A stretch of DNA of 64,000 bases from Clostridiaceae bacterium BL-3. Its GTDB lineage: Bacteria > Bacillota > Clostridia > Clostridiales > Clostridiaceae. The DNA is taken from positions 62,001-126,000 of the forward strand of contig CADDXC010000002.1 of the NCBI GenBank assembly GCA_902809985.1, given 5' to 3'. The notes under the pieces were generated by a model. That model searched no databases. It was not told where the DNA came from and worked only from the letters and a program-made list of their open reading frames with translations. Of this stretch, positions 1 through 64,000 are shown piece after piece. The translations under genes were made by a program, and so were the position numbers. How positions within the stretch are numbered: the stretch's first letter is position 1; every line of letters begins with the position of its first letter.

Positions 1-666
1 GAGGCAATAGAATCTGGGATGGATGCTAATGAGTTTTTGGAAATTGTGATTCAAAGAGTAAGAGAAAAGAAAGAACTTATGAGTAAAATAACTGCTGTAT
101 ATGTGGAATGTAATATTGAACAATCCAGAATGTTCAGCAAACAGATCATGGAAAGTACAAATATGAATGTAATTCCATTTACTCTTGATGATATAAGAAA
201 TATAAGTGATTCTACTAAAAAAATTATAGAAAAGAGTCAAGTTATAATAGCAACCTTTAATCATGTCAATGAAGTTGTTAAATTGACTAAAAGATTTCAA
301 AAGGAAATAATAGGAGTGGCAATAAATGTAGATTTGGAAACCATAGTTAAGATTGCCAGGTATTCTGAAGGTACTAAGTTTGCATTTATATGTATCTCGA
401 ATGAATTTATGTTTAAAGCCAGGGGTGCATTAGAAAAAGCCGGGCTTGGAAATATAGACATTCAATTTACTAATTCTGCAAATGAACAGGAAATTATAAA
501 GATTATAAATGATGCAGATGTTCTTATAGTATCACCAGGAAGGTATAGAGATGTTCAGCGGCACAATGTGGACAATAAATGTATAATGAAGTTTTTATAT
601 AGTCTTGATGACAATTCAGTTAAAGCATTAAAGTCAAAGATAATTGATCTTAAATATCAAAAGTGA
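1..666 (+). CDS. GntR-type transcriptional regulator, C-terminal part (5' end outside window)
   Basis: The reading frame is open from base 1 and ends at 666, so the start and any N-terminal helix-turn-helix lie upstream. The visible 221 residues begin with a helical stretch (EAIESGMDANEFLEIV) typical of the linker after a GntR winged helix. An alpha/beta domain follows that looks like a ligand-binding, periplasmic-binding-like fold, with strands such as ITAVYVECN and KFAFICIS. The family call rests on this pattern only, because the DNA-binding domain is not in view. It could instead be another two-domain regulator. A 160-base gap separates it from the next gene. Confidence 0.6.
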   Translation, partial: EAIESGMDANEFLEIVIQRVREKKELMSKITAVYVECNIEQSRMFSKQIMESTNMNVIPFTLDDIRNISDSTKKIIEKSQVIIATFNHVNEVVKLTKRFQKEIIGVAINVDLETIVKIARYSEGTKFAFICISNEFMFKARGALEKAGLGNIDIQFTNSANEQEIIKIINDADVLIVSPGRYRDVQRHNVDNKCIMKFLYSLDDNSVKALKSKIIDLKYQK

Positions 667-827
667 AACTAATACAATTAGAAGAATGTATTGGTATAAT
701 TTGAACTTGTAAACTTCTCATAGAGAAAGTATAATATAAATAACCATATAGTCAATGCATAAATGATAAGTGTTCCAGATGATAATTGTTCTGAAATACT
801 TATTTGCGTTTTTTAGGAGGAAAGTAC

Positions 828-1556
828 ATGGCTTATAAAAATAGGAAGGGCATAGGTACAAAATTATTTGGAAGATTTTCTCTAAAGACTAAGGTGATAA
901 TATTTTGTATCTTATGTATTTTTGCTGTGGTTTTGGTTATGAAGACTTCATATTGGAATAATAAAAATAAAGCTGCATTGGAAAATACACGTAAAGATGT
1001 CACTCAGGACACTGTGATAAAAGATAGCAATAATAACACTGGTGCAGCTGAGAATAAAGAGAACGAACACAACAAATTGGAAGAAGAGTGTAAAACTGCA
1101 GAGGAGTTTTTTAGAAATAAAGAATATTCTAAAGCTATAGGTAAAGCAAATGAGATTATAAGTCAAAATAATGAATTCTACAAGGCTTATAATATAAAAG
1201 GAATTGCACTTTGTTACAGCGGTAACTATGAAGAAGGAATGAAAAATATAGATAAAGCTCTTGAACTTAATCCTGATTTTGGCTATGCGCGATTTAATAA
1301 GGCGCTTGCCTATGAACTTTACGGCAAATATGATGATGCGCTTAACTGGTATGATAAAGATCTGGAAATAGAGAAATATATTTGGAGTTATTATGGAAAA
1401 GCCAGTATATATGGGAGGCGAGGAGATGTTCAAAATACGGTTAAATTTCTTAAGATAGCTATAGATATGTCTTCAGATGTTAAGGATATAGCGAAAGATG
1501 AAAAAGATTTTGAACCAGTGAAAAATTCAAAAGAATTTCAAGACTTGCTTAAATAG
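828..1556 (+). CDS. membrane-anchored TPR-repeat protein
   Basis: The protein has 242 residues. The start is ATG 828, preceded by AGGAGG at 815-820; an in-frame TTG at 804 has no ribosome site. Residues about 22-40 form one hydrophobic membrane segment after a basic N-terminus. A polar linker follows, then two to three tetratricopeptide repeats in the C-terminal half (YKAYNIKGIALCYSGNYEEG and a similar unit after it). TPR repeats bind other proteins, so this is probably an envelope-facing scaffold; no partner can be named. It sits 39 bases before ptsI in the same direction and may be co-transcribed with it. Confidence 0.75.
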   Translation: MAYKNRKGIGTKLFGRFSLKTKVIIFCILCIFAVVLVMKTSYWNNKNKAALENTRKDVTQDTVIKDSNNNTGAAENKENEHNKLEEECKTAEEFFRNKEYSKAIGKANEIISQNNEFYKAYNIKGIALCYSGNYEEGMKNIDKALELNPDFGYARFNKALAYELYGKYDDALNWYDKDLEIEKYIWSYYGKASIYGRRGDVQNTVKFLKIAIDMSSDVKDIAKDEKDFEPVKNSKEFQDLLK

Positions 1557-1595
1557 TATAATTTAATAAAATAAAAGATCTTAGGAGAGAAACTT

Positions 1596-3212
1596 ATGAA
1601 AAAAGGTATACCTGCTTCTAAAGGTTATGCAATAGGTAGTGTACTCATAAAAAGGGAAAGCAAGATAAATGTAAAAAAAAGGTATGTAAAGGACGTCGAT
1701 AAGGAAGAAAAAAGATTTCAGAAAGCTCTGGATTTATCCAGAAAGCAGCTTGAGAAAATAAAAATAAAATCTGAAAGGGAAATGGGAAGGGATAAAGCAG
1801 AAGTATTTGAAAGTCATATCATGCTTTTAAAGGATGAAGAATTTACAGGTGCTGTGAAAGTGAGAATAAAAACAGATCATATAAATGCAGAAGTAGCCCT
1901 TTATGAGGTAGTAAACTCTTATATGAAAATTTTTAATTCCATGAAAGACGAATACATTAAGGAAAGAGGTGCTGATGTAAAAGATGTTGGAGATAGAATA
2001 TTTGCCAACCTTACAGGACGTGGATCTTTTTTGAATAAAATTAAAAATGACAAAGTGGTAATAGTGGCTCATGATTTGACACCTTCGGATACTGCACAGC
2101 TGGATAAGAACAAGATATCAGCATTTGTTACAGATATTGGAGGCAGGACTTCACATAGTGCTATTATGGCCAGGACTCTTGAAATACCGGCGGTAGTAGG
2201 TACTATGAATATAACGGATTTAGTTAAGGATGGAGATATTGTGATTGTAGATGGCGTTGAAGGCAATGTTATAATTAATCCTGATGAGAATACAATAAAA
2301 GAGTACAAATCTAAAATAAAAGTTTATAATATGGAAATAGAAAAGCTTAGGCCTCTAAGAGATGTGGAGACCATTACGAAGTCAGGTAGAAAAGTAAAAG
2401 TTCTTGCCAATATAGGTAAACCTCAAGATGTGGAACAGGTATTGAAAAATGGAGGTGAAGGTATAGGACTTTTTAGAACAGAATTCTTATATATGAATAG
2501 AGGAGATATGCCGCCAGAAGAAGAACAATTTGAAGCTTATAAATATGTAGTGGAAAAAATGGGAAACAAACCTGTGGTTATAAGAACTTTAGATATAGGT
2601 GGAGATAAGAAACTTTCTTATCTGCTGCTTCCTGAAGAAATGAATCCTTTTTTGGGATACAGGGCCATAAGACTTTGTCTCGACAGAGAGGATATATTTA
2701 AACCTCAATTGAGGGCAATGCTCAGGGCATCGGCTTTTGGAAATTTAAAAATAATGTTTCCCATGATAAGCTCTGTAAAAGAATTTTTACAGGCTAAGAA
2801 TGTATTAAGGCAATGTATGGAGGAACTTGAAGAGGAAAAACTGGAGTTTAATAGAAATTTGGGAACTGGAATAATGATAGAAGTACCATCTGCTGCCTTA
2901 GAGGCAGCAGAATTGTCTAAATATGTGGATTTTTTTAGTATTGGAACTAATGATTTGATACAGTATACTTTAGCAGCAGACAGAATGAATGAAAAAGTAT
3001 CTTATCTGTATGATCCAATGCATCCTGCCGTATTAAAGCTCATAAAAAATACTATAGATGCTGCCCATAGGAGAGGAAAACCATGTGCAATGTGTGGCGA
3101 AATGGCGGGAGATGAAAATTCCATACCCATTTTAGTAAAGTATGGCTTAGATGAATTTTCCATGAGTGCCTCCTCCATGTTGAAAGCCAAACAGATTATA
3201 ATGGAAAATTAA
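1596..3212 (+). CDS. ptsI: phosphoenolpyruvate-protein phosphotransferase (PTS enzyme I)
   Basis: Enzyme I takes phosphate from PEP and passes it to HPr in the cytoplasm, feeding all sugar PTS systems. At 538 residues it is slightly shorter than the usual 570-575. The phosphohistidine motif GGRTSHSAIMAR places the active His at residue 187. The C-terminal TIM-barrel PEP domain carries LFRTEFLYM, GTNDLIQY and the catalytic Cys500 in CAMCGEMAGD. The start ATG 1596 has a GGAGAG ribosome site. No ptsH lies beside it, so HPr must be encoded elsewhere. A strong hairpin terminator follows directly. Confidence 0.96.
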   Translation: MKKGIPASKGYAIGSVLIKRESKINVKKRYVKDVDKEEKRFQKALDLSRKQLEKIKIKSEREMGRDKAEVFESHIMLLKDEEFTGAVKVRIKTDHINAEVALYEVVNSYMKIFNSMKDEYIKERGADVKDVGDRIFANLTGRGSFLNKIKNDKVVIVAHDLTPSDTAQLDKNKISAFVTDIGGRTSHSAIMARTLEIPAVVGTMNITDLVKDGDIVIVDGVEGNVIINPDENTIKEYKSKIKVYNMEIEKLRPLRDVETITKSGRKVKVLANIGKPQDVEQVLKNGGEGIGLFRTEFLYMNRGDMPPEEEQFEAYKYVVEKMGNKPVVIRTLDIGGDKKLSYLLLPEEMNPFLGYRAIRLCLDREDIFKPQLRAMLRASAFGNLKIMFPMISSVKEFLQAKNVLRQCMEELEEEKLEFNRNLGTGIMIEVPSAALEAAELSKYVDFFSIGTNDLIQYTLAADRMNEKVSYLYDPMHPAVLKLIKNTIDAAHRRGKPCAMCGEMAGDENSIPILVKYGLDEFSMSASSMLKAKQIIMEN

Positions 3213-3216
3213 TTTT

Positions 3217-3254
3217 AAAAACTACTGATATATTTATGAATATCGGTAGTTTTT
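3217..3254 (+). terminator. rho-independent terminator after ptsI
   Basis: The arms AAAACTACTGATAT and ATATCGGTAGTTTT pair around a short loop just past the ptsI stop, and the T run forms part of the 3' arm. Confidence 0.85.
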
Positions 3255-3366
3255 AGTATATATTTATTATGGTATAATTTAATTAAATATCCAATTGAGC
3301 TGTGGTTTTCCATATGTCTATAATATAATGCACGATTGTGTTACTTTGTATTGGGAGGAATATTAT

Positions 3367-4134
3367 ATGAAAATTAAAAAATTTGGTTATTTAATATGTA
3401 TACTATCAGTCATTTTAGCCATGGGGTTTACTGGATGCTCTGACAGCAAAAACAACTCTGATTCTACAAAAAATGTATCTAAAAATAATTCCACCGGTTC
3501 TGAGAAAACTAGCTCAAATAGTACAAGCAATGAGAATAGAGAAGTTGAAAAGCCCAAAAACAGTATAGAATCAAATACTGTTGCTAAGAATTCAGAAGGA
3601 ATAAAATTTTCAAAAAAGGAATTGAGCAGTGATACTAAAATAAATTTTAATACTCCCTGGAAAAGCTCTGAAGATGGAAGTTATAGTGCTTGCATAGAGG
3701 GAAAAGGTAGCAGTGCATTGGAAGAGGGACAGGGAAGAATAATAGTAAAAAATGGACAAAAAATTTACAGTTTTCAAATTGAAGGGAACACTGCAATATC
3801 TCCTAAATATTTGGAATGGGCTGACAGTGAAAATATTTTTGTCATTATAGGATCTTCTCATGGCACGATGTCAAAAGGAGGAGATTTGTATATGTTAAAT
3901 GTAGGTAGGAATGAAGTTGTACTGTTGATAAAAACACCTAGTAAAAAACAGCAGATAATATCCGTACAAAAAAGTGGAAGTAATGTAAATCTAAAAGTAA
4001 ATGTATATGATGATGATGCATACAATAAATCTCATGTAGAAGATTGGGTCATCAATTCTTTTAATACAGAATTAAATGGCGAAATGGAAGTAAAAAATTC
4101 TGATGGGAAAGTGGTATATAAAATAAATGAATAA
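3367..4134 (+). CDS. predicted lipoprotein of unknown function
   Basis: The protein has 255 residues. The start ATG 3367 follows GGGAGGAA at 3352-3359; the in-frame codons upstream lack a ribosome site and would put extra residues before the signal peptide. The N-terminus is a lipoprotein signal: basic MKIKK, a hydrophobic core, and lipobox GFTGC. A low-complexity Ser/Asn/Lys linker follows, as expected for a spacer from the membrane. The last 160 residues look beta-rich and include KYLEWADSENIFVIIGSSHG, which resembles a propeller-blade-like segment. I do not recognise the family. Its stop overlaps the next gene by 8 bases, so the two are probably translationally coupled. Confidence 0.7.
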   Translation: MKIKKFGYLICILSVILAMGFTGCSDSKNNSDSTKNVSKNNSTGSEKTSSNSTSNENREVEKPKNSIESNTVAKNSEGIKFSKKELSSDTKINFNTPWKSSEDGSYSACIEGKGSSALEEGQGRIIVKNGQKIYSFQIEGNTAISPKYLEWADSENIFVIIGSSHGTMSKGGDLYMLNVGRNEVVLLIKTPSKKQQIISVQKSGSNVNLKVNVYDDDAYNKSHVEDWVINSFNTELNGEMEVKNSDGKVVYKINE

Positions 4135-5338
4135 GTCTCAAAAAATATATAATAAGGCTCTGGATAAATATAATAAGGGATGTATAAAACGCTCATTAGA
4201 ATTATGTGATAAAAGTATATCTATAAATATAAAAAATAAAGCAGCTATTAACTTAAAGGGACTTTTACTATATTTGAAAGGTGACTTATTGAATGCAAGA
4301 AAAATTTGGAACATGAATTATAAAGTCAACAATGATGAAGTGGCTCAAAAATATATTGAAGGCTCGAAAGATGATGATACAAGATTTGATCTATATAAAA
4401 GAGCTCTAATGTTAATCAAAGAATTGAGAATAAATGAAGCATTGATGCTGCTTGAAAAATGTGCTGAAAGTGATTTTAATTATATCGAAGTAAATAATTG
4501 CAGTGCACTGTGCCACATAAAAAGAGGCAGCTACAATAAGGCACTGGAGAAGATAAATAATGTTTTTAAAGTGGATGTGGATAACCCTCAGGCAAAAAAA
4601 AGTATGAAATTGCTTAAAGACATGGATGTTATAAAAAAAGGATTAAATATAAAAAAAGTAGTATGTATTTTTGTAGTTGTTTTATTTGCAGCATCTCTAT
4701 GGTGGGTGTGTATTTACAGTGGTAGATTGAATTTTAGAAATAATTCTGAAAGCAAAGATAATGTGGTCAAAGTGGAAAAAGTGAAAAATAGTTTAAAAAA
4801 CAATCAAAACGTAGGCAATGTGGATGTTTTTCCGAAGAAAAATATGGAGAATTATATACAGAATAAAGATTATAATTCTATGTACTTGCAATTTGTTAAA
4901 TGGAAAGACAAGAAGCTAAATCCGAATGATAAGAAAATTCTATTAACAGCTTATAAGATCCTAAGTGAAGATGGATGTTTGTATTTTTATAATTTAGGTA
5001 GTAAATATTTGGACAGTGGAGATCATAATAATGCTGTTTCTTATTTTAAGAAAGCCTATGTAGTTGGAACTAAAAGTTATTTATACCCTCATATAACATA
5101 TTTCCTTGCAAGGTCTATTGATTTATCAGGAGATTCTAGCAGTGCATTAAAGTATTATTCTCAGTATGATAAGAGCTTTTCTGAGGGAAGCTATGAAGAT
5201 ACAGTTTTGTATAGGCTTGCTGTTCTATATAAAGGTATGAATATGAATATATCCAAAAATTATGCCCAAAAATTAGTAAATAAATATCCAACATCCATTT
5301 ACAATAATTCTGTAATAGACGATATTTTAAATGGTTAA
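4127..5338 (+). CDS. TPR protein with a central membrane segment
   Basis: The protein has 403 residues and starts at ATG 4127 inside the end of the lipoprotein gene. The N-terminal 150 residues hold TPR-like helical pairs (KCIKRSLELCDKSISINIKN, then ALMLLEKCAESDFNYIEV). One membrane helix sits near residues 180-200 (VVCIFVVVLFAASLWWVCIY). The outer C-terminal half has further TPR-like units, for example SYFKKAYVVGTKSYLYPHIT. The topology implies repeat domains on both sides of the membrane. With the coupled lipoprotein it may form an envelope complex; the function is unknown. Confidence 0.7.
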   Translation: MNKSQKIYNKALDKYNKGCIKRSLELCDKSISINIKNKAAINLKGLLLYLKGDLLNARKIWNMNYKVNNDEVAQKYIEGSKDDDTRFDLYKRALMLIKELRINEALMLLEKCAESDFNYIEVNNCSALCHIKRGSYNKALEKINNVFKVDVDNPQAKKSMKLLKDMDVIKKGLNIKKVVCIFVVVLFAASLWWVCIYSGRLNFRNNSESKDNVVKVEKVKNSLKNNQNVGNVDVFPKKNMENYIQNKDYNSMYLQFVKWKDKKLNPNDKKILLTAYKILSEDGCLYFYNLGSKYLDSGDHNNAVSYFKKAYVVGTKSYLYPHITYFLARSIDLSGDSSSALKYYSQYDKSFSEGSYEDTVLYRLAVLYKGMNMNISKNYAQKLVNKYPTSIYNNSVIDDILNG

Positions 5339-5506
5339 ATAAAGACTAAAAATTAGTTACTAGACAAATAATAAAATTGTTATCTAAATTTGATGAAGCA
5401 CTGCTATTTTCAACCTTAAAGAAAAAATGAGAAATTACAGTGGCTAATCATTCAGGTAAAATATAATTAGGGGAAATATCCCTATAATTTGTAAGGAGGA
5501 AGAATA

Positions 5507-5824
5507 ATGGTAGAAGAAATAAAGGATTCAGATTTTTCCAGCTCAATTAAAAATTCATCTACTCCTGTAGTTGTTGATTTCTGGGCTTCTTGGTGTGGAC
5601 CTTGTAAAATGCTGTCACCTGTAATAGAGGAGGTTTCAGATGAAATGCAGGGAAAAGCAAAGTTTTTTAAGCTGAATGTAGATGAAAACCCAGTTACTGC
5701 AGCCCAATTCAAAATTGCCAGTATTCCAACTGTCATGGTATTTAAAGATGGAAATATAGTAGATAAGTTTATTGGATTTAGACCAAAGGATACTATAAAA
5801 GATGTTTTGAAAAAACATGTTTAA
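5507..5824 (+). CDS. trxA: thioredoxin
   Basis: This is a single-domain thioredoxin of 105 residues, the normal family length. The redox pair is Cys30 and Cys33 in WCGPC, and the cis-proline loop is IASIPT. It reduces protein disulfides in the cytosol. The start ATG 5507 follows a strong AAGGAGG. The flavin reductase gene 103 bases downstream is its likely electron donor, and both appear to belong to one transcription unit. Confidence 0.96.
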   Translation: MVEEIKDSDFSSSIKNSSTPVVVDFWASWCGPCKMLSPVIEEVSDEMQGKAKFFKLNVDENPVTAAQFKIASIPTVMVFKDGNIVDKFIGFRPKDTIKDVLKKHV

Positions 5825-5927
5825 TTGTGGATAGTTGTCAAAAATCTAAACATGCTAAAATGACAAATTGACACTGTTGATTTGTCATTTTAATTATAGC
5901 GGTAAATGGATCAGGAGGTGTATACAA

Positions 5928-6794
5928 GTGGATTCTAGATATGATATTGCCATAGTGGGCAGTGGGCCAGCAGGACTTTCTGCAGCAATCAATGCTAAGA
6001 TAAGGAATAAAAATATTATTCTCTTTGGAAATGCGGAACTTAGTGAAAAGCTGGTGAAAGCTGCCCAAATCAAAAATTATCTTGGACTTCCAGATATAAC
6101 GGGACTGCAGCTAAAAGATAAGTTTGAGAAACATATAAAATCTATGAATATAAATATAATTTTAGAGAGAATAAATGAAATATATGCCATGGGTGAATAT
6201 TTCGGCCTTATGGTCAACAAAAAAATGTATGAGGCAAAAACTATTGTATTGGCTACTGGTATTGAATATACTAAACCTTTAAGGGGAGAGGAGAAGTTTT
6301 TGGGAAGAGGGGTAGGGTATTGTGCTACTTGTGATGCTCCTCTATATAAGGGAAAGATTGTGACTATTATAGGATATAACAAAGAAGCTGAGAAAGAGGC
6401 TAACTATGTAAATGAACTGGTTAAAAAGGTCTATTATGTACCTATGTATAGAGATAAATTAAAATTGGATGGGGATATAGAAGTAGTAAGAGGCAAAGAA
6501 CTAGAAATATATGGAAAAGAAAAAGTGGAAAAGGTACTTTTGAAGGATAGAGAAATAATTACAGATGGAGTATTTGTATTAAAGGACAGTATTTCACCGG
6601 CACAGCTTGTTCCAGGAATTGCTATGCAAGATAATCATGTGAAAATAGACGTAAATATGAATACGAATATACCAGGGTGTTTTGCAGCCGGAGATTGTGC
6701 CGGAAAACCCTATCAATACATGAAAGCTGTGGGCCAGGGGCAGATAGCGGCGTTAAATGCCGTTTCGTATTTAGATAATTTAAGTGATTCATAA
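5928..6794 (+). CDS. thioredoxin reductase-like flavoprotein lacking a clear NADPH motif
   Basis: The protein has 288 residues. The start GTG 5928 follows AGGAGG at 5913-5918; no upstream in-frame codon has a ribosome site. FAD-binding GSGPAG is at residues 11-16 and the redox pair is Cys132/Cys135 (CATC). The C-terminal FAD motif is GCFAAGDCAG. The central domain should carry GGGxSA and an HRR-type phosphate-binding motif for NADPH. Instead it reads TIIGYNKEAEKEA and YYVPMYRDKL, so neither is present. Ferredoxin-dependent flavin thioredoxin reductases of clostridia share this loss. The neighbouring thioredoxin is its probable partner. I leave the trxB symbol off because the electron donor is uncertain. 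Confidence 0.85.
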   Translation: MDSRYDIAIVGSGPAGLSAAINAKIRNKNIILFGNAELSEKLVKAAQIKNYLGLPDITGLQLKDKFEKHIKSMNINIILERINEIYAMGEYFGLMVNKKMYEAKTIVLATGIEYTKPLRGEEKFLGRGVGYCATCDAPLYKGKIVTIIGYNKEAEKEANYVNELVKKVYYVPMYRDKLKLDGDIEVVRGKELEIYGKEKVEKVLLKDREIITDGVFVLKDSISPAQLVPGIAMQDNHVKIDVNMNTNIPGCFAAGDCAGKPYQYMKAVGQGQIAALNAVSYLDNLSDS

Positions 6795-6850
6795 TTTCAA
6801 ATTACAATGAAAAGTTAATGGTGAATTGAATAAATAAGTTTTATAAAAAA

Positions 6851-6885
6851 GTGTACTTCTGCAAGTTTATTTTGCAAAAGTACAC
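6851..6885. terminator. bidirectional terminator between the flavin reductase and wall hydrolase genes
   Basis: GTGTACTT pairs with AAGTACAC, with inner GCAA/TTGC pairing. A-rich flank lies on the left and T-rich flank on the right, so it can serve both convergent genes. Confidence 0.75.
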
Positions 6886-6893
6886 CTCTTTAT

Positions 6894-7418
6894 TTAATTT
6901 ACTACAAAAAATACGTGATTTCCTATAGATTTGACATTTTTTTTGCGTATATTTTTCATCCATTGAGATGTAGCTATTTTAGGATTATAGAAAAAAATAG
7001 ACTTATTAGTTGGATCTACTCCTTTTAATGCCTGTAAGACTGCATTATAACTATCTTTGTTTGCTACTACATCTATAGTTCCATTTCTGACACAGGAAAA
7101 AGCTCCTTTTTGTGTTACTACTCCCTTTACTGTTTTTGGGAATTCCGGATATTGTAATCTGTTGAGTATTACAGAAGCCACTGCCACCTTACCTTCAAAG
7201 GGTTCACAATTACTTTCGGCATAAACTACCTTAGCCATTAAATTTACATCATCTTGTGTTATAGGTATCTTTTGGTCAGAGTAGTTAAATACCTGTACAA
7301 CCTCCTCCTGTTCATTAAATAAAGTGGAGTTTGCATTGTTGAGAGTACATGAGCTTACATTCTGTAATGGCATAAATAGCATCAAAAAGAGAATAATAAA
7401 ATAAAAAAATTTTTTCAA
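6894..7418 (-). CDS. cell-wall hydrolase, SleB-type catalytic domain
   Basis: The protein has 174 residues. An N-terminal signal peptide covers about residues 1-23, and a SleB/CwlJ-type hydrolase domain spans about 50-174. The family motif VYAESNCEPFEGKVAVASV carries the presumed catalytic Glu, and the domain ends in GNHVFFVV. Relatives cleave peptidoglycan, for example spore cortex. This copy lacks an N-terminal peptidoglycan-binding domain. The start is TTG 7418, with AAGGAG ten bases upstream. Its leader is a c-di-AMP riboswitch, which normally shuts such genes off when c-di-AMP is high. It does not look like the full sleB gene, so no symbol is given. Confidence 0.88.
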   Translation of the reverse strand: MKKFFYFIILFLMLFMPLQNVSSCTLNNANSTLFNEQEEVVQVFNYSDQKIPITQDDVNLMAKVVYAESNCEPFEGKVAVASVILNRLQYPEFPKTVKGVVTQKGAFSCVRNGTIDVVANKDSYNAVLQALKGVDPTNKSIFFYNPKIATSQWMKNIRKKNVKSIGNHVFFVVN

Positions 7419-7435
7419 ATCAAATCATCTCCTTA

Positions 7436-7525
7436 TTACCGGCGGGGTTAGCTGACGGGTTCGGTAAAGGCATAACCTACGTATAATACGATTCACCCCA
7501 ATATTACTGGTTTCCCCGTGTTTTT
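7436..7525 (-). ncRNA. cyclic di-AMP riboswitch (ydaO/yuaA class)
   Basis: On the minus strand the leader reads GGGGAAACCAGTAATATTGG, then GGGTGAATCG, and ends with the highly conserved CCGAACCCGTCAGCTAACC at 7446-7464. These blocks match my memory of the ydaO consensus in order and spacing. The element lies between its expected promoter side and the ribosome site of the wall hydrolase. Binding of c-di-AMP in this class lowers downstream expression. Exact ends are estimates. Confidence 0.92.
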
Positions 7526-7610
7526 TATTTAAACTTAGGTCAATGATATTGTACCCATTTATTAAAATAAAATACATTTTATTAAAATTTTTTTAAAATA
7601 CTTTAAAGTA

Positions 7611-7641
7611 TTGATATAAACAATATTAAATAGTGTATAAT
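7611..7641 (+). promoter_or_regulatory. sigma-A-like promoter for cdaA
   Basis: TTGATA at 7611-7616 and TATAAT at 7636-7641 lie 19 bases apart, about 35 bases before the cdaA start. The -10 is perfect but the spacer is long. Confidence 0.45.
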
Positions 7642-7675
7642 TATTAAGAGATATTTTTATAGGACGGTGGAACGG

Positions 7676-8527
7676 GTGGAATTATTGCAAATAATAGTTA
7701 ATTCAGTAAGGAATATAAGTTTGTGGTCTATTGTGGATATATTAGTGGTATCATACATACTTTATAAAGTGTATATGCTTATAAAAGAAACTAGAGCCGA
7801 GCAGCTCTTAAAGGGAATTGTGCTTATAATATTTCTTATACCCATAAGCAGCTTTTTTCATTTGGTAATGCTTAACTGGATACTTACAAAAACGCTGACT
7901 ATAGGTGTTCTTTCTTTTGTTATTATATTTCAGCCTGAAATTCGCCGTGCACTTGAACATCTTGGAAGAACAGCCTTTAATGATAAACATATATTACAGG
8001 ATGAAGAGGTAATGGAAAGAGTTGTAACAGAAGTTGTAAATTCTGTAGATAATTTATCGAAGAGCAAAACAGGAGCTCTCATTGTAATTGAACAGATTAC
8101 AGGACTTGAAGATATAATAAATACAGGGACTAAAATAGATGCTGTAGTATCTTCGGCTCTTTTAGAGAATATATTTGTAGTAAATACACCTTTGCATGAT
8201 GGGGCAACTATAATAAGAAATGACAGAATAGTGTCAGCGGGGTGTTTTTTGCCTCTTACAAATAATAATGAATTGAATAAAAAATTAGGTACAAGACATA
8301 GAGCAGCCCTTGGTATATCAGAAAATTCTGATGCCCTGATTATAGTAGTTTCTGAGGAAACAGGAACTATCTCTTTTGCCGTTAATGGAAAATTAATAAG
8401 GAATTATACTAAGGATAGACTTAAAAAAATTCTTATTAATATAATGAAAAGAAGATTTCAAAAAAAGTTCACATGGAGAGAGAGGGTGATTGAGTGGAAG
8501 AAGAAAATAAAAAGAACCAGATCTTAA
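7676..8527 (+). CDS. cdaA: diadenylate cyclase CdaA (c-di-AMP synthase)
   Basis: It makes c-di-AMP from two ATP at the membrane. The protein has 283 residues with three N-terminal membrane helices (about 18-90) and a DAC domain. The catalytic DGA is at residues 175-177 and RHR at 207-209, both intact. I chose GTG 7676 because AGGACGG at 7661-7667 is well placed for it; GTG 7667 would overlap the ribosome site. It overlaps cdaR by 34 bases. c-di-AMP controls wall and potassium homeostasis, which fits the riboswitch-controlled hydrolase read in the opposite direction. Confidence 0.95.
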   Translation: MELLQIIVNSVRNISLWSIVDILVVSYILYKVYMLIKETRAEQLLKGIVLIIFLIPISSFFHLVMLNWILTKTLTIGVLSFVIIFQPEIRRALEHLGRTAFNDKHILQDEEVMERVVTEVVNSVDNLSKSKTGALIVIEQITGLEDIINTGTKIDAVVSSALLENIFVVNTPLHDGATIIRNDRIVSAGCFLPLTNNNELNKKLGTRHRAALGISENSDALIIVVSEETGTISFAVNGKLIRNYTKDRLKKILINIMKRRFQKKFTWRERVIEWKKKIKRTRS

Positions 8528-9741
8528 TAAAAGTATGCTGTGTTATTGCTGCATTTATCTTATGGTTATATATATTTAATATAGAAAACCCTATGACAGA
8601 AAGAAAAATTGTAGTTCCTGTAACTATAGTAAATAAAAATGTACTTGCTCAATCAAAGCTTGTTCAGGTGGGTAATGAACAGCCTAATGTATCTCTCGTA
8701 ATAAAAGGAAATGCTTCTGATGTATATTCGGTAAGGCCCAGTGATTTTCAATTGAACTCGGATTTAAGTGCTTATGTTATGAAAAAGGGAGAAAATAATA
8801 TACCGGTAACTGTAAAAAAGAGCCCCAGTAATATAAGTATAATAAATAATCAAAATTTATGGATAAAAATACAGTTAGACGAATTAAAGGAAAAATTTGT
8901 ATCCATAAAAATAATACTAAGAGGAAAACCCAAAGAAGGATATTATGCTCTAGATCCTGTCTTGAAAACAGAAAAAGCAAAAATAAGCGGTGCTCAAGAT
9001 TCAATAAATGCGGTGAAATATGCTGCAGCTATATATGATTTAAAATATGCTCAAAATGACATAAGTACAACATTATCGCTTCAACCTCAAGATGTATCTG
9101 GAAATTTAATAAAAGATACCAGTATAAGTCCTTCTGCTGTTAAGGTTGTCATACCTATTGGAAAAATAAAAACCGTTCCAGTAAATATTAAAGTTCGTGG
9201 TAATTCTATAAATGGTTCGGAAACTAATTTGATGACTGCTGTGCCGGATAAGGTAGATATAGCTGGCAATGAAAGTGTGATAAAGAATATAAGTGGAATA
9301 GATACAGAGCCTGTTGATTTAAGCAAAATAGGAAGTGCAGAAAGTACACAGATCAAGTTAGTAGTTCCAGAAGGGGTAAAATTAGTAAATAGTGATGGAG
9401 TGATACAATTAAAATTGAATTCGAGTACATTTAAAGTTGATGGGGAATCGCAGAGGCAATTAAATTTGAATATACTTGTTAGGAATTTAAGTGACAATTA
9501 TACAGCCAAATTGAGCAGCGGGAGTGTATCGATAGTAGTTTCTGGATCTGATAGTATTCTAAATAATCTAAATGAAAATAGTATAGCTTGCTTTGTAGAT
9601 GCGGATTCGATGGATGAAGGGGTTCACTCCGCCAATGTAGTGATATCTCTACCTCAGGGATTGACATTAGTATCTCAAAATCCGCAGAGTGTGAATTTAG
9701 AAATAAGTAAAAAAACGTCGGAGGGACAAAATGGCCATTAG
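8494..9741 (+). CDS. cdaR: CdaR, YbbR-domain regulator of CdaA
   Basis: The protein has 415 residues from GTG 8494. One N-terminal membrane helix (about residues 9-26) is followed by a long extracellular region of repeated YbbR domains. Each carries the strand pattern seen in VPVTIVNKN, VSIKIILRG, VPVNIKVRG and LNLNILVRN. YbbR/CdaR binds CdaA and tunes c-di-AMP production. It is translationally coupled to cdaA and overlaps the next gene by 11 bases. Start codon choice is constrained by the overlap and by the basic residues before the membrane helix. Confidence 0.92.
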   Translation: MEEENKKNQILIKVCCVIAAFILWLYIFNIENPMTERKIVVPVTIVNKNVLAQSKLVQVGNEQPNVSLVIKGNASDVYSVRPSDFQLNSDLSAYVMKKGENNIPVTVKKSPSNISIINNQNLWIKIQLDELKEKFVSIKIILRGKPKEGYYALDPVLKTEKAKISGAQDSINAVKYAAAIYDLKYAQNDISTTLSLQPQDVSGNLIKDTSISPSAVKVVIPIGKIKTVPVNIKVRGNSINGSETNLMTAVPDKVDIAGNESVIKNISGIDTEPVDLSKIGSAESTQIKLVVPEGVKLVNSDGVIQLKLNSSTFKVDGESQRQLNLNILVRNLSDNYTAKLSSGSVSIVVSGSDSILNNLNENSIACFVDADSMDEGVHSANVVISLPQGLTLVSQNPQSVNLEISKKTSEGQNGH

Positions 9742-11320
9742 AATTAATAATTTGATTATGGGTATAGATGGAAATTTAGAAGAATTGAAAAGTAAATCTG
9801 CAAAAAAACTTAGAATAAGTAAAAGTGATATTGAAAAATTTAGAGTACTGAGAAGATCTATAGATGCCAGAAGAAAGAACAGTATAAAATTTAATTATTC
9901 TGTAGAAGTAGTATGCTCAGCAGAAAAAAAATTAAAGTCAGTGGATAAAGATGTAATAATAGAAGGAAGAACTGTACGATGGAAAATAATTCCGGGGAGA
10001 AAGGAAATGGATTCCAGACCTGTAGTTGTTGGAATGGGGCCTGCAGGTATGTTTGCAGGCCTTCTTTTGGCAAGAAAAGGATACAGACCGCTTATAATAG
10101 AAAGAGGGGAAAAAATTGAAGATAGAGCAAAAACAGTAAATAGATTTTGGACCACCGGCAAGCTGAATTTAGAATCCAACGTTCAGTTCGGAGAGGGTGG
10201 AGCGGGTACTTTTTCCGATGGCAAATTGACTACTAGAATAAAGGATAAAAGATGTGATTTTATTTTGGATACATTTTCGAAATATGGTGCCCCTGATGAA
10301 ATTACATATGATGGCAAGCCTCATATAGGAACAGATAACTTAAAAATTGTGGTTAAAAATATAAGAAATAAAATATTAAAATTAGGGGGAGAAATACTAT
10401 TTAACAGCAGGCTGGAGGATTTAATGATAGAAAACAAAAAATTAAAGGGTCTAATTGTAAATGGAAGTGAAATTCCCTGCAGCAATTTAATACTTGCTAT
10501 AGGACACAGTTCTAGAGATACATATGAAATGCTTTTTAGAAGAAAAGTATTCATGGAGCCCAAAGCTTTTGCTGTAGGTGTTAGGGTGGAGCATTCACAG
10601 CACATGATAGATATAAGTCAATATGGGAAATTTGCAGGGCATCCTAAATTGGGCCCTGCAGATTATAGGCTTACATATAAATCTAAAAGTGGAAGAGGGG
10701 TCTACAGTTTTTGTATGTGTCCTGGAGGAGAAGTTGTATCTGCGGCTTCAGAAGAAGGGGCACTTGCGACTAATGGAATGAGCTATTATAAGAGAAATCT
10801 TGATAATGCAAATTCTGCTGTGGTAGTAACTGTTGATGAGAATGATTTTCAAGGTAATTCCCCTCTAAAAGGTATGGAATTTCAAAGATATTATGAAAGG
10901 TTAGCGTACAAATTAGGGGGAGGAAATTACGTTGCTCCGGTGCAGTTGATCAGGGATTTTATAAGGGAGAAAATTTCTACTGGATTTGGTGAAGTAAAGC
11001 CTACTTACAGACCGGGATATGAGTTTAGAGATTTAAAGCAGTGCCTTCCATCAAAGGTAGTTATAGGATTGAAGGAAGGTTTTATCTACTTTGAGAAGAA
11101 AATACCCGGATATGCGGAGGGTGATGGAGTAATAACAGGTATTGAAACTAGAACTTCTGCGCCTGTTAGAATACTTAGAAACAATAGTTTTGAAAGTATA
11201 TCCTTAAGTGGACTATATCCCTGTGGAGAAGGTGCAGGATATGCAGGGGGTATAGTATCTGCTGCAGTAGATGGTATTAAGGCAGCGGAAAGCATAATTG
11301 AAAACTATAGACCTTTCTGA
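9731..11320 (+). CDS. FAD-dependent dehydrogenase of unknown substrate (COG2509-like)
   Basis: The protein has 529 residues. A roughly 90-residue N-terminal domain (KLRISKSDIEKFRVLRRSID) precedes an FAD-binding Rossmann motif (VVGMGPAGMFAGLLLARKG). Internal motifs include QFGEGGAGTFSDGKLTTR, and the C-terminal FAD segment is GLYPCGEGAGYAGGIVSAA. This architecture is that of a widespread but uncharacterised family of NAD(FAD)-utilising dehydrogenases. It overlaps cdaR by 11 bases, so it is in the c-di-AMP operon, though a role in that signalling is not shown. No substrate can be inferred. Confidence 0.85.
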   Translation: MAIRINNLIMGIDGNLEELKSKSAKKLRISKSDIEKFRVLRRSIDARRKNSIKFNYSVEVVCSAEKKLKSVDKDVIIEGRTVRWKIIPGRKEMDSRPVVVGMGPAGMFAGLLLARKGYRPLIIERGEKIEDRAKTVNRFWTTGKLNLESNVQFGEGGAGTFSDGKLTTRIKDKRCDFILDTFSKYGAPDEITYDGKPHIGTDNLKIVVKNIRNKILKLGGEILFNSRLEDLMIENKKLKGLIVNGSEIPCSNLILAIGHSSRDTYEMLFRRKVFMEPKAFAVGVRVEHSQHMIDISQYGKFAGHPKLGPADYRLTYKSKSGRGVYSFCMCPGGEVVSAASEEGALATNGMSYYKRNLDNANSAVVVTVDENDFQGNSPLKGMEFQRYYERLAYKLGGGNYVAPVQLIRDFIREKISTGFGEVKPTYRPGYEFRDLKQCLPSKVVIGLKEGFIYFEKKIPGYAEGDGVITGIETRTSAPVRILRNNSFESISLSGLYPCGEGAGYAGGIVSAAVDGIKAAESIIENYRPF

Positions 11321-11410
11321 GCAGTTGTGGGTATACTGGTACGTTTTCTTTTTAATATATATCTGGTAAAATGTGATTGTTGAAGAATATATTTTACGGG
11401 GGTATTTTAT

Positions 11411-12496
11411 ATGGACAATATTATACTGGTAATTAATCCTGGTTCTACATCAACTAAAATAGCATTATTTGAAAATGAAGAATGTAAAATTTCAGATAAT
11501 ATATTACATGATGTGGATAAAATAAAAAAGTTTAAAAGCATATATGCTCAAAAGGAAATGCGCACTGAAGTTGTATTAGATTGGCTTAGATCCAACAATG
11601 TAGTATTAAACAGATTGTCTGCTGTAGTAGGGAGAGGAGGGCTGCTGCGTTCTATGCCTGGAGGAACCTATAAGGTCACGCAGAAAATGCTGGAGGATCT
11701 GAAGATAGGTTATCAAGCACAGCATGCCTCTAATTTAGGAGGAATTATTGCAAATATAATAGCCCAAAAAGCTGGCGTACAGGCATTTATAGTGGATCCA
11801 GTAGCAGTAGATGAAATAGATGACATTTCAAGAATATCAGGCATACCACAGATTGTAAGAAAATCTCTCGTTCATGCGTTGAATACCAAAGCCGTTTGTA
11901 GAAAAGTATGCCGTAAGTTTCATAAAGATTTTGACAGAAGCTCTTTTGTGGTTGCACACATAGGTGGAGGCATATCTGTATCTCCTGTTAAGAATGGAAG
12001 AATAATTGATACAAATAATGCCAATGAAGAAGGGCCTTTTTCACCAGAAAGAGCAGGGACTCTGCCCTGTGGAGATTTAATAGAATTGGCCTTTAGCGGT
12101 AAATACACCCGTGAAGAACTGAGAGAGAAAATAGTAGGTAGGGGAGGACTTGTAGCTTATTTGGGAACTAATAATGGTAAGGAAATAGCAAATAGGATTG
12201 AAAATGGGGACAAAAAGGCTAAATTCATACTTGAAGCAATGGCATATCAGATTGCTAAGGAAATAGGGGCCATGTCAGTGGATCTTAATGGACAAGTAGA
12301 TGCGGTAATATTAACCGGAGGAATGGCTTATAGTAGAGTTCTTACGAATGTCATAAAAAATATGGTAGCTTTTATTGCCCCTGTTGAAATAATACCAGGT
12401 GAACTTGAAATGCTGGCCTTAGCTCAAGGGGCGCTAAGAGTACTTCAGGGAAAAGAAAGGGTAAAAATTTATGATGAAGAGGTATCTTTTACATAG
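11411..12496 (+). CDS. buk: butyrate kinase (first of two)
   Basis: It converts butyryl-phosphate (or branched acyl-phosphates) and ADP to acid and ATP. The protein has 361 residues, the normal length. The ASKHA-fold phosphate motif INPGSTSTKIA is at the N-terminus. Other family motifs are VVGRGGLL, AHIGGGISV, GPFSPERAGTLP, GRGGLVAYLGTN and ILTGGMAYS. No phosphotransbutyrylase gene lies beside it, so acyl-phosphate must come from an enzyme encoded elsewhere. Downstream vor genes suggest branched-chain acyl-CoA as a possible source. Start ATG 11411 follows a weak GGGGG. Confidence 0.93.
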   Translation: MDNIILVINPGSTSTKIALFENEECKISDNILHDVDKIKKFKSIYAQKEMRTEVVLDWLRSNNVVLNRLSAVVGRGGLLRSMPGGTYKVTQKMLEDLKIGYQAQHASNLGGIIANIIAQKAGVQAFIVDPVAVDEIDDISRISGIPQIVRKSLVHALNTKAVCRKVCRKFHKDFDRSSFVVAHIGGGISVSPVKNGRIIDTNNANEEGPFSPERAGTLPCGDLIELAFSGKYTREELREKIVGRGGLVAYLGTNNGKEIANRIENGDKKAKFILEAMAYQIAKEIGAMSVDLNGQVDAVILTGGMAYSRVLTNVIKNMVAFIAPVEIIPGELEMLALAQGALRVLQGKERVKIYDEEVSFT

Positions 12497-12544
12497 GTAC
12501 ATATTATCAATGAAACGGCCAATAGGATTTTGAGGAGGGAAAAT

Positions 12545-13621
12545 ATGGAATACAGAATTTTAGTGATTGATCCTGGTTCTACATCTACTAAAGTATATGT
12601 TTGTGAAGGTAAAAAAGAGATATTGAAAGAAACTATAATGTATTCATCATCTTACATAAATAAATATGATAGAGTTTATGACCAGTTTCAGTTCAGAAAA
12701 GAAGATGTATTAAAAATATTGAGGAAAAGAAGTTTTGATTTAAATACCTTAAGTGCAGTTGTTGGGAGGGGTGGTCTTTTAAATCTTAGAGAAGATAAAA
12801 TTTATAGGATAAATGAAGCTATGATAGAGGATTTAAAAGTGGGGATACAAGGTGAACATGCTTCAAATTTAGGAGCTATAATAGCAGATAGTATAGCAGG
12901 CCCTTTGAAAATACCTGCATTTACAATAAATTCAGTTACTGTGGATGAATTATGGGACATAGCGAGGATATCAGGCATGCCTGATATAACTAGGAAAAGT
13001 AAATTTCATGCTTTGAATCAAAAAGCGGTAGCGAAAAAATATGCTGCTGATATAGGTATGGATTATGCAGATTTAAATTTGATAGTTGCTCATATGGGCG
13101 GCGGAGTCTCAGTAGGGGCACATAAAAGAGGGAGAGTTGTAGATGTAAATAATGCATTGGATGGAGATGGACCATTTACTCCAGAAAGAGCTGGTGGAAT
13201 TCCGGTAGGAGATCTGGTAAATCTTTGTTATAGTTGCAAATATAGCTACCACAAGATGAAGAGAATAATAGCTGGAGAAGGTGGAATGGTGGCTTACCTG
13301 GGTACAAATGATTTTAGGAAATTGGAGATGATGGTGAATATGGGAGACAAAAAGGCCCGAATAATTTTAGATGCCTTTATACTTCAAGTATCCAAAGAAA
13401 TAGGAAAATGTGCAGCGGTTCTTTCGGGAGATGTGAATGCTATAATTTTAACAGGCGGCATAGCCTACAGCGAAAATGTGGTAAATAAATTAAAAGAGAG
13501 GGTATCTTTTATCTCATCTGTGATTTGTATTCCTGAAAGATATGAGCTGTTGGAACTGGCACAAGTGGGATTTAGAGCTTTGAATGGAGAAGAAATTAAA
13601 GAATATAAAATAATTAGTTAG
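12545..13621 (+). CDS. buk: butyrate kinase (second of two)
   Basis: The protein has 358 residues. The start ATG 12545 has GAGGAGGG at 12531-12538; the TTG at 12530 would precede the ribosome site. The same kinase motifs occur as in the first copy (IDPGSTSTKVYV, VVGRGGLL, AHMGGGVSV, GPFTPERAGG, GEGGMVAYLGTN, ILTGGIAYS). The two proteins are clearly diverged, so this is an old duplication and each may favour a different acyl chain. It lies 48 bases after the first copy and is likely co-transcribed. Confidence 0.93.
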   Translation: MEYRILVIDPGSTSTKVYVCEGKKEILKETIMYSSSYINKYDRVYDQFQFRKEDVLKILRKRSFDLNTLSAVVGRGGLLNLREDKIYRINEAMIEDLKVGIQGEHASNLGAIIADSIAGPLKIPAFTINSVTVDELWDIARISGMPDITRKSKFHALNQKAVAKKYAADIGMDYADLNLIVAHMGGGVSVGAHKRGRVVDVNNALDGDGPFTPERAGGIPVGDLVNLCYSCKYSYHKMKRIIAGEGGMVAYLGTNDFRKLEMMVNMGDKKARIILDAFILQVSKEIGKCAAVLSGDVNAIILTGGIAYSENVVNKLKERVSFISSVICIPERYELLELAQVGFRALNGEEIKEYKIIS

Positions 13622-13685
13622 AAATGTGAGAAATTTGTGATATAATATATTTAAGAAAGTATAAAAAAATCATATGAATCTTTAA

Positions 13686-13714
13686 TTGACAGTTATTATT
13701 CATATTTTTGATAA
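13686..13714 (+). promoter_or_regulatory. possible sigma-A promoter for the P-loop ATPase gene
   Basis: TTGACA at 13686-13691 and TGATAA at 13709-13714 are 17 bases apart. The -10 is imperfect. They lie about 115 bases before ATG 13828 and within an AT-rich inverted repeat (ATATGAAT/ATTCATAT). Confidence 0.35.
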
Positions 13715-13827
13715 TTATCAGGCATTTTAAATGTTTTGCCTAAAGGATAGAATTGTTTTATGCTCTATATGAAACCGTTTACCAGATGCGCAACGTTGGG
13801 TATAAGTTCTTCAAATGAGGTGATAAA

Positions 13828-14490
13828 ATGAGTAGAATTAAGATATTTACAGGTCATTTTGGAAGTGGTAAAACTGAAATAGCTATTAATTCTGCAATAA
13901 ATACTGCAAATGAAAATAAAAAAACAGCAATAGTAGATTTAGATATAGTAAATCCATACTTTTGTACAAGAAGTTTGAAAAATGAACTAGAAAAAAAAGG
14001 TGTAAGAGTTATATCATCAGATCCTAATCTATTGAACGCAGAATTGATGGTAATACCTGCTGAAGTGCTTTCAGTATTCAATGACAAAAGCTATCAGGCA
14101 TTTTTTGATGTAGGGGGAGATGACCAAGGAGCTGTAGCACTTGGACAATTTAACAGATTTTTCAATAGTGAACCCTATGATATGTATTATGTAATTAATA
14201 ACAAAAGACCGTTGACCTCAAATGAAGAGGATACTGAAAGATATATAAAATTCATAGAAACTTCATCTAGATTAAAAGTAACTCATCTCATTTCAAATAA
14301 TAATTTGTCCTATGAAACTACTGTATCGGATATACTGGAAGGGGATAAACTGGTTGAAAAATTATCTGGCAAATTGAAAATTCCCCATGCATATACTGTA
14401 TGCAGGAAGGATCTAGCAGATGAAGTTCAGGGTAAGATAAATACAAAAGTATTTCCTATAGATATTTATATGAAGACACCCTGGGAATAG
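13828..14490 (+). CDS. P-loop ATP-binding protein (MinD/ParA-like)
   Basis: The protein has 220 residues. The Walker A motif GHFGSGKTE is at residues 9-17 and a second acidic strand is AIVDLDIVNPYF. AFFDVGGDDQGAVALGQF serves as the Walker B region. The layout resembles the SIMIBI class (MinD, CobQ/CobB, nitrogenase iron protein), but no [4Fe-4S] cysteines are visible. It precedes the ketoacid:ferredoxin oxidoreductase operon and may help assemble or regulate it. That role is inferred from position only. GAGGTG provides the ribosome site. Confidence 0.75.
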   Translation: MSRIKIFTGHFGSGKTEIAINSAINTANENKKTAIVDLDIVNPYFCTRSLKNELEKKGVRVISSDPNLLNAELMVIPAEVLSVFNDKSYQAFFDVGGDDQGAVALGQFNRFFNSEPYDMYYVINNKRPLTSNEEDTERYIKFIETSSRLKVTHLISNNNLSYETTVSDILEGDKLVEKLSGKLKIPHAYTVCRKDLADEVQGKINTKVFPIDIYMKTPWE

Positions 14491-14634
14491 GATATTTGGA
14501 AATTAGGTATTTTAAAACAATCAATATGCTAGAAATAAAATTCATATAAAGTTAAAGGTGTTAAATTTATTATCTAGAGACATTACAATCAATTACAATT
14601 ATTTAATAGCTAAATTTTTAGGAGGGGATTTCTC

Positions 14635-14844
14635 ATGCCAAAAGTAACTTTTAGGGAAGAGAGATGCAAAGGCTGTGGACATTGTATAGAAGTCTGTCCA
14701 AAAAAGATTGTGTCATTTTCCACCAAGTTAAATGCAAAAGGGTATCATCCGGCTACTGTTCCAGAAGATAAAATGGAAGAATGTGTAGCATGTGCATCTT
14801 GCGCTAGAATATGTCCAGACTGTGTAATAACTGTTGAAAAATAA
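14635..14844 (+). CDS. vorD: 2-ketoacid:ferredoxin oxidoreductase, delta (ferredoxin-like) subunit
   Basis: The protein has 69 residues with two [4Fe-4S] motifs, CKGCGHCIEVCPK and CVACASCARICPD. It carries electrons from the catalytic TPP site to ferredoxin. It is followed at 18 bases by the alpha subunit in the order delta-alpha-beta-gamma, the layout of VOR/KOR enzymes that oxidise branched-chain 2-ketoacids or 2-oxoglutarate to acyl-CoA. Which ketoacid is used cannot be read from sequence alone. The start has an AGGAGGGG site. Confidence 0.9.
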   Translation: MPKVTFREERCKGCGHCIEVCPKKIVSFSTKLNAKGYHPATVPEDKMEECVACASCARICPDCVITVEK

Positions 14845-14862
14845 TAAGGAGGTAGGCTTTTT

Positions 14863-15933
14863 ATGGGAAAGAAGGTATTAATGAAGGGCAATGAGGCCAT
14901 AGGTGAAGCAGCTGTAAAAGCAGGATGTAAAGCTTTTTTTGGATATCCCATTACCCCGCAAACAGAAGTCGCAGCTTATATGTCCAAGGTTATGCCAAAG
15001 ATAGATAGAGTTTTTATTCAAGCTGAAAGTGAAGTAGCTGCTATAAACATGGTTTATGGTGCAGCTGGTAGTGGTGTCAGGTGTATGACATCTTCAAGCT
15101 CACCTGGAATTAGTTTGAAGTCAGAAGGTATATCATATATTGCAGCAGCGGAATTACCCTGTCTTATTATGAATATAGTAAGAGGAGGTCCAGGCCTTGG
15201 AAGCATACAGCCAGCTCAATCAGATTATTTTCAGGCGACAAAAGGCGGTGGACATGGAGATTATAATATGCCCGTATTTGCACCAGCTTCCATACAGGAA
15301 ATGATAGATTTAATACAGGATGCCTTTGACGTGGCTGATATGTACAGGACTCCCTGCATGGTAATGGGAGATGGAATGCTCGGACAGATGATGGAACCTG
15401 TGGAGTTTAAAGAAAGACCACAGAGAAAATTACCTGAGAAAACCTGGGCAGCTAATGGCCTTAATGGAAGGAAGAAGCATAATGTTATAAACTCCCTGTA
15501 CTTAGCACCTGAGGAATTAGAGAAACACAACAACAAACTTCAAGAGAAATTTAAGAGGATAAAAGAAAATGAAGTTAGATATGAATTGTATAATTGTGAT
15601 GAAGAATGTGATCTGATATTAGTGGCATATGGAACTACATCGAGAATATGCAAGAATGTAATTAAGATGGCTAAAAAAGAGGGAATAAATATAGGATTGA
15701 TAAGACCGATAACCTTGTGGCCGTTCCCAGTTGAAGCTTTTGAAAAAACTATAGATAAGACAAAACATGGTTATCTGTCTGTAGAGATGAGCTGTGGCCA
15801 GATGGTCTATGATGTAAAGTTGGCAGCTAACGGTAGAAAACCAGTAGATTTTTATGGAAGATCTGGAGGTATGGTTCCAGAACCTTCGGATATTTTAAAA
15901 AAGGTTAAGGCCATGATAGGAGGGGAAAAATAA
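14863..15933 (+). CDS. vorB: 2-ketoacid:ferredoxin oxidoreductase, alpha subunit
   Basis: The protein has 356 residues. The N-terminal pyrimidine-binding domain of TPP has KAFFGYPITPQTEVAAYM and AESEVAAINMVYGAAG. The C-terminal domain II includes DLILVAYGTTSRICKNVI. It forms the catalytic core with the beta subunit and makes acyl-CoA plus reduced ferredoxin. The stop overlaps the beta start by one base. The likely annotation is 3-methyl-2-oxobutanoate:ferredoxin oxidoreductase VorB; 2-oxoglutarate or indolepyruvate remain possible. Two butyrate kinases upstream favour branched-chain acyl products. Confidence 0.9.
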   Translation: MGKKVLMKGNEAIGEAAVKAGCKAFFGYPITPQTEVAAYMSKVMPKIDRVFIQAESEVAAINMVYGAAGSGVRCMTSSSSPGISLKSEGISYIAAAELPCLIMNIVRGGPGLGSIQPAQSDYFQATKGGGHGDYNMPVFAPASIQEMIDLIQDAFDVADMYRTPCMVMGDGMLGQMMEPVEFKERPQRKLPEKTWAANGLNGRKKHNVINSLYLAPEELEKHNNKLQEKFKRIKENEVRYELYNCDEECDLILVAYGTTSRICKNVIKMAKKEGINIGLIRPITLWPFPVEAFEKTIDKTKHGYLSVEMSCGQMVYDVKLAANGRKPVDFYGRSGGMVPEPSDILKKVKAMIGGEK

Positions 15934-16682
15934 TGACTGTAGTATATGAACCACCAAAATCACTGCTGGATGTGCCGACACATTACTGTCCAGGGTGTAC
16001 TCATGGAGTAATCCACAAATTAGTTGGAGAAGCAATAGACGAGCTTGGGATATTGGACAAAACTATTGCAGTTGTACCAGTAGGATGTTCAGTTCTAGCC
16101 TACAATTATTTTGCCTGTGATGTATTTGAAGCGTCCCATGGAAGAGCACCGGCAGTTGCTACAGGTGTAAAGAGAACTAATCCTGATAGTGTAGTATTTA
16201 CTTATCAAGGGGATGGAGATTTAGCAGCTATAGGTACTGCAGAAATAGTTCATGTAGCTACAAGGGGAGAAAATGTGACTACTATATTTGTGAATAACTG
16301 TATTTATGGTATGACTGGAGGTCAAATGGCTCCAACCACTTTACCGGGACAAGTTACTGAGACTACTCCTTATGGAAGAGATACAAAAATAGCTGGATAT
16401 CCAGTGAGGGTTTCTGAAATGATATCCACCCTTACAGGAGCATGTTATGTGGAGAGAGTTTCTGTAGATACTATACCTCATCTTTTAAAAGCTAAAAAAG
16501 CTATAAAAAAAGCATTTCAAAATCAATTGGAAGGAAAGGGATTTTCACTGGTTGAGGTTCTTTCAATATGCCCTACTAACTGGGGACTGTCGCCTAAAGA
16601 GGCAATGCAGTGGTTGAGAGATAACATGATACCATACTATCCTTTAGGAGTAAAAAAAGACACTACTGAGGAGGTGAAGTAA
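15933..16682 (+). CDS. vorA: 2-ketoacid:ferredoxin oxidoreductase, beta (TPP-binding) subunit
   Basis: The protein has 249 residues. Cys in HYCPGCTHG and the TPP diphosphate motif TYQGDGDLAAIGTAE with VNNCIYGMTGGQ match the family. It binds thiamine diphosphate and the proximal [4Fe-4S] cluster. It starts on the last base of the alpha gene and is followed after one base by the gamma gene, so the four genes form a tight operon. Confidence 0.92.
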   Translation: MTVVYEPPKSLLDVPTHYCPGCTHGVIHKLVGEAIDELGILDKTIAVVPVGCSVLAYNYFACDVFEASHGRAPAVATGVKRTNPDSVVFTYQGDGDLAAIGTAEIVHVATRGENVTTIFVNNCIYGMTGGQMAPTTLPGQVTETTPYGRDTKIAGYPVRVSEMISTLTGACYVERVSVDTIPHLLKAKKAIKKAFQNQLEGKGFSLVEVLSICPTNWGLSPKEAMQWLRDNMIPYYPLGVKKDTTEEVK

Positions 16683-16683
16683 G

Positions 16684-17214
16684 GTGGCATCACAACAGAT
16701 TATTTTTGCAGGATTTGGTGGACAGGGTATTTTGTCTATGGGTAAATTCTTGGCTTATGCAGGTATGGATGCCAACTTAAATGTTTCCTGGCTTCCTTCT
16801 TATGGACCTGAGATGAGGGGCGGGACAGCTAACTGTTCTGTAATATTGACCAATGAGGATATAGGCTCTCCCATAGTTTTGAGGGCGGATAGTATAGTTG
16901 TAATGAACAGACCTTCTCTAGAAAAATTTGAAAACTCTGTAGAACCTAATGGTATAATAGTAATGGATTCGGATTTAATAGATATTATGCCAAAGAGGAA
17001 AGATGTAAAGATCATAGCGATCCCGGCTCAAAGTCTAGCAGAAAAAATAGGGAGCAAAAAAATAGCTAATATGATTTTGTTGGGAGCCTTAGTAAAAGAA
17101 ACTGGAATAGTTTCTATGGATCAATTGCTCAGTTCTTTAAAAGATCATGGAAAAGAGAAATTCTTTGAATCCAATAAGGCAGCTGTGGAAAAAGGTATTG
17201 AATTTGTAAAGTAA
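16684..17214 (+). CDS. vorC: 2-ketoacid:ferredoxin oxidoreductase, gamma subunit
   Basis: The protein has 176 residues from GTG 16684, whose GAGGAGG ribosome site lies inside the end of the beta gene. Family motifs are FAGFGGQGILSMGKFLAYA and SYGPEMRGGTANCSV. It closes the heterotetramer and takes part in CoA binding. A terminator follows. Confidence 0.92.
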   Translation: MASQQIIFAGFGGQGILSMGKFLAYAGMDANLNVSWLPSYGPEMRGGTANCSVILTNEDIGSPIVLRADSIVVMNRPSLEKFENSVEPNGIIVMDSDLIDIMPKRKDVKIIAIPAQSLAEKIGSKKIANMILLGALVKETGIVSMDQLLSSLKDHGKEKFFESNKAAVEKGIEFVK

Positions 17215-17223
17215 GCTTTTGTT

Positions 17224-17272
17224 AAAGCACTTTATTGAATGCCATTTTGGTTATTTAATAAGGTGCTTTTTT
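17224..17272 (+). terminator. rho-independent terminator after the vor operon
   Basis: AAAGCACTTTATT and AATAAGGTGCTTTT pair across a loop of about 20 bases, ending in six T. Confidence 0.8.
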
Positions 17273-17359
17273 AAGTTATGGAAAAGTACGTTGTGGAAAT
17301 ATTTTTAATGTAATATAATATAAAAAGACAAATTAACTTTTAATAAGTGAGGTATTAGT

Positions 17360-18712
17360 ATGCAGAGAATGTTTGGCACTGACGGTGTAAGGGGAATTGC
17401 AAATGGGGAATTGACTTCAGAATTGGCTTATAAATTGGGAAAAGCAGGAGCCTATGTATTGACGGAAGCAGTACATAAGCCTAAGATACTCGTTGGAATG
17501 GACACCAGAATATCTGGAGATATGCTGGAAAGTGCATTGGTTTCAGGTATACTTTCCATAGGAGCGGAGGCCATTTGCATTGGAGTAATACCAACACCAG
17601 CAGTAGCTTATTTGACAAGAAAATATAAAGCAGATGCGGGAGTAGTGATTTCAGCCTCTCATAATCCTGTGGAATACAATGGCATAAAATTTTTTAATGG
17701 TTCAGGATATAAATTATCTGATGAACTAGAAGATAAAATACAGTACATAATTGAAAGTGATTTTAAGGGAATATCTGTGCCTTTTGGTGCGCAAATAGGA
17801 AGAAAGATAGTTGAAAAGGAAGATGCATTGAAAAGCTATGTGGATTTTGCAAAATCAACTATTGATGGAGATCTAAGGGGATTGAAGGTTGTGCTAGACT
17901 GTGCCAACGGTGCCTCTTATAAGACTTCTGTAAGGGCTTTTGAAGAATTGGGAGCTGAATTAAAAGTTATAAATAATAATCCGGATGGAATAAACATAAA
18001 TGACAACTGCGGTTCTACCCATCCTGAGCAACTTATGAGAACTGTAGTGGAATCAGGATTTGATTTAGGGCTTGCCTTTGACGGAGATGCGGACAGATGT
18101 ATTGCTGTGGACGAAAGAGGAAATCTCGTAAATGGAGATTTTATTATGGCTATAATAGGGAAAAACTTAAAGGAACAGGGCAAGTTGTATAAAAACACTG
18201 TGGTGGTTACTGTTATGAGTAATATGGGACTTGATATAGCACTTGAAAGAGAAAAAATGAATACAGTAAAAACCAAGGTGGGAGACAGATATGTGCTTGA
18301 GAAGATGGTGAAGGAAGGATATAAATTAGGCGGAGAGCAATCGGGACATATAATCATGCTGGATTATAATACCACAGGAGATGGACTTGTCACTGCACTG
18401 CAGATATCCTCCATAGTTAAAAAAAGCGGCAAAAAATTATCCCAGCTTGCTTCCATGATGAAGAATTTGCCCCAGGTACTGGCAAATGCAAAAGTGTCTA
18501 ATGACAAAAAAAACATATATGAAGAAGATGCAGAGATAATAAAAAAAATAGAAGAAGTAAAGAAAAAGTTAGATGGCTGTGGGAGAGTACTGATAAGACC
18601 TTCAGGAACAGAACCACTTGTCAGGGTCATGCTGGAGGGAGAAAATCAAAATGAAATAGATAAAATTGCTCGTAATTTAGCTGAAATGATTCAGCAGAAG
18701 GCCAGTTTGTGA
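17360..18712 (+). CDS. glmM: phosphoglucosamine mutase
   Basis: It interconverts glucosamine-6-phosphate and glucosamine-1-phosphate for peptidoglycan precursors. At 450 residues it has normal length. Start of fold: [12 protein letters not shown]. The phosphoserine loop is [12 protein letters not shown], the metal loop is [10 protein letters not shown], the sugar loop GGEQSGH, and the phosphate-binding loop [12 protein letters not shown]. In many Firmicutes glmM directly follows cdaA-cdaR and GlmM restrains CdaA. Here the order is kept, but about 7.6 kb of FAD, kinase and ketoacid genes lie between. Confidence 0.96.
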
Positions 18713-18736
18713 AACATTAAAAAATATATAAATTTT

Positions 18737-18776
18737 AATACACTGCTGTAAAATACTAAGCAGTGTATTTTTATTT
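18737..18776 (+). terminator. rho-independent terminator after glmM
   Basis: AATACACTGCT and AGCAGTGTATT form a perfect 11-base stem followed by a T-rich run. Confidence 0.88.
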
Positions 18777-18896
18777 TTTAATTAAATATTTTTAGCTCTA
18801 TTATAATGTAAAATTGGGAAGTATATTAATTAGAGACCTAAATGATTTTTGCCTATTTTAATGCTAATATATGATATTTGGAGGAGTTATAGAGAA

Positions 18897-19097
18897 ATGG
18901 TATGGGAATATAAAGTATTTACAGCAGAGAATTTTCTGGGTTCAGATGATGATTTGACTTTAGAAGAAAAATTGAATAAATTTGGTAAAGATAATTGGGA
19001 ATTTTCAGGAATTATACAAAAACCATATACCACACTGGGTAAAGATTCCAAAGTGGACGGCGACTGTATAATATTTAAAAGGCGTATAGAAAATTAA
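18897..19097 (+). CDS. small DUF4177-like protein
   Basis: The protein has 66 residues. ATG 18897 follows GGAGGAG at 18880-18886; upstream in-frame codons precede that site. The sequence VWEYKVFTAENF, LEEKLNKFGKDNWEFSGI and a closing CIIFKRRIEN match the strand-helix-strand pattern of DUF4177, a small family of unknown function. It stands alone between glmM and the glmS leader. Confidence 0.65.
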   Translation: MVWEYKVFTAENFLGSDDDLTLEEKLNKFGKDNWEFSGIIQKPYTTLGKDSKVDGDCIIFKRRIEN

Positions 19098-19290
19098 ATT
19101 ACAAAGAATTAGATTAGGGCAAAAATCATTTGGTCAAAAATTTAAACACTATTATAAACTATGTTAATACAAAATTAATAATTGAATTTAATATGTATTT
19201 ACATAGTATGATCTTAGGAAACGACCATATTTCAAGATGATTTAGAATAAATTCCATATTGAGGATGCATATATTTCACAATTGCGATAG
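19098..19290. other. gene-free AT-rich stretch before the glmS promoter
   Basis: No open frame with a ribosome site and no strong hairpin is seen here. The glmS promoter, ribozyme and leader fill the rest of the 640-base gap before glmS. Confidence 0.5.
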
Positions 19291-19320
19291 TTGACAAAAA
19301 ATTAAATTAAATAATATAAT
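19291..19320 (+). promoter_or_regulatory. sigma-A promoter for glmS
   Basis: A perfect TTGACA (19291-19296) and perfect TATAAT (19315-19320) are 18 bases apart. Transcription would begin near 19327, about 68 bases before the ribozyme cleavage site. Confidence 0.8.
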
Positions 19321-19389
19321 GTATTGATGACAGATTTGAGGTTGTCAATTATATTAAAGGCAGGTGGTTATTAGTTAGTAGTAATGTAA

Positions 19390-19545
19390 CAAAAGCGCCA
19401 GAACTTAAGTTCGACTGACCAAATCGAAGATTTGGAGTCTCACTTGAGTTGACGAGGATGGGGAGTATCGAATCTTCGGCGGGTGCCCCACGGTATCGCA
19501 CTACCGTTAACAACTGATAAAACCAGGAAGCAATTTCTGATACAA
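19390..19545 (+). ncRNA. glmS ribozyme: glmS ribozyme (glucosamine-6-phosphate-activated)
   Basis: The sequence carries the conserved blocks in order: AAGCGCCAGAAC, TGACGAGGATGGGGAGTATC, TCGGCGGGTGCCCCACGG, TATCGCACTACCGTTAAC and ACCAGGAAGC. By the family rule, cleavage falls between A19394 and G19395. When glucosamine-6-phosphate is plentiful the RNA cuts itself, and the downstream message is degraded, lowering GlmS. The 3' boundary is approximate. About 190 bases of leader separate it from the glmS start. Confidence 0.95.
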
Positions 19546-19737
19546 CATCAGTTTGGTGTAAAAACCTTTAATAGGAGTCGAATATGCGATTCCAAAAGTA
19601 CGATTTCCTGAAAAATCAATAATAATTCGGGTTTTATTTGATTATGACTTTTTGATTTCATATTGAAAGAAACTACCGTGTTATTAGTGGAGAATTGTGC
19701 TGCATTTAATATATTAAATATTGAAAGGAAGATTAAT

Positions 19738-21564
19738 ATGTGCGGAATAGTTGGATTTGTTGGAAAAAAACAGGCATCACCCATTTTAATTGAAGGTCTT
19801 AGCAAACTTGAATACAGAGGATATGATTCAGCAGGAGTTGCTATAATAGATAAAGATCACATCAATGTGGTGAAGTGTAAGGGAAGACTTAAAAATTTGG
19901 AAGATAAATTGTCAAAACATCCATTAAAGGGTATAGTTGGAATAGGTCATACAAGGTGGGCGACCCATGGTAAACCCTCTGATTTAAATGCACATCCACA
20001 TAACAGTCAGGACGGAACAATAAGTGTAGTTCATAATGGTATAATAGAAAATTATGTACAACTTAAAGAGTGGCTCACATCCAAGGGATATAAATTTATA
20101 TCTGAAACTGATACAGAAGTTATTCCACAACTTATAGAATATTTCTACAATGGAGATATAGTAGAGGCGGTCATGAAAGCAATATCAAGGATAAGAGGAA
20201 GTTATGCCATCGGGGTTATTTGCTCGAAAGAGCCTGGAAAACTGGTTGCAGTGAGAAAAGACAGCCCCCTTATAGTGGGTCTTGGTAAAAATGAATACTA
20301 TATAGCATCGGATATTCCGGCTGTGTTAAACCATACGCGAGATATATATCTTTTGAATGAAAATGAATTTGTGGTTATAACAGAAGATGGTGTGAAACTT
20401 TTATCTGAAGATAAGAAAGAAATAAAGAGGGATGTTTATCATGTTACCTGGAGTGCAAATGCTGCCGAGAAAGGTGGATTTGAGCATTTCATGATGAAAG
20501 AGATACATGAACAGCCAAAGGCTATAAAAGATACTATGACATCTAGAATCATGCTGGGAAAGCCTGTAACTTTAGATGATATAAAAATAACAAAAGAACA
20601 AATTAAAAATATAGATAAAATATATATAGTGGCCTGCGGAACTGCATACCATGCGGGAATGGTTGGAAAGTATGTGATAGAAAAACTGGTGAGAATGCCT
20701 GTAGAAGTGGATATTGCTTCAGAATTCAGGTACAGGAATCCTATAGTAAATGAAAGAACTTTGATGATAATAATAAGCCAGTCTGGAGAAACTGCTGATA
20801 CCCTTGCAGCCTTGAGAGAAGCAAAGAAGCAGGGTGCCAGGGTAATAGCCATAACAAATGTGGTGGGAAGTTCTGTATCCAGGGAAGCGGATGATGTGCT
20901 CTATACCTGGGCGGGTCCTGAAATAGCAGTTGCTTCTACGAAGGCATATGTAACCCAGCTGATTGCAATTTATATAGTAGCTCTCTTTTTCGCGCAGCAT
21001 AAGGGGACCATTAGCACAGAAAAAATAGAAAAGATAAAAGAGGAAATGCTTTCCCTGCCTGTGAAGGCGGAAAAAGTGCTTGCAAATAAAGAGATCATCC
21101 AGGAGTTTGCAGAAAAAACCTACAAAAAGGAAGATGTATTTTTTTTGGGAAGAGGCCTTGACTACGCTGTTGCATTGGAAGGATCCCTGAAACTGAAGGA
21201 GATATCTTATATCCATTCGGAAGCTTACGCCGGCGGCGAACTGAAGCACGGTCCTATAGCGTTGATTGAAGATGGAACTGTGGTGATTGCAGGGGCTACA
21301 CAGGAGAAACTGGTTGAAAAGATGGTAAGCAATATCAAAGAAGTGACTACCAGGGGAGCTAAGGTTCTGGCTTTTGCTTTTGAGGGAAACAAGAATGTTG
21401 AGAAGGCAGCTGACTCTGTCATATTCCTTCCCAAGACACTGGATATATTTGCTCCGGTACTTGCGGTAATTCCACTTCAGCTTCTGGCCTATTATATTTC
21501 CATAAAGAAAGGCTGCGATGTGGATAAGCCTAGGAATTTAGCCAAGTCCGTTACGGTGGAGTAG
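19738..21564 (+). CDS. glmS: glutamine-fructose-6-phosphate aminotransferase
   Basis: It makes glucosamine-6-phosphate from fructose-6-phosphate and glutamine. The protein has 608 residues. ATG 19738 gives MCGIVGFVG, so Cys2 becomes the N-terminal nucleophile once Met is removed; an upstream in-frame ATG would bury it. An AAAGGAAG site supports this start. The glutaminase domain (1-240) is followed by two SIS sugar-isomerase domains (SQSGETADT, then EAYAGGELKHGP) and the C-terminal KSVTVE tail. Expression is controlled by the ribozyme upstream. Confidence 0.97.
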   Translation: MCGIVGFVGKKQASPILIEGLSKLEYRGYDSAGVAIIDKDHINVVKCKGRLKNLEDKLSKHPLKGIVGIGHTRWATHGKPSDLNAHPHNSQDGTISVVHNGIIENYVQLKEWLTSKGYKFISETDTEVIPQLIEYFYNGDIVEAVMKAISRIRGSYAIGVICSKEPGKLVAVRKDSPLIVGLGKNEYYIASDIPAVLNHTRDIYLLNENEFVVITEDGVKLLSEDKKEIKRDVYHVTWSANAAEKGGFEHFMMKEIHEQPKAIKDTMTSRIMLGKPVTLDDIKITKEQIKNIDKIYIVACGTAYHAGMVGKYVIEKLVRMPVEVDIASEFRYRNPIVNERTLMIIISQSGETADTLAALREAKKQGARVIAITNVVGSSVSREADDVLYTWAGPEIAVASTKAYVTQLIAIYIVALFFAQHKGTISTEKIEKIKEEMLSLPVKAEKVLANKEIIQEFAEKTYKKEDVFFLGRGLDYAVALEGSLKLKEISYIHSEAYAGGELKHGPIALIEDGTVVIAGATQEKLVEKMVSNIKEVTTRGAKVLAFAFEGNKNVEKAADSVIFLPKTLDIFAPVLAVIPLQLLAYYISIKKGCDVDKPRNLAKSVTVE

Positions 21565-21649
21565 ACGGACTATAAGGGTGGATGGCTGCTATTGGCTTGA
21601 AACAAAGTTTGATTGTAGTATGCAGGACAAATTGAATAAGCAGTAAAGT

Positions 21650-21692
21650 AAAACCGTGCATTCTCCATATTTGAGAGAGTGTGCGGTTTTTT
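21650..21692 (+). terminator. rho-independent terminator after glmS
   Basis: AAAACCGTGCATTCTC pairs with GAGAGTGTGCGGTTTT, followed by T residues. Confidence 0.88.
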
Positions 21693-21830
21693 ACTGGTCT
21701 TTGTGAATTTAATTATTTATTATACATCTATTTAAAATTTATTATAAGCATATAAAAAAATATGCTATTATAAGATCATAATAAGAATAGTTAGGAGATG
21801 GAACATACACTTGTAAAAGGAGAGATTCAA

Positions 21831-22070
21831 ATGACGAATATTAAATTTGATATTGTTAAAAATATAGGAACACTGTCTGAAGGTTCGAGAGGCTGGAAAA
21901 AAGAGGTCAACGTTGTGAGCTGGAATGACAGAAAAGCGAAGATAGATATTAGAGACTGGGATGAAAAACATGAGAAAATGGGGAAAGGAATAACTTTAGA
22001 CAAAGAGGAGATATCAGAGTTAAGGGACTTGTTGAATAAGATTGATATTGATGAACTGGATGTGGAGTAG
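21831..22070 (+). CDS. YdbC-like PC4-family nucleic-acid-binding protein
   Basis: The protein has 79 residues. ATG 21831 follows AAGGAGA at 21817-21823. The sequence KNIGTLSEGSRGWKKEVNVV, then KIDIRDWDEKHEKMGKGITL and a C-terminal helix match the YdbC family, bacterial relatives of the PC4 coactivator fold that bind single-stranded DNA. The cellular role is not settled. It is a single-gene unit. Confidence 0.8.
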   Translation: MTNIKFDIVKNIGTLSEGSRGWKKEVNVVSWNDRKAKIDIRDWDEKHEKMGKGITLDKEEISELRDLLNKIDIDELDVE

Positions 22071-22334
22071 GAGCTATTTGGGTAAAATGAATTATTTTTT
22101 GCAAAACTATAAGAGATAATGTTATTCCGTGTTATAATATACCTGTATAAGGGAAATGAGTATGTTATAGGTAGCAATTTTAAATTTTTAAATAATTGGT
22201 ACCATTTAAGTGATATAATAATATGATGAATATAGATTGTATTTATGTAACATGTTATTATTTTTTATCGTCATTATTATTAAAGGGGGAATTTTATTTT
22301 AAATTAAAAGCAGTAAGAGGGATGGGAGAGCCAT

Positions 22335-23171
22335 ATGAAGCGAGTTTTATTAATAGGAATTGTAGGTGTAATAATTTTTAGTTTTTCTGCATGCAGCAAT
22401 TTATCTAGTATATACAATAGAGAAGATGCTCAAAAAGTAAATGTTGGTAGTAACATAACTCCGCATCCAAAAGAAAAAAAACCGGTATCACCACCTAGAA
22501 GCATTCTTAAGGCAGGGGATAAGGGGAATGATGTAAAAGATATTCAAAAGAAACTTAAAAAATTTGGTTACACTGTAAATGAAGATGGAGATTTTGGGGA
22601 ACAGACAGTATATGCTGTGATGGACTTTCAGCACAAACATGGTCTTACTACAGATGGAATAGTAAGTGGAGCCACGTTGAAGGATTTGAAAAAGAAGCCT
22701 ACTGCAGATATAATGTACAAGCCTACGGCAGAAGTAGTGTCTAATTTTAATTCAGCTTATTCGGAAGGCATAGTAAATAAGTTGGATACTCAGAGCTATA
22801 CTGATTATTATGTTATGGTCAGTACATCAGAACAGATGGTATACATTTTTAATGGGAGCATCCATAAATGGAGACTGATAAATTCATTTCAGTGTGCATC
22901 AGGAACAGGCGGTACACCAACAGTTAAGGGTCAATTCTTTGTAGGGATAAAGGGTCCGCAATTTGAATCAGAAAATGGAGCCATACTTAAATATTTTACA
23001 CAATTTCAGGGGAATTATTTATTTCACAGCGTTTTATTTGATAAGAACGGAAATCTGGTAGATGGTACTCTTGGGAAATCTGCTTCCCATGGTTGTATAA
23101 GACTAGCTCTTGAAAATGCAAAATATATTTACGATAATGTCCCTATAGGTTCAGGAATCTTGATACAATGA
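22335..23171 (+). CDS. L,D-transpeptidase lipoprotein with peptidoglycan-binding domain
   Basis: The protein has 278 residues. The N-terminal signal ends in lipobox FSAC with Cys20. A PG_binding_1 domain spans about 55-115 (GDKGNDVKDIQKKLKKFGY). A YkuD catalytic domain covers the last 125 residues, with SASHGCIRL giving His252 and catalytic Cys254. The family makes 3-3 crosslinks in peptidoglycan or attaches proteins to it. Start ATG 22335 has only a moderate site (GGGAGAG). It has its own terminator. Confidence 0.9.
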   Translation: MKRVLLIGIVGVIIFSFSACSNLSSIYNREDAQKVNVGSNITPHPKEKKPVSPPRSILKAGDKGNDVKDIQKKLKKFGYTVNEDGDFGEQTVYAVMDFQHKHGLTTDGIVSGATLKDLKKKPTADIMYKPTAEVVSNFNSAYSEGIVNKLDTQSYTDYYVMVSTSEQMVYIFNGSIHKWRLINSFQCASGTGGTPTVKGQFFVGIKGPQFESENGAILKYFTQFQGNYLFHSVLFDKNGNLVDGTLGKSASHGCIRLALENAKYIYDNVPIGSGILIQ

Positions 23172-23187
23172 AAATATTTATTAGCTC

Positions 23188-23233
23188 ATGAAAGAAATGA
23201 GAAACTTTGTTTCAAGTTTCTTTCATTTTTTTA
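23188..23233 (+). terminator. rho-independent terminator after the L,D-transpeptidase gene
   Basis: ATGAAAGAA...AACTT pairs with AAGTTTCTTTCAT with a small internal bulge and ends in seven T. Confidence 0.75.
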
Positions 23234-23365
23234 TATCTGAATGTAAGATGATACATGATCCCTCATTTTTTTATTGACCGAGAGATTGGGTTGTATTACA
23301 ATATAATTAACCTACTATGTAGTGCAATGTAGATTAAATATTGAATTTGGAAAGTAGGGAAATAC

Positions 23366-23695
23366 ATGTTCGATAAGTCTCAACTTATGAGAGGAACTCT
23401 GGAAGGCTGCATATTGAAGATAATAAGTTTAAAAATTACCTATGGATATGAAATTATGGTATCACTTAGAAATTATGGATTTAGTGAGATAAAAGAGGGT
23501 ACAATTTATCCTCTGCTTATAAGGTTGGAGAAGAAAAATTTAATTTTCGGAAAATTCCAGCCTTCACCTTTAGGACCGAGCAGAAAATACTATATTATAA
23601 CGAAAAAGGGAAGAGAGGAATTAAAAAGTTTTGAAATATATTGGAATAATGTTTCAAGTATAGTGAAAAAAATATTATGTTTGGAGGGTGAATAA
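23366..23695 (+). CDS. PadR-family transcriptional regulator
   Basis: The protein has 109 residues. A PadR winged helix is visible: MRGTLEGCILKIISL, YGYEIMVSLRNYGF, EGTIYPLLIRLEKKNLI and GPSRKYYIITKKGREEL. PadR proteins repress stress or transport genes and usually control their own operon. The stop TAA shares its last A with the ATG of the next, now broken, gene. That shows the pair was once translationally coupled. Confidence 0.9.
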   Translation: MFDKSQLMRGTLEGCILKIISLKITYGYEIMVSLRNYGFSEIKEGTIYPLLIRLEKKNLIFGKFQPSPLGPSRKYYIITKKGREELKSFEIYWNNVSSIVKKILCLEGE

Positions 23696-24190
23696 TGGTA
23701 AATCAATTGAAAAAACTCCGCAGATAAAATAATTTAAGAGACAAACAACTATCAGTAGAAAATAACCTGGTGATAATGGATATAGTATGTTACCTTAGAT
23801 CTTCGAATCTGTTTTTCAATTGATATAATGAATATTTTCAAAGGACAATTTCAGCTTCAAATTACACTGGGATTTGTACTTTCAACTATATTTATTGTAA
23901 TTTTTGCTGTGTATGCATGTCAGTGGATTACAAAAAAATCCTTTGAATTGTATTATACAAAGACAAAAGTGTTATTTGTGCTTGGATCTGTGGTGATGTT
24001 TTCAATTATAGCTATGATAAAAATATTCACTGAAAAGTATGTTTTATTTTCTGTAAATTTTTTGTATCCTCTTGTAATTTTATGCATTATCTTGACTTTC
24101 ATAGTATATTTGGATAACAAGCATGTAAAACAAATAGTTAAGACTTATAAAAAAATTGTAATGAAATATAATATTTATTTATATATTTGA
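23695..24190 (+). pseudogene. decayed PadR-coupled membrane protein gene
   Basis: ATG 23695 overlaps the padR stop. The frame reads MVNQLKKLRR, then TAA at 23725-23727, then continues sensibly in the same frame as NNLRDKQLSVENNLVIMDIV and CYLRSSNL before a second stop at 23821. The conserved start of PadR-linked membrane proteins is KLRRENN, so a GAA to TAA change would explain the nonsense codon. From 23828 a shifted frame encodes three hydrophobic helices in 120 residues, probably the old C-terminal membrane part. A stand-alone small membrane protein from ATG 23828 is the alternative, but no good ribosome site precedes it. Confidence 0.7.
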
Positions 24191-24204
24191 TTTAAGGTGA
24201 AATA

Positions 24205-24597
24205 ATGGAATATTTAGTAAAAACAAAAAGAGCTCAAGAGTTTGTGGATATAACAGGTTTTGTCAATGAGGTTGTAGCTAAAAGTGAAGTCAAAAATGGA
24301 ATAGTAGTGATTTTTGTTCCCCATACTACTGCTGGAATAACGATAAATGAAAATGCTGATCCCGATGTTGTGAAAGATATTTTATCAGGATTAAACAAAG
24401 CATTTCCTGAAAGAAATGGATACCTGCATGTGGAAGGTAATTCCCATGCTCATATAAAGGCTTCACTTATAGGTTCCTCCTGTAATATCATTATTGAAAA
24501 TGGAAGATTAAAACTTGGAACCTGGCAGGGAATTTATCTATGTGAATTTGATGGGCCGCGAAATAGAAGAGTATATATAAAGATAATTAGCGGCTGA
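24205..24597 (+). CDS. YjbQ/UPF0047 family protein
   Basis: The protein has 130 residues, typical for the family. Motifs are VVIFVPHTTAGITINENADP, GNSHAHIKASLIG and LGTWQGIYLCEFDGPRNRRV, with several conserved His. Family members have weak thiamine-phosphate synthase activity and an unclear true role. It lies 14 bases after the decayed gene and 43 before the racemase gene. Confidence 0.85.
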   Translation: MEYLVKTKRAQEFVDITGFVNEVVAKSEVKNGIVVIFVPHTTAGITINENADPDVVKDILSGLNKAFPERNGYLHVEGNSHAHIKASLIGSSCNIIIENGRLKLGTWQGIYLCEFDGPRNRRVYIKIISG

Positions 24598-24640
24598 TTT
24601 ATAAAATAAATTTTATATAATATTGAAAGGGTTGATAAAT

Positions 24641-25384
24641 ATGATTGATTCAGAAGCTGAAAATATAAATAATACCAGCAAAAAAATCATTGGAATATTA
24701 GGGGGAATGGGCCCACTTGCTACTGCTGATTTGTTCTATAAAATAATTACATTGACAGATGCTAAAAGTGATAATGAGCATATTCATGTAATCATAGATA
24801 ATAACACTGAAATACCTGATAGAACAAACTATATTTTGGGAACTGGGGAGGATCCCAAAAAATATTTGATTGAATCTGCCTTGAAACTTGAATTGATGGG
24901 TGCGGATGTTATAATCATGCCCTGTAATACTGCCCATTATTTTTATGATGAAATAGTAAAATATATTCATATACCTTTTTTAAATATGATATCGGAGACT
25001 GTAAAGGAGATAAGAAGAACAAATACTGAAATAAAAAAAGTGGGCTTATTAGCTACAAAAGGTACATGTTTTGCAGGAATATATGATAAAATATTTAATA
25101 AATATAATATTGAGGTGGTTAAACCGGATGACACCAATGAAAATATTGTCAGCGATTTAATATATAGTGTCAAAAAAGGAGTTAAAAAATACGACCTAAA
25201 TAGTGTACAATCTGTTCTTTCATATTTTAAATCAAAAGATGTTGATACTGTAATTTTGGGTTGTACTGAATTGCCAGTGGCTTTTAAAATGTTGAATATA
25301 AAGGGCAATTATGTTGATCCCACTAAAATATTGGCACAAAGTGCAATTAAATTTGTCGGGAAGAAAATAGTTGAACATGAATAG
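24641..25384 (+). CDS. aspartate/glutamate racemase family protein
   Basis: The protein has 247 residues. ATG 24641 is preferred over the TTG at 24623 because GAAAGGG at 24624-24630 fits it. The two catalytic cysteines lie in MPCNTAHYF and LGCTELPVAF, and GILGGMGPLATADLF opens the fold. Relatives racemise aspartate or related acids. Substrate cannot be fixed from sequence. Confidence 0.85.
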   Translation: MIDSEAENINNTSKKIIGILGGMGPLATADLFYKIITLTDAKSDNEHIHVIIDNNTEIPDRTNYILGTGEDPKKYLIESALKLELMGADVIIMPCNTAHYFYDEIVKYIHIPFLNMISETVKEIRRTNTEIKKVGLLATKGTCFAGIYDKIFNKYNIEVVKPDDTNENIVSDLIYSVKKGVKKYDLNSVQSVLSYFKSKDVDTVILGCTELPVAFKMLNIKGNYVDPTKILAQSAIKFVGKKIVEHE

Positions 25385-25451
25385 ATGCTGTTTCTAGTCA
25401 GAAAGCGGAGAAATCATTGTCGGTCCTATAGATATAAAGGGGTTATAAAGT

Positions 25452-26147
25452 ATGAAAGATTTTAAATGCATCATGTTTGATTGCATGGAAACAATCGTAA
25501 ATATGACCGAGCTTCCAGAAAAAAGTGATTATGCCCTATGGGCATTTAAAAATTCAAAATGTGAAGAGTATTTTAAAAGCTTCCAAGAATTTTACACATA
25601 TTATAAAAGAGCTGAAAAAAGTATTTTATCTAGTATTCCCCGGTATAAAGAATATGATTTTGAAGATATATATGTACAGATTATGAAAGAGAGGCATTTT
25701 GCTCAAAAGGACGGCAGAGTGTTAGTTGAAAATCTCCTTGTAAATTTTTGGAAAAACTATAGAAACAGGTGTTACGTTGAGGAAGAAATTAAAGACACCA
25801 TATCCAGCTTAAGGAATAAGTATGTTTTAGGAGTAGTGTCGAATTTCAAGGTAAAAGGAGGAATAGAAGAACTGTTGAAATACACCGGTGTGAGAGAGTA
25901 TTTCAGCTTTGTCATAAATTCTTCAGAAGAAGGATGGAGGAAACCTCATCCTCAAATATATGTATCTGCCTTGAAAAAATCAGGGTTTTCACCGGTGGAT
26001 GCAGTATTTGTAGGAGATGACTTTATAAATGATTATAGAGGACCTAGGAGGTTGGGAATTGTCAGCATTCTTTTTAATAAAGGAAAAGAATGCGGAAAAG
26101 GTTGTAAAAAAATAGATAAATTTGTAGAACTTAAGGAAATATTATGA
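25452..26147 (+). CDS. HAD-superfamily hydrolase with an altered motif I
   Basis: The protein has 231 residues. The nucleophile Asp10 is in MFDCMETIVN. The usual second Asp of DxD is Met12, a change also seen (as Tyr) in haloacid dehalogenases. Motif II is GVVSNFKVKGG, the conserved Lys lies in GWRKPHP, and motif IV is FVGDDFINDYRG. A helical cap sits between residues 20 and 100. It is probably not a standard phosphatase; dehalogenase-like or unknown chemistry is possible. Confidence 0.75.
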   Translation: MKDFKCIMFDCMETIVNMTELPEKSDYALWAFKNSKCEEYFKSFQEFYTYYKRAEKSILSSIPRYKEYDFEDIYVQIMKERHFAQKDGRVLVENLLVNFWKNYRNRCYVEEEIKDTISSLRNKYVLGVVSNFKVKGGIEELLKYTGVREYFSFVINSSEEGWRKPHPQIYVSALKKSGFSPVDAVFVGDDFINDYRGPRRLGIVSILFNKGKECGKGCKKIDKFVELKEIL

Positions 26148-26296
26148 ATCCTTGGAGCTTGAAAGGTTAAGTATTTCTGATAAAATAAATTAGATTGTTA
26201 AAAAAAGAACAAAATATATTGAGACACCTAATTAATATAAAACAAGGGATTTAAAGTCATGCTTAAATTAGTAGAATTTGGGAGGAAGGTGATAAG

Positions 26297-26851
26297 ATGT
26301 CAAGAGTGCAATCGGTACAGTCAACTATTGCTAAACGCGGTTTAGTGATGGTAATTACGGGTAATGGCAAGGGTAAGACGACTTCTGCATTTGGACAAGC
26401 TTTACGTGCTATTGGGCATGGATATAAAGTATGTGTTATCCAGTTTATGAAAGGTAGAAAATACGGAGAAATCATGGCAGTAGAAAAATATATTCCGGAT
26501 ATTACAATTATTCAAAGCGGCCTTGACAGTTTTGTAATGAAGGATAATCCAGCTCCGATAGATATTGACCTTGCCAAACAGGGTTTTAAAAAGGCTCAGG
26601 AAATTGTAAAAAGTAAAAAATATGACCTGGTTATCTTAGATGAGATCAATGTTGCTGTCAATTTTAATTTAATTTCAGAACAAGAGGTAATAGATTTAAT
26701 CAAACAAAAACCTCTTGAAGTAAATCTGTTACTAACCGGTCGCTATGCTTCTGATAAAATCGAAGAAGCTGCAGATATGGTAAGTGATATAGCTGAAGTT
26801 AAACATCACTATAATGCTGGAATTAAAGGTCAAGCAGGAATTGAATATTAA
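26297..26851 (+). CDS. cobO: cob(I)yrinic acid a,c-diamide adenosyltransferase
   Basis: It adds the adenosyl group of ATP to reduced corrinoids, completing coenzyme B12. The protein has 184 residues. The P-loop GNGKGKTTSAFG is at residues 22-33, and family motifs VCVIQFMKG, DLVILDEINVAVNF and LLLTGRYAS follow. The start has a GGGAGGAAGG site. It stands alone rather than in a cobalamin cluster. Confidence 0.9.
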   Translation: MSRVQSVQSTIAKRGLVMVITGNGKGKTTSAFGQALRAIGHGYKVCVIQFMKGRKYGEIMAVEKYIPDITIIQSGLDSFVMKDNPAPIDIDLAKQGFKKAQEIVKSKKYDLVILDEINVAVNFNLISEQEVIDLIKQKPLEVNLLLTGRYASDKIEEAADMVSDIAEVKHHYNAGIKGQAGIEY

Positions 26852-26873
26852 TTTAAATTTTAGAATAAAATTG

Positions 26874-26905
26874 TTGCAGATATGGAACAAAATGCATTTT
26901 TGCAA
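26874..26905 (+). promoter_or_regulatory. paired enhancer sites upstream of the acyl carrier/LuxE-LuxC operon
   Basis: TTGCAGATATGGAA at 26874-26887 and ATGCATTTTTGCAA at 26892-26905 each match a TTGCA-N4-TGCAA palindrome with one mismatch in the arms. Their spacing is 18 bases. The same motif and spacing occur before the 4-hydroxybutyrate operon. They lie about 125 bases upstream of a -24/-12 promoter, a usual place for sigma-54 activator sites. The outer TTGTTGCA/TGCAACAA pairing could also form a weak terminator for cobO. Confidence 0.6.
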
Positions 26906-27029
26906 CAATATAAAATGTATATTATGATTACTAGGACTGAGGATAAGTTATATGTACTTTTGTTTTATTAATGCAACAAGCATATATAGGGGGTATCTGC
27001 AATTCTTTGATATAGAAATGTTTAGTTGG

Positions 27030-27045
27030 TGGTATGATAATTGCT
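27030..27045 (+). promoter_or_regulatory. sigma-54 (-24/-12) promoter of the acyl carrier/LuxE-LuxC operon
   Basis: TGGTATGATAATTGCT fits TGGYAY-N5-TTGCW exactly. It is 39 bases before the acyl carrier protein start. Confidence 0.75.
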
Positions 27046-27084
27046 ACTTAATAAAGATTGCATGGGGAAATGGAGGAGTATATT

Positions 27085-27327
27085 ATGAATAATTTAGATA
27101 AATTCAAAAATATAATTTGTGATACTTTAAATATAAAGGATGTAGAAAATATCAAAGATGAAATGGGACCGGATGAAATAAAGGATTGGGATTCATTGGC
27201 ACATGTGGAATTGGTTACAGCACTGGGAGATGAATTTGGAGTAAATTTTGATGTGGTTGATATATCCAGAATGTATACGATTGGAGACATTAAAAAGATA
27301 TTAAAAAAATACGGGGTGGAACTATGA
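27085..27327 (+). CDS. acyl carrier protein
   Basis: The protein has 80 residues from ATG 27085, with GGAGGAG at 27072-27078 deciding the start. Ser37 in DWDSLAHVELV is the expected phosphopantetheine site. The protein is acidic with the four-helix pattern of carrier proteins. It overlaps the ligase gene by 4 bases, so it is a dedicated carrier for this cluster rather than the fatty-acid synthesis ACP. Confidence 0.88.
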   Translation: MNNLDKFKNIICDTLNIKDVENIKDEMGPDEIKDWDSLAHVELVTALGDEFGVNFDVVDISRMYTIGDIKKILKKYGVEL

Positions 27328-28793
27328 CATTTACAGACTATATATTTGAAAAATCCAGACATTTAAAAAAAACAGCATTGATAGATGGCGGCAGTATAAG
27401 CTATGAGGAGATTTACCGTGGTGTAAATTATGTATCCAATCTACTGAATAAAAGTAAATGTTCAAAGAAAGACAGTGTACTTGTTATTTCAGATAATTCC
27501 AGATTTTTTATAGAAACCTATTTTGGTATAATTAAAAATGGAAATATCTGTGTTCCGATTAATCCAAATATGTCTGAAAACGATGTAAAATATATTGTGG
27601 ATATTTTAAAAATAAAAACAATTTTTTGTCAAAAAAAATATGAATCCAGGGTAAAAAAATTGATTTATGAGAGAGCAATATTATATACTGAAGAAGACAT
27701 GGGAACAAGTGAAAATGAACTTGTTCTGAATGATCCTGTAGATGTAGAAAGGGATACAGCACTTATTATGTTTACATCGGGGTCTACTTCAAAGCCGAAA
27801 GGTGTCATGCTCACGCATTACAATTTGATGTATAATACCGATTCTATTGTGGAATATTTGCGTTTGACTGAAAAGGACCGGGTGGAGGTTGTACTTCCTT
27901 TTTACTATTGTTATGGAACATCCCTTTTGAATACGCATTTTAGATGTGGTGGAAGCGTTGTAATAAATAGTAAGTTTATGTTTCCTCAAACTGTTATAGA
28001 GGACATAAAGAAATATAATTGTACTGGTTTTGCAGGGGTTCCAAGCACTTACCAGATATTGTTGAGAATGACTAATTTTAAGGATGCTGAGATGCCGTCA
28101 TTGAGATATGTAACACAGGCCGGAGGAAGGCTTCCAGAGGTATTTATATTGGAATTGTATGAGGCTCTTAAAGGAGTTGACATATACATTATGTATGGAC
28201 AGACTGAAGCTACAGCTAGGTTGTCATATCTTCCGCCCTCTCAGATTAAAAATAAATTGGGTTCTATAGGAAAGGGGATTCCAGGTACAAAATTAATGAT
28301 CCTAAATAAGAAGTGTCTTCCAGCTGAAATAGGAGAAGTAGGAGAAATAGTTGCTAAAGGTGGAAATGTGATGAAGGGATATTTTAATGACGAAGAGGAA
28401 ACAAAAAAGGTTCTTAGGAATGGTCTTTTGTATACAGGTGATTTAGCCTTTAAAGATGAGGATGGATATATATTTGTAGTTTCCAGAGAAAAGAATATAA
28501 TAAAATGTGCTGGAAATAGAATAAGCCCCAGAGAGATTGAAAATACAATCTGTGGTATAAAACAGGTTGTGGAGTGTGTTGTTATAGGGGTTGAGGACGA
28601 TATTTTAGGCGAGGCAATAAAGGCTTTTGTAGTTTTAAAAGATAGTAACAGCAGCATAGATTCAAAATATATAGTGGATTACTGTATGGAAAGGCTTCCA
28701 AGGTATAAGGTACCCAAATATGTACAGTTTTTACCGTCACTTCCCAAAAATTCATCAGGCAAAGTACTGCTTAAAAAGCTGAAGAATATGTAA
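27324..28793 (+). CDS. acyl-AMP ligase (AMP-binding enzyme)
   Basis: The protein has 489 residues. The ATP loop MFTSGSTSKPKGVMLTH, the YGQTEATARLSYLP motif, YTGDLAFKDEDGYIFV and the catalytic Lys in SSGKVLLKK are present. It activates a carboxylic acid as the adenylate. Next to a carrier protein it probably loads the acyl group onto phosphopantetheine rather than free CoA. The acid is unknown. It starts four bases inside the carrier gene and is 25 bases before the LuxE-like gene. Confidence 0.88.
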   Translation: MTFTDYIFEKSRHLKKTALIDGGSISYEEIYRGVNYVSNLLNKSKCSKKDSVLVISDNSRFFIETYFGIIKNGNICVPINPNMSENDVKYIVDILKIKTIFCQKKYESRVKKLIYERAILYTEEDMGTSENELVLNDPVDVERDTALIMFTSGSTSKPKGVMLTHYNLMYNTDSIVEYLRLTEKDRVEVVLPFYYCYGTSLLNTHFRCGGSVVINSKFMFPQTVIEDIKKYNCTGFAGVPSTYQILLRMTNFKDAEMPSLRYVTQAGGRLPEVFILELYEALKGVDIYIMYGQTEATARLSYLPPSQIKNKLGSIGKGIPGTKLMILNKKCLPAEIGEVGEIVAKGGNVMKGYFNDEEETKKVLRNGLLYTGDLAFKDEDGYIFVVSREKNIIKCAGNRISPREIENTICGIKQVVECVVIGVEDDILGEAIKAFVVLKDSNSSIDSKYIVDYCMERLPRYKVPKYVQFLPSLPKNSSGKVLLKKLKNM

Positions 28794-28818
28794 GGTAAAA
28801 CAAGGTAGGTGGATATAT

Positions 28819-29931
28819 GTGGAAATAGACCATTTAATAGAAAACATAGTATTAGGTAATCAATTTAAAATATCTCAAAAGAAAAAGGAAAGTATACTGC
28901 TCGATATAATCAAGAAGCAGCTTGAATTGAATAAAGTCAGCCCCAATATAAGCAGTATGTATAAAAAATTTTCTATAAATATTCCCAAGATTTCGAAACT
29001 TTCAGAAGTCCCATTTATCCCAGTAAACATGTTCAAAAAATTTGCTCTTTTAACCTGCAGCAGTGAAGATGTAATAAGAATTTTAAATTCCAGTTCCACT
29101 ACTTCTGGAATTCCCAGCAAGATATATCTGGATAAAACTACGTCTATAAGGCAGATTCAGGGTCTTATAAATACTTTAAAGGATTTTCTTGGAGGGAATA
29201 GGAGACCTCTTCTTATCCTGGATACGGAAGACGTGAACAAAAAAAATGCTGTATTGAATGCGAGGGGAGCAGCTATTAGGGGAATCAGTAATTTTGCCAG
29301 CAGTATAACTTATGTTATGGATAAAAAGGATGGGCATTTGGAAGTAAATTTGTCCAGATTGAGAAAATTTGAAGATGAAAATAGAGATAGGGAAGTATTG
29401 GTATATGGTTTTACCTATATAATATGGAGCAGATTTGTAAGAGAATTGGAAAAGAGGAATATTAGGCTATTGCTTCCTAAGATGAAACTTCTCCACAGCG
29501 GCGGGTGGAAGAAACTTGTTTCTGAAAGTGTTGAAAAAAAGGAGTTTAACAGGAGGACAGCAGAGGTCTTTGGGACTGAAGAAAAAAATATATTGGATTT
29601 TTATGGTATGGTGGAACAACTGGGAGTGGTATTTGTGGATTGTGAATGTGGATATAAGCATGTACCGGATTTTGCAGATGTTATAATAAGAGATTTTAAC
29701 ACTTTGAAAGAAGTTGAGATCGGTCAGTGTGGAATTATAGAAGTTATGAGTATTTTAGGTTCCAGCTATCCTTCGCAGGGCATTTTGACGGAAGATGTTG
29801 GAGAGCTTGTGGGGGTTGATGATTGCAGATGTGGAAGGCGGGGTAAATATTTTAAATTCAAGTCCAGGATGGAGAAAGCTGAAATCAGGGGCTGTGGAGA
29901 TACATTTGCAGAAAAGGAGGCCATTAAATGA
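28819..29931 (+). CDS. LuxE-like acyl-protein synthetase
   Basis: The protein has 370 residues from GTG 28819, the length of bacterial LuxE. Family segments include SSTTSGIPSKIYLD near residues 93-106, HSGGWKKL and a C-terminal RGCGDTF with Cys359, close to the LuxE acyl-acceptor Cys364. A zinc-like CECGYKH/CRCGRRGKY pair is also visible. LuxE activates fatty acid as acyl-AMP and holds it as a thioester for LuxC. Its overlap with the next gene (ATGA) supports a complex with the LuxC-like reductase. Confidence 0.85.
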   Translation: MEIDHLIENIVLGNQFKISQKKKESILLDIIKKQLELNKVSPNISSMYKKFSINIPKISKLSEVPFIPVNMFKKFALLTCSSEDVIRILNSSSTTSGIPSKIYLDKTTSIRQIQGLINTLKDFLGGNRRPLLILDTEDVNKKNAVLNARGAAIRGISNFASSITYVMDKKDGHLEVNLSRLRKFEDENRDREVLVYGFTYIIWSRFVRELEKRNIRLLLPKMKLLHSGGWKKLVSESVEKKEFNRRTAEVFGTEEKNILDFYGMVEQLGVVFVDCECGYKHVPDFADVIIRDFNTLKEVEIGQCGIIEVMSILGSSYPSQGILTEDVGELVGVDDCRCGRRGKYFKFKSRMEKAEIRGCGDTFAEKEAIK

Positions 29932-31217
29932 TAGATTGTTACCTGTTGGATGGATCCTTTTATAGAGAGAAAAAAATTTTTGATAAATTTGATGAAATAA
30001 GTAATACTTTAAGAGAAAATGTAGAATTGTTAAATTCAATACCAGTGGAGGCTGTTATTCTCATATTGGAAGAATACAGTAAAAAATTGTCTAGAGATAA
30101 ACAACTTCTTAAAATCACAGGAACAGCGTATCTTTCCTTCTATTTTAGAAAATCAAATATAGAAAGGCTGATAGAAATCAATTTGAAAGATAAAAAATAT
30201 TTAAATAAATTTGTTCCTATAGGTAGCGGCAGATTCATAAAAGCACAGGGGAGGGGAATCAGCTGTCACTGGATAGCAGGAAATGTACCTACTCTTGCTA
30301 TTTATTCAATTTTTCAGTCACTCATAGCTAAAAATTCAAATCTTGTGAGACTACCTGAAAAAAACATCCCTATAGTTTTAAAATTATTAAAACCTCTGGA
30401 TAATATACGGGTAATCTACAATGATCAGGTATATTCTTCTAAAAATATATTGAAAAATATATCCCTGATATATTTTCCTAGAGAAGATGAATTTTTAAAT
30501 AAATCCATGTCTGGTATTGCGGATTCAAGGATTATATGGGGAGGAGAAAACGCAGTAAATCATATTGCCTCACTTCCTAAAAAAACTACCTGTAAGGATA
30601 TAGTTTTTGGGCCAAAATATTCTTTTGCCGTGTTTGACAGATATGCTGTTGAAAGTAATAGCTGCAGTGAATATATAAACAAGTTTGTAACGGACGTAGT
30701 TTTGTTCGGACAGAAAGCCTGTTCTTCACCTCATGTGCTTTTTGTAGAAAAAAGTGATATTCCTTTGAAATATATCGTTGAAATGCTTGAAAGATCTTTT
30801 CAAAGAATAGGTAAAAGGTATAAAAATATTCCAGATCAGAATACCTGTGCAGAAATTATAAACAAGAGGGGAATGTACAGCCTTGATTTGACCAAGGATA
30901 TTTGCTGCAGTGACGGATTGGAATATACTATTTTGATTGATGATGAAATAAAATTAGAAGAACCTGTAGGGGGAAGTTGTATTTTTGTAAAGCAGATAAA
31001 TAGTATATTTGATATAAAGGATTTGATTACCCGCAGGATACAGACAATAGGTTATGCTATTGATGATAAAGACAAGCTTTTTAAATTTGCAGGTATGGTT
31101 ACATCAGCGGGTGTAAACAGAGTGGTGGGTTTTGGAACCATGAATAATTATGATTCCCCCTGGGATGGATATTTTATGATAAATGAACTTGTAATGTGGT
31201 GTAATCTGAATATTTAG
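29928..31217 (+). CDS. LuxC-like acyl reductase
   Basis: The protein has 429 residues. An aldehyde-dehydrogenase-type fold carries CHWIAGNVPTLAIYSIFQSL as nucleotide-binding region and Cys265 in GQKACSSPHVLFVEK as the expected acyl-accepting residue. LuxC reduces acyl-thioesters with NADPH to aldehyde. No luciferase or LuxD gene is present, so light production is not the purpose. The aldehyde could feed an alcohol, amine or a carrier-bound product. Start ATG 29928 overlaps the luxE-like stop. Confidence 0.85.
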   Translation: MIDCYLLDGSFYREKKIFDKFDEISNTLRENVELLNSIPVEAVILILEEYSKKLSRDKQLLKITGTAYLSFYFRKSNIERLIEINLKDKKYLNKFVPIGSGRFIKAQGRGISCHWIAGNVPTLAIYSIFQSLIAKNSNLVRLPEKNIPIVLKLLKPLDNIRVIYNDQVYSSKNILKNISLIYFPREDEFLNKSMSGIADSRIIWGGENAVNHIASLPKKTTCKDIVFGPKYSFAVFDRYAVESNSCSEYINKFVTDVVLFGQKACSSPHVLFVEKSDIPLKYIVEMLERSFQRIGKRYKNIPDQNTCAEIINKRGMYSLDLTKDICCSDGLEYTILIDDEIKLEEPVGGSCIFVKQINSIFDIKDLITRRIQTIGYAIDDKDKLFKFAGMVTSAGVNRVVGFGTMNNYDSPWDGYFMINELVMWCNLNI

Positions 31218-31237
31218 ATTATCTTTAAGATTGCTGG

Positions 31238-31263
31238 CAGGAGACCTTTAAGTAAGGCTCCTG
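31238..31263 (+). terminator. hairpin between the LuxC-like gene and the MaoC gene
   Basis: CAGGAG pairs with CTCCTG and CCTT with AAGG around a short loop. The following tract ACTTTCTTA is only partly T-rich, so this may be a leaky terminator or an RNA-processing hairpin. Confidence 0.5.
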
Positions 31264-31292
31264 ACTTTCTTATATAAGGGAGGTTATATTAT

Positions 31293-31709
31293 ATGAGAGG
31301 CTTAACCATTGATGAATTGAAAATTGGAGATAGAGCTTATTTTGAAAAGATTGTATCTGAAGATGATGTATATTCATTTGCTGAAATAACTGGGGATTTC
31401 AATCCACTTCATGTAGATGAAAAAAAATACAAAGATGTATTTAAGAAAAGAATAGCACATGGGGCGTTGATAGCAGGATATTTATCTGCCTGTATAGGGA
31501 TGTACCTTCCAGGTCCAGGTACTATTTATTTAAGTCAAAACTCAAAATTCAATTTGCCTGTATATTTTGGAGATACTATAAAAGTGGAAATAGAGGTTTT
31601 AGAAATATATAAAAATGAGAATATAGCAAAGCTTAAAACTACCTGTACCAATTCAACAGGTCATAAGGTTTTGACAGGTGAAGCTTTTGTTATGCCGCCG
31701 TCAAAATAG
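31293..31709 (+). CDS. MaoC-family (R)-enoyl hydratase/dehydratase
   Basis: The protein has 138 residues, a single hot-dog domain. The catalytic motif is FAEITGDFNPLHVDEKK (Asp and His) and AHGALIAGYLSACIGMYLPGPGT follows. Such enzymes hydrate enoyl-CoA or enoyl-ACP to the R-3-hydroxy form, or the reverse. It follows the LuxC-like gene after a hairpin and is probably part of the same pathway. Crotonyl-type substrates would link it to the neighbouring 4-hydroxybutyrate operon, but this is inference. Confidence 0.88.
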   Translation: MRGLTIDELKIGDRAYFEKIVSEDDVYSFAEITGDFNPLHVDEKKYKDVFKKRIAHGALIAGYLSACIGMYLPGPGTIYLSQNSKFNLPVYFGDTIKVEIEVLEIYKNENIAKLKTTCTNSTGHKVLTGEAFVMPPSK

Positions 31710-31867
31710 CATAAATTATTAAAATACGTGATTGGTGCTTTGAAAGCTAGGGTTTATAGGCATATTTTATCATGAAAACGGTTAAATATATGATATGATT
31801 TTTTATGTAGAGTACTGCACATTTAGTTATATTTTATGTTATATGATTTTAGAAGGGGGTTTAATTC

Positions 31868-33322
31868 ATGAAAGACAGGGAATTGGTAAGCTTTGATAAT
31901 TTGCTGGAAGGAGATGCAAAATTTTTGAAATCCAGAATAAAACAACTGTATCAGGTTATTGAAAGTTCCTATGATGGGATATATATAACAGATGGAAATG
32001 CAAATACCATATTTCTAAATAAGTCCTATGAGAGAATCACCGGAATGAGGAAAAGTGAAATGCTTGGCAAAAATATGAGATACCTGGAGAAAAACAATTA
32101 TATTTCCAAATCCGGGACACTTATAGTATTGAACAGCAGAAGAAATGTTACAATCGAACAGAAGTTTAAAACGGGCAAGACAGCATTGGTTTCCAGCAGC
32201 CCTATTTTCGATGAAAATGGCGAAATAACCATGGTGGTCACAAATGTGAGAAATGTTACGGAACTCTATGAATTGAAGGAACAACTGGAGAAAAATAGGG
32301 AGATCATGGGAAAATATCATTTACAGCTGGAGGCAATGAGAAAGCAGATTCTTGAATGCTCAGATATTATAGTGAAAGATGAAAAGATGATCAATACACT
32401 TAATATGGCAAAAAAAGTGGCAAAAGTGGATACAACTGTGCTTTTGCTGGGGGAAACTGGTGTAGGCAAGGAAAAAGTAGCTAAATATATACATAAAAAC
32501 AGCAGGAGAAGCAATAAGAATTTTATAAAAATAGACTGTAGTTCTATACCTCATAACCTCATAGAATCAGAATTTTTTGGCTATGAAAAAGGGTCGTTTA
32601 CAGGTGCAAGCAAGGAGGGGAAGATGGGTCTTTTCGAGTTAGCAGATGAGGGTACGGTTTTTTTGGATGAAATTGGGGAACTCGACATGGATATGCAGGC
32701 TAAACTTTTGAGGGTGATTCAAGAGAGAGAAATCAGGAGAGTAGGCGGTACAAGTACTATAAAAATTAATATAAGGGTGATTGCCGCAACTAATAGAAAT
32801 TTGGAAAAAATGGTTGATGAAAAGATATTTAGAGAAGATCTATACTATAGATTGAATGTAGTGCCCATTACGATTTTGCCTCTTAGAGAGAGAAAGGGTG
32901 ACATTGAGCCACTTATAAATTATTTTATGGGTGTATTTAATAAGAAATATGATTTTAATAAAGTGATTACCGGTGCAGCAGTGGATTCTTTAAAAGAATA
33001 TAGATGGCCGGGAAATGTAAGGGAATTAAAAAATATAATAGAAAGAGTTATAATTATGACTACACGGGACAAGATACTGAGAAGCGATCTGCCCATAAGG
33101 GAAGTTTGGGACAGCAGCAAATTTGAGAGCGAGGAAAGTGGCATGATAAAGAATCATTTAACTCTAAAGGATGCGGTTGAAAATCTGGAAGAGTCTATGA
33201 TAGAAAGTGCTTTTAGAAAATGTGGAAATGTGAGGGATGCAGCGAGGGAACTTGGAATAAATGCCTCCACTTTAGTTAGAAAGAGGAAGAGGTACAGGAA
33301 TAAATGTATGTTGCAAAAATGA
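31868..33322 (+). CDS. PAS-domain sigma-54-dependent transcriptional activator
   Basis: The protein has 484 residues. A PAS sensor spans about 22-140 (SYDGIYITDGNANTIFLNKS). A coiled-coil linker leads to an AAA+ domain with Walker A GETGVGKE near residue 195 and the sigma-54 contact loop GSFTGA at 242-247. A Fis-type helix-turn-helix closes the protein (RDAARELGINASTLVRKRKR). It opens promoters held by sigma-54 RNA polymerase. Palindromes begin inside its last codons, and both flanking operons have -24/-12 promoters. It is therefore their likely activator, with an unknown small ligand at the PAS domain. Confidence 0.93.
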   Translation: MKDRELVSFDNLLEGDAKFLKSRIKQLYQVIESSYDGIYITDGNANTIFLNKSYERITGMRKSEMLGKNMRYLEKNNYISKSGTLIVLNSRRNVTIEQKFKTGKTALVSSSPIFDENGEITMVVTNVRNVTELYELKEQLEKNREIMGKYHLQLEAMRKQILECSDIIVKDEKMINTLNMAKKVAKVDTTVLLLGETGVGKEKVAKYIHKNSRRSNKNFIKIDCSSIPHNLIESEFFGYEKGSFTGASKEGKMGLFELADEGTVFLDEIGELDMDMQAKLLRVIQEREIRRVGGTSTIKINIRVIAATNRNLEKMVDEKIFREDLYYRLNVVPITILPLRERKGDIEPLINYFMGVFNKKYDFNKVITGAAVDSLKEYRWPGNVRELKNIIERVIIMTTRDKILRSDLPIREVWDSSKFESEESGMIKNHLTLKDAVENLEESMIESAFRKCGNVRDAARELGINASTLVRKRKRYRNKCMLQK

Positions 33323-33342
33323 AATCAGTTGCAATTATGCAA
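33311..33342 (+). promoter_or_regulatory. paired enhancer sites of the 4-hydroxybutyrate operon
   Basis: TTGCAAAAATGAAA (33311-33324) and TTGCAATTATGCAA (33329-33342) are 18 bases apart. The second is a perfect TTGCA-N4-TGCAA palindrome; the first has one arm mismatch and overlaps the activator's stop codon. Confidence 0.65.
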
Positions 33343-33386
33343 ATAAGAGATATATTTGATAAATTGAATAAGCAAAAGATATTATG

Positions 33387-33400
33387 TTGCGATTATGCAA
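33387..33400 (+). promoter_or_regulatory. third enhancer site of the 4-hydroxybutyrate operon
   Basis: TTGCGATTATGCAA matches the palindrome with one mismatch. It lies 58 bases from the previous site and about 110 bases before the -24 element. Confidence 0.6.
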
Positions 33401-33439
33401 TAAATCTATGAATCCGACTGTAGTATTTTTATAGTACAG

Positions 33440-33495
33440 AAATTCGTATAGTTCTGCAATTGCCTGCTAAATTGAGGACTGTGCGAATTTTTTGT
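33440..33495 (+). terminator. rho-independent terminator after the sigma-54 activator gene
   Basis: AAATTCGTATAGTTC pairs with GGACTGTGCGAATTT using G-U pairs, with inner CAATT/AATTG, then six T. It separates activator transcription from the operon promoter just downstream. Confidence 0.82.
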
Positions 33496-33511
33496 ATTTT
33501 GTATAAAAAAC

Positions 33512-33527
33512 TGGTACTAAAATTGCT
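33512..33527 (+). promoter_or_regulatory. sigma-54 (-24/-12) promoter of the 4-hydroxybutyrate operon
   Basis: TGGTACTAAAATTGCT fits TGGYAY-N5-TTGCW exactly and lies 58 bases before the dehydratase start. Confidence 0.78.
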
Positions 33528-33585
33528 TTAATAAGGTTGTGTAAGTAAAAAATTATATCTATATGAGATGAAAGGAATGATTGCG

Positions 33586-35040
33586 ATGTCTTTAATGACA
33601 GGAGAAGAATATGTGGAGAGTTTGCGCAAACTAAAGTTAAACGTTTATTATCTGGGGAAAAAAGTAGAAAGCCCTGTAGATAATCCCGTACTTCGTCCAT
33701 CTCTTAATTCTGTGAAGATGACTTATGATCTGGCTCAGCAGCCGGAATACGAGGATCTTATGACGGTAAAATCAAATATAACAGGCGAGAAGGTAAATAG
33801 ATTTACTCATTTGCATCAAAGTACCGAAGATCTGGTAAAGAAAGTTAAAATGCAGAGATTATGTGGACAAAAAACTGCCGCTTGTTTCCAAAGATGTGTT
33901 GGAATGGATGCATTTAATGCAGTATACAGCACTACTTTTGAGATAGACAAACAGTACGATACTAATTATTTTGAAAACTTTAAAAAATATTTGGCATATG
34001 TTCAAGACAAGGATCTCACAGTTGATGGAGCAATGACAGACCCTAAGGGAGATAGAGGATTATCCCCAAGTAAACAAGTTGATCCGGATTTGTACTTGAG
34101 AGTTGTAGAAAGAAGGCCGGACGGAGTAGTAGTTAGAGGTGCAAAGGCTCACCAGACAGGAATTTGTAATTCTCATGAAGTTCTGGTAATGCCTACACAG
34201 GCTATGAAACCTGAGGATAAGGATTATGCAATATCTTTTGCAGTTCCTACTGATACAAAGGGAATAACCATGATAATTGGGAGACAGTCCTGTGACACAA
34301 GAAAACTGGAAAAAGATGCTGACATTGATGTAGGTAATAAGAATTTTGGCGGTGTAGAAGCACTGACGGTATTTGACGATGTATTTGTTCCAAATGACAG
34401 AATATTTTTAAATGGTGAAACTGAATATGCAGGTATGCTGGTGGAAAGGTTTGCAGGATATCACAGACAGAGCTATGGTGGTTGCAAAGTTGGAGTGGGA
34501 GATGTACTTATAGGAGCTGCCGCACTGGCTGCCGATTATAATGGAGTGCCAAGGGCATCTCATATAAAGGACAAGTTGATAGAAATGATGCATTTGAATG
34601 AAACACTGTATGCCTGTGGAATTGCCTGCTCTTCTGAGGGATATCCAACAAAAGCGGGCAACTATCAGATAGATTTATTGCTTGCAAATGTATGTAAGCA
34701 GAATGTAACGAGATTTCCATATGAAATTGTAAGGCTGGCGGAAGATATAGCAGGAGGTCTTATGGTTACAATGCCTTCAGAAAAGGATTATAAGAGCCCT
34801 GAAGTAGGCAAATATGTAGAAAAATATCTAGTAGGGACTGCATCTGTTCCCGTAGAGAACAGAATGAAAGTACTCAGGCTTATAGAAAACTTGAGCCTAG
34901 GCACTGCAGCAGTGGGCTATAGAACTGAGTCCATGCACGGTGCAGGTTCACCACAGGCACAGAGAATAATGATATCAAGACAGGGAAATCTGGGCCAGAA
35001 GAAATTGTTGGCAAAAGCTATAGCCAGAATAGAAGAATAG
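33586..35040 (+). CDS. abfD: 4-hydroxybutyryl-CoA dehydratase / vinylacetyl-CoA isomerase (copy 1)
   Basis: It removes water from 4-hydroxybutyryl-CoA by a ketyl-radical route, giving crotonyl-CoA, with FAD and a [4Fe-4S] cluster. The protein has 484 residues. The cluster ligands are all present: Cys100 and Cys104 in CFQRC, His293 and Cys300 in GYHRQSYGGC, which correspond to C99, C103, H292 and C299 of the characterised enzyme. ATG 33586 is chosen because AAAGGA is nine bases upstream and the start then matches copy 2; ATG 33568 is an alternative. It leads a sigma-54-controlled operon with CoA-transferase and permease. Confidence 0.94.
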   Translation: MSLMTGEEYVESLRKLKLNVYYLGKKVESPVDNPVLRPSLNSVKMTYDLAQQPEYEDLMTVKSNITGEKVNRFTHLHQSTEDLVKKVKMQRLCGQKTAACFQRCVGMDAFNAVYSTTFEIDKQYDTNYFENFKKYLAYVQDKDLTVDGAMTDPKGDRGLSPSKQVDPDLYLRVVERRPDGVVVRGAKAHQTGICNSHEVLVMPTQAMKPEDKDYAISFAVPTDTKGITMIIGRQSCDTRKLEKDADIDVGNKNFGGVEALTVFDDVFVPNDRIFLNGETEYAGMLVERFAGYHRQSYGGCKVGVGDVLIGAAALAADYNGVPRASHIKDKLIEMMHLNETLYACGIACSSEGYPTKAGNYQIDLLLANVCKQNVTRFPYEIVRLAEDIAGGLMVTMPSEKDYKSPEVGKYVEKYLVGTASVPVENRMKVLRLIENLSLGTAAVGYRTESMHGAGSPQAQRIMISRQGNLGQKKLLAKAIARIEE

Positions 35041-35051
35041 TGAATATAAAG

Positions 35052-35072
35052 ATGGGGTGATTTTCACCCCAT
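35052..35072 (+). other. perfect hairpin between the dehydratase and NifU-like genes
   Basis: ATGGGGTGA and TCACCCCAT form a 9-base stem with a three-base loop 11 bases after the abfD stop. No T run follows, so it looks like an RNA processing or stabilising element rather than a full terminator. Confidence 0.5.
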
Positions 35073-35094
35073 GAGTAAAATGAGGTGCTGCATT

Positions 35095-35379
35095 ATGGAA
35101 GAAAAAATATTGGAAGTAATTGATAAAAACATAAGACCTTATTTAAATAGTCATAATGGGGATATCCAATTTATTGGAGTGAAAGATGGAGTAGTTAAAA
35201 TTAGGCTTTTGGGCCAGTGCAGCAATTGTGCTTTATCCAAGGACACTGTAAAAAACGTAATTGAAACTTCTTTGAAATTAAAAATCGAACAGGTAAAAAA
35301 AGTAGAAGTTGTAGATTATATAAGTCAGGACACTTTAGATCTAGCAAAAAAAATATTAAATAAGGATTTGGATGACTGA
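35095..35379 (+). CDS. NifU C-terminal-domain-like iron-sulfur protein
   Basis: The protein has 94 residues. ATG 35095 has GAGGTG upstream; two earlier in-frame ATG codons sit in the hairpin or lack a site. The NifU C-terminal fold is seen in VIDKNIRPYLNSHNGDIQFI and the CxxC motif is Cys42/Cys45 (GQCSNCALS). Such proteins hold and hand over [4Fe-4S] clusters. Placed between a [4Fe-4S] dehydratase and its CoA-transferase, it is probably a dedicated cluster donor. It ends one base before the next gene. Confidence 0.82.
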   Translation: MEEKILEVIDKNIRPYLNSHNGDIQFIGVKDGVVKIRLLGQCSNCALSKDTVKNVIETSLKLKIEQVKKVEVVDYISQDTLDLAKKILNKDLDD

Positions 35380-35652
35380 GTGCTGAACGTGGGGATTAAA
35401 TATTGCGGAGGGTGTAATTCCAGATATGATAGAAAGAAATTTTTATATAATTTGAAAAAAAGTTTTAGGTACAATTTTGAAGTAGCTCAATTGGATAAAG
35501 TGTATGATATATTGATAATTTTGTGTGGATGTAGTAGCTGCTGTGTTAACTACAGCGAACTTAAATTTAAGTTTAAAAAAATATTGGTGAGATCTGAAGA
35601 AGATTTTAATGAAGTTAAAAATCTGTTAGATCAATATTCCGATGAAATATAG
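35380..35652 (+). CDS. Cys-rich small protein of unknown function
   Basis: The protein has 90 residues from GTG 35380, immediately after the NifU-like stop. It has two Cys groups: Cys9/Cys12 in KYCGGCNSRYDR and Cys49, 51, 54 and 55 in LCGCSSCC. The remainder looks alpha/beta. I do not recognise a named family. The tight packing inside this operon and the metal-binding look suggest help with iron-sulfur or redox maturation of the dehydratase. Confidence 0.75.
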   Translation: MLNVGIKYCGGCNSRYDRKKFLYNLKKSFRYNFEVAQLDKVYDILIILCGCSSCCVNYSELKFKFKKILVRSEEDFNEVKNLLDQYSDEI

Positions 35653-35666
35653 GGGGAATTATCTTT

Positions 35667-36968
35667 ATGAATTGGAAGGATATATATAAGAAAAAATTGG
35701 TGAATGCAGAAGAAGCTGTTTCTAAAATAAAATCTAATGACAGGGTAGTTATTGCACATGCTACTGGGGAACCCCTGGATATAGTAGATGCGATGGTTAA
35801 AAATAAAGAAAATTATGAAAACGTAGAGATAGTTCATATGGTAGCCATGGGCAAAGGTGAATATGCTAAACCCGGAATGGAAAAATATTTTCACCACAAT
35901 TCACTGTTTGCAGGAGCTACCACCAGGGATGCTGTAAATTCAGGCAGAGGTGATTATACACCTTGCTATTTCTATGAGGTACCGGATTTATTTAGGAATG
36001 GCTATTTGCCGGTGGATGTGGCAATCATACAGGTAAGCAGGCCGGATAAATATGGCTATTGTAGTTTTGGAGTTTCCAATGATTATACCAAACCGGCAGC
36101 GGAAAATGCCAAACTTGTAATTGCGGAAGTAAATGAAAATATGCCAAGGACTTTGGGAGATTCATTTATACATGTATCGGACATTGACTATATAGTGGAA
36201 GTTTCGCATCCGCTTATAGAACTGAAGCCGGCTAAATTGGGAGAAGTGGAGAAGTCCATAGGGAGATACTGTGCATCTTTAATTGAAGATGGTTCAACTC
36301 TTCAGCTTGGTATAGGTGCCATTCCAGATGCTGTACTTATGTTTTTGAAAGATAAAAAGGACTTGGGGATACATTCTGAAATGATATCAGATGGTGTGGT
36401 AGATTTAGTAAATGCAGGGGTTATTAATAATAGCAAAAAAACTCTTCATCCTGGGAAAATAGTTGTGACATTTTTAATGGGTACGAAAAAATTATATAAT
36501 TTTGTAGACGATAACCCTATTATAGCCTCTTATCCTGTAGATTATGTAAATGATCCTAGAATTATTATGCAAAACTATAAGATGGTGTCAATAAATTCCT
36601 GCGTTCAAGTAGATTTAATGGGACAGATATGTTCTGAAAGTATAGGATTAAAACAGATAAGCGGAGTTGGAGGACAAGTGGATTTTATAAGGGGAGCCAA
36701 TATGGCCAGGGATGGTAAGGCAATTATAGCCATACCTTCTACTGCGGCAAGGGGAAAAGTTTCAAGAATAGTTTCACTGCTGGATACTGGTGCTACGGTT
36801 ACTACTAATAGATGTGATGCAGATTATGTGGTTACAGAATATGGTATTGCTCATCTTAAGGGAAAGACTCTGAGAGATAGGGCTAGAGCTTTGATAAATG
36901 TCACTCACCCGGATTTTAGAGAACCGTTGATTAGAGAATTTGAGAAGAGATTTAATGATAAATTTTAG
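35667..36968 (+). CDS. 4-hydroxybutyrate CoA-transferase (acetyl-CoA hydrolase/transferase family)
   Basis: The protein has 433 residues. The N-terminal domain has DRVVIAHATGEPLDIVDAM. The C-terminal domain has LQLGIGAIPDAVL and the expected catalytic Glu in GIHSEMISDGVVDL. Family members move CoA between acetyl-CoA and 4-hydroxybutyrate or butyrate. Its operon with abfD makes 4-hydroxybutyrate the best substrate guess, so the pair would convert it to crotonyl-CoA. Confidence 0.88.
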   Translation: MNWKDIYKKKLVNAEEAVSKIKSNDRVVIAHATGEPLDIVDAMVKNKENYENVEIVHMVAMGKGEYAKPGMEKYFHHNSLFAGATTRDAVNSGRGDYTPCYFYEVPDLFRNGYLPVDVAIIQVSRPDKYGYCSFGVSNDYTKPAAENAKLVIAEVNENMPRTLGDSFIHVSDIDYIVEVSHPLIELKPAKLGEVEKSIGRYCASLIEDGSTLQLGIGAIPDAVLMFLKDKKDLGIHSEMISDGVVDLVNAGVINNSKKTLHPGKIVVTFLMGTKKLYNFVDDNPIIASYPVDYVNDPRIIMQNYKMVSINSCVQVDLMGQICSESIGLKQISGVGGQVDFIRGANMARDGKAIIAIPSTAARGKVSRIVSLLDTGATVTTNRCDADYVVTEYGIAHLKGKTLRDRARALINVTHPDFREPLIREFEKRFNDKF

Positions 36969-37038
36969 TAAATATATAAAGAATAAAAATGAGTGAAGGA
37001 TATATGTAAAAATAAAAATGAGTAAAGGAGAATAATTC

Positions 37039-38424
37039 ATGGCACATAAAAGAGAATATGGAAAAGAGTGCCCTTATATACCAGCAGGTCCGTTCAAAAT
37101 ACGTATTCCAGGAGTGCACTATAGGTTTGAAATTGCAGATTATGTTCAGGGACTTTTGATGTGTGCTGTTTGTCTTGGTGCTATCCCCATGCTTCAGCAG
37201 TATTTGGGAATGCCATTTGAAGTTGCATTGGCCATTGTCGTTCTTAATGGAATTCTTTACTGCACTCATGTCTTGCTGGGTGATCCGGTTGTACCGGGAT
37301 GGGTTACACCTGCCATACCACTTTTAATGTTGTATGTCAGTGAATTCCCTATGGGTCCTGAAAGAGTACAAGCACTTATTGCATTTGAATTGAGTTTAGG
37401 TGTTTTTGCTGCTTTCCTTGGTATTACAGGGTTGGGCAAGAAAATAATTACACTGATACCAAACTGTATGCAGGCTGGTATCATAATGGGAGCTGGAATT
37501 GCAGCCGTAAATACTGTATTTGGAAAAACTGGATATTTCCAAAAATATCCCTGGTCAATTGCAATATGTATAGGTTTGGCATTTTGGCTGTTATTTTCAA
37601 ATTATTTTAAGAGCTTGAGAAATAAAAACAAAGTTCTTCAGGTAATTTCAAATCTGGGGATTTTGCCCTGTATATTGCTGGCAGTAGTAGTAGCTCCGCT
37701 CGTAGGAGAAACTATGTGGCCAAGTATTAAATGGGGATTTTCGAACCCTTCCTTTGGAGAACTGTGGAGTCATTGGACATTCTGGTCCATAGGCTTTCCA
37801 TCGGCGAAAATGTTTATACAGGCCATACCAATGGTATTTTCAGCTTATGTAATATTATTTGGTGAAATGATTCAGGCACAGGCATTATTGGAAGATGCAG
37901 GAAAAGTTCGCCCGGATGAGTTTATAGACTATAATCCTAACAGATCGCATTTAATATTTGGACTGCGTAATTGTTTAATGTCAATTATAGGCCCTGATAT
38001 AACTATGTGCGGCCCTCTATGGGCAGCTATGCAGGTTGTGGTATGTGACAGATATAAACATGGTAGAAAAGCCATGGATTCTATAAACGGAGGTGCAGGT
38101 TCATTCAGGTTTGGTACTTTAACAGGTTATTTCTTAATGCCTATAGTTACTCTTGTCACTCCAATTTTAAATATAGCACTGGCTTTGACCATGATGGTTC
38201 AAGGGTATGTTTCTGTGAGAATAGGAATACTGAAAGCACGTACTATAAATGATTTGGGAATTGCAGGTGTAATGGCTGCTGTAATAGTTGCAAGAGGTGC
38301 TGCCTGGGGTCTTGCCGTAGGCATAGTGTTGAGTTTATTGGTGTTGCTTGGCAATAAAAAGAATCTGGATGTAAATATTTTTGTTAGAGAAGATAAAAAA
38401 ACGGAAATTAAAGAAGAAGCTTAG
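37039..38424 (+). CDS. multi-spanning permease, nucleobase/anion-permease-like
   Basis: The protein has 461 residues with about 12 hydrophobic helices and a short basic C-terminus. The motif GDPVVPGWVTPAIPL in helix 3 and the helix layout resemble the SLC23/SLC26-type permease fold, but the family fit is loose. It closes the 4-hydroxybutyrate operon, so uptake of 4-hydroxybutyrate or a related carboxylate is inferred from position. Confidence 0.65.
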   Translation: MAHKREYGKECPYIPAGPFKIRIPGVHYRFEIADYVQGLLMCAVCLGAIPMLQQYLGMPFEVALAIVVLNGILYCTHVLLGDPVVPGWVTPAIPLLMLYVSEFPMGPERVQALIAFELSLGVFAAFLGITGLGKKIITLIPNCMQAGIIMGAGIAAVNTVFGKTGYFQKYPWSIAICIGLAFWLLFSNYFKSLRNKNKVLQVISNLGILPCILLAVVVAPLVGETMWPSIKWGFSNPSFGELWSHWTFWSIGFPSAKMFIQAIPMVFSAYVILFGEMIQAQALLEDAGKVRPDEFIDYNPNRSHLIFGLRNCLMSIIGPDITMCGPLWAAMQVVVCDRYKHGRKAMDSINGGAGSFRFGTLTGYFLMPIVTLVTPILNIALALTMMVQGYVSVRIGILKARTINDLGIAGVMAAVIVARGAAWGLAVGIVLSLLVLLGNKKNLDVNIFVREDKKTEIKEEA

Positions 38425-38440
38425 AATTTATGTGTTTTAA

Positions 38441-38500
38441 AATAAGGGTTTTCTAAAAAATGAGAGTTATATAGTTTTTAGAGAACTCTTATTTATTTTT
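38441..38500 (+). terminator. rho-independent terminator after the permease gene
   Basis: AATAAGGGTTTTCTAAAAA pairs with TTTTTAGAGAACTCTTATT (two mismatches), followed by a T-rich run. Confidence 0.8.
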
Positions 38501-38595
38501 TACTTTAAAATGCGAACTTTTTTAAGGTAAGGTTAAAATGCGTGATTTGGGATGTGGTATAATGTTATTTAAAGATTGTAATTGGGGGTATGAAT

Positions 38596-39588
38596 ATGTC
38601 ATATTTACTTAAACCGCTTGAAACAGACAAATTAGCTTTAAAGAATAGGTTGATTATGCCGCCGATGGCTACCTCAAAGTCCAGGGAAGATGGAAAAGTA
38701 AGTGAGGATATATTGAAATATTATGATGAAAAGTCAAAGGGAGGATATATATCGCTTATCATTATTGAACATAGTTTTATTGCTCAGGCAGGAAAGGCAA
38801 GCAAGAAACAGCTCTCTATATCAGATGACGGTTTAGTGGAAGGCTTGAAAAGATTATCTGAAATTATTCACAGGAATGGTTCTAAAACCATAATGCAGAT
38901 TAACCATGCCGGCAGTGCTGCCAGTAGGAGTATTACGGGTGCTGAAGTAGTTGGTCCTTCTGCTGTGGCAAATCCGATAAAAGGAGATATGCCGAAAGAA
39001 CTTACCTGTATGGAAATTGAAAATATAGTTAAGCAGTTTGAGGAAGCGGCAATTCGTGTAAAAAGGGCCGGATTTGACGGTGTTGAAATTCATTCTGCTC
39101 ATGGTTATTTTTTAAATCAATTTTTTTCTCCTCTTACCAATAAAAGAACTGATGAATATGGAGGAAATGTAAAAGCTAGAATTAAAATACATCTTGATAT
39201 CATCAGGGCGATCCGTGAATCTGTAGGCGATGATTTCCCCATTTTTTTGCGCCTAGGTGCTTCTGATTATATGCCGGGAGGAAGTACTGTTGAAGATAGT
39301 AAAATTGCAGCCCTGGAATTTGAAAAAGCAGGGGTTGATGTACTTGATATTTCCGGTGGATTTTGCAGGTATACTTTGCCTGGAAATACTTCGCAGGGGT
39401 ATTTTTCACCTCTTACTGAAGAAATTAAAAAAGTTATATCCATTCCTGTCATTTTAACGGGCGGAATTACAGAAGTTCAGGCTGCTGAAACACTGCTGTC
39501 TGAAAATAAGGCAGATCTCATTGGAGTAGGCAGAGCTGTATATAGGGATTCCAGTTGGGCTAAAAAAGCTGTTGAGAGTCTTGAATGA
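38596..39588 (+). CDS. NADH:flavin oxidoreductase, Old Yellow Enzyme family
   Basis: The protein has 330 residues, a single FMN TIM barrel without the C-terminal iron-sulfur/FAD extension of 2,4-dienoyl-CoA reductases. Motifs are NRLIMPPMAT, QINHAGSAA, GFDGVEIHSAHGYFLNQFFS with the substrate-binding His pair changed to H..H, and GVGRAVYRD. ATG 38596 is seven bases from GGGGG; ATG 38590 would be too close. It probably reduces an activated C=C bond. It sits next to, but after a terminator from, the 4-hydroxybutyrate operon. Confidence 0.88.
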   Translation: MSYLLKPLETDKLALKNRLIMPPMATSKSREDGKVSEDILKYYDEKSKGGYISLIIIEHSFIAQAGKASKKQLSISDDGLVEGLKRLSEIIHRNGSKTIMQINHAGSAASRSITGAEVVGPSAVANPIKGDMPKELTCMEIENIVKQFEEAAIRVKRAGFDGVEIHSAHGYFLNQFFSPLTNKRTDEYGGNVKARIKIHLDIIRAIRESVGDDFPIFLRLGASDYMPGGSTVEDSKIAALEFEKAGVDVLDISGGFCRYTLPGNTSQGYFSPLTEEIKKVISIPVILTGGITEVQAAETLLSENKADLIGVGRAVYRDSSWAKKAVESLE

Positions 39589-39606
39589 TCATAATGAGGT
39601 GATCTT

Positions 39607-40731
39607 ATGAAAAGTAGCGTATATTTTGTAACCTTAAGGGCTAGAAAAGCAAAAGAAAATAAAATAACCAAGATAAAAAAATTATTTGATAAAGCGGGAT
39701 TTAAAGATCTTCTTAATAAGGGAGATTTAACTGCTATAAAAATTCATTTTGGTGAGCTTGGAAGCGATGGGTATATCAACCCTGTATTTGTAAGACAAAT
39801 TGTCGACAAGGTAAAAGAAGCTGGTGCGAATCCATTTTTAACTGACTCAAACACATTGTATTCTGGAAGCAGATCAAATGCGGTTGACCATGTAAACACA
39901 GCAATATTGCATGGATTTAATTATGCGGTAGTAAATGCACCTGTGATAATAGCAGATGGCTTGAAAGGTGAGAATGTAAGGGAAGTGGAAATAAATAAGA
40001 GACATTTTAAAAATACGAGGATATCCGGTGTCATAGTTGGGGCTGATAGTATGATTGTAATGTCTCATTTTAAGGGTCATGAAGTTGCGGGATTTGGTGG
40101 AGCCATTAAGAATTTGGCCATGGGATGTGCAAATCCTACAGGTAAAAAAGATCAACATTCCATAAGGCCTAGTGTGAATATAGAAAAATGTATAGGCTGT
40201 GGGCAGTGTGCAAAGGTATGTCCTCAAAAAGCCATAACCCTTGAGGATAAAAAGTCATCCATAGATAAGATGAGATGTGTAGGATGTGGTGAATGTATGA
40301 CAGTTTGCCCTGTTAAGGCCATTGAATCAGGCGGTGAAGTGGAATCAAAAATATTTACTGAAAAACTTACCGAATATGCTTATGGGGCAGTGAAGGGAAA
40401 AGAGGGAAAAGTAGGATATATAAACTTTATAATTAATGTAACACCTGACTGTGATTGTGTTCCCTGGAGTGATACTCCCATAGTGCCGGATATAGGAATA
40501 CTGGCATCTGTAGATCCAGTGGCTCTGGATACCGCTTGTTATGATTTAGTAAATAAAGCAGTAGAATTGAATAATACATTTTTAAAAGATAATGAGCACC
40601 ATGACCATGATTATCACCACTGTGAGGATAAATTTAAAGCTATGAGAAAGAATACTTACGGTGAGGTTCAACTTGCTTATGGAGAAAAAATAGGTCTCGG
40701 TTCTAGAGATTATAAGTTGATAAACCTATAA
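39607..40731 (+). CDS. DUF362 domain protein with two [4Fe-4S] motifs
   Basis: The protein has 374 residues. A DUF362 domain is split around a ferredoxin insert at about 193-240 (CIGCGQCAKVCPQ and CVGCGECMTVCPV). A His-rich stretch EHHDHDYHHCED lies near the C-terminus and may bind metal. Members are thought to act in iron-sulfur electron transfer, but no reaction is known. It is 18 bases after the Old Yellow Enzyme gene and is likely its partner. Confidence 0.85.
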   Translation: MKSSVYFVTLRARKAKENKITKIKKLFDKAGFKDLLNKGDLTAIKIHFGELGSDGYINPVFVRQIVDKVKEAGANPFLTDSNTLYSGSRSNAVDHVNTAILHGFNYAVVNAPVIIADGLKGENVREVEINKRHFKNTRISGVIVGADSMIVMSHFKGHEVAGFGGAIKNLAMGCANPTGKKDQHSIRPSVNIEKCIGCGQCAKVCPQKAITLEDKKSSIDKMRCVGCGECMTVCPVKAIESGGEVESKIFTEKLTEYAYGAVKGKEGKVGYINFIINVTPDCDCVPWSDTPIVPDIGILASVDPVALDTACYDLVNKAVELNNTFLKDNEHHDHDYHHCEDKFKAMRKNTYGEVQLAYGEKIGLGSRDYKLINL

Positions 40732-40763
40732 CTTGATTTTTTGTTTTGTATTGATGAGAATTT

Positions 40764-40807
40764 ATGGATTTATAATACAGTCCAATTGGACTATGTTATA
40801 AATCCAT
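40764..40807 (+). terminator. terminator-like inverted repeat after the DUF362 gene
   Basis: ATGGATTTATAATACAGTCC and GGACTATGTTATAAATCCAT pair over 20 bases with two mismatches and a four-base loop. Confidence 0.7.
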
Positions 40808-41012
40808 GTTTAATTAACTTAGTTTACACGGAAAGTAGCTGTTGACAAATAAAATAAATTATGACATACTGTATTTAGTAATAAATTTACTGCTAAATAT
40901 ACTAATAAGTCGTAAATAAACTGATGTAAAATATATTTAGATTTTAGAGAAAACTTATATTTATTGCCGTGAAAATTTAAATAAACTGTTTTAATAAGAG
41001 GAGGACATAATT

Positions 41013-42113
41013 ATGGGAAAGAAAGTAAAGGCATTGTTAATAGGAGATGCTATGATTCCGGGAGAAAGCTTCGAAGGAGCTTGTAAAAAGTATCTGAATG
41101 AATTTGTAGGAGAAACTAAGGTTGGCAATTGGGAATCTGACTGGGGTAAACTTCAAAATAGAAGGCTGGAAGTAGAGAAAAAGGGACCTGAAATAGAAGA
41201 AGTCGATTCACTGATAAAAGCTGAAGGAAAAGATGCTTCCATGCTCATGGGACTATTTTTACCCGTTTCTTCAAAAGTTTTTGAAGCTATGCCGAAACTG
41301 CGTATAGTAGGGGTATCCCGTGCAGGACTTGAAAACGTAAATGTTGAAGAAGCTACAAAAAGGGGAATACTTGTTTTTAATGTAAAGGGAAGAAATGCAG
41401 AGGCAGTTTCTGACTATGCAGTCGGAATGCTGTTGAGTGAATGTAGAAATATTGCCAGAGCTTTTCATTCAATTAAAGGAGGAAAATGGAGAAAAGAGTT
41501 TTCCAATTCCAGCTGGGTTCCGGAATTGAAAGGAAAAAATGTTGGTATTGTGGGATTTGGATATATAGGACGACTTGTAGCTAAAAAGCTTTCTGGTTTT
41601 GAAACAAATACCATGGTATATGATCCATTTGTGGATGATGAAGTTATAAAAAAAGCAGGTTGTACTCCCGTAGATAAAGAAACTTTATTTAAAGAAAGTG
41701 ATTTTATAACACTTCATGCTCGTTTAAGTGAAGAAACTAAAAATCTAGTAGGTGAGAAAGAAATAGGATCTATGAAGCCTACAGCTTATCTTATAAATAC
41801 TGCAAGAGCAGGACTTGTGGAGGAAAAAGCACTGTTGAAGGCATTGAAAGAGAAAAAAATAGCCGGTGCAGGACTGGATGTGTTCTGGACAGAACCTATA
41901 CCTGAGGGCAGTGAGTTCTTGGAACTGGACAATGTGACTTTATCCACTCATATAGCAGGCACAACTAAGGAAGCTTTGAGCAGATCGCCGGAACTTCTTA
42001 TGGAAGACATCGAAAAATTGTTGAAGACAGAAGAGACCAGATTTATAGTAAACCCTGAAGTGCTTGAGAATAAAGAATTTAAAAAGTGGCTCAACGAGGT
42101 GAGAGGATGTTAG
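41013..42113 (+). CDS. D-isomer-specific 2-hydroxyacid dehydrogenase
   Basis: The protein has 366 residues. The NAD-binding Rossmann motif is GIVGFGYIGRLVAKKL. The catalytic Arg lies in NTARAGLVEE, Glu in FWTEPIPEG and His in STHIAGTT. The family oxidises or reduces a 2-hydroxyacid such as a sugar-acid phosphate. The stop overlaps the aldolase start, so the two enzymes act in one pathway. Substrate unknown. Confidence 0.88.
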   Translation: MGKKVKALLIGDAMIPGESFEGACKKYLNEFVGETKVGNWESDWGKLQNRRLEVEKKGPEIEEVDSLIKAEGKDASMLMGLFLPVSSKVFEAMPKLRIVGVSRAGLENVNVEEATKRGILVFNVKGRNAEAVSDYAVGMLLSECRNIARAFHSIKGGKWRKEFSNSSWVPELKGKNVGIVGFGYIGRLVAKKLSGFETNTMVYDPFVDDEVIKKAGCTPVDKETLFKESDFITLHARLSEETKNLVGEKEIGSMKPTAYLINTARAGLVEEKALLKALKEKKIAGAGLDVFWTEPIPEGSEFLELDNVTLSTHIAGTTKEALSRSPELLMEDIEKLLKTEETRFIVNPEVLENKEFKKWLNEVRGC

Positions 42114-42943
42114 TAAATTTATCATCAATGTTAAAAGATGCTCATTTGAAGAAGCATGCTATAGGTTCTTTTAATGTATATAATTTTGAAACTATAAAAG
42201 GTGTACTGGAGTCGGCGGATGAGTTAAAGAAACCTGTCATAGTGGCATTTGGAGAAAAATATTTAGGCAATATGGATTTAAATACTGTGTATGCAGTAGT
42301 AAATTCCCTGGCTAAAAATATCAGTACTCCAGTTGCCCTTCATCTGGATCATTGTAAATCCTTTGAGCATATTATTCAGGCCATTAGAGCAGGATTCACA
42401 TCTGTGATGTTTGATGGATCCAGCCTTAGCTTTGAAGAGAATTTACGTAAGACAGCTCAAATAGTATCTATTGCGCATGCAGTGGGGGTAACGGTAGAAG
42501 CGGAACTTGGGGCATTATCACGTGGAGATTATTCAAATGAAGACGAGGGAAAACAGATTTACACAGACCCGGATCAAGCAGAAGAATTTGTAAAAAAGAC
42601 AGAAGTGGATGCTCTTGCCGTATCAATAGGAACTGTTCATGGTATGTATAAGGGGGAACCTAAGATAGATATAGGAGTGCTAAAGGCAATATCCTCAAAG
42701 ATAGACATACCCCTGGTATTGCATGGCGGTTCAGGAACCCCTCAAGCCACTATTAAAGAGTGCATATACAATGGCATCTGCAAAATAAATGTAAACACTG
42801 AAATATCGATGTATACTGTAAATAAGATAAAGGGAGCACTTAAGTCAGATACGAATTATCATCTTTCAAAAGTGTCTTTAATGGAAGTAAAATATGTTAA
42901 AGAAGTTGTAAAAAAATATATGAACATGTTTTATGATGCATAA
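42107..42943 (+). CDS. class II (zinc) ketose-bisphosphate aldolase
   Basis: The protein has 278 residues. ATG 42107, seven bases before the previous stop, has GAGGTGAGAGG as ribosome site. Zinc and catalytic motifs are LHLDHCKSFEHI, VEAELGALSRGDY, VSIGTVHGMYKGEP and LVLHGGSGTP. It is of the fructose/tagatose-bisphosphate type. With the dehydrogenase and kinase it suggests breakdown of a sugar or sugar acid into triose phosphates. Confidence 0.9.
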   Translation: MLVNLSSMLKDAHLKKHAIGSFNVYNFETIKGVLESADELKKPVIVAFGEKYLGNMDLNTVYAVVNSLAKNISTPVALHLDHCKSFEHIIQAIRAGFTSVMFDGSSLSFEENLRKTAQIVSIAHAVGVTVEAELGALSRGDYSNEDEGKQIYTDPDQAEEFVKKTEVDALAVSIGTVHGMYKGEPKIDIGVLKAISSKIDIPLVLHGGSGTPQATIKECIYNGICKINVNTEISMYTVNKIKGALKSDTNYHLSKVSLMEVKYVKEVVKKYMNMFYDA

Positions 42944-43000
42944 AGTGATTTTTATGAACGATAATTGATGTGATTTTATATCTTTAGGATTAAAATATTG

Positions 43001-43047
43001 AACTATTTTTAGAGGAACATATGGATATGTTCCTTTAAAAAATAGTT
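43001..43047 (+). terminator. rho-independent terminator after the aldolase gene
   Basis: AACTATTTTT...AGGAACATAT pairs with ATATGTTCCT...AAAAAATAGTT, a long stem with a two-base loop. Confidence 0.82.
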
Positions 43048-43121
43048 TAATTAATACCTTTTTGTAAGCTTAATTAAAAAGAAGGACAATCTGCTGAATT
43101 ACTGGGGTGTAAAATAATTTG

Positions 43122-43145
43122 TTATAAAATGAATACGTTTTATAA
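43122..43145 (+). promoter_or_regulatory. palindromic operator candidate before the FGGY kinase
   Basis: TTATAAAA and TTTTATAA flank an 8-base centre, 26 bases before the start. It could bind the nearby RpiR regulator; this is a guess. Confidence 0.35.
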
Positions 43146-43170
43146 AATAACTTTTAAATGGAGGTAAGTT

Positions 43171-44676
43171 ATGGAATACGCAATTATAATTGATGTAGGT
43201 ACATCCAGTTTGAGATCTATAGTTTATAGCTTAAAAGGTCAGTTTATACATGAGGAGTCTAAGGAATATCATACAGTGATAACGAATGGTAATGAAGTGG
43301 AGCAGGATCCTGAAAGCTGGCACAATGCATTGGTTTTTACACTTATGAATACTGCTCAGTATGTAAATAGAAATAGGTTGAATATATGTACAATTGCGGT
43401 GACTTCTCAGAGGGCATCTGTAATTCCGGTAGACATAAAAGGTAAACCATTGTTTAATTCTGTTATGTGGCAGGATAAAAGGAGTAATACACAGTGTTTT
43501 GAGATTTCAAATATAATTGGTGCAAATGAGATCTATCGTAAAACTGGATTGAGGTTAGATCCTTATTTTTCAGCACCTAAAATGCTTTGGATTAAAGAAG
43601 AGCAGCCTGAAATATATAAAAATACACATAAGTTATTAGGTGTACAAGATTTTGTTATATATTTACTTACCGGGAAGTTTATTACGGATTGGACACAGGC
43701 ATCGAGAACTATGCTTATGAATATAAAGAATTTTAACTGGGATGAGGAATTGCTCAATGAAATTGGGATAGATAAAGAATTGCTGCCTGAACTCTGTGCC
43801 CCAGGCTCAATAGTGGGGAATTTGACACAGGAGATGTCAAGAATTACCGGGTTAAAATCAGATATTCCTGTAATTATAGGGGGTGGAGATCAACAGTGTG
43901 CAGCTTTGGCCTTAAATATATTGGCACCGGGTTCTGCAGAAGCTAATACGGGTACAGGATCTTTTGTAATTGCGTTTTCTGAAAAGCCTGCTTTTGACGG
44001 GCAGATGAGAACGTTATGCAGTGCTGCAGCTGTTCCTGGCAAATGGATAGCTGAAGCTGGTATCTTTAATACAGGTGCTATATATAGATGGCTTAAGGAA
44101 CAGTTTTACAAAGAAAGCAGTGGAGATTCTTTTAAGATGTTAAATGATGAGGCCATTGAATCTACAGTAGGTGCGAATGGTGTATTGCTGCTTCCACATT
44201 TTCAGGGTAGTGCGGCACCTTACTGGAATCCTATGGCAAAAGGTGTGATTTTCAATCTTACCTTGGGAACTAAAAGAGGAGATGTGGCGAGAGCTGTACT
44301 TGAAGGAATTGCTCTTGAAATAGCCGATAATATTAACCTTATTGAAAATATATCCGGTGAAATCAACAGCGTCAATGTAGCAGGTGGAATGACTAAATTT
44401 GATTTATTTGATAAAATTCAGGCCAGTGCATTCGATAAAAATGTAATAAAATATGAAAATAGTGAGGCAAGCTCTCTTGGGGCATTGATAAGCTCTTCTG
44501 TTACATTAGGTGTTTATGATGATTATAATGAAGCATTTAAAAACATATGTAATGCCAGACAGGAGGTATTTGAACCGGATAAGAACTATGTAATAAAATA
44601 TAAAGAACTTTTGAAGAGAAAGAACAGTCTTTATAATGCTTTGGAAAAGGGTGATATCTATAAATTATTTAATTGA
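43171..44676 (+). CDS. FGGY-family carbohydrate kinase
   Basis: The protein has 501 residues. The N-terminal phosphate loop is IDVGTSSLRSIVYS, the substrate helix VMWQDKRSN, and the C-terminal nucleotide motifs EANTGTGSFV and NVAGGMTKFDLFDKIQA. FGGY kinases phosphorylate polyols and ketoses such as xylulose or glycerol. Identity is not clear from sequence. It follows the aldolase after a terminator and probably supplies the phosphate sugar that the aldolase cleaves. Confidence 0.9.
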   Translation: MEYAIIIDVGTSSLRSIVYSLKGQFIHEESKEYHTVITNGNEVEQDPESWHNALVFTLMNTAQYVNRNRLNICTIAVTSQRASVIPVDIKGKPLFNSVMWQDKRSNTQCFEISNIIGANEIYRKTGLRLDPYFSAPKMLWIKEEQPEIYKNTHKLLGVQDFVIYLLTGKFITDWTQASRTMLMNIKNFNWDEELLNEIGIDKELLPELCAPGSIVGNLTQEMSRITGLKSDIPVIIGGGDQQCAALALNILAPGSAEANTGTGSFVIAFSEKPAFDGQMRTLCSAAAVPGKWIAEAGIFNTGAIYRWLKEQFYKESSGDSFKMLNDEAIESTVGANGVLLLPHFQGSAAPYWNPMAKGVIFNLTLGTKRGDVARAVLEGIALEIADNINLIENISGEINSVNVAGGMTKFDLFDKIQASAFDKNVIKYENSEASSLGALISSSVTLGVYDDYNEAFKNICNARQEVFEPDKNYVIKYKELLKRKNSLYNALEKGDIYKLFN

Positions 44677-44715
44677 AGAGATAATGGCAATTAAATAATT
44701 TATAGATACAATGAT

Positions 44716-44757
44716 AGTGCTCTGCTTTACAGATTTCTGAAGAGTAGAGCATTATAT
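44716..44757. terminator. bidirectional terminator between the FGGY kinase and MocR genes
   Basis: GTGCTCTGCTTTACAG pairs with CTGAAGAGTAGAGCAT allowing G-U pairs, ending in a T-rich run. A 14-base A/T-only repeat (AAATTATTTAATTG) overlaps the kinase stop just before. Confidence 0.65.
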
Positions 44758-44762
44758 TTTAA

Positions 44763-46220
44763 TTATTCTAAGTCAAAATGTGAATTCCTAATTATATCGG
44801 AAAGTTTTTTTAGTCCAAATTGCAAATCCTGTATAGAAGCATAAGAATATGAAATTCTTATATTATAATTTGTATTGAAATCATACATATATCCTGGATT
44901 GATAAGAATTCCGTTTTTACAGCACCTGTAAAAAAGTTTGGTCATATTTATTTTGCTGTTCAATCTCATCCATATATAAAAGCTTCCTTTTGGTATATTC
45001 CACAGAGCTATGTCTGAAAAATATTTCTCAAGAATTTTTATTGTAATGTCTCTTCTTAATTTAAGTTTTCTCCTGAGTTTTTTGAGGTATGCTTCATATA
45101 ATCCGCTCTTTATCCATTCTGCAGCTGCATACTGTGAGATAGAACTTGCCCCATAGTCTGTTTGCATTTTCACATCTCCTAAACGCTCTATAACAGCTTC
45201 AGGTCCTATTACCCATCCGATTCGCATTCCCGGAGCTAAAGATTTTGAAAGGGTATTCATATAGAGCACTATTCCATTTTTGTCCCTTGACTTCAAAGTG
45301 TCAGGAGGAATTTCTTCCATCCATAATTCCCTGTAAGCATCGTCTTCAATAATAGGGAGTCTTTCACGAGTGCATAAATTTAATAAATCATCCCTTCTAT
45401 CCTGTGACATAATTGTACCTGTAGGGTTATTGAATGTAGGTATGGTGTATAAAAGCGAAGTGGTATTATCCAAGTTTTTCAAGATCTCATTTAATTTAAC
45501 TCCATCTTTATCCATAGATATCCCCTTTAATTTAGTCCCCCAGGATTCAAATACGTGAAGTGATTTTATATAAGAGGGTTTTTCTACAAGCACAGTAGAA
45601 CCGGGTTTTAATATACTCATTGAAATCAACTGAAGTGCTTGAAGAGATCCTGAGACGATCAATATAGAAGAAGGCGATGCATTTATGTGAAATTTTTTAA
45701 TATGCTGGCTTATAATTTCTCTTAAATATAATAAACCTTTAGGCCTCTCATATCCCAGGGATTTTATTTTATTGGAGATAGTACTGAATACATTTTTCAT
45801 CATTTCTTCTGGGAATAACTCAGGAGAAAGTTCTCCTGTTCCAAGTCTTATTATATTATCACTGTACTCAAGTTTGTTTATAATTTGAATCGTAGGTAAA
45901 TTGGGCTGCTGTATTCCATTTTTTATATAATGCTCCCAATTTCCAGCAGGTGTTGAAGCCATTAAAGACCAGGTGTTATTTATAATTACAGTACCTTTTT
46001 TACCTCTGCCTTCAATCAACCCATCTGCTTTTAATTCATCTAAGGCTTCTATCACAGTACTTCTGTTTACTTCAAATATTTTTGCCAGCTCTCTTTGTAC
46101 TGGAAGTCGTGTTCCTACAGTCCACTCTCCATTTCCTATTTTCTCTTTTATATAATCTACAATTTGTCTGTACAGCGCAGTGGAAGAATTTCGTTGGGGT
46201 TTCCAATCTATATTTAACAT
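44763..46220 (-). CDS. MocR-type regulator (GntR helix-turn-helix plus aminotransferase domain)
   Basis: The protein has 485 residues. An N-terminal GntR winged helix (RLPVQRELAKIFEVNRSTVI) joins a fold-type I aminotransferase domain. The PLP lysine lies in NTLSKSLAPGMRIGWVIGP, and FNNPTGTIMSQDRR and EDDAYRELW match the family. MocR proteins sense an amino acid or vitamin through PLP and control nearby genes. It overlaps the LysE-type exporter gene by 7 bases and is transcribed after it. Confidence 0.92.
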   Translation of the reverse strand: MLNIDWKPQRNSSTALYRQIVDYIKEKIGNGEWTVGTRLPVQRELAKIFEVNRSTVIEALDELKADGLIEGRGKKGTVIINNTWSLMASTPAGNWEHYIKNGIQQPNLPTIQIINKLEYSDNIIRLGTGELSPELFPEEMMKNVFSTISNKIKSLGYERPKGLLYLREIISQHIKKFHINASPSSILIVSGSLQALQLISMSILKPGSTVLVEKPSYIKSLHVFESWGTKLKGISMDKDGVKLNEILKNLDNTTSLLYTIPTFNNPTGTIMSQDRRDDLLNLCTRERLPIIEDDAYRELWMEEIPPDTLKSRDKNGIVLYMNTLSKSLAPGMRIGWVIGPEAVIERLGDVKMQTDYGASSISQYAAAEWIKSGLYEAYLKKLRRKLKLRRDITIKILEKYFSDIALWNIPKGSFYIWMRLNSKINMTKLFYRCCKNGILINPGYMYDFNTNYNIRISYSYASIQDLQFGLKKLSDIIRNSHFDLE

Positions 46221-46888
46221 ATATGTTCAGATCCTTTTACAATAATATAATTTAAGAGATTATCTATGAATTTAGTATTTGACAATTCTTGAATAAAATT
46301 AAGGCCCAGTTTCAATCCATAATAAATTATTACTATACCGCATATTATATTGATGATTCTTATGGATTTTTTGTTAAAACTATGCTTAAAGATGGATACT
46401 ATGGTTGTGAGAAATATAAACCAGAAAAACGAGGCCGTACAGGATCCAAATATAAAAAATCCAGAATTTTCATAGGACATGGATGCCTTAAATCCACCTA
46501 AAAGTAAGGAGCCGTCAATAATAGCCTGGGGATTCATCCATGTGACTATAAAACAAGAAGCTATTGTTTTAGTTAAATTTTTTTCTACAGCTGCTTTCCT
46601 GTTTATATATGTTGTACTTAGTATAAGATTTAGCCCAATATATATGACAACTATACAGCCTACAAGTAAAACGAAAATTTTTAAAACTTTCAACCTCTCA
46701 ATTATAGTTCCAATTCCCCAAAAGCAAGTAATGGCAAGAGAAATATCAAAGAATATTGTTATGAAAGCTATTTTGTAGGCATCGGTTTTTTTATTTGACA
46801 TGGCAGAATTAATGACATATAGATTCTGCATGCCTATAGGTGCTACATAAGAAATTCCAAGCAGTAGTCCCTGTATAAAGTATTTCAT
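46214..46888 (-). CDS. LysE-family amino acid exporter
   Basis: The protein has 224 residues with about six membrane helices. Family motifs YVAPIGMQNLYVIN and FIVTWMNPQAIID are present. The start ATG is at 46888, with GGAGATG eight bases before it; an ATG seven codons upstream is less likely. LysE proteins export basic or other amino acids when internal levels rise. Coupling to a MocR regulator suggests PLP-linked sensing of the exported amino acid. Confidence 0.88.
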   Translation of the reverse strand: MKYFIQGLLLGISYVAPIGMQNLYVINSAMSNKKTDAYKIAFITIFFDISLAITCFWGIGTIIERLKVLKIFVLLVGCIVVIYIGLNLILSTTYINRKAAVEKNLTKTIASCFIVTWMNPQAIIDGSLLLGGFKASMSYENSGFFIFGSCTASFFWFIFLTTIVSIFKHSFNKKSIRIINIICGIVIIYYGLKLGLNFIQELSNTKFIDNLLNYIIVKGSEHIC

Positions 46889-47259
46889 TACTTTTTCATC
46901 TCCAAGCATTTATAGTTGATATAATCAATTATAAATGCTTTTACAGGAAGATGTCTGCAACCAGAAATCGAAAATTGTACCAACCAGAAATTTTATATAA
47001 TTAAAAGCTCATTTTACCTATGTAAAATTCGTATAATTGGGATTTTAAACAAGTATAACATTTATGGGTTTAGCGAATCAATGCTGGAGTTTTACTATTT
47101 ATGGTCATTGACATATATGGATAAATGTATTACTATTAATGATAGTAAATTAATTACTAATTTTTATATATAAGGGTGGTATATTTACTATATTTAGTCC
47201 ATCAAATTAGTATTAAATAGTATATAGTACTTTTAATTAATGTTAAGGAGAAAATTGTT
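46889..47259. other. divergent intergenic region between the exporter and RpiR genes
   Basis: It contains two MocR-like direct repeats, a palindrome TTACTAT/ATAGTAA at 47130-47148 that may be an RpiR operator, and AT-rich sequence. No open frame is supported. Confidence 0.5.
46958..46991 (-). promoter_or_regulatory. direct-repeat operator candidate for the MocR regulator
   Basis: CAACCAGAAAT occurs exactly at 46958-46968 and 46981-46991. MocR/PdxR/GabR proteins bind such direct repeats. On the minus strand a TACAAT lies between them and could be a -10 element of the exporter operon. Confidence 0.6.
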
Positions 47260-48108
47260 GTGAAAGATAATGTATTTACTATAATAAGAACAAAATATAA
47301 CCTTCTGTCACCTGTACAAAAGAATATTGCAGATTTTATCTTAAATAACAGGAATGAGGTTATCCTTCTTTCCATAAGCGATCTTGCAAGTAAATGTAAT
47401 ACCAGTGAGACAACCATAATGAGATTCTTAAGAAAAATAGGGTTTAGCTCCTATCAGGTGTTTAGGGTGAGAACTGCTCAGGACATATCCGCAGATTCAA
47501 CTCAGGCCATATATGAAGAGATCAAGCCTGATGACAGTACAAGTGATGTTAAGGAAAAAGTTATATTTTCAACAGTAAATTCTATAAGGGATATCAGCAA
47601 TATGGTAGATGACGAGTCGATTGATAAAGTGACAGATTTAATTTTAAATGCTAGAAGGGTGTTGTTTTTTGGAATGGGTGCATCCGGAATAATTGCGAAA
47701 GATGCATTTCATAAGCTTTCGCGAATTGGGTTAAATGTTTTCAATTGTGATGATTCTCATATAATGAATATAGTATGTGCTCATACGGTTCCCTCTGATC
47801 TGTTGTTTATAGTTTCACATTCAGGTGAAAGCTATGAAGATCTGGATTGTATAGACATAGCAAAAGAAAATGGTGTTAAAGTTGTAGCTTTAACAAGTTA
47901 TATTCATTCCACAATAACTGAAGTTGCGGATGCTGTATTGTTGAGTTCTACAAATGAGACAAAATATCGTTCAGATGCAATGGTTTCCCGTATTGTACAA
48001 CTCGTTATTATAGATATACTCTATGTGAAATTGATTTTAAAGATGGGACCCTCCAGTATAAAAGAGGTCAACAAGTCACGTCTGGCTGTAGCCAGAAGAA
48101 AAAGATAA
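47260..48108 (+). CDS. RpiR/MurR-family transcriptional regulator
   Basis: The protein has 282 residues from GTG 47260 with TAAGGAG upstream. The N-terminal helix-turn-helix contains SISDLASKCNTSETTIMRFL. The C-terminal SIS sugar-phosphate domain reads RVLFFGMGASGIIAKDAFHK and LFIVSHSGESYEDLD. It likely senses a phosphosugar and controls the kinase/aldolase genes or the downstream etf operon. Which of these cannot be settled here. Confidence 0.9.
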   Translation: MKDNVFTIIRTKYNLLSPVQKNIADFILNNRNEVILLSISDLASKCNTSETTIMRFLRKIGFSSYQVFRVRTAQDISADSTQAIYEEIKPDDSTSDVKEKVIFSTVNSIRDISNMVDDESIDKVTDLILNARRVLFFGMGASGIIAKDAFHKLSRIGLNVFNCDDSHIMNIVCAHTVPSDLLFIVSHSGESYEDLDCIDIAKENGVKVVALTSYIHSTITEVADAVLLSSTNETKYRSDAMVSRIVQLVIIDILYVKLILKMGPSSIKEVNKSRLAVARRKR

Positions 48109-48126
48109 TTTAAGAAATTAGATAAC

Positions 48127-48191
48127 TTTATTAAAATACCCTATAATATAGAAATTTTTTATATTCCTATATTATAGGGTATTTTAATAAA
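48127..48191. terminator. perfect 25-base inverted repeat after the rpiR-type gene
   Basis: The arm TTTATTAAAATACCCTATAA continuing to ATATAG at 48127-48151 is fully complementary to 48167-48191, with a 15-base loop. It is likely a bidirectional terminator, although the length without mismatch is unusual. Confidence 0.7.
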
Positions 48192-48584
48192 AGAGAAAGA
48201 CGATTTCAAATTAACACAGAAAAATAGTATATAATGAAATGAGCTATTTTAATATATGCTATATTAACTATAAGAATAAAATATTTATAGATGACAGATA
48301 ATTCAGAATAATAAATTTATTTTTACATGATAATGATTACATTTAATGGCTTTAAATAATTATTGAATGTGCAATGGATTACATTATAGAAAATTTTTAG
48401 ATAATTTTCTATTTGAGTATTGAACTAATTTTATATTTGTTTTATAATACACATGTAAAATAAAATATATGATTTTACTATGTGAAATTATATATTTTAT
48501 ATATCGTTTAAACGAAGATTAGAAATAAAACAATATTATTCAAAAACATGGTTTTGATTTTTAAAAAGATAAGGAGTGTAACAT
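48192..48584. other. AT-rich region upstream of etfB
   Basis: It is about 390 bases of very AT-rich DNA. I found no supported open frame, no -24/-12 element and no clear -35/-10 pair. The etfB promoter must lie here but I cannot place it. Confidence 0.4.
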
Positions 48585-49382
48585 ATGAAAATTATAGTTC
48601 CAGTTAAGCAAGTGCCTGAAACAAGCAATGTAAAAATGGATCCGGAAAAAGGTACTATTGTTAGAAGTGGTGTTGAAAGTATAATAAATCCTATGGATTT
48701 ATATGCAGTAGAAACAGCTGTACAGCTAAAAGAAAAATATGGTGGAGAAGTTATTGCCTTATCCATGGGACCCCAGAGTGCTGTGGCCTCGATTAAAGAA
48801 GCAGTTTCTATGGGATGCGATGATGGAATATTGTTATCGGATAGAAAATTTGCAGGATCGGATACATGGGTTACATCATATGTTATATCACGTGCTGTAA
48901 AAAAGATAAAAGATTTTGATCTTGTAATTTGCGGTGAAAGAGCAACAGATGGAGAAACAGCTCAAGTTGGGCCGGGAATTGCATCTTTTCTTGACTTGCC
49001 TGTAGCTACATTTACAAGTGAAATAGTTTCCGTAAGTGAAAACGATATAGGTATAAAAAGACTTGTGGAAGATGGGTATGAACTTTTAGATATGAAATTA
49101 CCTGCTGCGCTAACTGTTTCGAAGGAGATATGTGCTCCAAGACTTCCAAATTTTAAAGGCAAAATGAAGGCCAGAAAAATGGATGTTAAAGTATGGAATG
49201 CTGAAGATATAGAAGCTAAGGACGAATTTTTAGGGCTCAAGGGCTCTCCAACAAGAGTAGTTAAAATAGATAGCCCTAAAGTAGCTCGAGAGGGTCAAAA
49301 ATTTGAAGTTAAAAGTGAAGAAGATGTAGATAAGGTTGTAGGAAATATTTTAAATTATCTGTCATCTAAAGCAATAATATAA
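48585..49382 (+). CDS. etfB: electron transfer flavoprotein, beta subunit
   Basis: The protein has 265 residues, the usual length. It opens with MKIIVPVKQVPETSNVKMDP, has NPMDLYAVETAVQLKEKYGG and the family segment CGERATDGETAQVGPGIASFL. With EtfA it binds two flavins and passes electrons between NADH, ferredoxin and a dehydrogenase. Its partner here is the GlcD-type enzyme two genes on. AAGGAG precedes the start. Confidence 0.93.
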   Translation: MKIIVPVKQVPETSNVKMDPEKGTIVRSGVESIINPMDLYAVETAVQLKEKYGGEVIALSMGPQSAVASIKEAVSMGCDDGILLSDRKFAGSDTWVTSYVISRAVKKIKDFDLVICGERATDGETAQVGPGIASFLDLPVATFTSEIVSVSENDIGIKRLVEDGYELLDMKLPAALTVSKEICAPRLPNFKGKMKARKMDVKVWNAEDIEAKDEFLGLKGSPTRVVKIDSPKVAREGQKFEVKSEEDVDKVVGNILNYLSSKAII

Positions 49383-49461
49383 ATAAGTGTACAAGTTATT
49401 AATTAAACTTATTTTTTACTGTAAAAGAATATTTTAAATTATTAAAGTAGGAGGCATTTAT

Positions 49462-50463
49462 ATGAAAGAAATATGGACACTTGCGGAATTTAGATGTGGC
49501 AGTTTAAATAGTATATCTTTTGAACTATTAAATAGGGGTAAGGAACTTGCAAAGAAATTAGACGCACCACTTTCTTCTGTTATTATAGGAAATAATATTA
49601 AGACTGAAGATATCAATGAATTGATAGCAAGAGGTGCAGATAAGGTTTATGTTGTTAATGACAGCCATCTTGAACATTTCATCGTTGAATCCTATGCAAA
49701 AGTTTTAATATCTCTTCTTAAGGAATTTAAGCCGGATATATTTTTTGCAGCAGCTACGACTACAGGAAGGACTCTGATGCCTTACGTAGCCATAAAAATG
49801 AAAACGGGATTGACGGCAGATTGTACAGGCCTCGATATAGAAGAGGGCACAGGTAATTTACTTCAGACAAGACCAGCAATAGGTGGTAATATACTTGCAA
49901 CTATAAAGACACCTAATACAAGACCTCAAATGTCTACGGTGAGACCACATTCAATGAAACCTATGGCAGCTGATGAAAGTAGAAAGGGAGAAGTTATAAA
50001 AAGAGAATTTATAGATGATTCCTCAGAGGTTAAGACCAAATTCATTAAATTTTTAAAAGATGAAACCCAACAGGTAGGTATACAAGATGCAAAAATTATT
50101 GTAGCTGGAGGCAGGGGATTAGGAAAGGCTGAAAATTTTAATGCTTTGGAAGAATTAGCAGAAATATTTGGAGGGGAAGTTGGTGCTTCCAGAGATGTTG
50201 TTGATAAAAATTGGATGACCTATCCTCATCAAGTTGGATTAAGTGGCAAAACTGTTTCACCTAATCTATATATGGCAATAGGCATTTCAGGTGCAATTCA
50301 ACATATTGCTGGTATGCAAACTTCAGAAAATATTATAGCTATAAATAATGATCCCGATGCGCAAATTTTTAAAGTGACAGACCTTGGTATTATAGGTGAT
50401 TTAAATGAAATTCTTCCGCCTTTAATAAAAGGGATCAAAGAATATAAGAAAAAGGAGGCTTAA
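49462..50463 (+). CDS. etfA: electron transfer flavoprotein, alpha subunit
   Basis: The protein has 333 residues. The FAD domain reads IVAGGRGLGKAENFNALEEL, VGASRDVVDKNWMTYPHQVG and GISGAIQHIAGMQTS. It has no N-terminal ferredoxin domain. As I recall, the EtfA of the Acetobacterium electron-confurcating lactate dehydrogenase does have one, so ferredoxin would have to dock differently here. AGGAGG precedes the start. It ends two bases before glcD. Confidence 0.93.
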   Translation: MKEIWTLAEFRCGSLNSISFELLNRGKELAKKLDAPLSSVIIGNNIKTEDINELIARGADKVYVVNDSHLEHFIVESYAKVLISLLKEFKPDIFFAAATTTGRTLMPYVAIKMKTGLTADCTGLDIEEGTGNLLQTRPAIGGNILATIKTPNTRPQMSTVRPHSMKPMAADESRKGEVIKREFIDDSSEVKTKFIKFLKDETQQVGIQDAKIIVAGGRGLGKAENFNALEELAEIFGGEVGASRDVVDKNWMTYPHQVGLSGKTVSPNLYMAIGISGAIQHIAGMQTSENIIAINNDPDAQIFKVTDLGIIGDLNEILPPLIKGIKEYKKKEA

Positions 50464-50465
50464 AA

Positions 50466-51887
50466 ATGAAATACAATAAAATTACACCACAGATTATTGA
50501 TGAGCTTATAGAAATTGTCGGAGAGAGAAATGTCATTTATGATAATGAAAATTTGGAGCAGTATTCACATGATGAAATAGCAGAAAAGGTTTATGCTCAT
50601 ATGCCAGAAGTCGCACTTAAACCATCAAGTGAAGAAGAGATCTCAAAAATAATGAAATTGGCAAATAAATATCTAATACCGGTAACTCCGAGAGGAGCGG
50701 GCAGCGGTTTATCTGGCGGAGCTGTTCCGCAATATGGGGGAATAGTAATATCCACTGAGAAAATGAATAAAATACTTGAAATAGATAAGGAAAACTTAAT
50801 GATTGTCGTGGAGCCTGGAGTTGTAACAAATGAAATAAATGATGCGGTAAAAGAAGATGGATTATTTTATGCAGGTTACCCTATGAGCGTTGAGTCATGC
50901 TATGTAGGTGGAAATATAGCTGAAAATGCTGGAGGTGGAAAAGCTGTCAAATATGGCGTCACTGGAAGATATATTTACGGTCTTGATGTTGTAACGCCAA
51001 CTGGTGAAATAGCTCATCTGGGTGGAAAAAGAGTAAAAGATGTGGCAGGCTATGATTTAATACATTTAATGATAGGTTCAGAAGGTACTCTTGGTATATT
51101 TACCAAGATATATATAAAGCTTATGCCTCTTCCTAAAGAAACAATAGATTTGCTTGTATTATTTAAGGATATAGATAGTGCAATAAGCATGGTTCCCAAA
51201 ATAATGACTTTTGGAAAAGTTATACCAACTTCCATAGAGTTTATGGATGCGGCATCATTTGAAAATTCTTGTAAATACCTAAACGAAAATATTTCATCTG
51301 AAGGCTCAGGTGCAATGCTTTTAATTGAGTTGGATGGAAATAGTAAAGATGAATTGGATAATGAAAGTGAGATAATTGGGAATCTATGCATGGATAATGG
51401 GGCTATTGATGTATATATCGCAGATAATGCTACTACATCTGAAAGAATGTGGAAAATAAGAAGGAATATAACTGATGCATGGAAGCAGACAAATCCTCAT
51501 GTAGTGCTAGACGATGTGGTTGTTCCAGTGTCCAAGATACCTGAATGTATGAGAAAAATGCAGGAATTGTCTAAAAAATATGATATTTCTATTCCATGCT
51601 ATGGACATGCAGGTGACGGAAATCTTCATCCAAATCCTCATAAAAACCCAAATTCTACCTTGGATGAATGGTATGAAAAAATACCTAAATTGATGTCGGA
51701 TATATATAAATTGTGTGCGGATCTGGGCGGTTCGGTTACAGGCGAGCACGGTATAGGAAATAAGAAAAAACCATATTTGAAATTTGTTCTGGAGCCTGTA
51801 CAGATAGAGATGACAAAGAGAATAAAAAAGGCGCTTGATCCCAATCTCATCTTAAATCCTGGGAAAATAGTAGATATATGTGATTAG
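50466..51887 (+). CDS. FAD-linked 2-hydroxyacid (D-lactate type) dehydrogenase
   Basis: The protein has 473 residues. The PCMH-type FAD domain has TPRGAGSGLSGGAVP and SCYVGGNIAENAGGGKAVKYG. The C-terminal FAD-oxidase domain ends in CYGHAGDGNLHPN and TGEHGIGNKKKPYL. It oxidises lactate or another 2-hydroxyacid and passes electrons to EtfAB. With ferredoxin as co-donor such complexes reduce NAD (confurcation). The etfB-etfA-glcD order matches lactate-oxidising operons of acetogens. Substrate is inferred. Confidence 0.88.
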   Translation: MKYNKITPQIIDELIEIVGERNVIYDNENLEQYSHDEIAEKVYAHMPEVALKPSSEEEISKIMKLANKYLIPVTPRGAGSGLSGGAVPQYGGIVISTEKMNKILEIDKENLMIVVEPGVVTNEINDAVKEDGLFYAGYPMSVESCYVGGNIAENAGGGKAVKYGVTGRYIYGLDVVTPTGEIAHLGGKRVKDVAGYDLIHLMIGSEGTLGIFTKIYIKLMPLPKETIDLLVLFKDIDSAISMVPKIMTFGKVIPTSIEFMDAASFENSCKYLNENISSEGSGAMLLIELDGNSKDELDNESEIIGNLCMDNGAIDVYIADNATTSERMWKIRRNITDAWKQTNPHVVLDDVVVPVSKIPECMRKMQELSKKYDISIPCYGHAGDGNLHPNPHKNPNSTLDEWYEKIPKLMSDIYKLCADLGGSVTGEHGIGNKKKPYLKFVLEPVQIEMTKRIKKALDPNLILNPGKIVDICD

Positions 51888-52053
51888 CTTAAAAATGAAT
51901 TGACATATAAATTATTTTTACTTTAGTCTATAAATTATATGATTTTTGTACTCAAAGATATTATTATTATAATTAGTTATTATAAGAGACTATGCAAAAA
52001 AAATCAGATTAAGCTAAAAATATAAAAAATATGAGGAAAAAGGTGAGTACAAA

Positions 52054-52821
52054 ATGGAAAATTTAGAGTCTAAATTATTAATTCAATCAATTATAAGAGG
52101 GGTAGATGTCTTTCAGTGCTTTAAAGATGATAATACCGAGATGGGTATAAAGGAGATAAGCGGTATTGTAAATTTATCTGAAAGTACAGTGTACAGAATA
52201 TTGAGCACACTGGAATACAGGGGAATTTTAATCCAAAATAAAAAAAATAAAAAATACAGACTTGGGTTAAGCTTGTTAAAAACAGTTAATAGAATGAACA
52301 ATTTCAAAAGTTGGAGCATGGAAGCCAATAACTGTATGATGGAATTGCAGCGTGAATTCAATGAAACAGTTAATTTAGCAGTAAGGGACGAGGATAATGC
52401 AATATATATAAATTCAATAGGTTCTTCACATGTTTTAAGACCTAATTTGGAAATCGGATCTAAATACCCTTGCCATTGTTCGGGACTGGGGAAATGTCTT
52501 TTGATGGATTTTCCCGAAAATAAGTTAAAAATGTTATTGAAATTTCCTCTTAAAAAATTTACCGATAAGACCATTGTAAATATGGATGCATTGATGAAAA
52601 ACCTTAAAAAGGGAAGAGAAAATGGATATATATTGGATTATGAGGAATTTCAAATTGGGCTTGTATGTATATCAGCGCCTATAAGGGCATTTGGAAATAA
52701 AATAGTAGCGGCAATTAGTGTATCTATACCTACTGTAAGGGTTAATGATAAAATCTGTACTAAAATCAAGGATAAGGTGGTTAAAACAGCTAGAGAAATT
52801 TCCATGAAATTAGAAAATTAA
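52054..52821 (+). CDS. IclR-family transcriptional regulator
   Basis: The protein has 255 residues. The winged helix covers MGIKEISGIVNLSESTVYRI and the effector domain has SKYPCHCSGLGKCLL and LVCISAPIRAFGNKIVAAIS. IclR proteins control aromatic or small-acid catabolism. It is only 17 bases before the second dehydratase gene, so the two are co-transcribed. It probably controls that gene and its neighbours. Confidence 0.92.
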   Translation: MENLESKLLIQSIIRGVDVFQCFKDDNTEMGIKEISGIVNLSESTVYRILSTLEYRGILIQNKKNKKYRLGLSLLKTVNRMNNFKSWSMEANNCMMELQREFNETVNLAVRDEDNAIYINSIGSSHVLRPNLEIGSKYPCHCSGLGKCLLMDFPENKLKMLLKFPLKKFTDKTIVNMDALMKNLKKGRENGYILDYEEFQIGLVCISAPIRAFGNKIVAAISVSIPTVRVNDKICTKIKDKVVKTAREISMKLEN

Positions 52822-52838
52822 AAGGGGGTAGGGATCTT

Positions 52839-54290
52839 ATGTCTTTAATGACAGGAGAGGAATACGTAGAAAGTTTGCGTAAATTAAAATTAAATATATA
52901 TTTGTTTGGAGAAAAATTGAGCAACCCAGTAGATAACCCAATGCTTGTACCATCACGTAACTCTGTAAAAATGACATATGATCTAGCGCAGATACCGGAA
53001 TATCAAAATCTGATGACAGCGACTTCAAACTTAACGGGGGAAAAGATCAATAGATTTACCCACTTGCACCAGAGCACGGAGGATTTAGTTAAAAAAGTAA
53101 AAATGCAGAGATTATTAGGACAAAAAACAGCTTCGTGTTTTCAGAGATGTGTGGGAATGGATGCCATAAATGCCGTTTACAGTACAGCTTATGAAGTAGA
53201 TAAGGAATATAATACTAATTATCTTGACAATATTACTGGCTTTATAAAATATGTGCAGAAAAACGATCTGACTGTTGACGGAGCCATGACAGATCCAAAA
53301 GGTGATAGAGGCTTGTCGCCGAGTAAACAGGCAGATCCGGATTTGTTTCTAAGGGTAGTTGAAAGAAGACCTGATGGAATTGTAGTGAGGGGGGCGAAAG
53401 CTCACCAGACTGGAATCTGTAATTCGCATGAAGTCCTGGTAATGCCGACAGTTTCAATGAGACCGGAGGATAAGGATTATGCAGTTGCATTTTCTGTACC
53501 TGTGGATACTGAGGGCATAATGATTGTAGTCGGCAGACAGTCCTGTGATACGAGAAAACTTGAAGAACTTTCTGACATTGATGTTGGCAATAAGAATTTT
53601 GGAGGAATGGAAGGCCTGGTAATATTTGACGATGTGTTTGTACCGAATGACAGAATATTTTTAAATGGAGAAACTGAATTTGCAGGAGTACTTGTTGAAA
53701 GGTTTGCAGGCTATCACAGGCAGAGCTACGGTGGATGTAAATCTGGGATGGGGGATGTGCTCATAGGAGCAGCAGCTTTAGCTGCTGAATACAATGGAGT
53801 ACCCAGGAAGTCCCATATAAAAGATAAATTAATAGAGATGATGCATTTAAATGAGACTTTATATTCCTGCGGTGTTGCATGTTCCTGTGAAGGTTGTAAA
53901 CTCGCAGCAGGAAATTACCTGGTTAATTTGCTGTTAGCCAATGTATGCAAGCAGAACGTGACTAGATTCCCCTATGAGATTTCAAGGTTAGCTGAGGATA
54001 TTGCAGGTGGTTTGATGGTTACTATGCCTTCCGAAAAAGATTTTAAAAATCCTGTTACCGGCAAGTATTTGGAAAAATACTTTAAGGGAACTTCTAGTAT
54101 ACCTACGGAAGACAGAATGAAAGTGCTGAGACTTATAGAGAATTTATGTCTTGGTACAGCTGCAGTAAGCTATAGGACTGAATCCATGCACGGGGCAGGT
54201 TCACCTCAGGCACAGAGAATAATGATAGCTAGACAGGAGAATTTGGGAGATAAAAAGAAATTAGCGAAATCAATTGCTAGAATAGAATAA
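52839..54290 (+). CDS. abfD: 4-hydroxybutyryl-CoA dehydratase-like protein (copy 2)
   Basis: The protein has 483 residues. Most residues match copy 1 along the whole length, and the cluster ligands are kept: Cys100/Cys104 in CFQRC and the His and Cys of GYHRQSYGGC. GGGGG precedes the start. Unlike copy 1 it has no CoA-transferase or NifU-like gene beside it. It sits between IclR and PFOR genes. It may act on 4-hydroxybutyryl-CoA under other conditions or on a related acyl-CoA. Confidence 0.9.
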   Translation: MSLMTGEEYVESLRKLKLNIYLFGEKLSNPVDNPMLVPSRNSVKMTYDLAQIPEYQNLMTATSNLTGEKINRFTHLHQSTEDLVKKVKMQRLLGQKTASCFQRCVGMDAINAVYSTAYEVDKEYNTNYLDNITGFIKYVQKNDLTVDGAMTDPKGDRGLSPSKQADPDLFLRVVERRPDGIVVRGAKAHQTGICNSHEVLVMPTVSMRPEDKDYAVAFSVPVDTEGIMIVVGRQSCDTRKLEELSDIDVGNKNFGGMEGLVIFDDVFVPNDRIFLNGETEFAGVLVERFAGYHRQSYGGCKSGMGDVLIGAAALAAEYNGVPRKSHIKDKLIEMMHLNETLYSCGVACSCEGCKLAAGNYLVNLLLANVCKQNVTRFPYEISRLAEDIAGGLMVTMPSEKDFKNPVTGKYLEKYFKGTSSIPTEDRMKVLRLIENLCLGTAAVSYRTESMHGAGSPQAQRIMIARQENLGDKKKLAKSIARIE

Positions 54291-54343
54291 TATAGACTTA
54301 TTAACAAAACCAATCCATAAAATATAGAAAGAAGTGAAGCATA

Positions 54344-57300
54344 ATGAGTCTAAATAAAATAAAATGGAAAACTATGGATGGTAATGCTGCTGCTGCTCAT
54401 GTAGCATATGCTTTTACTGAAACAGCAGCGATATATCCTATTACACCATCGTCACCAATGGCAGAATATATTGACGAATGGTCTGTGCAGGGGAGAAAAA
54501 ATATATTTGGACAAAGAGTGAAGATTGTAGAAATGCAGTCAGAAGGAGGGGCCTCAGGCGCAGTTCACGGTGCACTTCAATCGGGATCTCTTTCCAGCAC
54601 TTTTACAGCTTCGCAGGGATTGTTGCTGATGATTCCAAATATGTACAAGATAGCAGGAGAATTGCTGCCAGGTGTATTTCATGTTAGCGCTAGAACTTTG
54701 TCCAGTCATGCTTTGAGTATATTTGGGGATCATGGAGATGTCATGGCTACAAGACAAACGGGTTTTGCACTTTTGGCTGAAGGTGGAGTTCAGGAAGTTA
54801 TGGATCTTTCACCAGTCGCACATCTCTCTGCCATTAAAGGGAGAATACCATTTTTGAGTTTTTTTGATGGCTTTAGAACATCACATGAAATTCAGAAAAT
54901 TAGAATATGGGATTATGATGATCTGGCAAAAATGGTAGACTATGAAGCACTGAGAAAGTTTCAGAAAAATGCTTTGAATCCAGAACATCCTGTAACGAGG
55001 GGAACTACTCAAAATCCAGATATCTTTTTTCAACAGAAGGAAGCTTCGAATAAATACTATTTGAGGTTACCTGAGATAGTTGAAGACTACATGCAGCAAA
55101 TAAATTCACTTATAGGAACTGATTATCATTTGTTCAATTACTATGGATCTCCTGAAGCCGATAGGATGATCATAGCAATGGGCTCAGTCTGCGATACTAT
55201 AGAAGAAACTGTAGATTATCTAAATAACAATGGGGAAAAAGTAGGAGTTCTTAAAGTTCACTTATATAGGCCTTTTTCATTAAAACATTTCTTCAAATAT
55301 ATACCTGAGACAGTTAAAAAAATAGCTGTATTAGATAGAACAAAGGAAGCTGGTTCACTTGGGGAACCATTGTACACTGACGTAACAAATGCTTATTTTA
55401 GGAAAAATAGAGATATGATAATTGTTGGAGGACGATATGGTCTCGGTTCGAAAGATACGACGTCTTCGCAGATTGCAGCTGTGTATGATAGTTTAAGAGA
55501 TGATTCTCCAAAGAATGGTTTTACAATTGGTATTGTGGATGATGTGACACATACATCACTTCCGATTACAAGACATTTATCAACGGTTCCAGAAGGAACA
55601 AAGCAGTGTAAATTTTGGGGACTTGGTTCAGACGGAACTGTTGGAGCTAATAAAAGTGCCATTAAGATTATAGGGGATCATACGGATATGTATGTTCAAG
55701 GATATTTTTCCTATGATTCTAAGAAATCAGGAGGAATTACAATTTCTCATTTGAGGTTTGGTAAGAAACCTATAAAATCTACTTATCTGATAAATTCAGC
55801 GGATTATGTGGCCTGCCATAATCAGGCATACGTATATAAATATAATGTTCTTGACGGCATCAAGGACGGAGGTACATTCCTTTTAAATACAATTTGGGAT
55901 GGAAACGAAGTTGATGAAAAATTACCAGCGGCAATGAAAAAATATATTGCAGAACACAATATTAAATTCTATACCGTAAATGCTGTGAAGATAGCACAGG
56001 AAATAGGACTTGGCGGAAGAATCAACATGATAATGCAGTCGGCATTTTTTACACTTGCTAAAATCATACCTGTAGAAGATGCAACTAGGTATCTCAAAGA
56101 AGCCATAGCTGATATATATGGAAGAAAAGGTGAAAATGTAGTTAGGATGAATCAAAAAGCAGTGGATAGTGGAGCAGAATTTATTGTCAGAATAAATGTA
56201 CCTAAAAGCTGGGCTGATGCTAAAATGGAGGAAAAGACGGAATCTGATAGACCAGATTATATAAAAAATATAGTGGATGTTATGAACAGACAAGAAGGAG
56301 ATCTGCTTCCGGTGAGTTCCTTCGTTGGAATGGAGGATGGAACTTTTCAAAATGGAGCTGCGGCATATGAGAAAAGGGGAGTTGCTGTAAATGTTCCAGA
56401 ATGGCAGCCTGAAAGATGCATACAGTGTAATCAATGTTCATATGTATGCTCACATGCAGTAATTAGGCCGATATTATTGGATGAAGGTGAAGTACAACGT
56501 GCTCCAAAGGGAATGAAATTTATGGATGCTAAGGGTGGAAAGAAATTTGATGGATATAAGTTTTCTATGGCTGTGAGTGCCCTTGATTGTACAGGATGCG
56601 GCAGCTGTGCAGATGTATGCCCTCGTGATGCCCTTGTCATGAAACCAATAGATACGCAGACTTGTGAACAGGAAAAGTTTGATTATGCAATTAAACTTCC
56701 AGTTAAGAATCCTATAGGCACTGATACTGTTAAAGGAAGTCAATTTGAACAGCCGCTGCTTGAATTTAGCGGTGCCTGCGGCGGATGTGGTGAGACTCCG
56801 TATATGAAACTCATAACGCAGTTATTTGGAGATAGAATGCTTATAGCTAATGCCTCTGGCTGCTCTTCAGCATGGTCAGGGTCTACTCCCTCTACTCCAT
56901 ATACTGTCAATGCTGAAGGCCATGGACCTGCATGGGCTATGTCATTATTTGAGGATAATGCTGAATATGGCTATGGAATGTATGTGGGTATCAACCAGAC
57001 AAGAGAAAAAATGAAAAATATTGCTGAGAAAGCTATGGAATCTGATATTTCCAGTGAATTGAAAGTAGCACTGAGAGAATGGATAAAAAATATGAACAGT
57101 GCTTCAGAATCTAAAGCAGCAAAATCTAAAATCATGCCGCTGCTTGAAAAGGAAAAATATAAAAATGATCTTACTAAAGAATTGTTTAATTTAAGCGATT
57201 TCTTCATTAAGAAATCACAATGGTTATTTGGTGGAGATGGATGGGCTTACGATATAGGATATGGGGGCCTTGATCACGTATTGGCCACAGGTGAGGATGT

Positions 57301-57856
57301 AAATGTACTTGTAGTGGATACGGAAGTTTATTCAAATACAGGAGGACAATCTTCTAAAGCAACTCCATCATCGGCTATTGCAAAGTTTGCTTCGGGAGGA
57401 AAGAGAACGAAAAAGAAAGATCTTGGGCTTATGGCAATGACCTATGGGTATGTATATGTTGCTCAGATCTGTATGGGTGCTGATAAGAATCAGACACTTA
57501 AAGCTATAAGAGAGGCAGAAGCATATGAAGGTCCATCACTTATAATTGCATATGCACCATGCATCAATCACGGATTGAAATGTGGAATGAACAAAAGTCA
57601 GGAAGAGGGGAAAAGAGCTGTAGAATGTGGGTATTGGCCACTTTATAGATTTAATCCAGCATTAAAGGCTGAAGGAAAAAATCCTTTTATATTGGATTCT
57701 AAAGAGCCAGATGGAGACTTTAAAAATTTCTTATTAGGTGAGGTTAGATATGCTTCATTGAAAAAAATATTACCTGATAAAGCAGATGAAATGTACACAA
57801 TAACGGAAAGAGACGCAAGAGAAAGACTGGATATATATAAAAAGCTGGCAAAATAA
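54344..57856 (+). CDS. nifJ: pyruvate:ferredoxin oxidoreductase
   Basis: It splits pyruvate to acetyl-CoA, CO2 and reduced ferredoxin. The protein has 1170 residues, the full single-chain PFOR. Domain I has YPITPSSPMAEYIDEW. Two ferredoxin motifs, CIQCNQCSYVCSH and CTGCGSCADVCPRD, lie near residues 690 and 750. The TPP domain has FSGACGGCGETPY, GGDGWAYDIGYGG and DTEVYSNTGGQSSKATP. It follows the dehydratase by 53 bases. In this place it can supply the reduced ferredoxin needed by a confurcating EtfAB-GlcD. Confidence 0.96.
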   Translation: MSLNKIKWKTMDGNAAAAHVAYAFTETAAIYPITPSSPMAEYIDEWSVQGRKNIFGQRVKIVEMQSEGGASGAVHGALQSGSLSSTFTASQGLLLMIPNMYKIAGELLPGVFHVSARTLSSHALSIFGDHGDVMATRQTGFALLAEGGVQEVMDLSPVAHLSAIKGRIPFLSFFDGFRTSHEIQKIRIWDYDDLAKMVDYEALRKFQKNALNPEHPVTRGTTQNPDIFFQQKEASNKYYLRLPEIVEDYMQQINSLIGTDYHLFNYYGSPEADRMIIAMGSVCDTIEETVDYLNNNGEKVGVLKVHLYRPFSLKHFFKYIPETVKKIAVLDRTKEAGSLGEPLYTDVTNAYFRKNRDMIIVGGRYGLGSKDTTSSQIAAVYDSLRDDSPKNGFTIGIVDDVTHTSLPITRHLSTVPEGTKQCKFWGLGSDGTVGANKSAIKIIGDHTDMYVQGYFSYDSKKSGGITISHLRFGKKPIKSTYLINSADYVACHNQAYVYKYNVLDGIKDGGTFLLNTIWDGNEVDEKLPAAMKKYIAEHNIKFYTVNAVKIAQEIGLGGRINMIMQSAFFTLAKIIPVEDATRYLKEAIADIYGRKGENVVRMNQKAVDSGAEFIVRINVPKSWADAKMEEKTESDRPDYIKNIVDVMNRQEGDLLPVSSFVGMEDGTFQNGAAAYEKRGVAVNVPEWQPERCIQCNQCSYVCSHAVIRPILLDEGEVQRAPKGMKFMDAKGGKKFDGYKFSMAVSALDCTGCGSCADVCPRDALVMKPIDTQTCEQEKFDYAIKLPVKNPIGTDTVKGSQFEQPLLEFSGACGGCGETPYMKLITQLFGDRMLIANASGCSSAWSGSTPSTPYTVNAEGHGPAWAMSLFEDNAEYGYGMYVGINQTREKMKNIAEKAMESDISSELKVALREWIKNMNSASESKAAKSKIMPLLEKEKYKNDLTKELFNLSDFFIKKSQWLFGGDGWAYDIGYGGLDHVLATGEDVNVLVVDTEVYSNTGGQSSKATPSSAIAKFASGGKRTKKKDLGLMAMTYGYVYVAQICMGADKNQTLKAIREAEAYEGPSLIIAYAPCINHGLKCGMNKSQEEGKRAVECGYWPLYRFNPALKAEGKNPFILDSKEPDGDFKNFLLGEVRYASLKKILPDKADEMYTITERDARERLDIYKKLAK

Positions 57857-58214
57857 ATTTTAGATAATAAATGAGCAGAATTGTGTAAAAAGTGAAAGAC
57901 TCAAGTAAATTACATGTTATTACACAAAATGATGAACATTTGAAAATAGACAGAAAGAGAGTTTGTTTTTTCCTATTTATTAGTCGGGGATAGGAAAAAC
58001 TCTCTCTCAATAATAACTGACAGCTAATTCATATCACTTTCTTAGATAGTGATATGGGGTATCTATAAATGAATTAATAACTATACTATAGTATAAAATA
58101 GGATTTTCAGCTGTCCATCATAATTATAACATGTAACAGAAATGGAGTAAATAAATACAATTTTACTGTTCTGCTCATTTATATAATTAATTTAATAATT
58201 AGGAGGATGGAGAT
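57857..58214. other. intergenic region before the MFS gene
   Basis: It holds the PFOR terminator, a second inverted repeat CATATCACT/AGTGATATG near 58030-58055, and a TATACTATAGTATA palindrome near 58083-58096. No gene is supported. The palindromes may be operators for the transporter. Confidence 0.45.
57952..58008 (+). terminator. rho-independent terminator after the PFOR gene
   Basis: AGAGAGTTTGTTTTTTCCTAT pairs with ATAGGAAAAACTCTCT around a GC-containing loop. The arms are long but contain a bulge. Confidence 0.65.
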
Positions 58215-59519
58215 ATGGAAACAGAAGTTAAGAAAATTCCAAAAAGGCGTTGGACACATATTATTCCGGTTTGTATACTGGTTTATATTGTTGCATTTAT
58301 GGATCGTACCAATATAAGTTTTGCCATTGCAGGTGGCATGAGTGAAGCTTTGAATTTGACAGCTTCCATGAGTGGACTTGCCTCTGGTATTTTCTTTATC
58401 GGCTACATGGTTTTGCAAATTCCAGGCGGGAACATGGCAGAACACGGAAGTGCAAAAAAATTTATTAGTTTTTCAATAATTGCCTGGAGTATATTTGCTA
58501 TTGTAGAGGGGTTTGTTCATAATTCAACACAGCTTTTGATTTTAAGATTTTGTTTAGGAGTTGCTGAAGGTGGAGTTTGGCCTGCCATACTGGTTATTAT
58601 TACTCACTGGTTTCCAATGGAAGAGAGAGGAAGAGCAAATGCTTTCTTTATCATGAATCTTGCTGTGGCAAATATGATAACTGGGCCTATTTCCAGTTGG
58701 CTAATTGTATTGAGCAGCTGGCGTCTTTTGTTTATAGGTGAAGGAATATTGGCATTATTATTAATGCTTTGTTGGCTGCCTCTTATTACGGATCGTCCTG
58801 AGAATGCAAAATGGCTTAGCAAAGAGGAAAAGGATTACATAGATTCAAAGCTTGCAGAGGAAAAAGCTGCCATGGATAAAAATGTAGCAGCAAAACTTAC
58901 TTTTGGACAGGCATTGAGAAATATAAACATGGTTAAATTAAGTATTGTGTACTTCTGCTATCAAATAGGAGTTTATGGTTTTACTTTATGGCTGCCTACG
59001 TTACTTAAGTCAATTAGTAAAACGGGAATAACGGGTATAGGATTTCTTTCAATGTTTCCTTTCGTTGCAGGTATGGTTGGATTGTGGGTATTCGGTAATA
59101 TAAGTGATAAAACACATAATTCCAAGATGTCGACTGCAATTCCCATGTTGTTGTTCGGCGTATGCCTGATATGTTCTGTACAATTTGGCAAATATGTATG
59201 GGTATCCTATGCATTTATGATAGGATGTGGTGCATTTTATGAAGCTGGAAATGGACCATTCTGGACTATGCCTCCAATGTTATTTTCTGCAGATGTGGCA
59301 GGAGGTTGCCGTGGAGTTATAAATGCTATTGGAAATCTGGGCGGCTTTGTAGGACCGTATGTTGTGGGAGCGTTGATGACTAGATACAATAATGCTGTTG
59401 CAGGAATGTGGACTTTAGGAGTATTTTTGATCATAGGATTTTTCGTAGCTGTATCATTACCGGCAGTAACAAGTGGGCGTGGTTTTAGAGAATTAGAAGC
59501 TAATTCTAAGGCTAATTAG
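58215..59519 (+). CDS. MFS transporter, anion:cation symporter (sugar acid) type
   Basis: The protein has 434 residues with 12 predicted membrane helices. The family loop motif ITHWFPMEERGRANAFFIMN and the opening FMDRTNISFAI are typical of the ACS group that imports hexuronates, galactonate and similar acids. It has a GGAGGATGGAG ribosome site. It lies after the etf-glcD and PFOR genes and could bring in their 2-hydroxyacid substrate. Confidence 0.88.
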   Translation: METEVKKIPKRRWTHIIPVCILVYIVAFMDRTNISFAIAGGMSEALNLTASMSGLASGIFFIGYMVLQIPGGNMAEHGSAKKFISFSIIAWSIFAIVEGFVHNSTQLLILRFCLGVAEGGVWPAILVIITHWFPMEERGRANAFFIMNLAVANMITGPISSWLIVLSSWRLLFIGEGILALLLMLCWLPLITDRPENAKWLSKEEKDYIDSKLAEEKAAMDKNVAAKLTFGQALRNINMVKLSIVYFCYQIGVYGFTLWLPTLLKSISKTGITGIGFLSMFPFVAGMVGLWVFGNISDKTHNSKMSTAIPMLLFGVCLICSVQFGKYVWVSYAFMIGCGAFYEAGNGPFWTMPPMLFSADVAGGCRGVINAIGNLGGFVGPYVVGALMTRYNNAVAGMWTLGVFLIIGFFVAVSLPAVTSGRGFRELEANSKAN

Positions 59520-59536
59520 GTTTAAAATTGGTTTAG

Positions 59537-59556
59537 GGACTATTGAAAAATAGTCC
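59537..59556 (+). terminator. hairpin after the MFS gene
   Basis: GGACTATT and AATAGTCC form a perfect 8-base stem with loop GAAA. There is no T run, so termination may be weak. GGACTATTGAA recurs at 59595-59605, at the edge of the insertion sequence. Confidence 0.5.
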
Positions 59557-59658
59557 TGCAAGAAAATAATATACAAAAAATGCGGTTTAAATTAGGACTA
59601 TTGAACTGACCCCCATAAGTTAGACCTAAAAATCTAACTTATGGGAGGTCAGTTTTTT

Positions 59659-60237
59659 ATGGCAAAATATAGTTACGAATTTAAGAAAGAAGTTGTCAAT
59701 GCATACTTGAATGGAGAAGGTGGATACACATACCTTGCAGAAAAATATAGTATTATAGGCAAGTCAATAGTTAAAAGATGGATCACTGCTTATAAAAAGT
59801 TTGGTGATGAAGGGTTATTGCGTTCCAGAAAAAATGAAACATATACTTTTGAATTTAAACTTCATGTGGTAAAGTTATATTTAACAACAGAAGTTTCTTA
59901 TCAGGAACTAGCTTTATCAGTTGGAATGAATAATCCACCATTGATTACCAAATGGGTTAATGATTTCAGAATTGCGGGTCCTGATGCTCTGAGACCAAAG
60001 CCGAAAGGACGGAAGAAATCAATGAAATCATCTAAGAACTCTCACCCAAAAAAACAGGTTGATATTAAACCAATAGATACAAGAGCTGAGCATGTAAAAC
60101 AACTTGAAGATGAATTACTACGATTGAAAATAGAGAATGCCTATTTAAAAGAACTGAGGAGGCTGCGTTTAGAGGAGGAAGCTCTTCTGAAAAAACAGCG
60201 AGAATTATCCACAGCCTCCGAGGATACTTCAAACTAA
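59659..60237 (+). CDS. IS3-family transposase OrfA
   Basis: The protein has 192 residues. ATG 59659 with GGGAGG ten bases upstream is preferred over ATG 59641, which lies inside the terminal hairpin. It carries two helix-turn-helix domains (YLAEKYSIIGKSIVKRWI and a second from about 60) and a C-terminal leucine-zipper-like helix. A6 at 60190-60195 offers a slip to the -1 frame of OrfB, making the OrfAB fusion typical of this family. Confidence 0.9.
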   Translation: MAKYSYEFKKEVVNAYLNGEGGYTYLAEKYSIIGKSIVKRWITAYKKFGDEGLLRSRKNETYTFEFKLHVVKLYLTTEVSYQELALSVGMNNPPLITKWVNDFRIAGPDALRPKPKGRKKSMKSSKNSHPKKQVDIKPIDTRAEHVKQLEDELLRLKIENAYLKELRRLRLEEEALLKKQRELSTASEDTSN

Positions 60238-60278
60238 AAGATATTCTCGCATTCACAGGTTTTCGTAAAGCAACCTAT

Positions 60279-61079
60279 ATGTACTGGCAAAAACGCTTTG
60301 ATAGAAAAAATCCAAATGCTGATCTTGAGCAAAGAATCTTAGAAATTAGAAATAAAAACAAAGATTTCGGTTATCGTCGAATTTATGGAGAATTAAGAAA
60401 ACAAGGACACATTGTAAACAAGAAACGTGTTCAACGAATTGTTCAGAATCTAGGTCTTCAGGTTACTTCGTTTACCAGAAAAAGCCGTAAATACAGTTCC
60501 TATAAAGGCAAGGTTGGCAGGGTTGCTCCTAATAGAATTCACAGGAGATTTGAAACTCATATTCCACACCAAAAGATTACAACAGACACCTCCGAATTTA
60601 AGTATTATGATATAGATGACAGAGGACGAATGATCATCAAGAAGCTCTATTTGGATCCATTTATGGATATGTGCAGTAGAGAAATAATTAGTTATGGTAT
60701 TTCTAGGCGACCATCTGCTGAGAATATAATGAATGCTTTGAATAAAGCTATAAAAATTACAAGCGATTGTAAATACAGGCGTACATTTCATTCGGATCAA
60801 GGCTGGGCTTACCAGATGAAGGCTTATAGTTATAAGTTGAAAGAGAATAAAATCTTCCAAAGTATGTCCCGTAAAGGAAACTGTCATGATAATTCAGTAA
60901 TGGAAAGCTTCTTTGGAATTATGAAACAAGAGATGTATTATGGTGTAGTTTATTATAGTTATGATGAATTAAAAGAAACAATAGACAAATACATAAAGTA
61001 TTATAATGAGAAACGAATTAAAGAGAAACTAGGATGGATGAGTCCTGTAGAATACAGGCTCAGCCTCTTGGCTGCATAA
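60279..61079 (+). CDS. IS3-family transposase OrfB (DDE catalytic part)
   Basis: From ATG 60279 it has 266 residues, but the frame runs back without a stop through RIIHSLRGYFKLKDILAFTG to the A6 slip site. The real product is probably the OrfAB fusion. The catalytic triad is Asp103, Asp173 (HSDQGW) and Glu209 (DD35E spacing). An HTH_21 region lies near residues 15-60. Confidence 0.92.
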   Translation: MYWQKRFDRKNPNADLEQRILEIRNKNKDFGYRRIYGELRKQGHIVNKKRVQRIVQNLGLQVTSFTRKSRKYSSYKGKVGRVAPNRIHRRFETHIPHQKITTDTSEFKYYDIDDRGRMIIKKLYLDPFMDMCSREIISYGISRRPSAENIMNALNKAIKITSDCKYRRTFHSDQGWAYQMKAYSYKLKENKIFQSMSRKGNCHDNSVMESFFGIMKQEMYYGVVYYSYDELKETIDKYIKYYNEKRIKEKLGWMSPVEYRLSLLAA

Positions 61080-61236
61080 AATAATTGCGTAGCAGTTAAA
61101 AACTACTACGCAATAAAGTCTAACTTATTGGGGTCACATCATATTAAGCCTTTTTCAAACGCATTTTTTGTTTTTTCAAGATATTTATTTATCTAAATTG
61201 CTATTTCAAATTTATTTCGTAACAGCTTCTTTGTAG

Positions 61237-61626
61237 TTAGTAGCATATAAAACTTTCTATTTGTTTTAAATCCATTCCGAAGTATGCCCATCTACCTCTA
61301 TACCACCTGTATCCGGAAACAGATCTCCTGCCTACGTTGATTATCCAGGCCCAGAAAGGATTTCCTCTTTTCGGCCAGATATAAACATATTTAAATGTAC
61401 AAGGTCTTAAAGAAGTAGGATCAACTGCTTTTAATTGAGGCCCGGATTTTAAATTTGATTTTTGTTTTGCGGGGGCGCTAATTGGAGGAGGACCAGGAGG
61501 AAGTTTATTCTGTTGTCTTGTCATCTGTGCAGGATATAAAAAAGTGCAAAATTGGCAGTAAGGGCAGTAAAGCTCTTCAAAAGGTTCCATTTCATTTTCA
61601 AATCTAAAGCTATTATAATTGTACAT
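61237..61626 (-). CDS. Pro-rich hypothetical protein
   Basis: The protein has 129 residues. ATG at 61626 follows GGGAG at a distance of eight bases; an upstream ATG is out of place. The N-terminal part has a CPYCQFC motif, followed by a Pro-rich linker with PPGPPP. The C-terminal part is rich in Tyr, Trp and Arg (RRSVSGYRWYRGRWAYFG). I do not recognise the family. It resembles small surface or spore-layer proteins in composition only. Confidence 0.6.
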   Translation of the reverse strand: MYNYNSFRFENEMEPFEELYCPYCQFCTFLYPAQMTRQQNKLPPGPPPISAPAKQKSNLKSGPQLKAVDPTSLRPCTFKYVYIWPKRGNPFWAWIINVGRRSVSGYRWYRGRWAYFGMDLKQIESFICY

Positions 61627-61722
61627 ACATATAACTCCCATTTTTTACTCTTAATTTAATAGTATGGTTATAACTGTTATATAGTTACAAAATTAAATAT
61701 TACATATAAAATGTTAAATTCA

Positions 61723-61738
61723 TGTAACCTATGTTACG
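61723..61738 (+). promoter_or_regulatory. palindromic operator candidate before hcp
   Basis: GTAAC and GTTAC flank a four-base centre about 75 bases before hcp. CRP/FNR-type nitrosative-stress regulators (HcpR) bind similar palindromes in anaerobes. No regulator gene is seen nearby. Confidence 0.45.
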
Positions 61739-61810
61739 GAGTTTCTTAAGGACTCCTGCTAATATAGATTTATCGAAAGAAATAAAAAGATCAGAAGGAG
61801 GAACATAATC

Positions 61811-63451
61811 ATGGTAAATAAAATGTTTTGTTATCAATGTCAGGAAACAGCAGGATGTACAGGCTGTACTAAGGTGGGAGTATGCGGCAAAAAACCTGAG
61901 GTAGCAGCTATGCAGGATTTGCTTGTATATGTGACAAAAGGGATATCTGCAGTTACTACAGCACTGCGTGCTGAAGGAAAAAAAGTGAGTAGTGAAATAA
62001 ATCATTTGGTGACATCCAATATGTTTACAACAATAACAAATGCTAACTTTGATGAAGATATGATAGTTTCAAGAATTCTTGAAACTCTGGAAAAGAAAGA
62101 AGAACTGTTAAAACAGCTGGACAATAAAAATGATCTTCCAGAAGCAGCAGCCTGGTACAGTTCCAATAGACATGAATTTGCGTTAAAGGCAGCTGGTGTT
62201 GGAGTTCTTTCAACAAAGAATGAAGATATAAGAAGTCTGCGTGAATTGATTACCTATGGTTTAAAAGGCCTATCAGCCTATAGCAAGCATGCAAATGCGC
62301 TTTTGAAAGACAATGAGGAAGTTGATGCGTTTTTGCAGAGGGCATTGGCAAAAACATTAGATGATACTTTGGGTGTGGATGATCTAGTGGCATTGACACT
62401 TGAAACTGGGAAATATGGCGTTAATGTCATGGAACTTTTGGATAAGGCAAATACATCTTCCTATGGCAATCCTGAAATTACAAAAGTAAATATAGGAGTA
62501 AGAAATAATCCTGGTATATTGATTTCGGGACATGATCTTAGGGATCTAGAGATGCTTCTAAAACAGACAGAGGGAACTGGCGTTGATGTGTATACCCATT
62601 CTGAAATGCTTCCAGCTCATTATTATCCAGCATTCAAGAAGTATTCTCATTTTGCAGGAAACTATGGAAATGCATGGTGGAAGCAAAAAGAAGAATTTGA
62701 AAGCTTTAATGGACCTATTCTTATGACCAGCAATTGTATAGTGCCGCCTAAAGCTAGCTATAAGGATAGACTTTACACTACTGGTGCAGCAGGATTTCCA
62801 GGGTGTAAGCATATTAAAGGTGAAGTAGGAGAAGAAAAAGATTTTTCCCAGATTATTGAACATGCCAAAAAGTGTGCGCCTCCTGTTGAAATAGAAAGTG
62901 GTGAAATTATAGGGGGATTTGCACATAATCAGGTTCTTGCATTGGCAGATAAAATTGTGGATGCAGTAAAATCAGGTGCTATTAAAAAATTTGTTGTTAT
63001 GGCAGGATGTGACGGAAGAGCCAGGTCCAGAAATTATTATACTGATTTTGCAAAAGCACTGCCAAAAGATGCAATTATTCTTACAGCAGGATGTGCGAAA
63101 TATAAATACAACAAGCTTCAGCTGGGCGATATTGGAGGAATTCCCCGTGTACTTGATGCAGGACAATGCAACGATTCCTATTCATTGGCAGTGATTGCAT
63201 TGAAATTGAAAGAAGTTTTTGGACTTGAGGATATAAATGATCTTCCTATTGTATATAATATTGCATGGTATGAGCAGAAAGCCGTAATAGTTCTGCTGGC
63301 ACTGTTGTATCTTGGCGTGAAAAATATTCATCTTGGCCCTACTCTTCCTGCATTTCTTTCCGAAAATGTAGCTAATGTATTGGTTGAGAATTTTGGAATT
63401 GCAGGCATAGGATCAGTAGAAGATGACATAAAACTTTTCTTTGAAAAATAA
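61811..63451 (+). CDS. hcp: hybrid-cluster protein (hydroxylamine reductase)
   Basis: The protein has 546 residues. The N-terminal iron-sulfur motif is [20 protein letters not shown]. The hybrid-cluster ligands sit in [27 protein letters not shown] and [10 protein letters not shown]. It reduces hydroxylamine or NO and protects against nitrosative stress. AGAAGGAGG precedes the start. It has its own terminator and stands apart from the IS. Confidence 0.96.
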
Positions 63452-63511
63452 AGTTCAAATATTTTATTGCTGGCTCTCCCGCTGCACTGAATTTATATTT
63501 TAACATCAATT

Positions 63512-63563
63512 GGCGAGAAATCTTCCACCTCCATAGGTGGTGTGATGGATCGCCTTTTTTTTT
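63512..63563 (+). terminator. rho-independent terminator after hcp
   Basis: An outer GGCGA/TCGCC stem encloses an inner CCACCT/AGGTGG stem, followed by nine T. This is the strongest terminator in the window. Confidence 0.9.
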
Positions 63564-63640
63564 GATTTATGGTATGATCAATCTATAATATGAGAACACG
63601 GTTATGGATCCTAATCTTTTGATGCAAAGGAGGTGTTATT

Positions 63641-64000
63641 ATTTTTCACATCAATGAAGAGATATTAGAATCTCATAAAAGGTGTATTCAATACGGGATA
63701 GATAAAGATAGGGTTTTCCCTACGAGAATACTTAAAAATGAAGAATTTCATACAGTGCTTAGAGAAAATGAAAAACTTATAAAAATTGCTGTTCCCTTTA
63801 TGAAAGTGCTATATAAATTTTTAAAAGATTCAGGATTTTCGCTGTATCTTATAGATAAAAATGGCATTGTGCTTACGATTATAGGCGATAAGGATGTAAT
63901 AGAGGATGAGAAAAAAATGGGAATTGTAGAAGGGGCTGACATGAGTGAAAGAAGTACAGGCACTAATGCAATAGGTGTTGCTCTTTATGAAGATTGTGCT
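63641..64000 (+). CDS. sigma-54-dependent activator, N-terminal part (3' end outside window)
   Basis: The visible 120 residues (after the start, FHINEEILESHKRCIQYGID, then MKVLYKFLKDSGFSLYLID and SERSTGTNAIGVAL) match the GAF-type sensor of AcoR-like sigma-54 activators. The DNA-binding and AAA+ domains would lie beyond the window. No ATG, GTG or TTG lies in frame near AAAGGAGGT at 63626-63634, so an ATT at 63641 seems to be the start. This would be a rare initiation codon. The regulated genes are not in view. Confidence 0.7.
   Translation, partial: MFHINEEILESHKRCIQYGIDKDRVFPTRILKNEEFHTVLRENEKLIKIAVPFMKVLYKFLKDSGFSLYLIDKNGIVLTIIGDKDVIEDEKKMGIVEGADMSERSTGTNAIGVALYEDCA

Follow-up and report, generated by a model that had tools for sequence, protein, structure and literature searches.

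The closest described system is XanR, for which a regulon was predicted in Clostridium by Nie, Dong and Yang in 2019 (PMC6615313). According to Table 1 of that paper, its targets are abfD-nifU-hyp-ach-golB and acp-caiC-luxEC, each preceded by a sigma-54 promoter. A conserved UAS motif was also reported for the XanR group, and the gel shifts presented were of SigL on six other promoters, not of XanR. The abstract, Results and Methods make no mention of an 18-bp pairing of sites, of an overlap between a site and the activator codons, or of clades without acp sites. AdhR of C. beijerinckii, likewise a sigma-54 activator, resembles the one described here in having three upstream sites, each of which adds to promoter activity as judged by mutation, and looping was proposed for it; it differs in its targets (adhA1 and adhA2), in having GAF plus PAS domains and in a motif that belongs to the TGT-N10-12-ACA group (PMC7017808). 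PrdR and other sigma-54 enhancer-binding proteins share the AAA+ domain and the Fis-type HTH, although PrdR has other targets. PrdR (NF041552) was the best NCBIfam match of our activator, at 429.7 bits against a cut-off of 795, and the best 25 of 38 NCBIfam matches were all under their cut-offs. Literature searches on XanR, on LuxE/LuxC together with 4-hydroxybutyrate, on AbfD together with acyl-protein synthetase, and on overlap between an activator site and a stop codon gave nothing further of relevance among the matches listed.

The window analysed here is a stretch of 64,000 nt from Clostridiaceae bacterium BL-3 (GCA_902809985.1, contig CADDXC010000002.1, positions 62,001-126,000 of the forward strand), and its features are collected in the table below. 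When compared by gene order with Table 1 of PMC6615313, its abfD operon corresponds to the XanR target abfD-nifU-hyp-CoA transferase-transporter (golB being, at a guess, the transporter) and its acp operon to acp-caiC-luxEC, the promoter kind being likewise the same by sequence match. The regulon itself is not new, as the same one had already been predicted as that of XanR. The activator gene was found between both operons, after the maoC-like gene and before abfD, and its product has an AAA+ sigma-54 interaction domain (PF00158, 237.6 bits), a C-terminal HTH (PF02954, 37.1 bits) and, at residue 242, the GSFTGA form of the GAFTGA-type loop, a variant that still permits activation (PMC6615313). 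No Pfam or NCBIfam family was matched by u90 at E<=0.001, and terminator-like and sigma-70-like sites occurred at chance level, so that they gave no guide to the operon borders. AbfD matched the solved enzyme PDB 1u8v with an E value of 7.6e-241 and has C106, C110, H299 and C306, each at +7 from C99, C103, H292 and C299, which we take to be the Fe-S ligands of that enzyme.

Table. Features of the acp-abfD locus (window positions)
Feature	Position	Strand	Remarks
Distal operator pair (putative), acp operon	26874-26887 and 26892-26905	+	TTGCA-N4-TGCAA-like, 18 bp apart; kept in relatives
Site 26874, acp operon		+	TTGCAGATATGGAA; 1 mismatch
Site 26892, acp operon		+	ATGCATTTTTGCAA; 1 mismatch
Third, promoter-near site, acp operon	26963-26976	+	right half intact, left half decayed in window
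Sigma-54 type -24/-12 promoter, acp operon	27030-27045	+	TGGTATGATAATTGCT; perfect match, kept in relatives
Acyl carrier protein gene (acp)	27085-27327	+	DSL serine motif
AMP-forming acyl ligase gene	27324-28793	+	
LuxE-like acyl-protein synthetase gene	28819-29931	+	
LuxC-like acyl reductase gene	29928-31217	+	
MaoC-like hydratase gene	31293-31709	+	found in some relatives only
PAS - sigma-54 AAA+ - Fis-type HTH activator gene, XanR-like	31868-33322	+	GSFTGA loop
Distal operator pair (putative), abfD operon	33311-33324 and 33329-33342	+	18 bp apart; kept in relatives
Site 33311, abfD operon		+	TTGCAAAAATGAAA; 1 mismatch
Site 33329, abfD operon		+	TTGCAATTATGCAA; 0 mismatches
Third, promoter-near site, abfD operon (33387)	33387-33400	+	TTGCGATTATGCAA; 1 mismatch
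Sigma-54 type -24/-12 promoter, abfD operon	33512-33527	+	TGGTACTAAAATTGCT; perfect match, kept in relatives
4-Hydroxybutyryl-CoA dehydratase (AbfD) gene	33568-35040	+	true start perhaps 33586, after AAAGGA
NifU-like domain protein gene	35071-35379	+	
u90, cysteine-rich 90-aa protein gene	35380-35652	+	conserved in cluster
CoA-transferase gene, 4-hydroxybutyrate/butyryl-CoA:acetate type	35667-36968	+	
Membrane transporter gene, PurT-like	37039-38424	+	PDB 7tak

The original prediction had placed a perfect TGGYAY-N5-TTGCW promoter before each operon, about 110-125 bases downstream of the sites. Both are there, 124 bp (acp) and 111 bp (abfD) from the last named site, and no others occur in the window, where 0.26 were expected; over both strands of the whole genome, in which rpoN is present, 52 matches were found compared to 3 for the backwards pattern. 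All its coordinates were correct on recheck, the exact 18-base spacing is true of both site sets, and the activator's last codons do overlap one site, since site 33311, one half of the abfD pair, covers the last three codons plus the stop; the second half of that pair is non-coding. The five TTGCA-N4-TGCAA palindromes that it named are all present, but just one is exact, each of the other four having one mismatch, and the half-preserved site at 26963 had been overlooked. In L037-L039 this third acp site is a full palindrome (TTGCATTAATGCAA).

An A+T-rich genome contains many near-palindromes, and those reported might simply have been picked by eye. The single motif is indeed unenriched, with 54 occurrences in the window at <=2 mismatches compared to 48.2 expected, which is chance level, and 149 genome-wide at <=1 mismatch; counting it was rejected as uninformative. 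The paired pattern, in contrast, matched the organism's own 3.86 Mb genome at the acp and abfD places only, even with <=2 mismatches allowed. What had been called direct sequence evidence is thus carried by pairing, promoters and conservation, and not by the single motif.

Conservation was scored with a threshold of >=16 of 20 motif bases at 18-bp spacing, leaving out acp matches below 45% identity, AbfD matches below 70%, matches beginning after residue 12, places with fewer than 250 bases upstream and regions identical across the last 230 bases. With related genomes kept in the counts, which are therefore not independent samples, the pair was present upstream of acp in 18 of 38 regions and upstream of abfD in 32 of 48, whereas shuffles gave a mean of 0.03 and a maximum of 1. 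A -24/-12 element (<=1 mismatch) lay downstream of 49 of these 50 pairs, and a third site matching >=9 of 10 bases accompanied 13 of 18 acp arrays and 22 of 31 abfD arrays, compared to 0.2 and 0.44 in shuffles. Such exact spacing, conserved in many genomes against shuffle controls near zero, refutes chance, whose probability is negligible.

After arrays differing at no more than 3 positions were merged, leaving 16 of 18 acp and 28 of 35 abfD arrays, the base before the first site was G in 39 of 44 arrays and that before the second site in 36, while the base after the first site was C or T in 43; these flanking bases had no part in array selection, and the counts were worked out from base frequencies. 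Mirror symmetry of the entire 32-bp array was weak and is not claimed: the spacers gave 93 of 176 (shuffled expectation 81.3; equalled or exceeded in 48 of 5000 shuffles), the outer halves 195 of 220 against 191.3 and the inner halves 148 against 144.7, with the linker under expectation.

The pair fell below threshold in 20 of 38 acp regions and in 16 of 48 abfD regions, three of the latter (L130, L144 and L145) having it farther upstream; L043 lacks a good pair even though both operons and the activator are present. The clades with no pair before acp include L047, L133 and L140. As 18 of the 20 pairless acp regions still carry a -24/-12 element, the two-operon rule is not universal among relatives. 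These regions would fit a regulon that is not a general one, in which the pair drives abfD, acp frequently answers to another activator and the sites are shared in some species only. Such a reading is unlikely: the window has both pairs, and where a locus holds an activator of the window's subclade that is not the paralog, 11 of the 12 acp regions detected carry the pair.

In a tree of 64 rows, the activators examined group into a single clade of 47 rows with 100/100 support. Among 206 family genomes, 43 have the activator and AbfD, 2 the activator alone and 5 AbfD alone. The activator-to-site link is one of association, and another regulator, or several, might bind the palindromes while the neighbouring activator acts elsewhere; other activators do exist, as the genome yields 20 matches at E<=1e-60 to the one studied, and single-motif matches are common. 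However, the pair with <=1 mismatch was found in 10 of 15 activator-bearing and in none of 5 activator-lacking genomes, its position being at the acp or abfD promoters, and with <=2 mismatches in 13 of 15 and 2 of 5. Moreover, a paralogous activator with a nearly identical HTH end sits beside an unrelated crt-hbd-thl-bcd-etf operon, before which lie a similar pair of sites, likewise spaced by 18 bp, and a perfect -24/-12. Binding by a different regulator is accordingly quite improbable. The intended negative controls L097-L101, in which AbfD occurs but nothing matches the activator at E<=1e-130, were only partly usable. A diverged activator (53-54% identity) lies directly upstream in G198 and G199, with good sites spaced by 17 and 16 bp; control G228 has neither -24/-12 nor pair, and controls G143 and G183 have the -24/-12 and lack the pair.

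Because site 33311 lies within codons, it could have been conserved for the LQK end of the activator rather than as a binding site, and L036 does retain LQK though abfD is not next door. Rearranged loci reject this reading of the pair, which is very hard to sustain. In L052 and L060 abfD lies 18-25 kb from the activator, and in L044 another gene stands between them, but the pair still precedes abfD in all three. The same DNA there forms the last codons (MLQK) of u90 in L044 and of a GFO/IDH/MocA oxidoreductase in the genome of L052, whereas in L060 no frame of at least 50 codons ends within it. The site is kept in L132, L135 and L152 although the activator stop falls within it, and neither LQK nor the pair is present at the activator ends of L040, L044, L130 and L136. 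With L146 and L150 left out at the edges, the pair was found at the activator end in 19 of 27 cases with abfD at <=520 bp downstream, compared to 5 of the other 18 (Fisher p 0.007), and each of these five activators has a perfect -24/-12 at 182-391 bp. The pair follows the abfD promoter through rearrangements, forming the ends of two unrelated upstream genes.

The operator is, with reasonable likelihood, a tandem 32-bp element in which two GTTGCA-N4-TGCAAC palindromes keep a fixed 18-bp spacing. This element would travel with its promoter as a mobile enhancer and overprint the end of the upstream gene, be it the activator, as in many species, or the unrelated cysteine-rich protein or oxidoreductase, all then ending in MLQK; the duplicated activator would have kept a similar element at the crt-hbd-thl-bcd-etf operon.

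That one XanR-kind, one-component sigma-54 activator switches on both flanking operons through matching sites, as first proposed from the window, is very probable. It is supported by the co-occurrence of activator clade, paired sites and sigma-54 promoters across related genomes, and further by the movement of the pair with the abfD promoter and by the paralog; sequences, conservation, co-occurrence, spacing and sites moving with promoters are its observed basis. The Fis-type HTH would bind palindromes of about GTTGCA-N4-TGCAAC, with two adjacent dimers occupying the 18-bp pair of each operon and a third on the promoter-near site. The bound dimers would build an active AAA+ oligomer, which may loop to the -24/-12 promoter and let sigma-54 polymerase open it. 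If sites, oligomer and looping are as proposed, the one activator would turn on acp-ligase-luxE-luxC-(maoC) and abfD-nifU-u90-CoA transferase-(transporter) together. The inducer is presumably a metabolite sensed by the PAS domain, and read-through from the acp operon might allow the activator to activate itself.

These independent comparisons support the 2019 XanR prediction as set out in PMC6615313, sharpen the site and map its variation. They provide a sharp, testable predicted operator for an activator that would couple 4-hydroxybutyrate fermentation to the conserved but unexplained acp-ligase-LuxE-LuxC operon, and a shared switch would be evidence that both operons contribute to a single pathway. 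The fixed 18-bp pair, its move onto unrelated gene ends and its reuse by the paralog at the butyrate operon make a clean system for the co-evolution of activators and enhancers.

The five sites and two sigma-54 type promoters (-24/-12, TGGYAY-N5-TTGCW) of the original prediction were all located in the window sequence, and their observation is confirmed, but of the proposed TTGCA-N4-TGCAA palindromes only the one at 33329 is exact, with one mismatch in each of the other four. The single motif with up to two mismatches occurred at chance level in the window (54 places against 48.2 expected) and, with up to one mismatch, at 149 places in the genome. The perfect promoter pattern was found twice in the window against 0.26 expected; its genome-wide count was 52, whereas the backwards control gave 3. 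When a pattern of the whole pair was derived from the two window arrays, only these two places matched with up to two mismatches in the 3,855,091-base genome, one further place appeared at three mismatches, and the backwards control gave no match there. The activator contains PAS, sigma-54 AAA+ (with GSFTGA) and Fis-type HTH domains, and one rpoN match was found in the same genome. The interpretation that this activator would act on both operons is supported at the sequence level.

Coordinates of the features in the window, the own genome and the loci of relatives
Feature	Location	Remarks
acp pair	window 26874..26905	18 bp apart
acp third site	window 26963	
acp promoter	window 27030	-24/-12
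acp operon	window, from 27085	acp, AMP-forming ligase, luxE, luxC, maoC
activator	window 31868..33322 (+)	between the operons
abfD pair	window 33311..33342	18 bp apart
abfD third site	window 33387	
abfD promoter	window 33512	-24/-12
abfD operon	window, from 33568	abfD, NifU-like, u90, CoA transferase, PurT-like transporter
u90	window 35380-35652	90 aa
EtfBA	window 48585, 49462	neighbour of second abfD
FAD-linked oxidase	window 50466	neighbour of second abfD
IclR-type regulator	window 52054	adjoins second abfD
second abfD	window 52839-54290	
pyruvate:ferredoxin oxidoreductase	window 54344	neighbour of second abfD
third abfD	C1:3088217 (L156 / L103)	own genome
u90 of L044	8700-8975 (-)	between activator and abfD
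oxidoreductase of L138	4718-5749 (-)	genome G008
butyrate operon and XanR-like paralog of L125	2461-8754	sites 2461/2479, promoter 2640
butyrate operon and XanR-like paralog of L046	2490-8755	sites 2490/2508, promoter 2669

The available passages of PMC6615313 describe an activator group of Clostridium, XanR, with abfD-nifU-hyp-ach-golB and acp-caiC-luxEC as targets. Therefore, the regulon is a rediscovery, being already known as a prediction; the gel shifts in those passages were of SigL on six other promoters, not of XanR. Among the matches listed, the name XanR appears only in that paper. Nothing was found on the acp or abfD operons in the passages of PMC6510779, and those of PMC12316311 give COG2368, including 4-hydroxybutyryl-CoA dehydratase, as sigma-54 regulated mainly in Clostridia. 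Not met in the published passages are the pairing rule, the third site, an enhancer encoded in the ends of three gene kinds, a paralog at a butyrate operon and clades without acp sites.

Because AAAGGA stands in front of the ATG at 33586, translation of abfD probably begins there and not at 33568. At 27085-31217, a dedicated acyl carrier protein, ligase, LuxE and LuxC adjoin the 4-hydroxybutyrate genes, an arrangement kept in many relatives. The conserved cysteine-rich protein u90 (with CGGC and CGCSSCC) adjoins the NifU-like protein and had no family match in Pfam or NCBIfam; its role is perhaps Fe-S supply for AbfD.

A survey of 206 family genomes found AbfD in 48 (E<=1e-150), the activator in 45 (E<=1e-130) and both in 43 (Fisher p 3e-36, relatedness ignored), and the gene cluster was kept across relatives with local changes. 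Pairs with at least 16/20 motif bases and a spacing of exactly 18 bp were present in 18 of 38 acp and 32 of 48 abfD upstream regions; shuffled regions gave a mean of 0.03 and a maximum of 1. The most frequent of the other spacings in the range 10-60 bp were 26 bp (8 acp, 11 abfD regions), 58 bp (8 abfD) and 29 bp (5 acp); we read the 26-bp class as largely a half-site overlapping the array and the 58-bp class as largely the third site. At loci with a non-paralogous activator of the window's subclade, the pair was present in 11 of 12 acp regions, the exception being locus L043. When 20 relatives' genomes were searched, the pair pattern was found with up to one mismatch in 10/15 genomes bearing an activator match (E<=1e-130) against 0/5 lacking it, and with up to two mismatches in 13/15 against 2/5. 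The few other two-mismatch places, each in a single genome or identical in two, look like chance.

Twenty acp regions lacked the pair at this threshold, and 18 of them retain a -24/-12 with up to one mismatch; acp regions with a promoter and no pair include L134 and the clades around L047, L133, L140 and L144. Sixteen abfD regions lacked it, three having a pair farther upstream. Two further abfD genes are present in the own genome: the second has neither -24/-12 nor operator pair, and the third has a perfect -24/-12, another sigma-54 activator nearby (45% identity) and no operator pair.

In the window, the abfD pair overlaps the last codons of the activator. Of 35 abfD pairs, 21 span the stop of a frame of at least 50 codons lying upstream (19 of the activator, 2 of unrelated genes), and none of 18 acp pairs crosses a stop codon. 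In L044, the activator ends in VKKY with no pair there, and the intervening u90 ends in MLQK, encoded by the pair. In genome G008, abfD (L052) lies about 25 kb from the activator, and a GFO/IDH/MocA-type oxidoreductase unrelated to the activator has its last codons (MLQK) encoded by the pair. The operator pair of abfD thus crosses the stop codon of u90 in one locus and of the oxidoreductase in the other, which gives both proteins their MLQK end. In G012, abfD (L060) lies about 18 kb from the activator, the pair is retained outside any frame of at least 50 codons, and the activator (L040) ends in MMKK with no pair. In L131, L132 and L154, the pair at the activator's end precedes a different gene that has a perfect -24/-12 of its own, and in L140 and L155 neither pair nor promoter is situated at that end. 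Therefore, the pair goes with a sigma-54 promoter, not with the protein, although L036 is a counter-case, where LQK and a portion of the site persist in the absence of abfD.

Over 44 non-redundant arrays, the conserved bases extend past the originally proposed motif: G precedes the first site in 89% and C or T follows it in 98%, and the second has G before in 82% and C after in 57%, in columns that played no part in array selection, the first G at abfD being often codon-embedded. The refined unit is about GTTGCA-N4-TGCAAC and, because one more T in front and one more A behind are frequent, could be read as TGT-N12-ACA, a type that PMC6615313, in the passages available, assigns to other activators, counting XanR among distinct motifs. 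Between pair and promoter, 13 of 18 acp and 22 of 31 abfD arrays contain a third site of at least 9/10 motif bases, whereas shuffles gave 0.2 and 0.44; that of the window acp array is half decayed (8/10 bases). For AdhR, all three upstream sites contribute according to the passages of PMC7017808, and this arrangement may serve as a model for the three-site layout seen here.

An activator paralog of 63-64% identity, within the activator clade, was found in L125 and L046, where crt, hbd, thl, bcd and two etf genes lie immediately upstream of it, families being assigned to the neighbour genes on L125 alone. Its HTH ends in STLVRKRKKY in L046, against STLVRKRKRY in the window activator. Sites 18 bp apart, with one and two mismatches in L125 and two each in L046, and a perfect -24/-12 precede crt. 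These loci suggest that the sites follow the DNA-binding domain rather than abfD.
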